This document shows, one piece after another, positions 1-64,000 of a stretch of DNA of 64,000 bases; within the stretch, counting starts at the first letter, position 1, and each line of letters begins with the position of its first letter. Made by a program: the position numbers and the translations under genes. The notes beneath the pieces are model-generated. The model had not been told where the DNA came from and did not search any database. It was given only the letters and a program-made list of their open reading frames with translations. Origin of the DNA: Prosopocoilus inquinatus (Eukaryota > Arthropoda > Insecta > Coleoptera > Lucanidae); NCBI GenBank assembly GCA_036172665.1, contig CM069876.1, positions 50,127,001 through 50,191,000 on the forward strand, written 5' to 3'.

Positions 1-1029
1 TACGGTTCAAAATTCCGTTTATTTTTTAAGAATCCCGTTTTTTTTTTTTTTTAATTTTGACGACGCCGCGTGATCAATCGCGTTCAAGTTAAACGATTCG
101 TCGGGTGCGCGGCGTCGCAAACGCTTTGTTAAACAAAATACGGGCCCCGTTTTTCGATTTTCGTCGTCATTCGATTCGTAATTTGTTCGCGATGATATCG
201 ATTCGCGTTTGATTTCATTCGAATTGAAAAGTACTTGCGTGACCTTGAATAGTGTTAGTACAAACGGCTTGTAAAACGTAGTAAGTCGATTGGGCCTATA
301 AGAAAAAAGCGCGCGTGAATACAACTTGGTCCACCGAGGGCGCGGCGATTTGGAAAAAAGGAAAAAAATTTTATTTTTTTTTGTTGACGTCACCCCAGTC
401 AATTCGATTTGTATTTTTTTGTTTTGTTTTGTTTTTTTTTTCTTCTTTTTGGATGCTTATACGTACACGTTTGGAAATTTCGAGATGGAGAAAATTCCTT
501 CGCGGGCGGCGTTCCCAAATGCAATTAAGTTTTAGGTTCCCGAAGGCGTTTCTTCATTTCCACGGACCGAGTTGGCTTCCACTTACGTGTACGAGTATCG
601 GGGGGGAACGTGTTCGAGTTTGACAGCGTCGCGACGCACCACCGCCGCAGCGTTCACCGACGCCTGTTTCCAGCCTCTTGGCGGACGCAACTATTTACAG
701 GCCGAGTGCAATGCCAGGAGCTTCGGATTTGCGCGCAGGAGCAGAGGGCAGGCGCACGTGTGCGTCGCATTCATGTTTTCACCTCTTCCTTTCTCTCTTT
801 GCATGTTCGCATATCATTCTATTTTTTTTTTATAGATAAGAAACACTTTCCTTATTATTATCGGACGAAGAAATAAAAAAAAAATGGGAGTTCCTCTTAA
901 AAACTCGTTTAGTTGACGTTAATTGCGTACCTAACCTCAAAATACTTCAATACGTCATTAGTCATGACTCACGACAACAGAGAAGGAGGAGGAAAAAAAT
1001 CTATTTTTTCCCCCCTCAAAGTTTAAGTA
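1..1029. other. No recognisable gene; poly-T rich left edge
   Basis: Long T tracts near 40-52 and 365-441 dominate the left part. A GC-rich stretch at about 600-770 stays open on the + strand, but it has no recognisable domain and no clear exon boundaries. I see no repeat relationship to the array that starts just to the right. Confidence 0.4.
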
Positions 1030-4000
1030 TACATAATTCCGTTGTTTTACGGCAGCGATGGAACGCTCTTAAAAAAAAAAATGAGTTGCGGTCTTGGGCA
1101 GACGTCGTCGACGCCCGGTAAGGGTAGCGGCGATCTCTTTCAGAATTTACTGTTTCGCGTAAGAATTCCGATTTCTCTACATTTATATAATTTCGAATTA
1201 AAAAATAAATCGCGATCGCGACACGCAAAACAAAACGTGTGAGAGAGATCGGTCTTAAAATATTACAGGCTCGTACTCTCTTAAATTAGGGAGTAGGAAA
1301 AACACAAAAGGCGGACGAAAAATAAAGAATCCGTTATTTAGATTTGTTGAAATTTGAAAATATACGGAATTCCGGTTTCTTACAGCGACAATGGAATACT
1401 TAAACAAAAAAAAAAAACTGGATTGTGGTCTAGGGCAGACCTCGTCGGCGCGCTGTAAGTGGCGATCGATCTCCTTAAAAATTGTCTTAAAATTGTAGGA
1501 ACAACAGAAAAGGAAGAAGAAGAAGACAAATGATGAATCCTTTCTTAATTTAATCATTTTTTTTTTTTATTTGAAACAGAATGCAGGATTTCGGTTTCTT
1601 ACAGCCGGGATAGAATACTAATAAAAAAATTGGATTGCGGTCCTGGATAGACGTCGGCGTCGGCGCGCAATGAAATGGCAATCTCTTACAAATTTGTTTT
1701 GTGTAAGAATTCAGATTTGTGTACATTTAAAAAATAAATCGCAAACTCGAAACCCAAAACCGAACGTGTGAGAGATTCAAGTTTAAAACGTGCAGAATTT
1801 CGATTTTTTGCAGCTGCGACAGAATACTTAATCAAAAAAGTTGGATCGCGGCGGTCTTGGGCAGACGACGTCGGCGCGCAACAAGTGGCGATCGCTTTCA
1901 AAATTTTCTTAAAATTGTAAACAAAAAAGTTGAATTGTGGCGGTCCTGGGAAGACGTCGTCGGCGCGTAATAAGTGGCGATCTCTTTAAAAATTGTCTCA
2001 AAAAATTTTAGGAATAACAGAAAAGGAAGAAGTAAAATGAATAACCTTTTATTTAATTTAAATTTTTTCTTCAAATTTGAAAGAGACGGAATTGTGGCTT
2101 CCTACAGCTGCGATGGATACTTAAAAAATTTGATCGTGACGGTCTTGGGTGGACGACGTCGGCGCGCAATAAGTGGCGGTCTCTTTAAAAATTGTCTTAA
2201 AATTTTATTAGGAATAACAGAAAAGGGAGTAGAAAAATGAAAATCCCTTTATTGAATTTTTTTTCTAATTCGAAAGAGAAAAAATTTCGCCTTCCTACAG
2301 TTACGATGGACACTTAAAAAAAATTGACTATGACGGTCTTGGGTGGACGACGTCGGCGCGCAATAAGTGGCGATCTTTTACAAAATGTTCTTAAAATTGT
2401 AAACAAAAAAGTTGGATTGTGGCGGTCTTGGGCAGACGTCGTCGGCGCGCAATGAGTGGTGATCGCTTTAAAAATTGTCTTAAAATTTTATTAAGAATAA
2501 CAGAAGAGGGAGTAGAAAAATGAAGAACTCTTTATTGAATTTTTTCTTAATTCGAAAGAGGAAAAATTTCGGCTTCCTACAGTTACGATGGATACTTAAA
2601 AAAAATTGAATCATGACGGTCTTGGGTGGACGACGTCGGCGCGCAATAAGTGGCGATCTCTTTCAAAATTTTTATAAAATTGTAAACAAAAAAGTTGGAT
2701 TGTGACGGTCTTGGGCAGACGTCGTCGGCGCGCAGTAAGTGACGATCTCTTTAAAAATTGTCTTAAAATTTTATCAGGAATAACAGAAAAGGAAGAAGAA
2801 AAATGAATAACCTTTTATTTTTAACATATAAAATAGCGACATCTTACTATCGCTTTTTGACCTAACATTGCAGTAGTATTTTTAATTTTAATTTTTTTTT
2901 CAAACTTGAAAGAGGAAAAATTTCGTCTTCCTACAGTTACGACTGATACTTAAAAAAAGATTGATCGTGACGGTCTTGGGTGGATGACGTCGGCGCACAA
3001 TAAGTGGCGATTTCTTTAAAAATTGTCTTAATTTTAAAATTTTAGGAATAACAAAAAAAGGAAGAAGAAAAATGAATAACCTTTTCTTTAATATAAATTT
3101 TTAATTTTTTAAATTTGAAAGCGGCAGAATTTCGGTTGCTTGAAAAAAAATTGGATCGTGACGGTCTTGGGTGGACGACGTCGGCGCGCACTAGGTGGCG
3201 ATCTCTTTCAAAATTTGCTTAAAATTGTAGCGACAACAGAAGAGAAGGAAGAAAAATGATGAACCCTTTATTTAATTAATTTTTTTTTTTCAAATTTGAA
3301 ACATGCAGTATTTCGGTTTCTTACACCTGCGATAGAATTCGTGAAAACATTAGATTGCGGTCCTGAGCAGACGGCGGCGTGCAATGAAGTGAAAGTCTTT
3401 TTCGAAATTGTTTTGTGTAAGAGTTCAGATTTCCGCACGTTTAAATGCAAATTAAAAAATAAATCGCGGTTTCAAAATGCAAAACGAAACAGGTGAGAGA
3501 TTGGCCTTTAATTAATTTTTTTTTAACTTTGAAATATCCAGAATTCCGGTTTCTTACAGCAGCGATGGAGGACTTAAGAAAAGTGGATTGTGGTCTTGGG
3601 CAGACGTCGGCGTCGGCATCTAATACAAAGTTGCAATCTCTGTCGAAATTGTTTTATAAAGAAAATGAAGAAGAAAAATGAATAACCTTTTATTTAATTC
3701 AATTTTTTTTTTTCAAATTTGAAAGCGGCAGATTTTCGGCTTCTTACAGCTGGGATAGAATGCCTAAAAAAAAATTGGATTGCGGTGGTCTTGGGCAGAC
3801 GTCGTCGACGCGCAATAAGCGGCGATTTCTTTAAAAATTCCCTTAAAAAAATTTTTGGAATAACAGAAAAGGAAGTAGAAAAATGAATAACGCTTTAATT
3901 TAATTTTTTTTTTTCAAATTTGAAAGCGGTAGAATTTCGATTTCTTACAGCCGCGATGGATACTTTAAACAAGCGGATCCTGTCGGTCTTGGGTGGACGA

Positions 4001-4290
4001 CGTCGGCGCGCAGTAAGAGGCGATCTCTTTCAAAATTATCTTAAAATTGTAGGAACAACAGAAAAGGAGGAAGAAGAAGACAAACGATGAACCATTTATT
4101 TAATTTAATTTTGTTCAAATTTGAAACACGCAGAATTTCGCAGAGTTTCTTACGGCTGGGATAGAATGCGCAAAAAAAAATCGGATTGCGGTCCAGGGCG
4201 GACGTCGGCGACGGCGTGCTGCGCAAAGCGGCAACCTCTTTCAAAATTTTCAAAATTGTTTTGTGCAAGAATTCAGATTTCTAGGATAAC
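1030..4290 (+). repeat. Tandem array, ~195-bp unit with ~89-bp short units
   Basis: A core resembling GGTCTTGGGCAGACGTCGTC recurs 17 times, starting near 1091, 1438, 1640, 1854, 1943, 2142, 2336, 2424, 2619, 2708, 2972, 3163, 3360, 3593, 3788, 3985 and 4190. Spacing is mostly 190-205 bp. Three intervals are only 88-89 bp, which implies a truncated sub-unit. Each long unit also has a TTCCTACAGCTGCGATGG-like block before the core and an AATAACAGAAAAGGAAGAAG-like block after it. Copies differ by many substitutions and poly-A/T length changes, so the array is old. The short open frames in it are by-products of the repeat. No ribozyme core or protein domain was found. The strand given is only the reading orientation of the consensus. 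Confidence 0.9.
2823..2885 (+). repeat. Fragment of the hammerhead-repeat unit inserted in array 1
   Basis: The spacing between neighbouring cores here is 264 bp instead of about 197, an excess of about 67 bp. The extra bases contain AGCGACATCTTACTATCGCT followed by TTTTGACCTAACATTGC. That is nearly the same as the stretch at 5638-5674 (and 5212-5241, 6074-6111) just upstream of each hammerhead motif in the second array. A solitary fragment of the ribozyme-bearing unit has therefore inserted or recombined here. Confidence 0.7.
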
Positions 4291-4299
4291 GGGTTATTA

Positions 4300-4322
4300 C
4301 CTAGGATATCAGATATCCTAGG
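4300..4322. repeat. Perfect 23-bp palindrome at the edge of array 1
   Basis: Two 11-base arms, CCTAGGATATC and GATATCCTAGG, surround a single central A. A second, imperfect dyad (CTAGGATAAC, then GGG, then TTATTACCTAGG) overlaps its left side at about 4281-4304. The structure sits exactly where the ~195-bp array loses similarity, so it may mark a recombination or insertion junction. Confidence 0.8.
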
Positions 4323-4965
4323 AATCGCCGCTCTTTGCTAATAATAATAATAATAATCATCATTTCTTTCTTTTTTTTGGCTTTGTTTGGCCAAAGAATA
4401 TATTTCATTCTTCTCTCGTCCTACTCTGTCACCTTTCAAACCCCCGATCGCAAGTTACAGTTTATTTTTTGAAAAAGAAAAAAAAAACTTCAAAACGAAA
4501 ATCCGTGTACACTGCCGTCGACAATTTTGTCTGCCACATTAATTATTAACGGGCGCACGATAACACCACGTTTATTTTAATTATATTTATTTTTTAATTT
4601 AATTTATGTATCTGTCAAGTTCGTCACGCGTATATATAGAGTACCTATCACAATCGATTTGATTCGTCGGCGTGCGATTTCGTTCGGACGCGAACGAATA
4701 ATAAATTACAGACCGGAACGCACTCTCACGTTTCGTAATTTACGCGCCGCGCTCCGATATGTTCACATGCAGATTTAATAAACAGATGTCTGACTAGTCA
4801 TTACTGCGGGCCAAATTTGAGGGCCGAATTTGCATGATTACGCCCCATGTGTGCGTGCGTGTGTTATTTTGCAGCCGGGCGCTCGTTGGCTCCTCGAATT
4901 TCCGGGCAAAACACGCCGTCGTTGTTGTTGTTGTTGTTGTTATTAGACACAGGCGAGTCGATTAT
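4323..4965. other. Non-repetitive spacer with microsatellites
   Basis: Contains an (ATA)n run near 4339-4356 and a (GTT)n run near 4918-4941. Otherwise it is AT-rich sequence without a convincing open frame. A TATATATA-type box near 4631 and a GTGTGCGTGCGTGTG stretch near 4849 are visible but support no gene call. Confidence 0.5.
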
Positions 4966-5257
4966 GCGAAACGCGTGTCAACAAATATCGAATGCCTGCA
5001 TAATTTCGGTTGCTCGTTGCAAATGAATTCCACCGCTCGTTTGTCAACAAATGTTACGCTTCAATCAAAAATTTAATTTTTTTCTACGCAACCAGCAAGA
5101 TCATGTTTCACGCCTCGATTTAGTTTTGTGGTGCAATTCGCAGATGTTTTTTTTTTTACCGGCCATAAATATTTTTTGCTTTGATTTCACCGAACGGTTT
5201 AAACAGCGACGTCTTATGATCGTTTCTTGACCTGACATTGCGTTTTGGTTTGCAGAG

Positions 5258-5335
5258 GAACTCTCGAGCTACGCTTTTGCTGATGAAGCCCCAAGCAGGG
5301 CTGAAACAGCTGCACAGAGGCTGCTCGAGGTTTTC
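5258..5335 (+). ncRNA. Type I hammerhead ribozyme motif, copy 1 (cleavage site mutated)
   Basis: Core CTGATGA at 5280-5286 is followed by stem II, AGCCC (5287-5291) pairing perfectly with GGGCT (5298-5302) around a 6-nt loop, then GAAA at 5303-5306. Stem III is the self-complementary CAGCTG (5307-5312). The site that should read UH is C-A (5313-5314), so the conserved U is lost in this copy. Stem I pairs CTTTTG (5274-5279) with CAGAGG (5315-5320). It continues beyond an internal loop as CTCGAG (5263-5268) with CTCGAG (5324-5329). An internal loop in stem I facing the stem II loop is what natural hammerheads use for tertiary contacts. The first stem II pair is A-U rather than the usual G-C. 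Confidence 0.72.
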
Positions 5336-5707
5336 ACTGCAATCAAAAACGATTTGCAACAATTGTTTTATTTTTGCCATTTGCGAAGCGCGTGTCAACA
5401 AATATCGAAAGCGTGCATAATTTCGGTTGCTCGTTGTAAATGCATTCCGCCGCTTGTTTGTCAACAAACGTTACGCTTCAATCAAAAATTTAATTTTTTT
5501 CTCCGCAAGTACGAAGAGCATGTGTCACGCCTCGATTTAGCTTTGTGGTGTAATTCGCAAGTGTCTTTCTTTTGCATGAATCTTAGAATAAACCGGTCAT
5601 AAACATTTTTTGCTTTGATTTCACCGAACGGTTTAAACAGCGACATCTTATGATCGCTTTTTGACCTGACATTGCGTTTTCGTTTACAGTGGAAGTCTGG
5701 AGATACG

Positions 5708-5765
5708 TCTCTGCTGACGAAGCCCCAAGCAAGGCTGAAACAGCTGTACAGGAGCTGCTCGAGGG
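5708..5765 (+). ncRNA. Type I hammerhead ribozyme motif, copy 2 (core intact)
   Basis: CTGACGA at 5714-5720 fits CUGANGA. Stem II is AGCC (5721-5724) with GGCT (5733-5736). GAAA is at 5737-5740, the palindromic stem III CAGCTG at 5741-5746, then U-A at 5747-5748, with cleavage predicted after A5748. The near part of stem I pairs CTG (5711-5713) with CAG (5749-5751), then continues past a bulged G. The distal stem I is weaker than in copies 1 and 3 because the 5' arm has diverged. A two-pair stem III with a palindromic sequence is typical of hammerheads that act as dimers, as reported for Penelope-like elements and retrozymes. All catalytic-core positions that I can check are present. Confidence 0.72.
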
Positions 5766-6127
5766 ATTCGCTGCGATCAAAAACGATTTGCAACAATTTT
5801 TTTTAATTTTACCATTCGCGAAGCGCGTGTCAACAAATATCGAATGCGTGCATAATTTCAGTTGCTCGTTGCAAATGCATTCCGCCGCTTGTTTGTCAAC
5901 AAATGTTACGATTCAATAAAAAATTCAATTTTTTTCTTCGCAACTACGAAGAGCATGTTCCACGCCTCGATTTAGTTTTGTGGTGTAATTCGCAGATGGT
6001 TTTCTTTTTGCATATATCTTAGAATAAACCGGCCATAAAAATCTTTTGCTTTAATTTCACCGAATGGTTTAAACAGCGACGTCTTATGATCGCTTCTTGA
6101 TCTGACATTGCGTTTTGGTTTGCAGGG

Positions 6128-6209
6128 AAACTCTCGAGCTACGCTTCTGCTGATGAAGCCCCAAATATGGGCAGCTGAAACAGTTGTACAGAGGCTGCTC
6201 GAGGGATTC
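6128..6209 (+). ncRNA. Type I hammerhead ribozyme motif, copy 3 (stem II disturbed)
   Basis: CTGATGA lies at 6150-6156 and GAAA at 6177-6180. CAGTTG (6181-6186) forms stem III, and U-A at 6187-6188 gives a proper cleavage site. Stem I is strong: CTTCTG (6144-6149) pairs with CAGAGG (6189-6194), then CTCGAG (6133-6138) with CTCGAG (6198-6203). Stem II keeps GCCC/GGGC (6158-6161 with 6169-6172), but extra bases at 6173-6176 separate it from GAAA. This probably weakens or abolishes activity. Each copy has a different defect, so the ancestral unit was presumably intact. Confidence 0.68.
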
Positions 6210-6404
6210 ACTGCGATCAAACACGATTCGCAACAATTTTTTTACCATTTTTACCATTTTTCGCAAGGGCATTTCATCGCTTGCTTGGGAACTGGATTGG
6301 AAGTTTATTTTAAAACGTCCAGACGATCGTAAAATTCTAGCGACGGACGTCTCTCTCTTTTTTTTATGATATGAGTTCCCGCGAATTACTATTTTGTTGC
6401 ACGT

Positions 6405-7255
6405 ATTGATGTCGTCACGATTTAATTTTGTGGTGCAATTCGCAAACAGCTCTTTTTTGCACACATCTTGGAATACATCGGCCATGAAATATCGTACGAA
6501 TCGCGACGTTTGGCATGTTTTTTTATTGCCTCAAGCAAACAACATCGCCTCGGAGTTTCTATTTTTGGTTTTGATTGCACCATCTTTCGCAAGCGCATTT
6601 CATCGAAACGAACAGATTAAGTTGCGTTCGCATTTGACATTTCATGCGATCGCTCGTCCCTACGTCAGCTTGCACTCGATTGGGTTTCTGATGTTGTCAC
6701 GATTTAGTTTTGTGGTGCAATTCGCAAACAGCCTTTTCTTTGCATACATCTTAGAACACATTGGCCATGAAATATCGTACGAATCTCGACGTTCGGCATT
6801 TGTTTTATTGCCGCGAGCAAACAACATCGCCGCGGAGTTTATGTTTTTAGCTTTAATTGCACCATCTTTCGTAAGCGCAATTCATCGCAACGAACAGATT
6901 AAGTTGCGTTGGCATTTGACATTTCGTGCGATCGCTCATCCCTAAGTCAGCTTGCACTCGATTGGGTTTCGATGTTGTCACGATTTAGTGTTGTGGTGCA
7001 ATTCGCAAACAGCCTTCTCTTTGCATACATCTTAGAATACATCGGCCATGAAATATCGTACGAATCTCGACGTTCGGCATTTGTTTTATTGCCGCGAGCA
7101 AACAACATCGCCGCGGAGTTTCTGTTTTTGGCTTTAATCGCACCATCTTTCGCAAGCGCATTTCACCGCAACGAACAGATTAAGTTGCGTTCGCATTTGA
7201 CATTTCATGCGATCGCTCATCCCTACGTCAGCTTGTACTCGATTGGGTTTTGATG
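6405..7255 (+). repeat. Tandem array, 282-bp unit, three copies
   Basis: The CACGATTTAGTTTTGTGGTG block recurs at about 6417, 6699 and 6980 (periods 282 and 281). It shares the GATTTAGTTTTGTGGTGCAA segment with the hammerhead array, so the two families are related or have exchanged sequence, but no ribozyme core is present. Because 282 is a multiple of three, one + frame stays open from 6394 to 6945 (183 codons, two ~94-residue hydrophobic repeats). The third copy is one base shorter and continues in another frame (6909-7253). No known domain is recognisable, and I do not call this a gene. Confidence 0.85.
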
Positions 7256-7280
7256 TTGCCACGACGTTTTCGCTTCGTGC

Positions 7281-7730
7281 GTTAGGGGGGGAGTTAAGGT
7301 CAGTTTTGGCTTTATTAATTTGCGACGCGCCTGGAGCACTCAGTCGTCTTGTGGTGTCCCCAGGGCCTGGTTGGTGTAAGCCGAGACTCTGCGGTGTACC
7401 CGCTTGAAGGACGGCACACATTTTGGTTATTGGTGGGGAACCTTTGGGGAGGTTTTCTCGAGTGTACACACGGATTAAACCGACTATACCGTGGCGTACT
7501 TGGATAAATTTGTTTTATTCATGAATCTTAGCGAATATATTCGCGTATATCAATTTTTGAACTCAGTTTGTCAGCTATTGCGTAGCCCTGGAGGACTGAA
7601 ACTCATCCGAATTGTCTCAGCCTCGTCCCCGTTGCTCGGAACGGGTATCTTTGCGACTTACGTTCTCTTTCACTAGCGCAAATTACTATTATTGTGGAAC
7701 TTGTCTTCCTCTTCGCTTACAAGCTTTCTG
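7281..7730. mobile_element. Array-tail module, copy A
   Basis: This segment begins GTTAGGGGGGGAGTTAAGG, just after the 282-bp array ends. It aligns in blocks with 17544-17899: a TTTATTAAYTYG block, a CTGGAGCACTCAGTCG-like block, a TTGTCTCRGCCTCGTCC-like block near 7612, and CTTACAAGCTTT at the end (7716-7727). Its minus strand carries AATAAA at about 7311-7316. In both places the module directly follows an unrelated tandem array. It therefore looks like the terminal part of a mobile element that carries internal tandem repeats. The element class is not recognised. Confidence 0.6.
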
Positions 7731-9300
7731 GAGATGGCGTTTTGTTCTTTTATTTATTTATTTTTTTTGAAAAAAACTGCTCTGCCCCCATTGTTTTTCA
7801 TCTGCGAATGTTTAGGTTACAGCTAAGGTTAGAATTACTTTCGTGCATACGCCCCGCGCCGATACGAAGAGAATCTAACCGTTTTTCCCCTGAAGAACGT
7901 AGAGAGAGCGAAACGTCACTTCGATCGACTGGACCGCCAAAATTTCTCGATGAAACTAATTAATCACCGGTCGCGGTCGGGTCGATTCGGCCTCGCCTTT
8001 CCAAGCAAGCGAACGTGTCTCTAGTTTCTCAGGATGTTAGGAGGCAACTGCCCCCCCCCCCCCCCCTCCTTCCCCGGCTTCCCCAAAATAAATTAGAGGT
8101 TGGCTAAACGAAATTTACTCATCACAGGCGAAATGTTTGGGTCCGTTGCAATTAGTTACCGCTGGCTTCTGTTTACCTAATACAAATTACGCCGAGTCCA
8201 TTAATTAGGAGCGGGGGGGGGGGGGGGGAACTATTGAGAGGATCGGGCGTGCGGTTCGCAAATTAAGACAACGGGGTTGAAAGTTTAATCAGTTTTGCGG
8301 ATGGTGGAGGGAGGGGAGAGGATTATGAGGAGTTTCGTCCCCGTAAGCAACGGAGTTCCAGATTTAAATATCCTCGAATTTTATTTTTATTTGTTTGGGG
8401 GGGGGGGTCTGTCTTATTTCTCTCGTCGTAAATTTCGTGCATTTTTTTTTTAAATCAGCTTTGCCTAAGTTTGTTTGTCACCAAATGGAAAAAAAAAACA
8501 ATGCGGTTCTTGTCGGGACTGGCAAATGAAATTGACAATCGAGTGCCACGATTTAGTTTTGTGGTGCAATTCGCGGACAGTTTTCTTTTGCATACGTTTG
8601 AAAATAAACCGGCTATTAAAAAAATCGTAAGAATCCCGTTATGGAATATTTAAAACTGCGACTTGAAATAACGTGTTCGGCGCCGAACAATAAATAAATG
8701 AATAAGAAAATAATAACGAAACAATTGTTAGCTTGCGGTGATAAGAATGAAACCGGAACGGTTTTAATTAAAATCGAGTCCGGATCTGGGATTCGGGTTT
8801 CTTGCGTTTCCGGCCCACCCCCCTCGACCTCGACTTCTATAAGTCGCCGCAGCCGCCATTAAGATGTATTTATTCATGGAAACTTATAATGAAATTTGCC
8901 GCTCGGCTGAAAATTACGCCGAGAGACAATCGTTCGGAGGTTAATTAAGGCGAGTCTTAGAGACCGAGGAGGAATTCCGAGTCACCAAATCAAGGAGGGC
9001 GATTATTTTTAATACATTATGAAATAGGTTTGCCAATTTGGAAAAACAAAAATTACATGCCGAAACTCGAAACAACCCGAAGAAGCACATTCTGGAATAC
9101 AGATAAGAATTACTGCAAGCCATGAAAAGATAAAGCACGTTTGGTTATGAGGTTGTGGACAAGAAAAACTAAATTTGGACGGACCGCGACATCTATTGAG
9201 GAATAGAATCCGAATGTAGAACGTGACGCAAGTCAAAAGTTTCAAAAATTTTAGATAGTTATGATGTGGAGCGCGGAGGGTGGGAGGGGGGTTGAATCTG
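7731..9300. other. Mostly unique, AT-rich sequence with homopolymer runs
   Basis: Holds a run of 16 C (8051-8066), 16 G (8213-8228) and 11 G (8397-8407). A short solitary relative of the 282-bp unit lies at about 8547-8625 (CGATTTAGTTTTGTGGTGCA at 8549). No open frame with protein-like content was found. Several ATTAATTA-type stretches between the runs look like ordinary intergenic or intronic sequence. Confidence 0.5.
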
Positions 9301-9310
9301 TAACGCCCAA

Positions 9311-9880
9311 ATGCAGATTGCGCGGCGAAAACGAGAAATTCTTGACGTGATTTGCAATTTGGAAGCGCGTCTTATTTCCTCGTCGCAAATTTCTTCCTCG
9401 ATTTCTTTCGAACAATTTTTTTCAAGGTTTCAACTTCGAGAAATAAAAGATTTGCTTCCTCCGATCGCTTCGCGCTCATTTCCGACGGTTGAAATATTTT
9501 TAATCGTTTCGAAGTATTCTCCTTTTGCAAATAAAATTTTGCGTTTCGACAAATTTTATTTGCGACGAGAAGCTTCCGACGAGAAATAGAATTTTCGAAT
9601 AAAGAATGGAGGGGCGCTACGGATACCCGGACTCCCCCCCCTCCCCCACACGCACACACGTGAATTGTATCGCGAAAACGAAAAATTCTCGACGTGACTT
9701 GCGATTTGAAAACGAACGCGTCTTATTTCCTCGTCGTAAATTTCGTGCGATTTTTCTTAATTATATTTTTTCTTCAGTCTATTTTTGGTTTGGTTTTCGG
9801 GCCGATTTAAAGATTCGCTTCGCTTTCGCGGAGCCCTTCATTAACTTGTGTTAATTAATTTTTAATCGATTTCGAATTTC
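9311..9880. repeat. Two diverged copies of a ~350-bp segment
   Basis: The stretch at 9326-9385 (GAAAACGAGAAATTCTTGAC, then TGATTTGCAATTTGGAAGCG and CGTCTTATTTCCTCGTCG) recurs at about 9675-9740 with substitutions. Both copies also carry a G- or C-rich run just before them (9271-9293, 9632-9649). They lead into the ~163-bp array and share its TTTTGCATTTCGAAAAATTT-like block, so they appear to be older relatives of it. Confidence 0.6.
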
Positions 9881-9884
9881 TCGA

Positions 9885-11160
9885 TTTTAGAAATTTTGCA
9901 TTTCGAAAAATTTGCCCCAAACGAGGAGCATCTGCCGAACGCCCGCTGCGCTATTTAAATGTTTCAAAAATCTAGATTCTAGATGGTACTGGAGGGGGGG
10001 GGGAGGGGGATATCAGTAACGCCCTCACGTAAATTGCGTCGTCGAGAATTTTAAAAATTTTGCATTTCGAAAAATTTGCCCCAAACGAAGAAGCATCTGC
10101 CGAACGCCCGCCGCGCAATTCAAATGTTTCAAAAATTTAGATTCTAGATAGTAATGGGAGTAGAGGGAGGGGGGGGGTATCAGAAACGAATTCATGGGAA
10201 TTGCGCCGTCGCGAATTTTAAAAATTTTGCATTTCGAAAAATTTGCCCCAAAGGAGAAGCATCTGCTGAACGCCCGCCGCGCAATTCAAATGTTTCAAAA
10301 ATCTAAATTCTAGATAGTATTGGGGGGGGAGAGGGAGGAGGTATCAGTAACGCCCTCACGCGAACTGCGTCGTCACGAATTTTAAAAATTTTGCATTTCG
10401 AAAAATTTGTCCCAAACGAGAAGCATCTGCCAAACGCCCGCCGCGCAATTCAAATGTTTAAAAAATCTACATTCTAGATAGGACTGGAGGGGGAGAAGGG
10501 GGTATCAGCAACGCCCTCATGGGAATTGCGTCGTCGCGAATTTTTAAAATTTTGCATTTCGAAAAATTTGCTCCGACGAGGAGCATCTGCCGAACGCCTA
10601 CCGCCCAATTCAAATGTTTCAAAAATTCTCGGGGGGGAGAGGGGGGTATCAGCAACGCCCTCACAGGAATTGCATCGTCGCGAATTTTAAAAATTTTGCA
10701 TTTCGAAAAATTTACCCCCAAACGAGAAGCATCTGCCGAACGCCCGCCGCGCAGTTCAAATGTTTCAAAAATCTAGATTCTAGATGGTACTGGAGGGGGG
10801 GAGGGGAGTGTCAGTGACGTCCTCACGCGAATTGCGTCGTCGCGAATTTTAAAAATTTTGCATTTCGAAAAGTTTGCCCCAAACGAGAAACATCTGCCGA
10901 ACGCCCGCCGCGCAATTCAAATGTTTAAAAAATCTAGACTCTAGATAGTACTGGTGGGGGAGGGGGGGTAGGGTGTCAATGATGTCCTCGCGCGAATTGC
11001 GTCGTCGCGAATCTTAAAAGTTTTGCGTTTCGAAAAATTTGCCTCAACAAAAGCATCTACCGAACGCCCGCCGCACAATTTAAATTTTTCAAAAATCTAG
11101 ATTCTAGATAGTATTGGGGGAGAGGGGGGGATATCAGTAACGCCCTCACGCGAATTGCGT
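9885..11160 (+). repeat. Tandem array, ~163-bp unit, eight copies, G-rich
   Basis: The GCATCTGCCGAACGCCCG block starts at about 9928, 10093, 10259, 10423, 10583, 10729, 10890 and 11053, with periods of 146-166 bp. Each unit has TTTTGCATTTCGAAAAATTT, the CATCTGCC block, a CTAGATTCTAGATAGT block (missing from the shortened unit near 10620) and a purine tract such as GGAGGGGGGGGGAGGGGG. That last tract contains several closely spaced G runs on the + strand in almost every unit. The copies are quite similar, so this array is younger than array 1. Confidence 0.9.
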
Positions 11161-12494
11161 GAACCATACGGAAGCCGCAATATTACCCCTAATTTAAGCA
11201 CTCAAATAAGAATGCTTTTTGCGTAGCAAATGCAACATCCGATGTCCCCCACTTGCGCAGCAATCTGAAGGGGAATAATGCTTAAGTAGTGCGGGAGCAG
11301 ACAAGAAGGGTCTTCGAGCGCTGACCTAATTACGAGTCGTACTCCTCGTTCAAAGATTGAGTTTATTTTTTTTTCTTTTTAATATTTTTTCAATCAGTCA
11401 GTTTCCTCAGTTTGAAATTAATGTCGCGAACGAAGACATAACTTCACGTTTTTTTTTATTTAGTAATCAAATTAAACCGTATCCGAATATTTATTCGTTC
11501 ATTTTAGGTAAGTTCAGCAGAAGAAAATTGTAACTCTAAAAGATGAATTAAAATTAGTCATCCACCAATCAGGAGGCCACGAAAACCTCTCCACCTGACA
11601 AACTCGTTAACAATGCCGGGGGAGAAATTACTGCTGCGCCGACCGAGCTCAGTGAAGAAAGGGGTGGACTCTACGCATTATAATAACAAACGCAAGGGCA
11701 AAATTGCTTTATACACAACACAGGATTGATGAATGAACGCATTTCAAGCAGCAAAAAGCTGTTTTTACGCAGAAATTAAACCCGTGGTCTTAATTGACTG
11801 GGCTGCAATTTGCTTCTGTATTTCTTGTCTCTTTCTCTCATAGTCGTAGTCATCACATCACCTGACAGGCTCACGAGCGCGCTGTCCGTCACGATTAAGC
11901 AACGCACGAATTTCCCTCTCTCTCTCTCTTTCTCTTTTTTGTCTCGTTTTGCTGCATAATTTCGAGAGATGATAAAAGCCCGAGATAAGTATCCCGCTTA
12001 CCTCGGTGGCACGCGGCAGTTCAAAAGGAATAAATAACCTGCTTGTATATTTATTTATTTTTTTTTGAGAGTGGGGGCGGGCGGGCACGTCAAGATAAAA
12101 CCGGGAAATCCGTGCTTAAAAGTGCTTTACGCACGGGCAAATTTGCTGTCGTTTCTTTTTTCATTTTTTTTTTTTTTTTTTTTTGTTTAATGCATCGAAA
12201 GCTCTGCGTAACACTCTCGTCGCAAGCGGGAATTTTTATGAACCCCCGCCGTGAAATATTAATTCGCGTTCGAGCGCGCAATTGGAAGGAAGAAGGTCTT
12301 TGATAAAATCCGGCGGCGGATTCGTTCATTTTAATAACACTATGCACGTCCGTTCAGTTTCGCTCCATTTACTTATTTTCTGGTGTTTTGAATTATTTTT
12401 GAAAACAAAATGCGTTTACTTTACTTACAAAACGCATTGGAAAACGAACTTACAAATGTTCTCGTTCTCTCGTTTGCTTTCGCTCGCTCAGCTA
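11161..12494. other. Unique sequence, no supported gene
   Basis: A short + strand frame near 11521-11595 and a 38-codon one at 11613-11729 look mildly protein-like, but they lie in different frames with stops between. A TCTCTC microsatellite lies at about 11918-11931 and a 21-base T run at 12164-12184. I see no repeat unit here. Confidence 0.4.
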
Positions 12495-13770
12495 TTACGT
12501 CAAGTAGCTCAGTGAATGGGGGGGAATTTCCGGGGCGAAAAGAAAGCCACTTCCCCGTTGACAAGGGAAACAAAATGCCGCCGTCCCGGTCGACTGCAAC
12601 ACGCACGCGACGCGCGGAGAAAACGGTGGCCTAGTCAAGTTGAACACCATCCACAAAATATGCACGCGACGGTCACGCTAACGCATGCTTCATTAATTTA
12701 ATACATTTATCTTTATTTTATTCCTCGGCCTCACTTCAAATAATTTATTGCTTCCTCGCGCGCTCGTCAGGCTCCGCATTAAAAAAATTCTCGACGACGC
12801 AGATAGACAGCGTAGCGTGGCGCGCAGAATGAATACAGTATGACCCCCTAACTCTGAAACCACCCCCCGTTGCCAAGGGAAAAAAAAAACGCCGCCGTCC
12901 AGGTCGACTGCAACACGCACGCGACGCGCGGGGAAAAGGGTGGCCTAGCCAAGTTGAACACCATCCACAAAATATGCACGCGACGGTCACGCTAACGCAT
13001 GCTTCATTAATTTAATACATTTATCTTTATTTTATTCCGCGGCCTCACTTCAAATAATTTATAACTCCCTCGCGCGGTCGTCAGGCTCCGCATTAAAAAA
13101 TTTCTCGACGACGCAGATAGACAGCGTGGCGTGGCGCGCAGAATGTATACAGTATGACCCCCTAACTCTGAAACCACCCCCCGTTGCCAAGGGAAAAAAA
13201 AACGCCGCCGTCCAGGTCGACTGCAACACACACGCGACGCGCGGGGAAAAGGGTGGCCTAGTCAAGTTGAACACCGTCCACAAAAAATGCACGCGACGCT
13301 CACGCTAACGCCATGCTTCATTAATTTAATACATTTATCTTTATTTTATTCCGCGGCCTCACTTCAAATAATTTATTGCTTCCTCGCGCGGTTGTCAGGC
13401 TTCGCATTAAAATATTCTCGACGACGCAGATAGACAGCGTGGCGTGGCGCGCAGAATGTATACAGTATCACCCCCTAACACCGAAACTACTTCCCGTTGC
13501 CAAGGAAAACAAAACGCCGCCGTCCCGGTCGACTGAAACACACGCGCGACGCGCGGAGAAAGGGATGACCTAGCCAAGTTGAACACCATCTACAAAATAC
13601 GCACGCGACGGTCACGCTAACGCACGCTTCATTAATTTAATACATTTATCTCTATTTTATTCCGCGGCCTTATTTCAAATAATTTATTGCTCCCTCGCGC
13701 GGTCGTCAGGCTCCGCATTAAAAAAATTCTCGACGACGCAGATGGACAGCGTGGCGCGGCGCGGCGCGGC
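12495..13770 (+). repeat. Tandem array, 313-bp unit, about four copies
   Basis: GTCGACTG marks each unit at 12589, 12903, 13216 and 13528 (periods 314, 313, 312). Units carry CCCGTTGCCAAGGGAAA, then CGCGACGCGCGG, TTCATTAATTTAATACATTT, CTCGACGACGCAGATAGACA and GACCCCCTAAC. The fourth copy loses similarity after 13750, although CACCCCCTA recurs near 13910. The copies are highly similar. The open frames on both strands run through the same bases and have no recognisable domain. Confidence 0.9.
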
Positions 13771-15025
13771 GGCCCGTCTAAAAGTTCGCGCCACAGCCGC
13801 AAATAATAACCGCGGCGAAAATTTACGACTTCATTTAAACTTTACTTTTACCGAATCAGCGCGAAAATCGCGTCGGAATAAGCCACTCGCAGAATGTATG
13901 TATAGCTTATCACCCCCTATCGCCGAAACCACCCGTCACAGCAACAGCAACAGCAGCGGCAGCAAAACACGAGTACCAACGTACTTGATTGCGTGTTTAT
14001 GAGGCGATAAATAACTTCAGCTGGGCGCCACATAAAACGCTAATGTATCGGGGGGGGGGGGGGGTGAGAGGGTGGGGACGTCGAATTATGCTGTGCGAGA
14101 GCTATTTCTCGTTTGGGGGAGGGGTGGGGGTGTTCACAGCTTCCAGTGCTATTTGTTATTTCCGTCGGTGGAACAAGTGTCTGAAATGTCGCGTCCAGTT
14201 TTCGCGCGGAACGCGTAAAATAGCTTCGAAGCTTTACCGCCGCGCGGCGTCCCCGGCGGCTTCCTTATAAAAAATTTAAGCGTTCGGTATTTGCATAAAA
14301 GCGCGCGTTTGCTTTCCACACTTAATACAAATCCGTTAACGTTAGCCGGAGGAGAATCCTCCCTTACGCTTACACGATACAGGGTGACTTTAATAGCTGT
14401 GACAAGCAACCATAAGTAAGTAGTGTAGAGGTCGTTAATTAATTATTCTAGCCAAGAGCAAGAAAGTCTTACACATAACGTCCATTTCTTTTTTTTGTGA
14501 AAAATTATTATTTAGAACCGCTGTTACGGTGTGAAAATCGCTTTACAGGAAAACAACCCGTAACGGTTCAGTTTAATTCCTATTTATTTCCGATTGCGCG
14601 ACTGTAAGAAATTATTTGTGTGTTCAAAACGCTTCTTGTCGCCGCACCTATTTCGTCGGATTTTACTGCGACGAAAACAGTTTTTCTTTACCATCGCCTT
14701 CGATCTTCGAATCTGTAAAAAATCAAAAGATCTGACGTTTTGCGTTTTAAGTTTCATTCGCTCAACAGGAATATGTCCGCCAACCCGGGCGATTCGCTTT
14801 CGTTGCATTCGTTTTAAAATACTCCGGCCGTAAAATAGCGTAAAATTCTCGGCGCATCGACACTCCCTTGTGGTTATTTAAATATAATTAAATAAATAAC
14901 ATCATTTCGAGATTCAATTTTCAGATAAAATTGCCTCGTGTTTTGTAAACGTCTGCAAGCAAGCGCATTTCGTCTGTTTTTTTGAAAACCGTTCGATACT
15001 ATTATTCCACGCGGTCAGATAGTCA
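13771..15025. other. Unique sequence with a 15-base G run
   Basis: A G run lies at 14050-14064 with a second purine-rich patch at 14115-14130. An AGCAACAGCAACAGCAGCGG stretch near 13941 is a short degenerate microsatellite. Open frames of 70-90 codons overlap on opposite strands and look random. Confidence 0.4.
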
Positions 15026-17480
15026 CAAAACTTCCTCCGTTGTCTATTTTTTTTTTTAATTGAACTAGTCCTTGTGAATTACAGTTTTTTTTTTATCGTT
15101 TCGACCGAAGAATTAATTCGGTTTCACTCTTGACCTTTAACGCCGTTGGTTTTTCTTTACGTCACGTTGAGACAGACTCGTTGGTTCCTGCTGAGGTGAC
15201 GGACGGAGAGTCATAAAATTTCCTCCATCGTCTCTTTTTTTGTTTTTTTTTTTTAAATTGAACTAGTCCATGTGAATTACAGTTTTTTTTATCGTTTCGA
15301 CCGAAGAATTAATTCGGTTTCACCTTTGACCTTTAACGCCGTTGGTTTTTCTTTACGTCACGTTGAGACAGACTCGTTGGTTCCTGCTGAGGTGACGGAC
15401 GGAGAGTCATAAAATTTCCTCCATCGTCTCTTTTTTTGTTTTTTTTTTTTTAAATTGAACTAGTCCATGTGAATTACAGTTTTTTTTTTATCGTTTCGAC
15501 CGAAGAATTAATTCGGTTTCACTCTTGACCTTTAACGCCGTTGGTTTTTCTTTACGTCACGTTGAGACAGACTCGTTGGTTCCTGCTGAGGTGACGGACG
15601 GAGAGTCATAAAATTTCCTCCATCGTCTCTTTTTTTGTTTTTTTTTTTAAATTGAACTAGTCCATGTGAATTACAGTTTTTTTTATCGTTTCGACCGAAG
15701 AATTAATTCGGTTTCACCTTTGACCTTTAACGCCGTTGGTTTTTCTTTACGTCACGTTGAGACAGACTCGTTGGTTCCTGCTGAGGTGACGGACGGAGAG
15801 TCATAAAATTTCCTCCATCGTCTCTTTTTTTGTTTTTTTTTTTTTAAATTGAACTAGTCCATGTGAATTACAGTTTTTTTTTTATCGTTTCGACCGAAGA
15901 ATTAATTCGGTTTCACTCTTGACCTTTAACGCCGTTGGTTTTTCTTTACGTCACGTTGAGACAGACTCGTTGGTTCCTGCTGAGGTGACGGACGGAGAGT
16001 CATAAAATTTCCTCCATCGTCTATTTTTTTGTTTTTTTTTTGAATTGAACTAGTCCATGTGAATTACAGTTTTTTTTTTTCGTTTCGACCGAAAAATTAA
16101 TTCGGTTTCACTCTTGACCTTTAACGCCGTTGGTTTTTCTTTACGTCACGTTGAGACAGACTCGTTGGTTCCTGCTGAGGTGACGGACGGAGAGTCATAA
16201 AATTTCCTCCATCGTCTATTTTTTTGTTTTTTTTTTGAATTGAACTAGTCCATGTGAATTACAGTTTTTTTTTTCGTTTCGACCGAAGAATTAATTCGGT
16301 TTCACCTTTGACCTTTAACGCCGTTGGTTTTCCTTTACGTCACGTTGATGCTTGTTCGCTCCTGCTGAGGTGATGGACGGAGAGTCATAAAATTTCCTCC
16401 GTCGTCTACTTTTTTTTGTTTTTTTTTTTTTAAATTGAACTAGTCCATGTGAATTACGTTTTTTTTTTCGTTTCGACGGAAAAATTAATTCTGTTTCACT
16501 CTTGACCTCTTGACCACTCTTGACGGAAGGAGAGTCATAAAATTTCCTCCGTCGTCTATTTTTTTGTTTTCCTTTTTAATTGAACTAGTCCATGTGAATT
16601 ACAGTTTTTTTTTTATCGTTTCGACCGAAGAATTAATTCGGTTTCACTCTTAACCTTTAACGCCGTTGGTTTTTCTTTACGTCACGTTGAGACAGACTCG
16701 TTGGTTCCTGCTGAGGTGACGGACGGAGAGTCATAAAATTTCCTCCATCGTCTCTTTTTTTGTTTTTTTTTTTTTAAATTGAACTAGTCCATGTGAATTA
16801 CAGTTTTTTTTTTATCGTTTCGACCGAAGAATTAATTCGGTTTCACTCTTGACCTTTAACGCCGTTGGTTTTTCTTTACGTCACGTTGAGTCAGACTCGT
16901 TGGTTCCTGCTGAGGTGACGGACGGAGAGTCATAAAATTTCCTCCATCGTCTATTTTTTTGTTTTTTTTTTTGAATTGAACTAGTCCATGTGAATTACAG
17001 TTTTTTTTTTCGTTTCGACCGAAGAATGAATTCGGTTTCACTCTTGACCTTTAACGCCGTTGGTTTTTCTTTACGTCACGTTGAGACAGACTCGTTGATT
17101 CCTGCTGAGGTGACGGACGGAGAGTCATAAAATTTCCTCCGTCGTCTATTTTTTTGTTTTTTTTTTTAAATTGAACTAGTCCATGTGAATTACAGTTTTT
17201 TCTTTTTTCGTTTCGACCGAAGAATTAGCTCGGTTTCACTCTTGACCTTTAACGCCGTTGGTTTTCCTTTACGTCACGTTGAGACAGACTCGTTGGTTCC
17301 TGCTGAGGTGACGGACGGAGAGTCATAAAATTTCCTCCGTCGTCTATTTTTTTGTTCATTTTTTTAATTGAACCAGTCCATGTGAATTACAGTTTTTTTT
17401 TTTTTCGTTTCGACCGAAGAATGAATTCGGTTTCACTCTTGACCTTTAACGCCGTTGGTTTTCCTTTACGTCGCGTTGAT
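15026..17480 (+). repeat. Tandem array, ~196-bp unit, about 13 copies, dimeric higher-order structure
   Basis: The GACCGAAGAATTAATTCGG block ends near 15120, 15316, 15515, 15710, 15909, 16104, 16298, 16640, 16839, 17034, 17232 and 17429, with one degenerate copy near 16490. The period is 194-199 bp. Two unit types alternate in the left half: one reads CACTCTTGACC with a longer T tract, the other CACCTTTGACC with a shorter one. A ~395-bp dimer was therefore amplified there. Each unit also has ACTAGTCCATGTGAATTACA, TTTACGTCACGTTGAGACAG, CCTGCTGAGGTGACGG and ATAAAATTTCCTCC. The array ends shortly before the tail module at 17544. Confidence 0.93.
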
Positions 17481-17543
17481 GCTCGTTGGTTCCTGCCGAG
17501 GTCACGACGATATTTTCAGTTCGCGCAAACCAATCCTTCGTAC

Positions 17544-17899
17544 GTTCGGGGGGCAAGGTTAGTGTTACTTTATTAACTCGCACCGTGCCGGGAGTCAGTC
17601 GGACGTTTAGCGATATCCCCCCGGCGACCGTCGAAGTTGTTTGTAGGGGGCGCAGCTCCATTTTCGCGTCATGGCCTTCGGTTTACGCATCGGTTACTAT
17701 CGAGGACCTTCGAGGGGGCTCGGTCCCTCGTCGTACGACGTTTCGTCGGCTCTGACTTGGCGCCGGTGCAACCATAAGCTCGTTAAGGGTTTGTCTCGAG
17801 CCTCGTCCTTGAAGATCAAGACAGGTATGTTACTGACTGTTGCTTTCTCTTTCATGCAGGTTATTATTGTCAAGCGCTTTCCTTTTCTTACAAGCTTTT
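17544..17899. mobile_element. Array-tail module, copy B
   Basis: Starts GTTCGGGGGGCAAGGTTAG and matches 7281-7730 in separate blocks: TTTATTAACTCGC at 17568, GGGAGTCAGTCGG at 17590, TTTGTCTCGAGCCTCGTCC at 17790, and CTTACAAGCTTT at 17887-17898. The minus strand again has AATAAA, in the same place. A GTATGT...TGCAG pair (17825-17860) resembles a tiny intron but may be chance. Like copy A, it sits just right of a tandem array whose units differ completely from those next to copy A. Confidence 0.6.
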
Positions 17900-17981
17900 A
17901 ATTTTAATTTGCGCACGAATTTTGCGTTGAGCTTAGGAAGGAGCCTAAGCTCAACGCAAAATTCGTGATCAAATCAAAATT
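17900..17981. repeat. Near-perfect hairpin, 24-bp uninterrupted stem
   Basis: Bases 17914-17937 and 17944-17967 are exact reverse complements (24 bp), with a 6-base loop. Beyond a 2x2 mismatch the arms continue, 17900-17911 with 17970-17981, at one mismatch in 12. It directly abuts the end of tail module B. A recent snap-back duplication, a foldback element or a hairpin RNA precursor would all look like this; the very short loop is unusual for a microRNA precursor. Confidence 0.85.
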
Positions 17982-18264
17982 ATTTTGGTATTCTTTTTGC
18001 CGATTGCCTATTTTGTACGACGCGACGCGCCGCGACGCTTTTCCGACTTACAGCACGCGTCGATTCAGCTGGGGGAGCGGATTGAAGTTTTCATACCGGC
18101 TTCGTGGTAGCAACCTTGAGTCGGATCGGTTGGCTTTTTGGCGTCTCCACACCTCAACGGGTTTGCAGAGCGGACCGAGGGTCCAGAAATATCCGTGACT
18201 GACTAATCAGGCGCGACGTTCCAACTGTTACAGCTGTGGTCTTATGCCGACTTCCACTGTCGTC

Positions 18265-18410
18265 GTTTTGGGCGCTTCACACCAAATATTACATTCGCAT
18301 TTAACGTTGTTTTGAGCGCGTCACTCCAATAATTTTTTTTAATCGCATTTGACGAGTGCTTAGGTCGCTTCACGCCAAATATATTTAGATTCATATTCCG
18401 TCCATAATTT
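18265..18410 (+). repeat. Three degenerate ~46-bp repeats
   Basis: GCGCTTCACACCAAATATTA (18269), GCGCGTCACTCCAATAATTT (18317) and GTCGCTTCACGCCAAATATA (18364) are related. Each is followed by a TCGCATTTRAC-like or TTCATATTC stretch, with a spacing of 47-48 bp. Too degenerate to say more. Confidence 0.55.
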
Positions 18411-19830
18411 GTTTTACTGTTTTACAATATCCCACAACTCGATAACTCTTTCTTGCATCGTTTTATGTGATAACGTGAAACAGTTTACTGTATTTTGTAA
18501 TGTATGATTTTTTTTCTTCTGTATTTTGACTACTACGACCCTCAACCCTTAAATTCCGTAATAGCTCTGGCGAAAGGTGCAGAACAGACATAATCAACGT
18601 CGCCATTCCAGATTTCGTTAAACGTTGCACATTTTTTTTTTCTGTTGCATAATTGCTGGCAAATGCAATCACCATATTGATGAGGGGGTGGAAGGAAAAA
18701 AAAAATGTGCGGCGCGGAAATTTTTCACCGTCACGTCCTCCCCGCTTCGTATGCAGATGCGGTAAACAAGTTTTTGCCGACGCGCACCGGATCGAAGAAG
18801 CTGTCAGTTTGTTGTGCAAGCCTGATGCCTGAGCAAATAGTGCTCGACGTCCGTCGCGACGGTGGAAAGAAGCGTGAGAATAGTGGGTGGCGTCGCGTCG
18901 TCAAAATTGCACCACGGCATATAAAGCCCCCCGCCCCGATTGAGCTTTCCAAAACTCGTCCGCAAATTAAAAAAAAAACGACTCTGATTTACTGCGCCGA
19001 ACCTACGCGTTGTTAATTTAGTTTTTTTTTTTGGATTTTAATTACTTTATAATTAATTAGCAATCGAGAGAGGTTGCCAGATCTGGAAGCAAAGCAAAGT
19101 GGAAGTTAGATTGGCGGGCGCTTTGCGCGCGCTGAGTTTAACAATAATTAATTTGGAGGTCGTGGAGGAGTTCTTGAGCTCTGAAACTGTGCAAGAAAAC
19201 GAAATTCCTGAAGAATTCATTCGAGCGCTTTCCAGAACAGCTACATTACGACCGTTAGGAACTCGACGTGAAGCGAAAAATAAAAAATTAAATAAAGAAT
19301 ACGCAATTCTTAAATAAAAAAAATAAAAATTAAAAATGCTGCGAATACACTTCTCGGTTTGAATAACACATGCGGACGAGTGTCATGGTCGGTGTTGACA
19401 CGACTTAGGGCCCCCTGAATGGCTTTCTAACCGTCCTCGAAAGCTCGTTGTCCCCGGGACAAATCGATATGCCACCGTCCGCCCCCCTCCCAAGGGACCA
19501 TCTTGTTCGGAGGATATAATTAGGTGCGAAAGCTCGTGCTTGCGATGACGGATCGGGGTCGAAAACACCCCCGAAACTCAACCGCAGCGATCAAGACGGA
19601 CGTTAAATCATTATTATGCGTGAATCGGGCGGATTTCGGGTGGAAGGATCCGGTTCCGAACGGGAAAAGAAAATTGAAACCGTACACAATTTACGATCTT
19701 ATTATTGCGTTACTACCCACCGCATCGCATCGGTTCCGATATTTATAACGTTATTTCGCGCTGAATTCAATTTTTTCCCCCCCGACGCGATCATCCGTTT
19801 TGCAGCAAGGACAAGGGATCAGATGAAGTT
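18411..19830. other. Unique sequence; two weak open frames
   Basis: Apart from the frame listed at 19099, a + frame runs from 18705 to 19016 (103 codons). It is basic and has no recognisable domain. A minus frame (18731-18952) overlaps it. GC content is locally raised (18700-18960), followed by AT-rich DNA. I cannot support a gene from this alone. Confidence 0.35.
19099..19317 (+). CDS. Hypothetical short open frame or exon remnant
   Basis: A 72-codon frame from ATG to TAA. After a leucine-rich start it becomes acidic (EEFLSSETVQ, then EIPEEF) and ends in a lysine/arginine-rich tail. Its composition is more protein-like than most frames in the window. No family is recognised. No promoter or start context was identified. 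It could be a decayed exon, part of a dead mobile element, or chance. It lies alone between the tail module region and the 133-bp array. Confidence 0.2.
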   Translation: MEVRLAGALRALSLTIINLEVVEEFLSSETVQENEIPEEFIRALSRTATLRPLGTRREAKNKKLNKEYAILK

Positions 19831-22800
19831 TTGAATTTACGGCGGTTTTCAGGTTCGCCGCTCAGGAAAAATTTGTAATGTTTGTAAAAAAAAATTCCAA
19901 CCCTAAGAAGAACTATTTTTCGGTCTTTTTAACAACAGTGCTAATCCATTTTACGCTGGTCTCCAAGTTGGCCGTTCCAGAAAAATAGTAATCTTGTAAA
20001 AAGTATGTCTTTTTTCCGACCCTAAGAAGAACTATTTACTTTTCGACTTTTTAACGATGCGCTAATGCATAATTATTCATTAAAGTGAGCGCTAACTTTG
20101 ATTGCAATTGATCGCGAACGCAAAAATAGATTATCGAAGCAGTACTTTGTAAAAAAAAAAAATTACGAAAGCTTTCTTAAGTTTAACGCCCTTGGGATCA
20201 TCCGTTTTGCAGCAAAGACAACAAATTAGATGAAGTTTTGAATTTACGACGTCTTTAGGTCCGCCGCTCCGGAAAAAATTGTAATATGTTTGTAAAAAAA
20301 AATTTCCGCCCCTAAGAAGGACTATTTTTCCATATTTTTAACAACAGTGCTAATGCGTAACTATTCATTAAAGTGAGGGCTAACTTCGATTGCAATTGAT
20401 CGCGAACGCAAACGCAGATTACCGAAGTAGTCCTTCGCAAAAAAAAAAAAAAAAATAGTACGAAAGCTCCTTAAGTTTAACGCCCCTGCGATCATACGTT
20501 TTGCAACAAAGACAACGAATTAGATGAAGTTTTGAATTAACGACGGTCCTCAAGTTCGCCGCTCCGGAAAAATTAGTAATCTTTTAAAAAGTTTGTTTCT
20601 TTTCCGACCCTAAGAAGAACTATTTACTACTCGGTCTTTTTAACACTTCGCTAATGTACAATTATTCATTAAAGTGAGCGATAACTTCAAGTTCGCCGCT
20701 CCGGAAATATTAGCAGTCTTGTAAAAAGTTCTTTTTCCGACCCTAAGAAGAACTATTTACTTCCCGGTCTTTTTAATACTGCGCTAGTGCGCAATTATTC
20801 ATTAAAGTGAGCGCTAACTTCGAGTTCGCCGTTCCGGAAAAATTAATAATCTTGTAAAGAGGTTTTTTTTTCCGACCCTAAGAAGAACTATTTACTTTCA
20901 GGTATTTTTAATACTGCGCTAGTGCGCAATTATTCATTAAAGTGAGCGCTAACTTCAAGTTCGCCGCTCTGGAAAAATTAGCGATCTTGTAATGTGTTCT
21001 TTTCCGACCCTAAGAAGAACTGTCTAGTTTTCGGTCTTTTTCACACTGCCCTAACGCACAATGATTCATTAAAGTGAGCGCTAACTTCAAGTTCGCCGCT
21101 CTGGAAATATTAGCAGTCTTGTAAAAAGTTTTTTTTCCGACCCTAAGAAGAACTATTTACTTCCCGGTTTTTTTAATACTGCGCTAGTGCGCAATTATTC
21201 ATTAAAGTGAGCGCTAACTTCAAGTTCGCCGCTCCGGAAAAATTAACAATCTTGTAAAGAGGTTTTTTTCTGAACCTAAGAAGAACTATTTACTTTCAGG
21301 TCTTTTTAACGATGCGCTAATGCATAGTTATTCATTAAAGTGAGCGCTAACTTCAAGTTCGCCGCTCCGGAAATATTAGCAGTCTTGTAAAAGTTCTTGT
21401 TTCCGACCCTAAGAAGAACTATTTACTTCCCGGTCTTTTTAATACTGCGCTAATGCACAATTATTCATTAAAGTGAGCGCTAACTTCGAGTTCGCCGCTC
21501 CGGAAAAATTAACAATCTTGTAAAGAGGTTTTTTTTTCCGACACTAAGAAGAACTATTTACTTTCAGGTCTTTTTAACGATGCGCTAATGCATAGTTATT
21601 CATTAAAGTGAGCGCTAACTTGAAGTTCGCCCTCCGGAAATATTAGCAGTCTTGTAAAAGTTCTTGTTTCCGACCCTAAGAAGAACTATTTACTTCCCGG
21701 TCTTTTTAATACTGCGCTAATGCACAATTATTCATTAAAGTGAGCGCTAACTTCGAGTTCGCCGCTCCGGAAAAATTAACAATCTTGTAAAGAGGTTTTT
21801 TTCTGACCCTAAGAAGAACTATTTACTTTCAGGTCTTTTTAACGATGCGCTAATGCATAGTTATTCATTAAAGCGAACGTTAACTTCAAGTTCGCCGCTC
21901 CGGAAATATTGGCAGTCTTGTAAAAAGTTTTTTTTTTCCGACCCTAAGAAGAACTATTTACTTCCCGGTCTTTTTAATACTGCGCTAATGCACAATTATT
22001 CATTAAAGTGAGCGCTAACTTCGAGTTCGCCGCTCCGGAAAAATTAACAATCTTGTAAAGAGGTTTTTTTTTTCCGACACTAAGAAGAACTATTTACTTT
22101 CAGGTCTTTTTAACGATGCGCTAATGCATAGTTATTCATTAAAGTGAGCGCTAACTTGAAGTTCGCCCTCCGGAAATATTAGCAGTCTTGTAAAATGTTC
22201 TTGTTTCCGACCCTAAGAAGAACTATTTACTTCCCGGTCTTTTTAATACTGCGCTAATGCACAATTATTCATTAAAGTGAGCGCTAACTTCAAGTTCGCC
22301 GCACTGGAAAAATGAGCGATCTTGTAATGTGTTCTTTTCCGACCCTAAGAAGAACTATTTAGTTTTCGATCTTTTTAACACTGCCCTAACGCACAATGAT
22401 TCATTAAAGTGAGCGATAACTTCAAGTCCGCCGCTCCGGAAATATTAACAGTCTTGTAAAGAGTTTTCTTTTTCCGACCCTAAGAAGAACTTTTTATTTT
22501 TCAGTCTTTTTTTTGGTAATGCACAATTATTCATTAAAGTGAGCGCTAACTTCGAGTTCGCCGCTCCGGAAAAATTAACAATCTTGTAAAGAGGTTTTTT
22601 TTTTCCGACACTAAGAAGAACTATTTACTTTCAGGTCATTTTAACGATGCGCTAATGCATAGTTATTCATTAAAGTGAGCGCTAACTTGAAGTTCGCCGC
22701 TCCGGAAATATTAGCAGTCTTGTAAAAAGTTCTTTCTCCGACCCTAAGAAGAACTATTTACTTCCCGGTCTTTTTAATACTGCGCTAGTGCGCAATTATT

Positions 22801-24790
22801 CATTAAAGTGAGCGCTAACTTCGAGTTCGCCGTTCCGGAAAAATTAACAATCTTGTAAAGAGGTTTTTTTTCCGACCCTAAGAAGAACTATTTACTTTCA
22901 GGTCTTTTTAATACTGCGCTAGTGCGCAATTATTCATTAAAGTGAGCGCTAACTTCAAGTTCGCCGCTCTGGAAACATTAGCGATCTTGTAATGTGTTCT
23001 TTTCCGACCCTAAGAAGAACTGTCTAGTTTTCGGTCTTTTTAACACTGCCCTAACGCACAATGATTCATTAAAGTGAGCGCTAACTTCAAGTTCGCCGCT
23101 CCGGAAAAATTAACAATCTTGTAAAGAGGTTTTTTTCCGACCCTAAGAAGAACTATTTACTTTCAGGTCTTTTTAACGATGCGCTAATGCATAGTTATTC
23201 ATTAAAGTGAACGCTAACTTCAAGTTCGCCGCTCCGGAAATATTAGCAGTCTTGTAAAAGTTCTTGTTTCCGACCCTAAGAAGAACTATTTACTTCCCGG
23301 TCTTTTTAATACTGCGCTAATGCACAATTATTCATTAAAGTGAGCGCTAACTTCGAGTTCGCCGCTCCGGAAAAATTAACAATCTTGTAAAGAGGTTTTT
23401 TTTCCGACCCTAAGAAGAACTATTTACTTTCAGGTCTTTTTAATACTGCGCTAGTGCGCAATTATTCATTAAAGTGAGCGCTAACTTCAAGTTCGCCGCT
23501 CTGGAAAAATTAGCGATCTTGTAATGTGTTCTTTTCCGACCCTAAGAAGAACTGTCTAGTTTTCGGTCTTTTTCACACTGCCCTAACGCACAATGATTCA
23601 TTAAAGTGAGCGCTAACTTCAAGTTCGCCGCTCTGGAAATATTAGCAGTCTTGTAAAATGTTCTTTTTTCCGACCCTAAGAAGAACTATTTACTTCTCGG
23701 TCTTTTTAATACTGCGCTAGTGCGCAATTATTCATTAAAGTGAGCACTAACTTCAAGTTCGCCGCTCTGGAAAAATTAACAATCTTGTAAAGAGGTTTTT
23801 TTTTCCGACCCTAAGAAGAACTATTTACTTTCAGGTCTTTTTAATACTGCGCTAATGCACAATTATTCATTAAAGAGAGCGCTAACTTCAAGTTCGCCGC
23901 TCCGGAAATATTAGCAGTCTTGTAAAAAGTTCTTGTTTCCGACCCTAAGAAGAACTATTTACTTCCCGGTCTTCTTAATACTGCGCTAGTGCGCAATTAT
24001 TCATTAAAGTGAGCGCTAACTTCGAGTTTGCCGCTCCGGAAAAATTAACAATCTTGTAAAGAGGTTTTTTTTCCGACCCTAAGAAGAACTATTTACTTCC
24101 CGGTCTTTCTAACGATGCGCTAATGCATAGTTATTCATTAAAGTGAGCGCTAACTTCAAGTTCGCCGCTCCGGAAATATTAGCAGTCTTGTAAACCGTTC
24201 TTTTTTCCGACCCTAAGAAGAACTATTTACTACCCGGTCTTTCTAACGATGCGCTAATGCATAGTTATTCATTAAAGTGAGCGCTAACTTCAAGTTCGCC
24301 GCTCCGGAAATATTAGCAGTCTTGTAAAATGTTCTTTTTTCCGACCCTAAGAAGAACTATTTACTTCCCGGTCTTTTTAATACTGCGCTAGTGCGCAATT
24401 ATTCATTAAAGTGAGCGCTAACTTCAAGTTCGCCGCACTGGAAAAATGAGCGATCTTGTAATGTGTTCTTTTCCGACCCTAAGAAGAACTATTTAGTTTT
24501 CGATCTTTTTAACACTGCCCTAACGCACAATGATTCATTAAAGTGAGCGATAACTTCAAGTCCGCCGCTCCGGAAATATTAACAGTCTTGTAAAGAGTTT
24601 TCTTTTTCCGACCCTAAGAAGAACTTTTTATTTTTCAGTCTTTTTTTTTGGTAATGCACAATTATTCATTAAAGCGAGCGCCAACTTCAATTATTGCAAT
24701 TGATCGCGAATGCGATTACCGAAGTGGGACGTACTTTGCAAGAAAGTACGAAAGCTCTCTTTAAGTTTAACGCGTAAAACTCGTTCAGAA
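19831..24790 (+). repeat. Large tandem array, 133-bp monomer with higher-order structure
   Basis: CCCTAAGAAGAACTATTTAC recurs about every 133 bp from about 20600 to 24600 (for example CTAAG at 20743, 20878, 21010, 21143, 21276), giving about 30 monomers. Three monomer types recur in ordered series: one with ATATTAGCAGTCTTGTAAAA and CCCGGTC, one with AAATTAACAATCTTGTAAAG and TCAGGTC, and one with TTAGCGATCTTGTAATGTG and TTTTCGGTC. Blocks of two to four monomers are thus re-amplified together. The outer units are longer. Near 19822, 20229 and 20523, and again at 24680-24770, the monomer is joined to a TTGATCGCGAAYGC...AAGTTTAACGC segment, making a ~294-bp unit. The 133-bp core therefore expanded from within a longer ancestral repeat. 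No open frames of note. Confidence 0.95.
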
Positions 24791-27005
24791 CGGAAACTCA
24801 CAATTAGATTGAAAAGCGGACTTAGTACCGCCCGCCGCCGCCGCTGTGAAAGTAAGTAATGCATAATGTAGTAGATGCGGAGTTTCCTTTATTAGGAATT
24901 GGGGAGGGGGGCTGGGATAAGTAGAAAGCGCAATCGGAGAAATTGATTTCCGTTAATTGTTGAGTCGAGATTCCGAAATAATAAAAAGAGAAAGAGAGAG
25001 AGAAAAAAAAACTTCCTTTTGTACGCTCGAGAGTAAGGCTTCCCGTGCTTGCACAGTTTCAAGTTGCCACCCACATCTCGAAAACTTTTCCTGAACACAA
25101 TGAAACAACAATGCAACGGAAATTTATTTCATCGCGAAAAAGGATTACTAAGGTCCCCCATTTCATTAATTTTTATTTCTTGCGAACGATTCAAAATTTG
25201 AAAATTGTAAAAATCGGTGGGTATCGATATGCAAAACACTAATTGACGCCCTCGTGACGCTTATTATTAAGCTTTCCAATGAGTCATCGTCGATTCACGT
25301 TCTGTAAAGCAGCGCAATGCAAGCTTGTTTTTTTTTCAACATGAGACCCTAGACTCGCGTTCTGCAAAGCAGCGCAATGCAAGCTTGTTTTGTTTTCTCT
25401 TTCAACATGAGACCCTAGGATGATCTCATTTCTTAGTATATTGCAAGCTGACTAATGCTTTCGTCACGTAAACTGCCTGTGTTTTTTAATTTTGTATGTT
25501 CCAATGAATCATACTTCGCGACTTGATTTCCATTTTAGTAAAATATCTTCATTAAATAAAGTGTACTGAATTGCACAGAAAAAAAATAATAATAATGATG
25601 ACGAGAATCTGGATTCTTACAGTAACATTGAATTTGAAATGATTACCCTGCCTAGTGAGGGGGCGGGGGTGTGAAACAAAGCAACACAGAAACCTTTAAG
25701 ACTAGGTACATTAGGACCGTAAGGCAAATAAAAAAGTAAACGAGAAAAAAAAAGCACGGAGCTGTACGCATTTGGCAACGTCGCTTTTAATTTCTGTATC
25801 GCGTAGACTCTTCTCCAGTCCCGTAACATTGAACAAGAATTTTTTTTTTGTTATTATTAACGATTGACATTGGACTCATTTTCCCCGTTAGATGACGCAG
25901 CCATCCAGCTCTACGTTATTTTGAACTGAAAATTCCCTCGAGTTCCGGTATATTTTCGGCTGGCCATAGCAAATGCACGTTCCAACAGGACGTGCTTTAT
26001 CTCAACGTGCCTGGCAGTAGTTCAAACACGTGTATCTAACAATAAATCTGGAGTGTATGGAAATAAAAAGGCAGATTCACATGAAGCCCACTGAAATCTT
26101 GTTTAAGAGAGGCCCGGAAACTTCAACAACTCCCTCTTTAATCCGTCGCCACCCCTCCGTCCTTCCCCGCCCCCGCGCACGCAGTTTCAAGAGTAAAACC
26201 CGGCGACCTAAATTACGATTACGTTTTTGTTCGAAAAAAAAAAGAAAACGATTTTAAAGTTGCTTTAAACACTGAATGCGAATTTGATGGTTGCACGGAA
26301 GCAGGGGCGTCGAGAGAGACGGGGGGCGGGGGCGACGGATTATCAGACGATTTCGAATAATAATTTACACTGCTGAAAACTTGGAAGCATATTTTTTTTT
26401 GGGGGGACGAGAACGGAAGCAACAAAAAATTAGTGATCGACGTGATCATGACCACCTAACCGGGCAATACCTGGTACCTGCTCTTGAAGATTGTTAATTG
26501 GTTGGGTGGTCGACGATTTATTTATTCTCTGGCAATAATCTTTCTGCTTTGCTTCGAAAAGCAAGCTTGATCCACGCGGATCACGCCCCCCTACAATTAT
26601 TACAAATGCGTCAACAAAAGCTGGTTCAAGTAATGAAAAAAAAAATGTGATAAGGACTGAATCTTGAGGGTCGGTGAAAGCCATTATTATTACACTTACC
26701 GCTCCCCCCCCCCCCCCCCCGCAGACGCACTCAGACGGCTGCCTCCCTCAAAGCTTACCTGAAACAAGATGGCGAATTAGCGGCTCGCGGTTTGGTAATT
26801 AACAAAGACGAATTACGCCACCCTCGTAACCATTAAAATTACAGAGGCGTTTACGCGCTATTAACACCCCACCCCCACCCCCTCGCACCGCCGACTGTCT
26901 GCACTTGGTACTTATAAAACCGCGGCACATTAAGGCCGATCTTCTTGAGAGAATCCGTCCGGGCCATTCGGATCTGCGTTCTCCACGACACTCAAGTGCG
27001 ATTTT
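24791..27005. other. Mostly unique sequence; short 60-bp duplication; 17-base C run
   Basis: Two copies of a 60-bp unit containing GTTCTGYAAAGCAGCGCAAT lie at about 25296-25420. Runs of 17 C (26704-26720) and a purine-rich patch (26311-26335) are present. A TGATCATGACC stretch near 26444 resembles the palindrome of the next array. Open frames are short, overlapping and unrecognised. Confidence 0.45.
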
Positions 27006-29062
27006 TGCATCGAAAACGCAATAAATAATTGAAATCCAACTGAAATTAATGATATTAAAGAGTAGGTACTTCAGATTGCCCAGTAGAGTGATCGTGATCA
27101 CTCATCTTTTGTGTCGTAAACGCAATATTTGAAATACAACTAAAATTAATGATATTAAAGAGTAGGTACTTCAGATTACCCAGTCGAGTGATCATGATCA
27201 CTCATCTTTTACGTTGTAAAAGCAAAAAGTTGATGAACGAATAAAAAAAATCTGAAGCGGTTAAGCCTGATTCTTTTACAACGCTTAGGCTGAATTGTAC
27301 CGACGTCGTTGTTAACTATTCCTTGATGAAACAGAGTACTTGCTACGCCTTGATTTGAGATTAACTTTAATCAACGTCGGTGCAGCTGGACTTTAATGTG
27401 TCGTAAACGCAATAACTAAATCATTTAAACCCAACTAAAATTAATAATCTTAAAGAGCACCTCATATTTCCCAGTCGAGTGGTCATGATCACTCATTTCT
27501 TGTGTCGTAAACGCAAGAAGTTGGTCGATGGATAAAAAATCTGAAGCGTTTAAGGTCTACAAGCCTGGTTTATTTACAACACTTAGGCTGAGTTGCACCG
27601 ATGTCGTTGTTAACTAATCCTTGATTAAACATACGACTTGATACGCTTTAATTCGAGATTAACTTCAATCAACGCCGGTGCAGCTGGACTTTAATTTGTC
27701 GTAAACGCAATAAATAAGTCATTTAAACCCAACTAAAATTAATAATCTTAAAGAGTACCTCAGATTGCCCAGTCGAGTGATCATGATCACTCATCTTTTG
27801 TGTGGTAAACGCAAAAATTAACGGACGGATAAAAAATCTGAAGCGGTTAAGCTCTACAAGCCTGATTTATTTACAACATTTAGGCTGATTTGTACCTAAG
27901 TCGTTTTTAACTCATCCTTAATTAAACAGAGGACTTGCTATGCTTTAATTCGAGATTAACTTTAATCAACATCGGTGCAGCTGGATTTTAATTTGTCGTA
28001 AATGCAATAAATAAATATAAATAAATCATTTAAACCCAACTAAAATTAATAATCTTAAAGAGCACCTCATATTGCCCAGTCGAGTGGTCATGATCGCTTA
28101 TTTTTTGTGTCGTAAACGCAAGAAGTTGATGGATGGATAAAAAATCTGAAGTGTTTAAGGTCTACAAGCCTGATTTATTTACAACACTTAGGCTGAGTTG
28201 TACCGACGTCGTTGTTCACCAATCCCTGATTAAACATAGGATTTGATACGTTTTGATTTAAGATTGATTTTAATCAACGTCGGTGCAAACGCAATAAATA
28301 AATCACTTAAAGGCAACTAAAATTAATAATCGTAAAGAGTACCTCATATTTCCCAGTCGAGTGATCATGATCTCTCATCTTTTGCGTCGTAAGCGCAAGG
28401 TGTTGACTTGGATTTAAAAAAAAAAAGTGAAGCTCTCTTGCTAACTAAAATTAATAATTCCAAAGAGTACCTCGTATTTCCAAGTTAGGTGATCATGATC
28501 CCTCATCTTTTGCGACGCAAACGCGATAAATAAACCATCGAAATCTAACGCAATGTCCCGAAGAAAACCTGACCTAAAATTCATAATTCTAAAGAGTACC
28601 TCAGACTTCCCAGTCGAGTGATCATGATCCCTCATCTTTTGCGTCGTAAACGCAAGGATTTGACTTGGATTAAAAAAAGAAAATTAAGCCCTTTTGCTAA
28701 TTAAAATTAATAATTCTAAAGAGTACCTCGTATTTCCAAGTTAGGTGATCATGATCCCTCATCTTTTGCGACGCAAACGCGGTAAATAAACCATCGAAAT
28801 CTAACGCAATGTCCCGAAGAAAACCTGACCTAAAATTCATAATTCTAAAGAGTACCTCATATTTCCCAGTCGAGTGATCATGATCCCTCATCTTATGCAT
28901 CGTAAACGCAAGGAGTCGACTTGTATTAAAAAAAAATTGAAATCCTTTTGCTAACTACAATTAATAATTCTAAAGAGTACCTCTTATTTCCAAGTTAGGT
29001 GATCATGATCCCTCATATTTTGCGACGCAAACGCGATAAATAAATCTAACGCAATGTCCCGA
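27006..29062 (+). repeat. Tandem array with a conserved 16-bp palindrome, ~295-bp and ~128-bp units
   Basis: AGTGATCATGATCACT or a close variant occurs at about 27087, 27187, 27479, 27776, 28083 and 28360 (long units, mostly 277-307 bp), then at about 28487, 28616, 28743, 28872 and 28998 (126-129 bp). Every unit also has ACTAAAATTAATAATYYTAA, AAGAGTACCTC and GTCGTAAACGCAA. Long units add a segment with an inverted repeat: ACCGACGTCGTTGTTAA and, about 70 bp later, TTTAATCAACGTCGGT. In the short region two types alternate (TCGTAAACGC versus GACGCAAACGCG), giving a ~256-bp dimer. The palindrome centre is kept even where flanks vary. Confidence 0.92.
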
Positions 29063-30005
29063 AGAAAACCTGACCCATTTCGTTCCTGCGTATTCAGACG
29101 AGAGAGCTCGTGATGACATTAGCGAGGAAGATAGACGCGCAATAAGCGTCCGATAATTCCGCCGGAGTGAAAGATTCCGCTTCGTTTTAAGCCCCCCCCC
29201 CCCGCCCCCGCCCCCCTCGCACTCACACCGAATCCAATTTGTTCCGCTTGATTCACCCGCTTTGACATCTGAATACACCTTGTTACGTGAACGCGCCCTC
29301 GCGAATTCAAGGATGGGCGAGCGCGTTCGTTCATTAGAATGCGCGTCGGGAGGACGCGAATTAAATTGCTCCGAACGAACACGTGATTTTTTTTTCCAAG
29401 AGCGAATTTAAATAGCACCAAACAGAATAATAAATTTTATTATTATTATTATTATTATTTTAATCTACTTGTGCGATGATTCAGGGCCGAGCAGGTTTGG
29501 CGTCGCCCCTATCATTACGGAGAGGAATATCAGGATGTATAAGCGACCCGCCGGGGGACAATAAGTCCGTGAATAAGTGACACGTTCGGCTTGTAATCGA
29601 AACATCTGTTTATTTTATAGTAAGTGCAAAAAAATAAAATCGTTGTGTTATTTATGCGATAAGCGCCGCAAAAACGTCGACTGGCAGTCGCGCGTGCGAC
29701 GCTGCCGCCCAAACCACCTTAATCACCCCCAATCTCAAATTATCTTCCACTCAGTAAATAAATTGAAGCTCCTGCACCTTTGCGGCCGCCGCGCCGATTT
29801 CTAATTAAAACGAGAAGGCAATAATCCACCCCCTACCTACCCTCGCGCGTCGCGTCGCCTGCAAAACAGGAAGAAGACGAAGCAACCCCCTTCGTCAGCC
29901 CGCAAAGAGCTGCGGAGCTTAGCTTGAATAATTTCGCCTTGGAAATTCCGGCGGTGGCGGCGGCGTCACGCTTTCGTGAGCAGGATCGCTAAGCCGCCCG
30001 CCGCT

Positions 30006-30048
30006 GCTTGGGATCGGGATTGGGATTGGGATCGGGATCGGGATTACA
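30006..30048 (+). repeat. GGGATY hexamer microsatellite
   Basis: Six to seven consecutive hexamers, each GGGATC or GGGATT. The closely spaced G triplets could form a quadruplex on the + strand. It does not match the insect telomere repeat TTAGG. Confidence 0.85.
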
Positions 30049-30369
30049 TCGAGCGTATTTTTAGTCTATGTTCGGGAGTAAATCTGGCGTAAACTTTGCG
30101 ATTAATTAATGGCAGCGCGCGTTTGTCAAGCGGCTGCCTGCCTTATCGGGCTCAATCTCTCAAAGGATTATTAAATACGAAATATAGTCAATCCGGGATT
30201 AGGAATTTACGCGGAAAAGATTTTAAAATCGAAGATTGCACAAATTAAAGTCCGTTGCGGCGGATCACGCGCCCGAACCAATCAGCGGGACGGGGTGGGT
30301 CACTTACTTTACAAAATTTCCGGAGCACCACCACCTACGTTTTCCGGCCTAGTCCAACCTTGTTCACTG

Positions 30370-30510
30370 TAAGGATTCGATTTTTTCAGTGCCCATATTC
30401 TCACTCACATGAGGCTAGAAGTATTGCGTTGTGACGCCGTTTGGAGATTAAAAAAAAAAATTCGTGAGTTTTAGATGAAACGTCTCGACGAGTGAATCAA
30501 TCTCAATAAT
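30370..30510 (+). repeat. Solitary copy of the ~295-bp array unit
   Basis: ACTCACATGAGGCTAGAAGT, GACGCCGTTTGGAGAT and GATGAAACGTCTCGACGAGT occur here in the same order and spacing as in the array at 31.66-35.08 kb, more than a kilobase to its left. It is a partial unit. Confidence 0.8.
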
Positions 30511-31655
30511 AAGTTAAAAATAAAAAACAAATTAAATCGCACTGTGCTAATATTATAACGCGAGAACAGAACACGTGCAAGGTCAAGCTTGAAGAATAGC
30601 ATCTTGTAAATTTTAAATTCTCCGACTTGGGCTGCGCGTCGGCGAATTTGCGACGCGTATTTCAAGGTTGCACACATAAGTTAAGTCTATTGTCATCATA
30701 TTCTTTTTTTTTTATTCGAGGTTAACAAAGAAACGAGTTGGGTTTCATTAAAAACCGCGTAGAAAAAAGAAAAATTCCAATAATTCGTTTCCGCTTCGAC
30801 GGAAACGAACGAGACAAGCGTCGAGTATTAATTTCCCTCCATAGATGGAGCGGCGCTTGAGAGCTGCTGCTACACGTGTAATATAAGAGAAGAGATAAAA
30901 ATTTAATAATTCCATCGGGCGGAGAGCACAAACGGGAGGAGACGAAACGAACATGCGATTTAACAGATGATTCTATTTAGGCGGGCGGCTTTTATTTCTC
31001 CGTGCACTTTTCACGAGCGAGAGAGAAAGGAAAGAAGGAAAAAAAAAGGTTTTATTGTTTAAGTCGGGTCCGGTCATGGTGGAGACGACCTCGTTTATTA
31101 CATTAAATCCTCGTTGCTGCGAAATTCGATTCTGCTTTACCAGCAGTTACAGAAACAGAGAGAAAAGTCTCGACCGTTTGGATTTCCTTTTCTTTTTCGT
31201 TTTCCTTTTCCATCCCGTCCCGTCCCGTCTCATCCTTCAATCGATGAGATACCTTCTGCGGCTCGGCCGGCCTTGCGAACTCTTCTCTCCGAGGCGAATG
31301 AATTATTCACATTTTTGGAATGGGAACGACGTGATTGTTAAATATGCATGTGGCTTCGCCGTATGCATAACGTTTTCCCCGAAGCTCGCTTACTTATGAC
31401 TTTTTTTCTTGTAATCTAAAAGAATTCGTCAATAAAATCGCATTTTTATGGCCGGGGAATTATATGATTTGGGTGACCTAATTTCATCGGGCTTAATTAC
31501 GGATGGAATGTTCGCTTCGGCTTTTAAGGCAAAACCTTGGACCTCGATGTCTACGTCAGGGTGTGGTTGGGACTTCCATTAATTCTCAAAATTTGTAATT
31601 TCTTATGTAATTACTTCCTGCTATTAAGGACAAGGTTATGTGGCGACGTTTCTGA

Positions 31656-34600
31656 TGTCCGTATCCTGAATTCGATCCCACCATCGGATTCCTCGGAATT
31701 TTTTACTCACGTGGGGTTTGCAGTTTCGCGTTCTGACGCCTTTTAGAGGTCAAAAAAAATTCGCGAGTTTGATTCGAATTGTTTCGTCGCACATCCAATG
31801 AAACGTCTCGACGAGCGAAGACGGAAAATCGTGTCGGTTCGATTTTTTCGGGCCGAGATAGCGGCCGGTAGATTATTTAAAGTGCCCAAGATAGCGGTAT
31901 AAAGCCGGTAAATTAATTAAAGAGCCGAAATCGTACCTTCTTTTTTTGATTTTTTGAAATCCGGATCTGCGCGCGTTCGTATCCGAAATTCGACGCAACC
32001 ATCGAATTCCTGGGAATTTTTTATTCACATGAGGCCAACAGTTTTGCGTTCTGTCGCCTTTTAGGGGTCAAAAAAAATCGCGAATTTGATTCGAATCGTT
32101 TCGCCGCGTATCCAATGAAATGTCTCGACGAGCGGAGACGTAAAATCGTGTCGGCTCGATTTTTCGATCCAAGATAGTGGTATAAAGCAGGTAAATTGAT
32201 TTTAAAGGACGGAAGTCGTATCATTTTCTTTTGATTTTTTGAAATCCGGACCTGCGCGCTTTCATATCCGAAATTCAACGCAACCCTCGAATTCCTCCGA
32301 ATTTTTTACTCACATGAGGCTGGCAGTTTCGCGTTCTGGCGCCGTTTAGGGGTGTAAAAATATTCGCAAGTTTAGTTCGAACCGGCCAATGCGTCGCTTC
32401 GTCGCGTATCAGATGAAACGTCTCGATGAGCGGAGACAGAAAATCGTGTCGTTTTGATTTTTTAGATCCAAGAAAGCGGTATAAAGCCGGTAAGTTGATT
32501 AAAGAGCCGAAATCGCACCTTCCTTTTTTTTGATTTTTTGAAATCCGGATCTGCGCGCGTTCGTATCCGAAATTCAACGCAACCATCGAATTCCTGGGAA
32601 TCTTTTACTCACATGAGGCCGGCAGTTTTGCGTTCTGCCACCATTTAGGGGACAAAAAAAAATCGCGAGTTTGATTCGAATCGTTTCGTAGCGTATCCAG
32701 TGAAACGTCTCGACGAGCGGAGATGGAAGATCGTGTTGGTTCGATTTTTCAATCCAAGATGAGAGTAAAAAGCCGATAACTTAATTAAAGGGCCGAAGTC
32801 GTACACTCTTTTTTTCTTTGATTTTTTTTTTTGAAATCCGGACCTGCGCGCCTTCGTATACAAAATTAGGTGCAACTATCGAATTTCTTGGAATTTTTTA
32901 CTGACATGAAGCCGACAGTTTTACCTTCTGACGTCGTTTAGGGGTCAAAAAAAATTCGCGAGTTTGGTTCGAATCGTTTCGCCGCGTATCCAATGAAACG
33001 TCTCGACGAGCGGAGACGGAAAATCATGTCGGTTGTAATTTTTCGGTCGAAGACGGCGGCATAAAGCCGGTAGATTATTTAAAGGGCCCAAGACCTAGAT
33101 TTCTTTTTTAATCCAGAACTGCGCGCGTTCGTATCCAAAATTCGATGCAACCATTGGTTTTCCCGGAATTTTTTACTCACATGAGTTTGCCAGTTTTGCG
33201 ATCTGACGCTGTTTAGGGGGTCAAAAAAATTCGCGAAAAAAATTCGCGAGTTTCAGATGAAACATCTCGACGAGTGAATGTGGAAAATCGCGTCAGTTTT
33301 TCGAATCGTTTCGTCGGAGACGGAAGATCGTGTTGGTTCGATTTTTCAATCCAAGATAAGGGTATAAAGCCGATAACTTAATTAAAGGGCCGAAGTCGTA
33401 CATTCTTTTTTTCTTTGATTTTTTTTTTTTTTTGAAATCCGGACCTGCGCGCCTTCGTATACAAAATTAGGTGCAACCATCGAATTTCTTGGAATTTTTT
33501 ACTGACATGAAGCCGACAGTTTTGCCTTCTGACGTTTAGGGGTCAAAAAAAATTCGCGAGTTTGATTCGAATCGTTTCGTTGCGTATCCAGTGAAACGTC
33601 TCGACGAGCGGAGACGGAAAATCATGTCGGTTGTAATTTTTCGGTCGAAGTCGGCGGCATAAAGCCGGTAGATTATTTAAAGGGCCCAAGACCTAGATTT
33701 CTTTTTTAATCCAGAACTGCGCGCGTTCGTATCCAAAATTCGATGCAACCATTGGTTTTCCCGGAATTTTTTACTCACATGAGTTTGCCAGTTTTGCGAT
33801 CTGACGCTGTTTAGGGGGTCAAAAAAATTCGCGAGTTTCAGATGAAACGTCTCGACTAGTGAAGGTGGAAAATCGCGTCAGTTTTTCGAATCGTTTCGTC
33901 GGAGACGGAAGATCGTGTTGGTTCGATTTTCCGATCCAAGATAGTGGTATAAAGCCGGTAAATTGATTTTAAAGGACCGAAGTCGTATTTTTTTCTTTTG
34001 ATTTTGTGAAATCCGGATCTGCGCGCGTCCATATCCAAAATTCGACGCAACCGTCGAATTCCCAGGAACTTTTTACTCACATGAGGCTGGCAGTTTTGCG
34101 TTCTGTCGCCTTTTAGGGGACAAAAAAAATCGCGAGTTTGATTCGAATCGTTTCGCCGCGTGTCCAGTGAAACGTCTCGACGAGCGGAGACGGAAAATCA
34201 TGTCGGTTGTAATTTTTCGGTCGAAGTCGGCGGCATAAAGCCGGTAGATTATTTAAAGGGCCCAAGACCTAGATTTCTTTTTTAATCCAGAACTGCGCGC
34301 GTTCGTATCCAAAATTCGATGCAACCATTGGTTTTCCCGGAATTTTTTACTCACATGAGTTTGCCAGTTTTGCGATCTGACGCTGTTTAGGGGGTCAAAA
34401 AAATTCGCGAAAAAAATTCACGAGTTTCAGATGAAACATCTCGACGAGTGAATGTGGAAAATCGCGTCAGTTTTTCGAATCGTTTCGTCGGAGACGGAAG
34501 ATCGTGTTGGTTCGATTTTTCAATCCAAGATAAGGGTATAAAGCCGACAACTTAATTAAAAGTCCGAAGTCCTACACTCTTTTTTTCTTTAATTTTTTTT

Positions 34601-35080
34601 TGAAATCCGGACCTGCGCGCCTTCGTATACAAAATTAGGCGCAACCATCGAATTTCTTGGAATTTTTTACTGACATGAAGCCGACAGTTTTGCCTTCTGA
34701 CGTCGTTTAGGGGTCAAAAAAAAATTCGCGAGTTTGATTCGAATCGTTTCGTTGCGTATCCAATGAAATGTCTCGACCAGCGGAGACGGAAAATCGTGTC
34801 GGTTTGATTTTTCGATCTGAGACAGCGGTGTAAAGCCGGTATTTTATTTAAAGGGCCCAAGACCTAGATTTCTTTATTAATGCGGACCTGCGCGCGTTCG
34901 TATCCAAAATTCGATGCAACCATTGGTTTCCCCGGAATTTTTTACTCACATGAGTTTGCCAGTTTTGCGTTCTGACGCTGTTTAGGGGGTCAAAAAAATT
35001 CGCGAAAAAAATTCGCGACTTTCAGATGAAAAGTCTCGACGAGTGAAGGTGGAAAATCGCGTCAGTTTTTCGATCCTATT
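31656..35080 (+). repeat. Tandem array, ~270-325-bp unit, about 12 copies
   Basis: ACTCACATGAG or a variant recurs near 31707, 32025, 32307, 32607, 32899, 33176, 33502, 33774, 34076, 34349, 34671 and 34945. Units read CAACCATCGAATTCCTGGGA, the CACATGAG block, a GTTTAGGGGTCAAAAAAA block, TTCGCGAGTTTGATTCGAAT, then GAAACGTCTCGACGAGCGGA with GAGACGGAAAATCGTGTCGG, and GTATAAAGCCGGTA. The pair GTCTC...GAGAC forms a small hairpin around GACGAGCG. Two or three unit types recur in order (for example the CCAAGACCTAGATTTCTTT type at 33090, 33690, 34260 and 34860). Higher-order blocks of about 600 bp were therefore copied. Confidence 0.93.
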
Positions 35081-35644
35081 AGGTTTTGGGCCCCGGGCGC
35101 AAGATTTCCTTACTACCGCGGCACTGTTTCTGTCACACCATTAATATAATTACATGAAAAATACTTTTATAAAAAAAGTCTGCCTCTCTCTCGTCTTGTT
35201 TCATCGTTCGCGCTTCTCGCAGGACGACCAACCAGACTTGATTGGTGGATTTTTAATAAGCCGTTTAATTGTAAGAGGAGAACCGCCGCGGCGCGCCAAT
35301 CTCAAATATGCAAATATCGGCGAGCTTTGATCCCATCACGGTACGTAAAAGTCACGGCCGCATGAAACATTCAAATCGCCCGCTTGAAATTTCGATTTTA
35401 CTCCAGAGCCTCGTGTAATACGAATACAGACGGCCTCGTTAACCCCGATCCCCGTTTTGTAGATGTCGCCCCCCCCCCCCTCCCACCCTCCTCCTCATCC
35501 GCCGCCCCATTTGCATGTAAGTTTCTCACGAGACGAGTTTCTCACGTTCCATGATGAAGAAAAAAAAAAAAACCTTTCTTTGCTTGGCCTTTGAACGTAA
35601 AAAAAATAAGATTTTCTGAGAGCCAACACGGAGAACGAACACTT
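35081..35644. other. Unique sequence with a 12-base C run
   Basis: Nothing gene-like. A GGGCCCCGGGCGCAAGATT patch at the left edge marks where array similarity ends. A C run lies at 35469-35480. Confidence 0.4.
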
Positions 35645-35647
35645 GAG

Positions 35648-36100
35648 ATAACGTCATATTTAACAAATGTAAGTATTCGGGTATTTGTTTTCAACGACCT
35701 CGTTAAGCACGGCCAAGACCAACATCGGCAATTATTTTTTACAACGACTTAAGTTACCCCTAATCCAAATAATTTTTTTGATCGTCAAAAAACTTACAGC
35801 GCTTCTTGCAACGATTGGGTGTAAGAAGCAGCGGCCCTGTAAGTTTTATAACGATCAAAAAAATTATTTGGATTAGGGGTAACTTAAGTCGTTGTAAAAA
35901 ATAATTGCCGATGTTGGTCTTGGCCGTGCTTAACGAGGTCGCTAAAAACAAAACAATGAAAAAAATAATTTGGATTAGGTAAGTTAAGTCGTTGTAAAAA
36001 TAATTGCCGATGTTGGTTTTGGGCGTGCTTAACGAGGTCGTTGAAAAAAAAAACTATCCCAATACTTATATTTGTTAAATAAGAAAAAGATGATAACGAG
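35648..36100. mobile_element. Foldback element with long inverted arms
   Basis: The arm at about 35690-35806 is the reverse complement of 35824-35945 over more than 100 bases with few differences. It folds to a centre near 35815. A second, slightly diverged right-type arm follows at 35960-36046. The outer ends match too: ATTTAACAAATGTAAGTATT at 35658 and its complement near 36058-36083. No transposase is present, so this is a non-autonomous foldback or MITE-like element, or a local inverted duplication. The mirrored 63-codon open frames on both strands simply reflect the arms. Confidence 0.8.
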
Positions 36101-37080
36101 ACATGAATCAACTGAAGAGGACGTCCTGGTCGCATCCGGACGTCCGGTTTTTGTTATATACCAATATATCTATTGGTATTTTGAAGTAGCGGAGCGCACG
36201 TAAATCAAGCGAACGCCTGTGAACAATTTATGTGGGATTTACCTGCATCGATCTATCACGGTTGCACCTGTGCATAAATAATGATTTAATTCGCTCGAAT
36301 CCGACCGTAAATTAAAACGCTCGTTGAGGGGGAGGGGGGGGGGGGTAAGTCGCCTCTCAAGATGATTGCAAATTATAAAAAAAAATCACTTTTTATTTTA
36401 TCAAATCTTGAGTGCGCCGCATGAGGTGCTTAGGCAACTCGCTTGTCTTTGGTGTTTCTTCTTTCATCGAAGACTAAAGACTAAAGATGACGAAATTAAA
36501 GAAAGCGCTGGACGAATTTAATTTTTATTTTGTGTTCATAAAAATTTATTTAATAATTAACGCCACCGAATGCCATCGACTCTTTTAAATAAGCCAAGGT
36601 TTCTCAAATCCTGAGTGCCGCTTAGGCAACTCGGCCGACTTTGATGTTTCGTCGATACGGAAAGATCGCGGCGCAAAGGAAAATAAACGCAAACGTTCGT
36701 GTACGTTCCGCGTGTTGAAGTTGAAGCGGAATTAGCGAAAGAAATGATTGGGGTGGGGGGACGGGGGTGAAACCAGCTCGTTTTTGCTTCCGGTTACGCT
36801 GCGCGAAACCCGGTAATTGATGGAAACGAAGCTCGCCGATGCCGTTTCTAATTAAAAACTTCGCGGCAACGCTGCGCTATTTCAATAAGAAATGCATAAC
36901 AGTCGAGAAGTTTGCTTGTTTACGAACAGAGCTGCGTCCAAGTTTGTTGAGCGGAGCTTGCTTTTCGCTTTGCCTATTTTTTCAATTTTTTTCTCTTTTT
37001 TGCAATTTTCATAATCGATAACCGCCTGCAGACGTGCGCGCAAACCGAAATAATTCATTTCATGTTCTCCTGTTTGTATT
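36101..37080. other. Unique sequence with one short duplication
   Basis: Two related stretches, 36400-36475 and 36600-36660, share TCAAATCYTGAGTGC, GCTTAGGCAACTCG and TTTGRTGTTTC. A run of 12 G lies at 36334-36345. No supported gene. Confidence 0.45.
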
Positions 37081-37089
37081 TTTTTTTCA

Positions 37090-37395
37090 TTAGGGGGCAT
37101 GCGGGATACAGCAATAGCAATCTGTTACTAACGTAGCTAACACATACATATTTACCTACATTCGAGGACTCTGGATCATTTTTTGCCTTGTTTATGCATG
37201 TGTAGGCCACGTCAACTGTTCATATTGCTTTATGTTTAGTAAAAGAGAATTTCCGTGTGACCTTGGATGTACTGTTGCGAAACGGCGCGCGGCGCTCCAC
37301 CAAAAAAACGTTGCATTACATTTAAAGCACCGTCGTTAGGGGGCATGCGGGATACAGCAATTGCAATCAGTTACTTGCATAGCTTACACACAGTT
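37090..37395 (+). repeat. GCATGCGGGATAC family, two copies
   Basis: TTAGGGGGCATGCGGGATAC followed by AGCAATNGCAATCNGTTAC and TAGCTWAC occurs at 37091 and 37336. Before the second copy lies a TTTATGTTTAGTAAAAGAGA...GAAACGGCGCG segment (37230-37300) that recurs with later copies. The same family appears at 40957, 41400, 42473, 43559, 44180 and 44803. The 38.3-40.5 kb array separates the two groups. Confidence 0.85.
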
Positions 37396-38285
37396 TATTA
37401 TTTCGTCTTTCTTTGAGCTGGCGCTGGACGCGTGTAAGTCCGAACAGATGCGAAACGTACTCGTAACTTTTGCTTCTGAATTTTTAATTAAATCGAAAGC
37501 TTCTCCTCCTCTCGAATTTGTTCGGGGGGCGCGGCGGGCGAAACGCGCGCGAAGTTTCACCGTAAAAAAAAAAGAAATTGTTTCGCTTTTCCGCCGCCCG
37601 GCTCTCGCGTCGCGTCCGACGCATTCCTTGCCAATAAAACAAACTCTCTGTTTACTTTATTCCGTTTGCACGTTCGTTAATTGAAAAATAATTTTAACTG
37701 AAATGAACGAACTTCGATGAAGCTGCAACTTTCCGAACAAATCAAATCAACTAAGTCAACAATAATTAACTATTTTCTTTCGGTGTTTAAAAAAATCAAC
37801 TCCCTCCAGAAATCAGAATCGACTTTCGAACGAACAAAAAGCTGCTCTTTATTTAATTTGTTCTGTTTACGCGCACGTCGAGCGCGAGGAGGGAGAAGAT
37901 TTTCCCACTTACGCCAACAACGACATCGAAATATTTCCCCCGGAGCTATTCGACGTTATATCCGGAGTTATTTGTTCCACATAACGGCCAGATGTTTTCA
38001 ACACGCGCGCGGAGGAAACGGCTTGCCTCCGGAGATAAAATGAAGAAGCACAAATCGCGCAGAGGAAGGATGTTATTTATTAAATTCGTGAAAACATGTT
38101 CGTCTCTGATTCGTTTAATTTCTTTTGCGCATTTGCAATGTTTGCTTTGCACGCTTGTACTCTTTAAACGACATCGGCTTTTACGTATTATTGAATATTT
38201 TAATAAGTCCGCGCATTCGCCTTGCGCGGTCGTACCAAAAAAAAAAAAAAAAATATGCATGCCGTCTAGCAGTGAATAGATGAAT
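37396..38285. other. Unique sequence, no supported gene
   Basis: Several 60-108-codon frames overlap on both strands (37361-37684, 37717-38043, 37946-38260), but their composition is unremarkable and no domain is visible. A run of 17 A lies near 38237-38253. Confidence 0.35.
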
Positions 38286-40480
38286 AGAACTTTCTCACGT
38301 GCCTTCTCCCGATCTCCTCCGAATCAAACATCACAGTGCGGTAATCCGAGGGAGATCGGGATGAGGAAAGAGCAACCACCGCTGTTAATAAATCGACGGC
38401 ACGGTTTTGTTCCGAAGCTACGCACAAATAAAAACAAATAATTGGATTCGAGCCACTTCATTTAATCAAAAAAAAAAAATAAACTGATTGGTTGAATCTT
38501 TCGCAATCTTGTCGCGGCGGAATCTGAGGGGGGAAAAATCGTCCCGTAAAATCGATGGCCTTGAAATGTTGTCGTTTCTCGTTCAGCGACCAACTCGAGG
38601 TACGTCTGCGTGCCTTCTCCCGATCTCCCCCGAATCAAACATGGCGTTGCAGTAATCCGGGGGAGGTCGGGATGAGGTAAAAGCAACCACCGCTGTTAAT
38701 AAGTCGACGGCATGGTTTCGTTCCGAAGCTAGGCATAAATGAAAACAAATAATTGAATTCGAGCCAATTCACTTAATCAATAAAAATAAATCTTGTCGCG
38801 GCGGGATCTACCGGGGGGGGGGGGGGGGGGAACTCGTCCTGTAAAATCGAAAACCTTGAAATGTTGTCGTTTCTCGTTCAGCGACCAACTCGAGGTACGT
38901 CTGCATTTCTTCTCCCGATCTCCCCCGAATCAAACATGGCGTTGCAGTAATCCGGGGGAGGTCGGGATGAGGTAAAAGCAACCACCGCTGTTAATAAGTC
39001 GACGGCACGGTTTCGTTTCGAAGCTACGCACAAATAAAAACAAATAATTGAATTCGAGCCAATTCACTTAATCAATAAAAATAAATCTTGTCGCGTCGGG
39101 ATCTGCCGGGGGGGAAAAGTCGTCCTGTAAAATCGAAAACCTTGAAATGTTGTCGTTTCTCGTTCAGCGACCAACTCGAGAGACGTCTGCGAGCCTTCTC
39201 CCGATCTCCCCCGAATCAAACATCGCAGTTCGGTAATCCGGGGGAGATCGGGATGAGGAAAAAGCAACCACCACTGTTAATAAATCGACGGCATGGTCTC
39301 GTTTCGAAGCTACGCCCAAATAAAAACAAATAATTGAATTCGAGCCAATTCACTTAGTCAATAAAAATAAATCTTGTCGTGGCGGGGTCTACCAGGGGGG
39401 AAAAGTCATCCTGTAAAATCGAAAACCTTGAAATGTTGTCGTTTCTCGGTCAGCGATCAACTCAAGGTACGTCTGGGTGCCTTCTCCCGATCTCCCCCGG
39501 ACCAAACATCGCACTGCAATAATTCGGGGGAGGTCGGGATGAGGAAAAAGCAACCGCCGCTACTAATAAATCGACGGCAGGAATTCGTTTCGAAGCTACG
39601 CACAAATAAATATAAATAATTGGATTCGAACCAATTCATTTAATCGATAGAAATAAACTGATTGGTTGAATCTTTCGCAATCTTATCGCGGCGGAATCTG
39701 AGGGGGGAAAAATCGTCCCGTAAAATCGATAACCTTGAAATGTTGTCGTTTCTCGTTCATCGATCAACTCGAGGTATGTCTGCGTGCCTTCTCCCGATCT
39801 TCCCCGAATCAAACATGGCACTTCGGTAATCCGAGGGAGATCGGGATGAGGTAAAAGCAACCACCCCTGTTAATAAATCGACGGTAGGGTTTCGTTCCGA
39901 AGCTACGCACAAATAAAAACAAATAATTGGATTCGAGCCACTTCATTTAATCAAAAAAATAAAAATAAACTGATTGGTTGAATCTTTCGCAATCTTGTCG
40001 CGGCGGAATCTAGGAGGGGAGGGAAAAATCGTCCAGTAAAGTCGATAACCTTGAAATGTTGTCATTTCTCGTTCAGCGATCAACTCAAGGTACGTTTGCA
40101 TTTCTTCTCCCGATCTCCCCCGAATCAAACATCGCAGTGCAGTAATCCGGGGGAGATCGGGATGAGGTAAAAGTAACAACCGCTCTTAGTAAATCCACGG
40201 AATAGACAATTTGCAAGCCGCCGACGCAAGCTACGTACAAATAGAAAAAAAATTAGATTCGAGCTAATTCATTTAATCAATAAAATCAATTGATGGGATT
40301 GAATCATTCGCGATCTTGTCACGGCGGAATCTAGGGGTCGCATAAAATCGATGACCTTGAAATGTTTTCATTCACCTTCGAAATGCACGTGTTATATCTC
40401 GTTCACGAGTAATGCGCGCGCGGCTTCGTCACGGCCGCGATAATCTCGGGAAGATCGGGACGCGGCGAAAGCAACATCCC
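38286..40480 (+). repeat. Tandem array, ~290-315-bp unit with a strong hairpin in each unit
   Basis: GATCGGGATGAGG or GGTCGGGATGAGG recurs at about 38352, 38665, 38962, 39247, 39533, 39839 and 40158, with a degenerate copy near 40455. Just before it, every unit has CTCCCGATCTCCCCCG, so TCCCGATCTCCCCCG pairs with CGGGGGAGATCGGGA across a ~20-base spacer. Other blocks are CTTGAAATGTTGTCGTTTCT, GTTAATAAATCGACGGC and AACAAATAATTGAATTCGAG. Two subtypes occur: one with GATTGGTTGAATCTTTCGCA (38.5, 39.66 and 39.97 kb) and one without. A poly-G run of 18 (38813-38830) interrupts one unit. Frames on both strands are repeat by-products. Confidence 0.93.
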
Positions 40481-40900
40481 CGTCGAGAAAACGCCGCAGT
40501 AAACACCACGGGGCGCTTGCATAATTTAATCTTAGAAACTCTAAGCCCGCGCACGCACAAAGCTTTCGTAATTCAAGTGTAGAAGAATAACTTAACATAC
40601 ATTAAGCCGGCGATGTTTTAATCAACGCCTCGCTCGATTTGCATAAATTTCGAGAAGTGAATATAAATTGTCGATTAGACAATACGGGTTTTGGGGGGCG
40701 GGGCGAGAGGAAGGGAGGTTAAAAAGCGGCGTGCACCTCTTCTGCGGGGGTGATGATTTTAAAATCTCTTCGCGCGAGCTCACGAACGGCGCGGGTGTCC
40801 GAGGAGACCGTTTAGATAAGGTAAATAAAGTAAATACGATAAAACAACGTCCGAAACATCTCGTGAGTTGCTGATGATGACTAGTATAAAAACGCACACT
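40481..40900. other. Unique sequence between two repeat regions
   Basis: A minus frame of 114 codons (40622-40966) and a + frame of 68 codons (40668-40874) overlap here; neither is recognised. Local GC-rich patches at 40690-40810 probably keep the frames open. Confidence 0.35.
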
Positions 40901-42535
40901 TGATGGCGCTGTTACTTCAACAGCAAAAATATGCGTTAAGTTTAAAGCAACGCCATTAGGGGGCATGCGGGATACAGAAATTGCAATCAGTTACTTGCGT
41001 AGCTTACGCATAATTCGGGAATTCTGCGCCGCTCTTTGCCCGTCAGTTTTTTCTTATTTATGCGATACGTTCTCTTGTTTTTCGGGCACGTGATAGTTAA
41101 ATATTTGCAATTGTTGGCCCTCTCGTGCATTTTTGAGTTAGAAACTGCAAAGGAACGATGCGTTTGGAATTTTAAAAGGCAACTGACCGATTGAAACTTG
41201 ACAGTTTTCTTTCGACGCGATAAGAAAAAAGTAGGAAGTTTCCGGAAGTGACCGAAAAACGAATCGGCACGTGGTATTCGTATTAGGCGACGTAATTATT
41301 CATATTGCTTTATGTTTAGTAAAAGAGAGTCATCTCCTTGCGTACTGTTACGAAACGGCGCGCCACCAAAAGCGTCGCGCTTGATTTAAAGCAACGTCAT
41401 TACGGGGCATGCGGGATACAGAAATTACAATCTGTTACTTGCATAGCTTACGCATAATTACCTACTCGGGGAACCTGGACGCGCTCCTTGCTTATTAGAC
41501 GTTAAAATCGATCGTTATTCCGACGGGCAGGCTGCAACTGTTTTCGCTTTAATTTATAACCGTGAGTTGATTTGAGTTGAGCTTTTTCGGGGGAGGGACT
41601 TTCTGATTGCGTTTACGTGTACGTTACGTCGTGAAAACGCGCAGTATATCCTGTAAAGCACTCGTTTTAGACTTCGCCGAACACGCCGCCGGCACGCTTG
41701 CTTTCACCGAGTTTTCTTTTTGCGTCCCGCACGCAGGCAGCGCTTGTTCAATTTGCATGACACAGACAAAAAAAGAAAGTCGGATTTGTAAAGTGCGGAA
41801 GCTTTTAGCGGCCGCGCGGATATATCAAAGCCATTTTGCTTTCAACTTGGGGAATTACTTTAACACGCACTTGCGTGTGATGGATGGTTTTTAGCCGGTC
41901 ACAAAAAAAAAAAAATAAACAGTAGAGGGCCTAACATACATAGATCATCTTCACAGTGTTTTTTGTGTCGATGAATAATTAAGCAGCGATAAAAAAGTTG
42001 TTAATTTAAACTTAGATCATTAAAGTGTATCGACGGCGCTGTGCTCGACGTGTATCAAGGAGGCAACTTGTGATGCTCGGCACTTCGCCGGAGATATTGT
42101 ATTAACAGCAGGTGCTCTCAGAAACTCCTTATTGCATTCTGCACCATTCTCGGGAGGTCTAGTTGTTTTCGTTCGCGGGCGCGAGGGAGCGAAATTGCAG
42201 CTTAAATGGAGTACCTGGAACGTGCTTTGAAATACGATACAAAGCGCGCGATGAATCCACCATGAGCTTTAACTGCAGCTCTCAGATTGCGGACTCGTTT
42301 TTCACCACCCCGGCTTACATGATCTAGTTTAAAGAAAAACAATTATTTTGCTCCCTTCAAAGAAAAAAGGTTTAGGTTTTGTAAAAAAAAGAGGGGATAT
42401 CCACATGACCTTACGTATTAAATGCGAAACGGCGCGGCGCTCCACCAAAAAAGCGTTGCGTTAACGAGGGTTAGGGGGCATGCGGGATGGAGCAATTACA
42501 ATCGGTTACTTGCATAGCTTACCCATAATTGCCTC
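40901..42535 (+). repeat. GCATGCGGGATAC family, three dispersed copies
   Basis: Copies at about 40957, 41400 and 42473 carry TTAGGGGGCATGCGGGATAC-like cores, then AATCNGTTACTTGC and TAGCTTAC. Upstream of the second and third lie GTTTAGTAAAAGAGA or GTTTTGTAAAAAAAAGAG, and GAAACGGCGCG...CCACCAAAA. The intervals between them (41470-42370) are unique. They include an unrecognised 95-codon + frame at 41607-41894 and nothing I can name. Confidence 0.75.
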
Positions 42536-42574
42536 CTACTCAAGGATTTCGCACCGGTATTTGATAGACAAACA

Positions 42575-43030
42575 GATAGAAAATAAAAAAATAAGGCCAC
42601 TTTTTCATACAATCTGTTTTTTTTTTTTAGTGAAAAAGTGAAAAATAAGAAATTTCCAATTTTTAAACCTCAATTACTCGAAAACGGTTGGGTCTAACGA
42701 AACGCAACAAGAGAGTCTTTTTGTGCCAAATAATCTAAAGAATACTTCCCGGGCGAGTTTTTCACGAAATGCGTCGAAAATAAAAAGTTAGGGACGAAAC
42801 ACTGAAAGTCACCCCCTCGAAACCACCCCTTGAAAACGAGGGGGAGTCTGGCAAATACGCTGTTAACGCGCGGTTAGATGCCTTAAACCTGTGTTTAAAA
42901 TATCAGTTTGATAAGTGAAAGGATTCGGAAGATATTTCAAAAAGAAAAAGATGAAAAATACTTTTCACCCTTCTCACTCTTTCGGGGCGTACAACTCCCT
43001 TATTATTCACTTTTGGAAAAAATATCATAA
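42575..43030. mobile_element. MITE-like element copy 1 (right end decayed)
   Basis: Left end AGAAAATAAAAAAATAAGGC corresponds to the terminal repeat of the better copies. The inside carries CTCGAAAACGGTTGGG, GTGCCAAATAATCTAAAG, ACGAAATGCGTCGAAAATAA and a CCCCCTCGAAACC...GAGGGGGAGTC inverted pair. The right end (ATCATAAAAGTTTGACCTAT) is degenerate. No coding capacity. Confidence 0.65.
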
Positions 43031-43039
43031 AAGTTTGAC

Positions 43040-43511
43040 CTATCTAACAGATAATAAATAAGGCCACCTTTTTATATAATTTTTTTTTTTTTTTGAAAAA
43101 TGAAAAATAAAAAATTGCTTGCTTTTAAACCTGAATTCCTCGAAAACGGTTCAGTTTATCAAAAAGCAACAAGAGAACCCTTTTGTGCCAAATAATCTAA
43201 AGAATAGTTCCCGCGCGAGTTTTTCACGAAATGCGTCGAAAATAAAAAGTTAGGGATGAAACACTGAAAATCACCCCCTCGAAACCACCCCTTAAAAACG
43301 AGGGGGAGTCTGGCAAATACGCCGTTAGATGCCTTAAACCTGCGTTTAAAATATCAGTTTGATAAGTGGAAGGATTCGGAAGATATTTCAAAAAGAGAAA
43401 AGAAAAATACTTTTCACCCTTCTCACTCTTTCGGGGCATATAACTCCCTTATTATTCACTTTTGGAAAAAAAATTATATGAAAAGGTGAGCTTATTTTTT
43501 GACGTTCTATT
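43040..43511. mobile_element. MITE-like element copy 2
   Basis: Begins near AATAAATAAGGCCACC and ends AAAAGGTGAGCTTATTTTTT then GACGTTCTA (to about 43510). The ends are inverted relative to each other. It directly follows copy 1. Internal sequence is collinear with the other copies; one 9-10-base block (AACGCGCGGT) is missing near 43325. Confidence 0.7.
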
Positions 43512-43660
43512 CATACCGAAAATATCGCGGCGGGCATTATTGAATCGCCGTGTATTATTCGGGGGCATGCGGGATACGGTAATAACAATCGGTTACTTGC
43601 ATAGCTTACGCATACTTACCAACTCAATGATCTAGATTCACTATTCTATTGTTAAATAGA

Positions 43661-44131
43661 TAGAACATCAAAAAATAAGGCCACTTTTTATATAATTCAT
43701 TTTTTGGAAAAATGAAAAATAAAAATGGCTTACTTTTAAACCTAAATTCGTCGAAAACGGTTCGGTTTATCGAAAAGCAACAAGAGAACCTTTTTGTGCC
43801 AAATAATCTAAAGAATACTTCCCGCGCGCAGTTTTTACGAAATGCGTCAAAACTAAAAAGTTAGGGATGAAACACTGAAAATCACCCCCTCGAAACCACC
43901 CCTTAAAAACGAGGGGGAGTCTGGAAAATACGCCGTTAGCACGCGGTTAGATGCCTTAAACCTGTGTTTAAAATATCAGTTTGATAAGTGGAAGGATTCG
44001 GAAGATATTTCAAAAAGAAAGTAGAAAAACACTTTTCACCCTTCTCACTCTTTCAGGGCATATAACTCCCTTATTATTCACTTTTGGAAAAAAAAATATA
44101 TGAAAAGGTGAGCTTATTTTTTGACGTTCTA
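43661..44131. mobile_element. MITE-like element copy 3 (best terminal repeats)
   Basis: Left end TAGAACATCAAAAAATAAGG and right end (read on the minus strand) TAGAACGTCAAAAAATAAGC agree over about 32 of 36 positions. At ~471 bp without an open reading frame it fits a non-autonomous terminal-inverted-repeat element. A target-site duplication cannot be defined because the flanks have been amplified. The superfamily is not recognised. Confidence 0.75.
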
Positions 44132-44281
44132 TTCATCCCGAAAATATTGCGGCGGGCATTATTGAATCGCCGTGTATTATTAGGGGGCATGCGGGATACG
44201 GTAATAACAATCGGTTACTTGCATAGCTTACGCATACTTACCAACTCATTGATCTAGATTCACTATTCTATTGTTAAATAG

Positions 44282-44754
44282 ATAGAACATCAAAAAGTAA
44301 GGCCACTTTTTATATAATTCATTTTTTGGAAAAATGAAAAATAAAAAATGGCTTACTTTTAAACCTAAATTCGTCGAAAACGGTTCGGTTTATCGAAAAG
44401 CAACAAGAGAACCTTTTTGTGCCAAATAATCTAAAGAATACTTCCCGCGCGAGTTTTCCACGAATTGCGTCGAAAATAAAAAGTTAGGGATGAAATACTG
44501 AAAATCACCCCCTCGAAACCAACCCTTAAAAACGAGGGGGAGTCTGGCAAATACGTTGTTAACGCGCGGTTATATGCCCTATACCTGCGCTTAAAATATC
44601 AGTTTGATAAGTGAAAGGGTTCGGAAGATATTTCAAAAAGAAAGAAGAAAAATACTTTTCACCCTTTTGGTCCTTTCGGAGCATATAACTCCCTTATTAG
44701 TCACTTTTGGAAAAGAAATTATAAGAAAAGGTGACCTTATTTTTTGCCGTTCTA
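44282..44754. mobile_element. MITE-like element copy 4
   Basis: Same layout as copy 3, with a left terminus TAGAACATCAAAAAGTAAGG and a right terminus ending GCCGTTCTA. It has diverged slightly more. An 81-codon frame that starts inside it is not supported as a gene. Confidence 0.72.
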
Positions 44755-44860
44755 TTCATCCCGAAACTATCGCGGAGGGAGTTATTGAATCGCGATGTAT
44801 TATTAGGGGGCGTGCGGGACACGGTAATAACAATCTGTTACTTGCATAGCTTACGCATGA

Positions 44861-46195
44861 TTGCCTGCACTCGAAAACTCCGGATCACTCTTTTTTCCTG
44901 TGTGCGCATTTAGGTCGTCTTACGAAACACTTCCGGATTAAACCGAATGCAAAACGTCGTCGTGATTTGCATTCATCGTGGAAATCCAATAATCTCATCT
45001 CGACTCTCGTGCCCCCGGGGGCTTAAAATAAACAACCCCTCCTCCCGCGGTTGCCGCGCGTAGATCCGAAGAGCGCGAACTTCCCTAATTCAGGGAATCC
45101 GACCGGCCGCCGAATTTCTCGTAGTTTCACGCAGACCCGATACGCCCGCCCGCCCGCGCGGGCTTTCGAAACCCCCGCCGCGTTTAAAAATATGAGGAAA
45201 TTGACCTCCCTCACTGAAAGTTCCCGCGCTGCGTGAATTAATCGGCCATTAGAATTCACTTTGGCGACGTAAAAACCTAGGAATAACTTAGATGTCTCGC
45301 TCCGATACGTCACCCGTTCTTGGCCGGAGGGGAGCGGTGGCGAGGGGGTGCGTGTTTCAGAAGTTACAGCAAACGAAAGGGGTTCGTGTGTTGTAAGGGG
45401 CGAGATCGATGCCTGGGGTCATCGGCCATTTGATCACCAACAAAATAAACAGTTTCGGAAAGTAGTTCTAATGTTACCCTTTCTGCGAATCTTGCTTTTG
45501 GGGCGGCTTTCAAGGACACATTCGAATCCTCCTTTTTTTCGTGGAATCCGGAGAGAGACGTCGGAAATAATTACAATTCGGGGAGAAGAATTTGACTTAA
45601 AAATATTGTTGCGCTAAGTTTGGAATCAGGGGCGTAGTCAGAGTTAAGTACAATTGTTAAAGACAATAAATTAAATTTCATGATCTTGGCATTTTATCAC
45701 TAACAACAGAACTCCTCTAATGCGCGTTTAAGTATGTTTACACGTATTATGACTGTTTAAAGGGAGAGACATGAACACGCCTTGATCCTAATGAATCAGA
45801 TTAAGGTAAGCCTCAATCTGATTCGTTACGATCAAGGCTCCCTCCCCCCATCATCTAATCTTTGCACACGGCACGGAACTCAGCGGTTCTGCAGGTATAT
45901 GTCCAGGGGCGTCTCGCATTATATTTTATTTGCAAGTAATTCTTGGAACATAATTTCTATTGCTATATTTTTTTATCGCTACAACATTTGCAAAGATGGA
46001 GAATAAATAAATAAAAAAATAAATAAAAGGGACCCCCAGTTGACCCAACTGCCTTGGGGAAAGGAGTTTTCTTTGCACGACCTTTACGCTTACCCCCTCT
46101 GTTTTACCCCCTGTTTTTTACCCTCTGTAAATTACCGTTTCGATTAATTTGCACCTAGTCAGTCAAATTGGCACAACAAAAGAGAGAGAATAAAC
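44861..46195. other. Unique sequence, no supported gene
   Basis: Contains GC-rich DNA (45000-45240) with opposing 60-96-codon frames, and a hairpin (45779-45838) listed separately. A GCACACGGCACGGAACT fragment at 45863 is shared with 48028 and, in part, 46642. Nothing identifies a gene. Confidence 0.4.
45779..45838. repeat. Isolated hairpin, 24-bp arms
   Basis: Bases 45779-45802 pair with 45815-45838 with two mismatches around a 12-base loop. No copy of the arms was noticed elsewhere in the window. It could be a tiny foldback remnant or a hairpin RNA gene; the sequence alone does not decide. Confidence 0.8.
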
Positions 46196-46197
46196 GG

Positions 46198-46400
46198 GGA
46201 TTCCGGGGTAGCGAATGTTGCAGTAGTACTTCAGGGATCACTTTTAGGCCCTACATTATGAGCTTCAAATTGTAACAGTTTACCCTGAGCGGATGTTGAG
46301 ATGAAAGCGTTCGCAGACGAGCTTGAACTCGTGCGGTGAGCAAGCAAGACAAGCGAATGACCTCGAGATTATGAAACTAATTAGACGCTCAGAACAGATG
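46198..46400 (+). pseudogene. LINE reverse-transcriptase remnant
   Basis: In the + frame starting at 46203, the translation includes VVLQGSLLGPTL, which fits the QGSxLGPxLW motif of non-LTR reverse transcriptases. After a stop and a gap of about 10 codons, a stretch reading VEMKAFADELELV follows. It corresponds to the catalytic FADD-type motif region, with the second aspartate of the usual pair replaced. The spacing between the two motifs is shorter than in intact enzymes, and at least three in-frame stops are present. This is a dead fragment, probably of the R1/Jockey group. No second open frame or poly-A tail can be tied to it. Confidence 0.75.
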
Positions 46401-47195
46401 CTTGTAAGATAAGACTCTTTTTTTTTTTTTTACTAAATTTCATTACACACTGCCTTCACCCCCGCCTCCCCCTACTTGCTCTTTGTGTTTAAGTCAAAGA
46501 ATTCAAGGAAAACAAAAAAGTTTCTTTTTTTTTCGCGTCTCTCGATAAACAACAAACACCGTCTGAAACGTGATAACCTCTCATTTGTAAAATGTCATGT
46601 ACTCAGTGAAATATGAGATGGGATACATGTCGCTGTTTGTTGCACACGGCACGTCCGACCTAGTTTATTGAAAGTCGTAACAATATCGGAATTATTTGTC
46701 GCGGTCGGGCCGCGGCGGTGAAAATGAAAAAAGACGTGACCTTGATGTTTCGTCGCGCGCAGTTTCGAGAGAGTGAGTCATCGCCGCCCGCGACGTAGGT
46801 ATAAATTACGACGAACGCGACGCGGCAGATTTGCGCGAGCCTGTCTAAGAGAAAAAAAAAACGGAAATCTTTCCATTTTCGCTCGATAGATTTATTGCGA
46901 TTTTATCTGCGGCCATTAGACCGCGTTAGTCTTGCCTCGATAGGTCCCTGAACGTAGCAATTTGTAACTCGACCCCCTCCTCCTCACCCCCCTACTCGCA
47001 CCAATTTTAGATTACCGCCTTCGGTTTTTCACGTCACGTCCGAACTATGCCAATCAAATCGTTCAATCAACGATTTTTAATTTTCAATTTAAATGATATT
47101 CCCACTAAGAGCCGTGATGGAAAATAACAATTGCATTTTAGAATCTATTTTAAGCATCTGTTCCATAATAAAATGTTTTTTTATAAAGTTCAAGG
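46401..47195. other. Unique sequence with one duplicated segment
   Basis: The stretch at 46577-46655 (CTCTCATTTGTAAAATGTCA, TGTACTCAGTGAAATATGAG, GCACACGGCACG) is repeated at 47959-48040. Otherwise it holds T/A runs and a GC-rich patch around 46700-46830, with no supported gene. Confidence 0.5.
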
Positions 47196-47196
47196 T

Positions 47197-47635
47197 ATAC
47201 AAGAGAAATCTTAGCGCGACGATTGTGTTGTGTTATTGTCTACTCCCTGCGCTGAACGCGCGTGTGCACGAAAATCTTAGCGCAACGATTGTGTTGTGTT
47301 ATTGTCTACTCCCTACGCTGAACGCGCGAGTGAACGAAAATCTTAGCGCAAGGATTGTGTTGTGTTATTGTCTACTCCCTAAACTGAACGCGCCAGTGAA
47401 CGAGAATCTTAGCGCAACGGATTGTGTTGTGTTATTGTCTACTCCCTAAACTGAACGCGCCAGTGAACGAGAATCTTAGCGCAACGGATTGTGTTGTGTT
47501 ATTGTCTACTCCCTTCGCTGAACGCGCGATTGAACGAAAATCTTAGCGCAACGATTGTGTTGTGTTATTGTCTACTCCCTACGCTGAACGCGCAATTGAA
47601 CGAAAATCTTAGCGCAACGATTGTGTTGTTAAATA
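47197..47635 (+). repeat. 66-bp minisatellite, seven copies
   Basis: ATCTTAGCGCAACGATTGTG starts at 47208, 47274, 47340, 47406, 47473, 47540 and 47606 (period 66, twice 67). Each unit continues TTGTGTTATTGTCTACTCCC and CTGAACGCGC. Copies are nearly identical. The period of 66 keeps a + frame open from 47093 to 47449 (118 codons with a 22-residue repeat), but single-base insertions in later copies break it, so a protein is unlikely. Confidence 0.95.
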
Positions 47636-48775
47636 AATAGATTTACAAGCGAAATCCAATTTGAAAGAGGATGCGCCATTAAGTGATTGCGATTAATTGT
47701 CCCCAATCTTTAGGAACCGTCCGTGCAACTGCTTCTGCAAGAAGAAGATTCAGCGCAAGAATGTTTACGTTATTAAATGTGTGAGTAAGTTACACGTCGA
47801 AGTCAGCCGAACGTAAGATTTTCAATTTCTTGCAGCCACGAAGAAAAAATATTTAATTTCATTTAATCTGTCACTCGGCGACAAAGCTTTCGTTTAGAAA
47901 TCGAATCGCCAGCATATTTCTGCGAACGTAAACTTTACGTCATTGTAACATGTACCTACCTCTCACTTGTGAAATGTCATGTACTCAGTGAAATATGAGA
48001 TTGGATGCACGTTACTGTTTTGTTGCACACGGCACGGAACTTTACCTTGAGAGGCGAGTGCATTAATGTTCGAAACTGAAACGCCGCGCTATTTAGCAGG
48101 GAAAACTTTGTCGAATAGACACGGAAGGTCTTCGAACAGAACACCCCCCCCCTCTCCCCCTGTAAGCGCCTTTAAAACTCAAACTGGCCGCCGAACAAAA
48201 AAAAATCGAGCGGCGGATCATTGGTTAAAAAGTGTAGGTTGCGTCATCAGTAAAACGAACGAGGGTGGTTCCGTTGCTTTTCAGAGTAACAACTAGTTAG
48301 GGCGGCGACCACCCCTAAATTTTTAGATAAATAACCCGCGGTCGTTACACGAATAATATGATCTACCCTCCATTTTAATTGGTAATGCTTCGGTTTACCT
48401 AAGTTCGCAAGTTACAGTAAGTCAAGTAGTAATTGGGTTGGGCGGGGCGGGGGGGCGATTGAGGTGGTAGGGAGGGGTTTTAGGGTCTGCATTAGAATGA
48501 AACTTTAATCAGTTTCCTGGGTTTGCGAGGTCGAGACAGTTAGAAACATCGTTTGCAATTCTAACTTCGATCTGAATGTGAATGTGTTGAATGGCGTCAA
48601 GAGAAGTAAGTTGTTACGGTTTGAAAATTCTTTGCAATTATTTCCCGGGCATTATTTTTATTGTACTTCACCTCGTGCAATGTTTGTTTTTTTTTTGTTG
48701 TTGTTGTTGTCCGCACTATCGCGTCACAAACAAACGAAAGCAAAAGTTCACGACTACGGTTCAACTATACTCGCA
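47636..48775. other. Unique sequence with the second copy of the 46.6-kb duplication
   Basis: 47959-48040 matches 46577-46655 at about 85-90 percent by eye. C and G runs lie at 48144-48152 and 48440-48457. No supported gene. Confidence 0.45.
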
Positions 48776-50220
48776 CAATCCGTTTGCCATCAGCCAAAAA
48801 AAAAAATCCACCGCGGCTTACGTTGTCACGATGAGATTATTATTAGGCAAAAAGTAAAACAAATTTAATTATTGCAATCATATGCGTTACAAAATTGTGC
48901 GTCATCAATCAGCATCCATTAAAGGTTCCGGTAGGTCAACCGCGTTGCACACGCTCGCATTCCGCGTTGCCTAAAAAAAAAAAAACAGTGCTCGAATAAT
49001 TATATAATTCTTTGCACCACGCACGGGATTTTATTTGTGACTTGGACAGTTCCAGAGCTCAAGAACTCCACAACTTCCGACTTAATTATAACCTAAAAAT
49101 GTAAGCGTGTCATTTTACGCGTGCCAATTAAGAATGAGGCAATTAGAGCGTCTTCTCGTAGAGAACGAATTTAGGCAAGAGTTAGTTGAGGCTGACGCCC
49201 GAGAGCTTCGAGCTTTGGACCGGACCCCCGACCATCGGGGCATAAGCCAATCGTGACGTAACAAAAAAAAAATATATATATATACCCACCGCGGCTTAAC
49301 ATTGTCAGGATGAGATTATTATTAGGCAAAAAGTAAAACAAATTTAATTATTGCAATCACATGCGTTACAAAATAGTGCGGCATCAATCAGCGTCCATTA
49401 TAGGTTTCGGTAGGTTAACCGCGTTGCACACGCTCGCATTCCGCGTTGCCAAAAAAAACAGTGCAGACTTAAAAGTGCTCGAATAAATATGTAGTTCTTT
49501 GCAGCACGTACGGGATTTTTTTTGACTTGGACAGTACCAGAGCTTAAGAACTCCACAAACTTCGATTTAATTAAAATCTAAAAATGTTTACGCGTGCCAA
49601 TTAAGAATGAGGCAATTAGAGCGTCTCGTCGTAGAGAACGAATTTAGGCAAGGGTTAGTTGAGGCTGGCGCCCGAGAACTTAGAGCTTTGGACCGGACCC
49701 CCGACCACCGGGGCATAAGCCAATCGTGACGTTACCAAAAAAAAAATATATATATATACCCACCGCGGCTTAACATTGTCAGGATGAGATTATTATTAGG
49801 CAAAAAGTAAAACAAACTTAATTATTGCAATCACATGCGTTACAAAATTGTGCGGCATCAATCAGCATCCATTAAAGGTTTCGGTAGGTCAACCGCGTTG
49901 CACACGCTCGCATTCCGCGTTGCCTAAAACAAAAAACAGTGCAGACTTAAAAGTGCTCGAGTAAATATGTAATTCTTTGCAGCACGTACGGGAATTTTTT
50001 TGTGACTTGGACAGTTCCAGAGCTTAAGAACTCCGCAACCTCCGATTTAATTAAAATCTAAAAATGTTTACGCGTGCCAATTAAGAATGAGGCAGTTAGA
50101 GCGTCTTTTTGTAGAGAACGAATTCAGGCAAGGGTTAGTTGAGGCTGGCGCCCTAGAACTTCGAGCTTTGGACCGGACCCCCAACCACCGGGGCATAAGC
50201 CGATTGTGACGTAGAATTTA
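48776..50220 (+). repeat. ~475-bp tandem triplicate
   Basis: ATGAGATTATTATTAGGCAA occurs at about 48831, 49310 and 49784 (periods 479 and 474). Units hold TTAATTATTGCAATCA, GTCAACCGCGTTGCACACGC, TGCGCGTGCC-like and GCGTGCCAATTAAGAATGAG blocks, and end GGACCGGACCCCCGACCA then CGGGGCATAAGCC. A (TA)n tract (49272-49284, 49747-49758) separates copies. Copies are about 90 percent alike by eye. After the third copy come degenerate GACTCTAAACT-like words (50225-50290). Confidence 0.9.
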
Positions 50221-51020
50221 AATCTGACTATAAACTTATCTGACTCACTGACTCTAAACTAAACTAATGTGACTAATTGACTCTACCGAACTACCCGTGA
50301 CTGCCTGGAATTTGAAAAACGGACAAGTCGAAGAAAAATCAAAACTAGAAAGAAAATAATAAAGAAACATTGTAGGAACACACGAAAAACCGTCTCCCCC
50401 CTCATCTAATTTACGTGTCTTAGCATGGATTTTTACACAAACCGAGGCGAAAACGAAACGCGGGAAGAAATTAGTCAGTGTTTGGATTTAAGCCGCCGCC
50501 GCCGCCGCCGCCGCGCCGATGAAGGTTTCTCGCTTCGTTATTAAACTCGGTTTCCTGCGAGGCTTCTTTTGGCAAATTACTCCTTCAGTGGCTTTCCATT
50601 CTTTTCATTACGACCTCCCCCACCTCCTCCTCCTCCTCCTCCTCCACCACCCCCCGTTGATTTCGAGGACGCCCCAATTTGAGCGCGCAATAAGAGAGGG
50701 CCGGGAGAATTCACTCCTTTATGCCTCTCTTAATGAAGGAGTCTCTTTTGAACGGCGATAATCATAATATTACCGGGGGGGAGGCCTCTAGATTGGTGGA
50801 AAAGATTAGTCCCACGCATAAAAGATTTTCGCTCGGGAAGCAACAGATACCGGAGGAAATTATTCTGAACCGCCGCACTAATCCCCGCGTTACGTTTTAA
50901 TTTGTTAATTGAAGGCCAAACAATCTGAAATGTAAAAGTGGAAGACCTAACTGTACGAATTTGCTGTTTATTACGATTACCACATCATAAAATAAGTTAT
51001 ATTGGTGACAGAGGATGGAT
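50221..51020. other. Unique sequence with triplet runs
   Basis: Contains a (GCC)n run at about 50491-50516 and a (CTC)n run at about 50619-50648. An 80-codon + frame (50519-50761) crosses the CTC run and is unrecognised. Confidence 0.45.
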
Positions 51021-51027
51021 TTATTAA

Positions 51028-51325
51028 AAACTCGGTTTATTTAATACAATAACCTTTTGCAAACTCGGCTTATTTAAAACAATAACATTTTGCAAACTCG
51101 GCTTATTTAAAACAATAACATTTTGCAAACTCGGCTTATTTAAAACAATAACATTATGCAAACTCGGCTTATTTAAAACAATAACCTTTTGCAAACTCGG
51201 CTTATTTAAAACAATAACATTTTGCAAACTCGGCTTATTTAAAACAATAACCTTTTGCAAACTCGGCTTATTTAAAACAATAACATTTTGCAAACTCGGC
51301 TTATTTAAAACAATAACCCTTCGCA
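51028..51325 (+). repeat. 33-bp minisatellite, nine copies
   Basis: CTCGGCTTATTTAAAACAAT is spaced exactly 33 bp (CTCGG at 51031, 51064, 51097, 51130 and so on). Only a few positions vary (ATT/CTT before GCAAA). The perfect phase keeps an 11-residue-periodic minus frame open (51024-51326), which is a by-product. The very low divergence indicates recent expansion. Confidence 0.96.
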
Positions 51326-52675
51326 ATTATTGCATAATGTTCATTAAACAAGGGCGGAATAATAATAATGCGTGCACGAAATAATCGCGGAGAGAAAATA
51401 TAAAGTTGCTCCGACTATGATGAAACGGAGTGGGTGGCGGGGGGAAAATGCTTCTCTTGCATACTTCGCCAACCCCAAACGGAGAACCCCGGGGGGATTT
51501 TCGAGTCGGGGGCATATTTTCATATCGTTGCGGATCCCAATAACGATCACTTTGTTAAGCAAACAAGCGTAAGATTACATTCCTTTCGAGTCTGTAATAC
51601 GGTTTCGCCCTCACCGCGCGATCTCCCCGGGTGTTTTTCGTTCGCAAACCAGCACCACCAAGTGACGTGCTTAGTTTGTGCTTTCAACGTCATTCTTCGC
51701 TTGTTATTATTATTATTTTTTTTATTTTGTATTGGAAATCTTACATTTTACCAGAAAACCGCCGCGGATGAAACGACGCTGTCGCCGAACGAAAGTCACG
51801 CGTACAAATCGCTTAGGAACAAAAAAAGAGGGCGAAATATTAACGTCGCGGGTTTGGTAGACGCGGATTATCCGAGAGTATGACTGAAATAGAATTAATA
51901 ATTACCGGTTATTATATTATTTTAATTTTTGAAATTTTAAATCCAGCTCGAAACGTAATAATTAAAAAAATCATCTGCTTTAAGATCTGTACTCACTTCG
52001 TTGTATGTCACTTGCGACCCATTGCCCTGCGTAGCATAAGCAAAACATTGTTTCTTATTATTATTATTATTATTATTATTAATTTTTTTTTTTTTTGAAA
52101 TTTACGCTTTATCAGAAATTGAGACGACGCTGACGCCGAACGAAACTCTTGTGCGTCCCATCCCAAACGAAATTCTGACTCTCGTTCTCACCTCTGGGGT
52201 GATGTATAGCGCGAGGTGGCACTCAAAGTTCGAGGAATTCGCCGCCCGCGGGAGTTGTTCTTCATTTAGGTAATAAATCTCTACAAAGAGGATGTCGACT
52301 CGCAGATGAATAATTCCTCGCGGAAATTGCCCCGAGTTTGGAAAACTTTCGGATTCCGGAAGGAACCAACCGCCGCGATCCCCCCCCCCCCAACCCCCCG
52401 ACGCGAGGTGGCACGTGTTTTGAATTTCCCGTTTCTGCTCTCTGTCTCTTTCGAGCGGGCGAAAGTTTCGGCACGACAACTGTTTTGGTTTACGTGAACG
52501 CACCGCGAATTAAATTTCTCGAATTTCGCGAATTTCTCGAATTTCGAATTAATCGAAAATTGCATTTCACGCGCACACGTTCACATTACAACGAGAGCGT
52601 TTCATCATTTCACTCGCGCTTAATCAGAAAACTAAACTCTAACGACACATAAATTAAGTAGAGTCTGCACGTCTT
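51326..52675. other. Unique sequence with dispersed short repeats
   Basis: ATT runs near 51703-51720 and 52058-52081 are each followed by a related stretch (51750-51800 and 52100-52145, sharing ACGACGCTGNCGCCGAACGA). CATTGCCCTGCGTAGCATAA at 52018 belongs to a three-copy dispersed family. The frames at 51434-51883 and 52102-52503 (149 and 133 codons) have no recognisable domain and overlap low-complexity DNA. Confidence 0.4.
52018..52052 (+). repeat. Dispersed ATCGCCCTGTATAGCGTAGG family, three copies
   Basis: Related sequences occur at 52018-52052, 57768-57810 and 62598-62632. All carry CATYGCCCTGYRT, then GCAAAACRT; two continue TGTTTNTTA/TGTTTAGTA. They are preceded by (ATT)-rich or AT-rich DNA in two cases. 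Probably ends of an old short mobile element. Confidence 0.6.
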
Positions 52676-52679
52676 GTAA

Positions 52680-54370
52680 ACTTAACATACGTGTCAGAAT
52701 CGATAACAAAGTGCGGCAGCAGAAGTCAAACTCTGTTACAGTTTAATTCCCCAGGTTTCTTTTTTAAATTCATGTGCGGTGCGTTTTAGTCGTTGCTCAT
52801 ATTAGATTTCTTTGTTCCGGCAGAGAAATCCGCTTATTTAATTTCTTATCGTCGCACGCGACGCAACGCCAGCTCAGCGGACGGCGAATCTGTAAATTTC
52901 CAGCGCGTCGTACATACTTCAGTGAATTGCTGTAATTTATTTTGGAAAATTCGAATCAACCGCGGCGATAACTGTTATCATTTGTGCTTTGTGAGCCTGC
53001 GAAGTTGTTGTAAACAGCTTATTCCAAGCGGATCTTCCGTTTCTGCGTTAAACTATCAGGTAGGTATTTAGGTGACGCCATTCCAACGGAGGCCCATCCT
53101 CATATTAGATTTCTTTGTTCCCACAGAGAAATCCGCTTATTTGATTCCTCGTCGTTCGACGCGACGCAACGCCAGTTCAGCGAACAGCGAATCTGTAAAT
53201 TTCCGGCGCGTGGTACATACTTCCGTGAATTATTATAATTTATTATGCAAAATTCAAATCAGCCGCGGCGGTAATTGGCATTATTTGTGCTTCGTGAACA
53301 TGTGGAGTTGTTGTAAACAGCTCATTCCAAGCAGATCTTCCGTTTCTGCGTTAAACAGTTAGACAGGTATTTAGGTAACGCCATTCCAACGGCGACCCAT
53401 GCTCATGTGAAATCTCTTTGTTCCCAAAGAGAAATTCGCTTATTTGATTCCTCGTCGTTCCAGGCGACGCAACTCCAGCTCAACGAACGGCGAATCTGTA
53501 AATTTCCGGCGCGTGGTACATACTTCCGTGATTTGTTGTAATTTATTATGCAAAATTCGCATCAGCAGCAGTAATAACTGGCATTATATGAGCTGCTTGA
53601 ACCTGTGGAGTTGTAGACAGCTTATTCCAAGCGGATCTTTTCTGCGTTAATCGGTCAGGTAGGTATTTAAGTGACGCCATTCTAAGAACGACCCATGCTC
53701 ATATGAGATTTCTTTGTTCTCACAGAGAAATCCGCTTATTTAAATTCCCATCGTTGCACGCGACGCAAGACCAGCTCAGCGAACGTCGAACCTGTAAATT
53801 TCCGGCGCGTGGTACGTACTTCCGTGAATTGTAATTTACTGTGCAAAATTCGAATCAGCCGCGACGGTAACTGGCATTCTCTGAGCTTCGTGAACATGCG
53901 GACTTGTTGTAAGCGCTGATCTGCCGTCTCTGCGTTCAATGGTCAGGTATTTAAGTGACGCCATTCTAAAGACGACCCACGCTCATATGAGATTTCTTTG
54001 CTCTCACAGAGAAATCCGCTCGTTTAATGTCTCATCGTCGCACGCGACGCAACGCCAGCTCAGCGGACGTCGAGCCTGTAAATTTCCGGCGCGTGGTAAG
54101 TACTTCTGTGGATTGTTGTAATTTATTGTGCAAAATTCGAATCAGCCGCGACGGTAACTGGCATTCTTTGAGCTTCGTGAACATGCGGAGTTGTTGCAAA
54201 CAGCTGATCTGCCGTCTCTGCGTTAAACGGTCAGGTATTTAGGTGACGCCGTTCCAACGACGACCCATGCTCATATTAGATTTCTTTGTTCCCACAGAGA
54301 AATCCGCATAGTTAATTCCTCGTTGTTCCACGCGACGCAACGCCGGCTCAGCGAACCGCCACGAGAGTTC
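52680..54370 (+). repeat. ~300-bp family, block 1: leader plus six units
   Basis: A leader at 52690-52795 (GTCAGAATCGATAACAAAGT, GTGCGGTGCGTTTTAGTCGT) is followed by units whose GATTTCTTTGTTC block lies at about 52805, 53108, 53409, 53706, 53991 and 54279 (periods 285-303). In each unit GATTTCTTTGTTCCCACAGAGAAATC folds as a small hairpin. Next come CGCGACGCAACGCCAGCTCA, AAATTTCCGGCGCGTGGTAC, TTATTGTGCAAAATTCGAATCAG-like, TTCCAAGCGGATCT and GTATTTAGGTGACGCC blocks. Frames on both strands are shared by copies without a recognisable domain. Confidence 0.93.
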
Positions 54371-54489
54371 GCTGCGACGACGTCTAACACTTGAACGAAA
54401 CCGACAACAAGATATAATTTAACCATCTTCCGGACCACAAAACTGTAACGTATCGTTTAATACTGTCATTTGGTTAACGCATGCCGCTT

Positions 54490-54690
54490 ATTACTCAGTT
54501 ATTTCAGCCCTTGGAGGACGGGCTCCGCAATGCATGGTGTCAGCCTGGGGGGGGGGGGGTTGTTCTCCTAGCGCCCTGGATCTTTCTGACTCCGCTCTTC
54601 TTCAACTGAGTACCGGCTCGCGACCTTTCTCAGCGCAGACTTGCGACCATTCTCGTTAATTATTCAGGAAGCTAAAGTAAGTTAATTCAT
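54490..54690 (+). mobile_element. Tail module of the ~300-bp family
   Basis: CAGCCCTTGGAGGACGGGCT (54507), then GTACCGGCTCGCGACC (54619) and TTAATTATTCAGG (54656), match in order the reverse complement of 63360-63540. In both places the ~300-bp repeat lies on the same side, within about 150 bp. The module is therefore a conserved end of an element that carries the array. A run of 12 G (54547-54558) interrupts this copy. Confidence 0.7.
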
Positions 54691-55535
54691 TCAGGTGGTA
54701 GCAACGCCTGTGCAGACCAGCTCAGTGGAGAAGAAGCGTCGCCGGGGCAATCTGTTTTCCATAACTTAGAAGATTTCACCCCCCATCTTTTAACTTCCTT
54801 GTAAATGTGTCCGTCGGTTCTGCAAACCGTTTGGTTTGGGTGGATAAATTTCGAAAGAACATTTTTCCTCTCAACTAGTTTGCGAAGTAAATGTGCAATG
54901 AAAACTTGAGTTTCTGCTTTGCAAAGCAAACTCGTTCCACCTTTGTTTCCTTTTCCTTTTTTTTTTTACTTCCACTTGGCAGCTAGCTATTCAAAGCAGA
55001 GCTTCACAGTTCGCCGGATAAATTACGCGCTTTTTCCTCTCTCTCTCTCTCTCGAGGAGGAGGAGGATGAGGAGGAAACTCGTTGGCCTCTCGACTTCGA
55101 CATTCCGCCCCGCACGTACGTAGACGTCGTAGATGCCATACAAGCGAAAAATCACACATCCACTTTCGTACTCCGGCGAGCTCGAGGACTTCCTTCTCTC
55201 TCGCGTTGTTTTCCTCGTGTTTTTTTTTTCTTCTTTCTTTTTATGCTCGCCAGCCAATTTGCATGCACAGGGAAAACTCTCCACCTCCTCCATGAATGCA
55301 GTTCGCATAAAATAACAAATTTTCTACTAACTGATTTACATTTATTTAAACGACGGACATTCTCATTATACGTACTGTACACTCTGGAAACACGGAAGTG
55401 GAACGGGTTGCCTGCTTAGAAGAATTTTTATGATTCTCGAAGTTTGAAAATATATTTAGTCGATTTGGTGGAATAAAACGAAACATCGATCGTGCCCGAC
55501 AGCACAACAAATAAATGAAATAGGGTGTGTAAACT
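54691..55535. other. Unique sequence with CT and GGA microsatellites
   Basis: CTCTCTCTCTCTC at about 55039-55053 is followed by GAGGAGGAGGAGGATGAGGA. The long + frame here (54919-55419, 166 codons) includes these runs and poly-T, and opposing frames overlap it. It is not supported as a gene. Confidence 0.45.
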
Positions 55536-55539
55536 CAAT

Positions 55540-56335
55540 ACAACTGTCAGAGTCAATAACAAAGTGCGGCAGCAGAAATCAAGCTCTGATACAGTCTAAT
55601 TCCCCGGTTGTTTTAAAAATCCACGTGCGGTGCGTTTTAGTCGTTGCTCATATTAGATTTCCTTGTTCCCACAGAGAAATCCGCGTATTTAATTCCTCGC
55701 GACGCAACGCCAGCTCAGCGAACCGCGAATCTGTAAATTTCCGGCGCGTGGTACATACTTCCGTGAATTTTTGCAATTTATTGTGCAAAATTCGAATCAG
55801 CCGCAGCGATAACTGGTATTATTTGTGCTGCGCGAACCTGCGGAGTTGTTGTAAACAGCTTATTCCAAGCGGATCTGTCGTCTCTGCGTTAAACGGTCAG
55901 GTATTTACGTGACGCCGTTCCAACGGCGACCCATGCTCATATTAGATTTCTTTGTTCCCACAGAGAAATTCGCCTATTTATTTCCTCGCGACTCAACGCC
56001 TGCTCAGCGAACCGCGAATCTGTAAATTTCCGGCGCGTTGTACGTACTTCCGTGAATTGTTGTAATTTATTGTGCAAAATTCGAATCAGCCGCGACGGTA
56101 ACTGGCATTCTTTGAGCTTCCTGAACATGCGAAGTTGTTGTTCCAAGCTGATCGGTCGTCTCTGCGTTAAACAGTCAGGTATTTAGGCGACGCCATTCCA
56201 ACGGCGACCCATGCTCATATCAGATTTCTTTGTTCCCGCAGAGAGAAATCCGCTTATTTAATTCCTCATCGTTCCACGCGATGCAATTTAATTCCTCATC
56301 GTTCCACGCGGTGCAACACCAGTCACGGTGTCAAG
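55540..56335 (+). repeat. ~300-bp family, block 2: leader plus three units
   Basis: The leader at 55540-55650 (GTCAATAACAAAGTGCGGC and GTGCGGTGCGTTTTAGTCGT) is nearly the same as that of block 1. Units start near 55656, 55945 and 56223. The third breaks off after a small duplication of AATTCCTCATCGTTCCACGC (56259 and 56288), and no tail module follows. This is a truncated second copy of the same composite element. Confidence 0.9.
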
Positions 56336-57580
56336 TTAATCCCGCCGCCAATTATAACAACGTGGAGCTCGAACTAGATTCCCCGAACGCCTCGCTTCCG
56401 AAAATATCGCGCGGAGACGTTTTCAGTTTTCACACTGCTCACTGCAGTCCTTTGCTTTTCTTTAAAAAAAAATAATGAAATAATAATAACTCAACACCGA
56501 CGAATTTAGCTACCTGTGAGCTCGTCTCTCGCCCGCGACCATCTCCACTGAGCCGGGCACACCACAGGTGGGTTCCCCCGAAGCACGCAATTCTGATTAC
56601 TCTGGTTAAGAGCGAATCATTCCCAACTTTTTTTAAGAGGGGATGTTTTCAAGAATGCGTAGAAAAAAAGAAAACATCGTCCGGAAAGGGTTTTAGAGAA
56701 ATCAGATTAAATTCACGGATGACCCCGAAAGGATCCATTCGGGGCCGCTTCAATATTTAATTGCGTAACTTAATTAGCGGTCAGGTGTGTACACGCGCTT
56801 CTTTGAACTGCGAATCAAACATTAACCCCCCTCGTCCTCCCCGCAACCCCGCGCGCCGTAATTTCCCTTCGCCGTGTTTGATTTAACCCGGCCGGGCGCG
56901 CCGCGCACGGAATATTGATATATAAATAATCCGGGGTCGTTTTAAATATGCAATTAACTAATACAGAGAGGCGCGCACACATTCATCGCCCCCCCCCCCT
57001 CCCCGTTGACCGTTGAATTAAACATTAACGCGATGATTTGTCTTTCTCGTCGTGTCGCCCGCCCACCCGCCCTTTTCGGACGTTGTCGGCTGTTTTGGAA
57101 TTTACACGGGTTTCAGTTTTGCTAATGAGAGTTTTGATTGCGGAAGAAGGGTGTTTTGGGCTTTTAGATGACCCCCCCCCACCCCTTTTCCATCGTTCCA
57201 TAATCAAAATATTCAAATTGTTTCTCGCATGAAATAAATAAATAAATAAATAGAAGCGACGGTTCGTTTCTCCGAGTGTTTCCGGCGGAATCGAGCAATT
57301 AGTACGGTGTAATTCAATACGCGGCGCGCCGTTACAAAAGCAAATTAATTAATTTTGATTAAATCCGAGCCGAATGACGGCGGCGCCGATCGATCGCCGT
57401 CGCCACATACCGAAGGGCATGTAATTTAATTTGATTGGCGGCGGCGAAAGGCTTTGTGTAATTCGACCGGGCGGGCCCGCGGACTTGTGTGACTATTAAA
57501 AAAAAAAAAAGAAATAAAAAAATCGGGCGGCATGGAATAAACAATGAAAAGGCGATTAGTTCGAAAACTAAAGCGGATGT
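56336..57580. other. Unique, partly GC-rich sequence
   Basis: Runs of 11 C (56989-56999) and (AAAT)n at 57229-57251 are present. ATTAATTAATTTTGATTAAA near 57345 and ATTGATATATAAATAATCC near 56913 resemble the unique AT-rich blocks elsewhere. No supported gene. Confidence 0.4.
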
Positions 57581-57879
57581 AAGCGATCGGAATTCTGTAA
57601 AACTTTATTAATTGAAAATTGGAAAATTGATTACAATCTCAAAATTAAAACCGCGACGAGCCCCGAGCCAATCGTAAAACAAGGAGACACTCCGTCCTAT
57701 TTAATTCAGAAAGAAAATGTTCTCAAAATTTTAAGGAATCGGAATAAACGAATAGCTTCATCCGCAATTCATCGCCCTGTATGGTGTCGGCAAAACATTG
57801 TTTAGTAGTTTTGCTAGAACTAAGAAACCGTTCCAAGTTCGTAACAGTACTCGCTTTGTTTTTCAGAAAACGAGATGCT

Positions 57880-60240
57880 TTTCTTCAAGGGCGACCTTGC
57901 ACGTGTTCTGTTTTCGCACTACAACATTATGATAGTGCGATTTAATTTCAAATTTATTTTATTTACGAGGAAGAATCATATACGCAGCGGTTTTCATGAC
58001 TTCCAGGGCAGCAAAATCGAAACCGAAGCGGTTCCAAGTGCGTAATTTTTCTGTACAGTGTTATCTTACTGCTAACTTAATGTAAGAAACAAGCTCACGG
58101 ACGATACTCGCTGCGTTTTTCAGAAAAACCGGTCGCTATTCTTCAAGGTTGACCTTGCAAGTGTTCTGTTTTCGCACTACAGCGTTATGATAGTGCGAAT
58201 TAATCTCTCTAATTTATTTTATTTACGAGGAGAAGCGTGTAGGCAAGGGCTTTCATGACTTCCAGGGCGGCGAAATCGAAACCGGAACCGTTCCAAGTTC
58301 GTATTTTCTCTGCGTAGTGTTATCTTACTGTTATCTTAATGTAAGGAACAAGCACGCGGACGGTACTCGCTGGGTTTTTCAAAAAACCGGTCGCTATTCT
58401 TCAAGATTGACCTTGCACGTGTTCTGTTTTCGCACTACGTTATGATAGGCGGCAAAATCGAAACTGGAACCGTTCCAAGTTCGTATTTTCTCTGCATAGT
58501 GTTATCTTACTGTTATCTTAATGTAAGGAACAAGCTCGCGGACGGTACTCGCTGCGTTTTTCAAAAAACCGGTCGCTATTCTTCAAGGTTGACCTTGCAC
58601 GTGTTCTGTTTTCGCACTACAACGTTATGATAGTGCGAATTAATCTCTCCAATTTATTTCATTTACGAGGAGAAGCGTGTAGGCAAGGGCTTTCATGACT
58701 TCCAGGGCGGCAAAATCGAAACCGGAACCGCTCCAAGTTCGTATTTTCTCTGCATAGTGTTATCTTAATGTAAGGAACAAGCTCGCGGACGGTACTCGCT
58801 GCGTTTTTCAAAAAACCGGATGCTATTCTTCAAGGTTGACCTTGCACGTGTTCTGTTTTCGCACTACGTTATGATAGGCGGCAAAATCGAAACTGGAACC
58901 GTTCCAAGTTCGTATTTTCTCTGCATAGTGTTATCTTAATGTAAGGAACAAGCTCGCGGACGGTACTCGCTGCGTTTTTCAAAAAACCGGTCGCTATTCT
59001 TCAAGGTTGACCTTGCACGTGTTCTGTTTTCGCACTACAACGTTATGATAGTGCGAATTAATCTCTCCAATTTATTTTATTTACGAGGAGAAGCGTGTAG
59101 GCAAGGGCTTTCATGACTTCCAGGGCGGCAAAATCGAAACCGGAACCGTTACAAGTTCGTATTTTCTCTGCATAGTGTTATCTTACTGTTATCTTAACGT
59201 AAGGAACAAGCACGCGGACGGTACTCGCTGGGTTTTTCAAAAAACCGGTCGCTATTCTTCAAGATTGACCTTGCACGTGTTCTGTTTTCGCACTACGTTA
59301 TGATAGGCGGCAAAATCGAAACTGGAACCGTTCCAAGTTCGTATTTTCTCTGCATAGTGTTATCTTAATGTAAGGAACAAGCTCGCGGACGGTACTCGCT
59401 GCGTTTTTCAAAAAACCGGTCGCTATTCTTCAAGGCTGACCTTGCACGTGTTCTGTTTTCGCACTACAACGTTATGATAGTGCGAATTAATCTCTCCAAT
59501 TTATTTCATTTACGAGGAGAAGCGTGTAGGCAAGGGCTTTCATGACTTCCAGGGCGGCAAAATCGAAACCGGAACAGCTCCAAGTTCGTATTTTCTCTGC
59601 ATAGTGTTATCTTAATGTAAGGAACAAGCTCGCGGACGGTACTCGCTGCGTTTTTCAAAAAACCGGTCGCTATTCTTCAAGGGCGACCTTGCACGTGTTC
59701 TGTTTTCGCACTACAACGTTATGATAGTGCGAATTAATCTCTCTAATTTATTTTATTTACGAGGAGAAGCGTGTAGGCAAGGGCTTTCATGACTTCCAGG
59801 GCGGCGAAATCGAAACCGGAACCGTTCCAAGTTCGTATTTTCTCTGCATAGTGTTATCTTACTGTTATCTTAATGTAAGGAACAAGCTCGCGGACGGTAC
59901 TCGCTGCGTTTTTCAAAAAACCGGTCGCTATTCTTCAAGGCTGACCTTGCACGTGTTCTGTTTTCGCGCTACAACGTTATGATAGTGCGAATTAATCTCT
60001 CTAATTTATTTCATTTACGAGGAGAAGCGTGTAGGCAAGGGCTTTCATGACTTCCAGGGCGGCGAAATCGAAACCGGAACCGTTCCAAGTTCGTATTTTC
60101 TCTGCGTAGTGTTATCTTACTGTTATCTTAATGTAAGGAACAAGCACGCGGACGGTACTCGCTGGGTTTTTCAAAAAACCGGTCGCTATTCTTCAAGGCT
60201 GACCTTGCACGTGTTCTGTTTTCGCGTTAGAATGTTACGC
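57880..60240 (+). repeat. Tandem array, ~255-bp and ~174-bp units alternating
   Basis: Marker GTTATGATAG lies at about 57927 (variant), 58186, 58439, 58624, 58868, 59042, 59296, 59470, 59718 and 59974. Units of about 245-256 bp alternate with shorter ones of 174-185 bp over the middle, so a ~428-bp long-plus-short dimer was amplified. Long units contain TGCGAATTAATCTCTCYAAT, GAGGAGAAGCGTGTAGGCAA and GACTTCCAGGGCGGC; short units jump from GTTATGATAG straight to GCGGCAAAATCGAAAC. Shared blocks are TTCCAAGTTCGTATTTTCTC, CGGACGGTACTCGCTG, AAAAAACCGGTCGCTATTCT and GACCTTGCACGTGTTCTG. Similarity decays leftward of 57880. Confidence 0.94.
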
Positions 60241-60244
60241 TAAA

Positions 60245-60420
60245 GCAACGGCGGCACTTCACCGGACGTTACGGTTATCTTTTAGGGGGTGTCTAGCCGT
60301 AATGAGGGACGTATTCAAAATAAGGAACGCATTTATTAAGTTGAAAAGCGAATAGTTGGTGATGGTCGTGGTCTTGTAGCGGTAGAGACTCAAGACGCAA
60401 AGCACTGCTGATTTTTTTTC
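60245..60420. other. Possible element end after the ~255-bp array
   Basis: Directly follows the array. It contains TTTTAGGGGGTGTCTAGCCG and then AACGCATTTATTAAGTTG, i.e. a minus-strand AATAAA in a position comparable to the tail modules at 7.28 and 17.54 kb. Sequence similarity to them is otherwise slight, so relationship is only suggested. Confidence 0.35.
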
Positions 60421-60469
60421 TAATAATTAATACACGCATTAAATCGATGTACGTTATAAACTGAGACTA

Positions 60470-61140
60470 GTCTAAACCCCGACTGTTTTACATCTTCAAT
60501 CAACTCCGACTGAACTCTGACTCAATGCCTCCATCGGCGGCGGCGTTTAGTTTATATATGAACGCCGGACGACAACAATTTTATTATTTTATTAAAATTC
60601 TATCGGCGGCGGCGTTCAGTTTTCAACAAAGCTCATAAACGGCGGGGAATTTCTCGACCGTGTCCACCGGAATATTTCAGGAGTTTCCCGGAATTTGCGG
60701 GAAGCTTTCGAGGACTCGGTGGCGAGCTTTACCGTTCCTGGCATGACGTAGGTGTAAGCGCTCCGCGGCGCACTCGGTTATACGCGTCATCATCTACTCT
60801 AAATTTAGCGATGAATCACGCAGGGGAATTTTCACATATCACGGACGCCTGTTACGATAATATTACGACAGCGCGATTTCATTTCTAATTTATTTTATTC
60901 ATGAGTACAGATAAATTCGAATCCTCGCAGTTTTAGTAAGCGTAGAGTCAAATTTATTTTGTAAGGTTTCCCATAACTAACATCTCGCTTTAATTTTCGT
61001 ACAAAACTATATCTCTCTCTTTTCCTGCATCTTCAACTCTGACTAAATGACTTAAAGCTTCCGTAGGTCGGTCGTCGGCGGCGCCGGCGTTTAGTTTATA
61101 TGTGAACGCCAGACGCCAACAAAGTTCATAAGCGGCTCGC
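60470..61140 (+). repeat. Duplicated CGGCGGCGTTTAG segment
   Basis: CATCTTCAA, then CGGCGGCGTTTAGTTTATAT with GTGAACGCCRGACG, occurs at about 60491-60580 and 61028-61120. A third short version is at 60604-60650. Intervening sequence also shares CTCGCTTTAATTTTCGTACA (60983 and 61137). The degenerate GACTCTGACT-like words preceding each copy also occur at 50230-50290. Confidence 0.65.
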
Positions 61141-61567
61141 TTTAATTTTCGTACAAAAATCTCTCTTTCTCTCTTTCTCTGCAAAATGCTTTTGAATTTG
61201 AATTTCTGCTAAGTCCTTCTGAAACATTTATGAATTCAATCTTTATTATTTTTTAAGTAGGGTCAAAATCTCAGTGCATTAAAAAACGGACAGAAAGCGA
61301 TTCCTGGTTAATTTTTTTTTTTTTTTTTCAAACAAGGGAATTGCCATTTGGGTCGTTAATGGTTGATTAAAATTTCGGCAAGAAGAGTGAGACGACGGGG
61401 TGGAAACGGTCGTTTAATTTTACGCAAATTTTGTCGGATCTCTCGCTCCCGTCGTAATAATAAATTTATTTCCTTGTGCCAGCTGTTCGTGTCAGTCACC
61501 TGTCGAGAAGGTACGTCCTGCCTGACCCCGCGAGGGTTGAGCAGACGTACAGGTGTCGATGATCAAT

Positions 61568-61711
61568 CTGTCAGCCGAAGCGGACTTTTAATGATCGATC
61601 GGGACATCGACCCCCGAGAGTTTCTCGGGGTTGATCTGCTCGACCGCGAAAAGCTCTCGGGGGTAGATATCCCGATCGATCAGATCAGGAAAAGTCCGGT
61701 TCAGCCGACAG
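61568..61711. ncRNA. Long hairpin, possible precursor RNA or foldback element
   Basis: The two halves of this 144-bp segment are complementary through several blocks in register. CTGTCAGCC pairs with the end of the segment, CGGACTTTT (61581-61589) with AAAAGTCCG, TGATCGATCGGG (61592-61603) with CCCGATCGATCA, and ACCCCCGAGAG (61610-61620) with CTCTCGGGGGT. A further small CTCGGGG...CGCGA region forms the loop. Small bulges separate the blocks. A 118-codon frame (61363-61716) crosses it but is an effect of GC content. Whether it is transcribed is unknown; the size exceeds usual animal microRNA precursors. Confidence 0.55.
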
Positions 61712-63355
61712 CGTGACAGCAAGAGATGAGGGCATCGATCCTTTATTCAAAAATAAGCCCGAGAAAAAGACCTACGCGACGTAAGCTAACGACGCATTGG
61801 GGGTTAAATAAAATTATTGCGCGAAACAGAAAATTAATTGCCCTCAATTTACCACCCTCCCCCCCCGTCCCACCGAGAGTCCGGATATTAAACGAAAACT
61901 CCGGTCACGATTCCGTAACGTCACGTTAATTTCGCGTACGCCCGTGAGGTAGGACCAACCTAAATAATTCCACCGGCGGCGCGCGGCGGGGGTAATTAAA
62001 TCACATTCGTATTTTCGCCCCCCCCCCCCCTTCCACGGCGGGGGGCGGCGCGCAGGGACAAATTGTAATAATCTTCGTGTGCGTAGAGAGCTACGTACGT
62101 GCGAGGAGGGAATTTGAATGCAGACGGCGGCGGCGGCGGCGGCGGCGTGTGGAAGGCTTCATTATCCCTTTTGCCCTTGGAGGAATGTTATTAAACAAAT
62201 GACGTCGATCCTTCGATAATTAGATCCGGACAGTCCGCCGGGAATCCGATATAAGGTCACGAGAAATTTATTTTGGCCGCCTTACCTATCATTGTAACAA
62301 CGTACGGAAGGGGAGTGAGGGGGCGGGGGCGGGGGCTTAAAACCAATCATTCCTGCCCTCAATGCCATGAACTATTTCACCAGGGCTTATCGGGATACGC
62401 TTTCTTCGTTGCCTCGGCACTTTCTTTTTCTTTCAAGGTTTCGCAGCAACACGAGCGCGATTTCTTTTTCCTTAGGAATTAAATCCAATCGTTAAACAGA
62501 GACTCGCTATTCTATTTTTAATTCAGAAAGGAAGAAAATACTCGGGAAATTATTATTATTATAGGAATTATAATACATTTATATTATAATTTTTTCTGCA
62601 ATCCATCGCCCTGTATAGCGTAGGCAAAACGTCTAACTAAAATCTACAGTTTTGTAACCTACGTAAATTCACGGGGTCGGGGGCGGCGAGGAAATTACGG
62701 TCCCGCACGGCTGAATAATAAAGGCGAAAACGTCGCGTTCGGCTTGTTGTACCGACAAGTGCACCGCCTCGAAGGTGTTCCGCCACAACATCCAACGGGA
62801 TGTGTTTGTCGCCTACGGATTTTTTTTCCTCGAGGTTTCGCAGCAACACAAACAAGAGTCAAGAGACATTTACGATAAATCTTAGAGAGATTAAACGTAT
62901 TGAAATGATTTCCATCGACCTTCGAGTAATTAACCATCTCATCGCCTCTCGGTCACACGAGAAAATGCATTTATTACACGTAGATTGGCACCACTGATTT
63001 TCTTCCTTCCGAACACACTGGAAACGCATAATTGGGACACCAGCAGACATTAGCCCGGGGGGTGGGAGCGCGGGGGGGGGTGTCCGACTAACACAACTGC
63101 GCCGTAAATCATCACTGGAGATGCCTTCCAATATCGCGCGCGCCATTATGGCCCGTGACAGACATATCACTATCGCGAATGCGAAATGCTTTATAGTTGG
63201 TAATAAAAATTAAAATCGATGAATGTCATAAAATGCGGATTTGCGATGCCGCCCTCGTATTTTCCGGCCTTCCGGTGATTAATCAACGCGAAAATAAATC
63301 GCTGGATTATTCGTGTAGTAACTCGGGCTCGCGCGTTGTGCTACCTTGTACTACA
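61712..63355. other. Unique sequence; triplet run and short duplications
   Basis: A (GGC)n run at about 62125-62146, 13 C at 62018-62030, and a duplicated GGTTTCGCAGCAACAC (62437 and 62835). ATCCATCGCCCTGTATAGCG at 62596 belongs to the dispersed family noted at 52018. A segment such as 61950-62260 is GC-rich, with TAATTAAAT-like words, and looks like unique intergenic or intronic DNA. No supported gene. Confidence 0.45.
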
Positions 63356-63359
63356 GGCA

Positions 63360-63540
63360 TTTTGGAGATGGTCTGAATAATTAAGGTGGCAAGCCGGCGC
63401 TGAGGAAGACAATTCAGCTGTCCCGAGCCGGTATTTAGCCGAAAAAGGGCGGGGTCGAAAAAGTTCAGGACGCCAAAAGAACGACCCCCGGCTGATGCCA
63501 CACACCGCGGAGCCCGTCCTCCAAGGGCCACAGCGCGCGC
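63360..63540 (-). mobile_element. Inverted copy of the ~300-bp family tail module
   Basis: The reverse complement carries GGCCCTTGGAGGACGGGCTC, TACCGGCTCGGGACAG and TTAATTATTCAG in the order seen at 54507-54668. It lies left of an inverted ~300-bp unit, as expected for a whole element in opposite orientation. Confidence 0.7.
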
Positions 63541-63689
63541 TAAAATGTCCGTCGCCTCAAAAACAACAGTACGATGACCTAACGGGACGCCGCTATGTTA
63601 CAGGGCGTCGCCCTCAAATGACGTCGAAAAAGGTAGACAGCGAACGGAAAAGTATCGTCGAAAGATTCGGAAAACGATACCCGACATGA

Positions 63690-63840
63690 ACCAAACAAGC
63701 GGATTTCTCTGTGGGAACAAAGAAATCTGGTGTAAGCGCGGGTCTTTGGAATGACGTCACATAAATACCTGACTGTTTATCGCAAATACGAAAAATCCGC
63801 CCGGAATAAGCTGTTCGTAACAATAATCTGTTAGTCACCG
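63690..63840 (-). repeat. Inverted, partial ~300-bp family unit
   Basis: GCGGATTTCTCTGTGGGAAC (63700), then AATGACGTCACATAAATACC and GGAATAAGCTGTT, is the reverse complement of the unit ends in the 52.7-56.3 kb blocks. The sequence after 63840 to the window end shows no further match that I can see. Confidence 0.8.
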
Positions 63841-64000
63841 TCCGAAGGTGGCAGCGTGCGCCAAAAAATTTCGAAATCTTTCAGGAAACGTTCTCCGACC
63901 GAACACATGGTCAAACCAACCTTGAAAGCAGAGTTCGATTCTATTACTCAATCCAAATAAAAAATTAAGGAAGTTGAAAATCAAATTTAAATGAAAGTAA

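Follow-up and report, generated by a model that had tools for sequence, protein, structure and literature searches.

The window, the whole 64,000-nucleotide stretch of Prosopocoilus inquinatus DNA analysed here, contains three tandem type I hammerhead ribozyme (HHR) motifs that are real and represent a kind of mobile ribozyme element already known. Very probably, an HHR retroposon inserted into a local satellite monomer, the composite was amplified and the locus was duplicated, leaving the array ribozymes as decaying passengers. The inserted element is best filed as a new family of HHR-bearing, SINE-like retroposons of the retrozyme class, near SMalpha and the animal non-LTR retrozymes, and the whole family deserves more attention than the array, which is not supported as a working retrozyme.

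The array lies at 4966-6259 on the plus strand, about 1.3 Mb from the end of the 51.5-Mb contig, and was delimited by tandem-repeat detection, which gives a period of 435, and by alignment. The original prediction had placed it at 4966..6300; the start stands, but the end is near 6259. Its three units (4966-5382, 417 bp; 5383-5817, 435 bp; 5818-6259, 442 bp) are 88-91% identical to one another in the alignment, and each is composed of a satellite monomer and a 175-180 bp HHR element. The element copies, whose ends come from comparison with dispersed copies flanked by target-site duplications (TSDs), are on the plus strand at 5192-5366 (about 175 bp), 5626-5801 (about 176 bp; positions 46-240 of the search query are the part common to the dispersed copies) and 6062-6240 (about 180 bp, with a 3' end placed to within a few bases).

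Read along the plus strand, each unit has a stem I interrupted by an internal loop, then CUGANGA, stem II and GAAA, then a 2-bp stem III closed by a tetraloop, and lastly the strand that completes stem I; CTGANGA starts at 5280, 5714 and 6150. These motif positions, together with the homologues described below, confirm the three predicted hammerheads, and the cuts are again predicted after 5314, 5748 and 6188, spaced 434 and 440 apart. Copy 1 (5261-5330 with stem I, plus strand) has C at U16.1, giving GCA instead of GUA; UA precedes the cut in copies 2 and 3, two of the three as predicted, and CA in copy 1. Copy 2 (5695-5764, plus strand) has an intact core, with one C.A mismatch in stem I and one mismatch in stem II. 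Copy 3 (6131-6204, plus strand) also has an intact core, together with a 4-nt insertion in stem II and a stem III of CAGTTG, and the palindromic stem III claimed for every unit holds for copies 1 and 2 (CAGCTG) but not for this one. A stem I change described as compensating (CTTTTG/CTTCTG against CAGAGG) is in fact one-sided, from U.G to C-G. The internal loop in stem I and loop II (CAARCA/CAAAUA) are both present as potential loop I - loop II contact partners. In the type I fold, with three helices and stem I open, the stems of copies 2 and 3 are weakened, and all three window ribozymes have defects. The array would be a passenger with weak activity, which its ribozymes may still keep, or with none.

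The satellite origin of the rest of the unit is seen next to the array. A 281-bp satellite array that lacks an HHR lies at 6407-7264 on the plus strand (tandem-repeat detection and alignment), and is a relative of the unit with the insertion site empty. Most of the non-element part of the 435-bp unit runs collinear with it (local scores 104-127 vs shuffled maxima of 66-71); a single stretch of the 281-bp unit is missing from the 435-bp unit. Joined across the insertion point, the left flank ..GCTTTAATTTCACC and the right flank ACCATTCGCGAAGCGC.. give sequence that is uninterrupted in the 281-bp unit. The nine joined flanks score 35-67 against the 281-bp array, with a shuffled maximum of 31, and control junctions reach up to 47 (mean 31, n=73); six of the nine true joins fall under this control top, and the three made with the right flank of the third unit (56-67) are the strong case because only these exceed it. 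The 12-bp sequences that flank copy 2, TTTGATTTCACC at 5614-5625 and TTTAATTTTACC at 5802-5813, both on the plus strand, agree in 10 of 12 letters and are read as a decayed, imperfect TSD; the left-side counterpart at copy 3 is TTTAATTTCACC at 6050-6061. Other relatives of the 281-bp satellite occur in the window at 8545-8638 (77-79%) and on another contig (L032:7534-7674, 75% match), and satellite relatives thus exist elsewhere.

A second array, of two units, is found at C8:49.676 Mb on the opposite strand of the same contig, 450 kb from the window. It has its outer flanks in common with the window array and runs on into the 281-bp satellite, and one of its two hammerheads is changed in both CUGANGA and GAAA. 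The history of the locus would begin with the insertion of a short non-autonomous retroposon with a type I hammerhead into a local satellite monomer, making a TSD of about 12 bp. The resulting 435-bp composite monomer would then have been amplified in the usual way of satellites, with a final duplication of the locus 450 kb away.

The same HHR element is dispersed on contigs C1-C12. Rfam RF00163 lists eight matches in the genome, seven of them above its cut-off, and near several of these there are additional hammerheads that closely resemble the window ones. A DNA search of the genome with window positions 5580-6030, in which the best 40 of 2507 candidate loci were scored, lists 76 matches and provides 38 dispersed loci picked by DNA similarity and not by ribozyme motif. 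This set was used in place of the core count of the first loci, which was set aside as partly circular because some of those loci had been chosen by the Rfam model. In the 38 loci, 48 ribozyme copies span the young reference, 16 partial BLAST matches that do not span the ribozyme being left out; 29 loci have one spanning copy, eight have two and one has three. The descriptor finds 35 of the 48 copies intact, 11 with an intact core and some other defect, and two that fail the core pattern, so that the genome search for further copies, as proposed with the original prediction, does find intact ones elsewhere. Fifteen arbitrary 10-kb pieces of the genome hold two strong and one degenerate model matches, with family fragments in six; extrapolated genome-wide, this density suggests thousands of copies, with a very wide error. 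The HHR pattern has no match in either the viral or the prokaryote contig collection, and a literature search with partial coverage of the Penelope-like HHR literature found no published report of this element family.

Insertion ends are clear in part of the dispersed copies. A second regular expression was used for the TSD test, on 47 copies in 37 loci, with 200 swaps of the 3' flank for that of another locus as the control. Exact TSDs of 9-15 bp at near-uniform element ends flank 16 of the 47 copies, whereas the swaps give 0.3 on average and never more than 2, and in an earlier sample TSDs of 9-13 bp were seen in four young copies among 15 HHRs examined of 20. The TSD-bounded elements measure 166-193 bp in 15 of 16 cases, the other being 471 bp. 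Since the inserted copy spans the cut site, the RNA copied back would have had this junction uncut or rejoined, and the template for such insertions would be an uncut or re-ligated (circular) RNA.

Tandem copies generated through a unit-length circular RNA of 434-440 nt and re-inserted, as in a genuine retrozyme, would explain why three HHRs stand one unit apart, and the unit size and GC (0.40-0.41) match animal retrozymes as described in the available part of PMC7229834. Head-to-tail pairs also exist in the dispersed family. Among its 10 adjacent HHR pairs, six are minus-then-plus with heads together, four run in the same direction and none is plus-then-minus; the same-direction pairs, in four of the 38 dispersed loci (L046, L061, L070 and L072), are about 305-325 bp apart, L011 has a further pair 312 bp apart, and the 471-bp TSD-bounded element is that of L070 and contains a head-to-tail pair. 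Such an origin of the window array is nonetheless unlikely. The whole 435-bp unit occurs only in the window and in its duplicate on C8, and matches outside these two arrays all fall within query positions 46-240 (window 5625-5819), which is the element part (among the matches listed, from the best 40 of 2507 candidates). Much of the unit is satellite in common with the HHR-free neighbour, and the 15 TSD-bounded copies of 166-193 bp carry the cut site inside them, away from their ends. The 434-nt unit RNA of the window has no structure beyond that of its shuffles (z -0.8), whereas the 312-nt dispersed unit of L011 is much more structured than its shuffles (z -8.7), for the most part because its stem I runs to about 40 pairs. 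The claim of a retrozyme tandem whose transcripts are cut to unit length is therefore unsupported: each unit consists of a satellite monomer into which an element of 175-180 bp has inserted, and the ribozymes are defective. What survives of the retrozyme-like interpretation is that the array hammerheads are homologues of a mobile, retrozyme-class family.

The hammerhead core is conserved in this family. Over the 48 copies, changed letters number 3 of 528 in the core, 99 of 1150 in the inner stems, 98 of 574 in the loops and 215 of 3351 outside the ribozyme, and no core letter is changed in 45 copies. Counted against the majority letter with subfamily-diagnostic sites removed, the figures are 3/528, 53/1054, 12/382 and 71/2961. 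Core and outside then differ with p=0.005, a value that ignores the relatedness of the copies and is overstated because the 48 copies, from the best 40 of 2507 loci, share ancestry. Per site, the inner stems are more variable than the outer arms. As judged from these letters, the element family is conserved for its ribozyme and presumably makes self-cutting RNAs.

Pairing in the family was counted in two sets of copies. The 5-bp stem II exists in two sequence types, AGCCC/GGGCU and GGUCC/GGACC (the second inferred from decayed copies). Two-sided changes affect 11 of 21 pairs in 12 copies chosen by Rfam or by motif, a count with a shuffled mean of 6.6 that only 3 of 500 shuffles reach; further pair types are not in excess of shuffles, the observed counts being reached by 204/500 and 406/500 shuffles in the 12- and 11-copy sets. 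In the same two sets, paired cells make up 94 and 97% of inner stem I and 96 and 95% of stem III; the values for stem II are 86/83 and 97/82%, the last pair meaning 97% paired and 82% in the two top pairs in 11 copies. The outer arms are paired at 65-74%, and at 69-74% in the set of 11. In the MFE folds some of the core is taken up in pairs (GCUG with CAGC). For six copies, a fold with the core kept open lies 2.8-6.8 kcal/mol above the MFE, and copy 2 still has no inner stem I in that fold; folding in isolation therefore does not favour the active form. In the RNA of a young copy, a stem I of about 40 pairs would form a hairpin that bears the hammerhead at its tip. This RNA is expected to cut itself, and the very long stem could hold the cut products together. 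Many copies have a short, palindromic stem III, which would allow dimers, as described, in the available parts of the sources, for newt and Penelope-like hammerheads (PMC6155905, PMC7761336).

These features bear on the idea that the family is a DNA transposon or foldback element whose hairpin resembles a hammerhead by chance. A near-perfect long hairpin and inverted arrangements of copies speak for such an explanation, but it is very unlikely here: the TSDs vary in length from 9 to 15 bp, the insertion ends look, by eye, unlike terminal inverted repeats, and changes spare the core letters but affect both strands of stems I and II.

Selection on the array itself, that is, a satellite kept for its ribozyme, has been proposed for the pDo500 satellite of Dolichopoda cave crickets, which like the window array has an HHR in every satellite unit, there of about 500 bp (PMC2837043, in the part available). 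In the window, 32 of 33 core letters over the three hammerheads match the young copy, and 10 of 11 core positions are unchanged in all three units. The pDo500 hammerhead is more conserved than the rest of its unit and mostly foldable in that account, in contrast to the window, where HHR-specific conservation is not seen among the three units: variable sites amount to 14/70 in the 70-nt HHR vs 33/240, 8/55 and 10/52 in the other unit parts. With three of three window copies defective and one of two core-broken in the duplicate, the probability that the array was kept for its ribozyme is very small.

The covariance-model check that accompanied the original prediction came out negative for Rfam. 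RF00163 gives no match in the window at the gathering threshold, none in 4900-7400 at E<=10 and none around copy 1 (5255-5335). Of the L003 copies at 46, 358 and 1501, Rfam reports just the last, although the one at 358 is intact. Its silence on the window therefore says little, because it also misses intact copies in the same genome, and Rfam was rejected as arbiter on this ground. Against a model of which they are themselves members, copies 1, 2 and 3 reach 84.7, 76.8 and 76.1 bits. A loose HHR descriptor finds copies 1 and 2 in the window, missing copy 3 because of its stem II insertion, and gives nine matches in 1500 random first-order Markov sequences of 64 kb, which makes chance unlikely even without homologues. 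A chance motif would agree with the missing Rfam match, but those nine matches in 1500 speak against it and the 35 intact homologous copies among the 48 examined have already refuted it, leaving it next to no probability.

Among known systems, the SMalpha and Sjalpha elements of schistosomes are likewise short, dispersed and SINE-like with a type I hammerhead, and have relatives that are satellite-like repeats, as far as described in the available part of PMC8490949. The beetle family is likewise a short dispersed element with an HHR and TSDs, and the loop CAAAUA of some copies is the loop of the Rfam type I consensus. The likeness is one of description, and the 166-193 bp size of 15 of the 16 TSD-bounded copies and the very long stem I of young copies are unlike SMalpha and Sjalpha. 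Animal non-LTR retrozymes, in the available part of PMC7229834, have a type I HHR with a 2-bp helix III and tetraloop (described for invertebrates), a GC below 45%, TSDs longer than 4 bp and Penelope-like elements in the same genome. All of these are found here, with a GC of 0.40-0.44 in the family sequences and TSDs of 9-15 bp, as are some head-to-tail pairs about 310 bp apart. The mobile form of such retrozymes is an HHR in tandem repeats of 150-450 bp. Of the 38 dispersed loci here, 29 are single-copy and, where TSDs are found, bounded away from the cut site; the tandem form of the window array seems to be owed to the satellite. Penelope-like elements with minimal HHRs, as described in part of PMC7761336, are a kind that is present in this genome, but the window element codes for no such protein, and its HHR is canonical rather than minimal.

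The Penelope-like elements are of interest as a possible partner. At least 150 GIY-YIG matches occur in the genome (the best 150 of 2232 candidates). One Penelope-like locus was read and has an open 788-codon frame with RVT_1 and GIY-YIG domains, followed by an HHR-like motif that has a palindromic TACGTA stem III and is repeated 2.6 kb apart; folded in isolation, this motif is no better than its shuffles (z -0.7 and -1.0). Penelope-like elements have been proposed as movers of animal retrozymes (PMC7761336, in the available text), and since this genome holds one with an open RT/GIY-YIG frame and an HHR-like motif of its own, such elements are a likely mobiliser. Among the 150 matches listed, 48 pairs of neighbours lie within 10 kb, and 47 of them are minus-then-plus, a head-to-head arrangement common to GIY-YIG neighbours and HHR pairs. 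A Penelope-like RT/GIY-YIG protein of the same genome probably copies the HHR element, the link between the two being limited to their co-occurrence and like arrangement. The window element, at 175-180 bp, is too short for RT and GIY-YIG and is itself no Penelope-like element. No RT frame was recognised beside the first HHR loci, where open frames and short motifs were read in L009-L015, L017, L018 and the window (L016, a near-duplicate of L013, being left out), and the long frame of L012 has only a weak DDE_3 match, below the Pfam cut-off.

It is possible, though less likely than not, that the two form a matched pair, in which an abundant TSD-bounded, SINE-like HHR element with many intact ribozymes is mobilised by a Penelope-like element that has both an open RT/GIY-YIG frame and a minimal HHR-like motif. 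If this is true, the open question of what moves animal retrozymes becomes directly testable. The family lends itself to a direct test of movement, since one and the same genome offers copies with clear ends, ribozymes that are intact and a candidate partner enzyme. Hammerheads in animal satellites have so far been read as retrozymes, and the ends, the TSDs and the HHR-free satellite relative point to another route, in which a hammerhead retroposon enters a satellite and is amplified as a passenger.

Several further observations concern these loci. The Penelope-like end at L073:3091-3127, TCGAGGGGTTTTCTCACT, looks by eye like the 3' arm of the HHR element, CTCGAGGTTCTCACT; BLAST at E<=1 reports no match. 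Shortly past the Penelope-like end, L074:404-1025 on the minus strand has reading frames that we take to resemble a mariner-type transposase. L013 and L016, at two places on one contig, are 99.85% identical over 9.9 kb and may be a recent duplication or an assembly duplicate. A more distant hammerhead-like type, scoring 31 and 33 bits, is found at L015:848-916 (plus) and L015:9348-9416 (minus), in two very similar inverted stretches 8.5 kb apart. Tandem arrays are very abundant over the whole window (1-64000, 50 entries), and its CpG observed/expected ratio is 1.56 vs 1.16 in arbitrary genome pieces. The window also has, at 2823-2876 on the minus strand, 54 bp identical to part of a dispersed HHR unit, a fragment of another copy. 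About 7 kb past the window end, at L018:7053-7205, lie two opposed copies of the HHR element, one of them without part of stem I.
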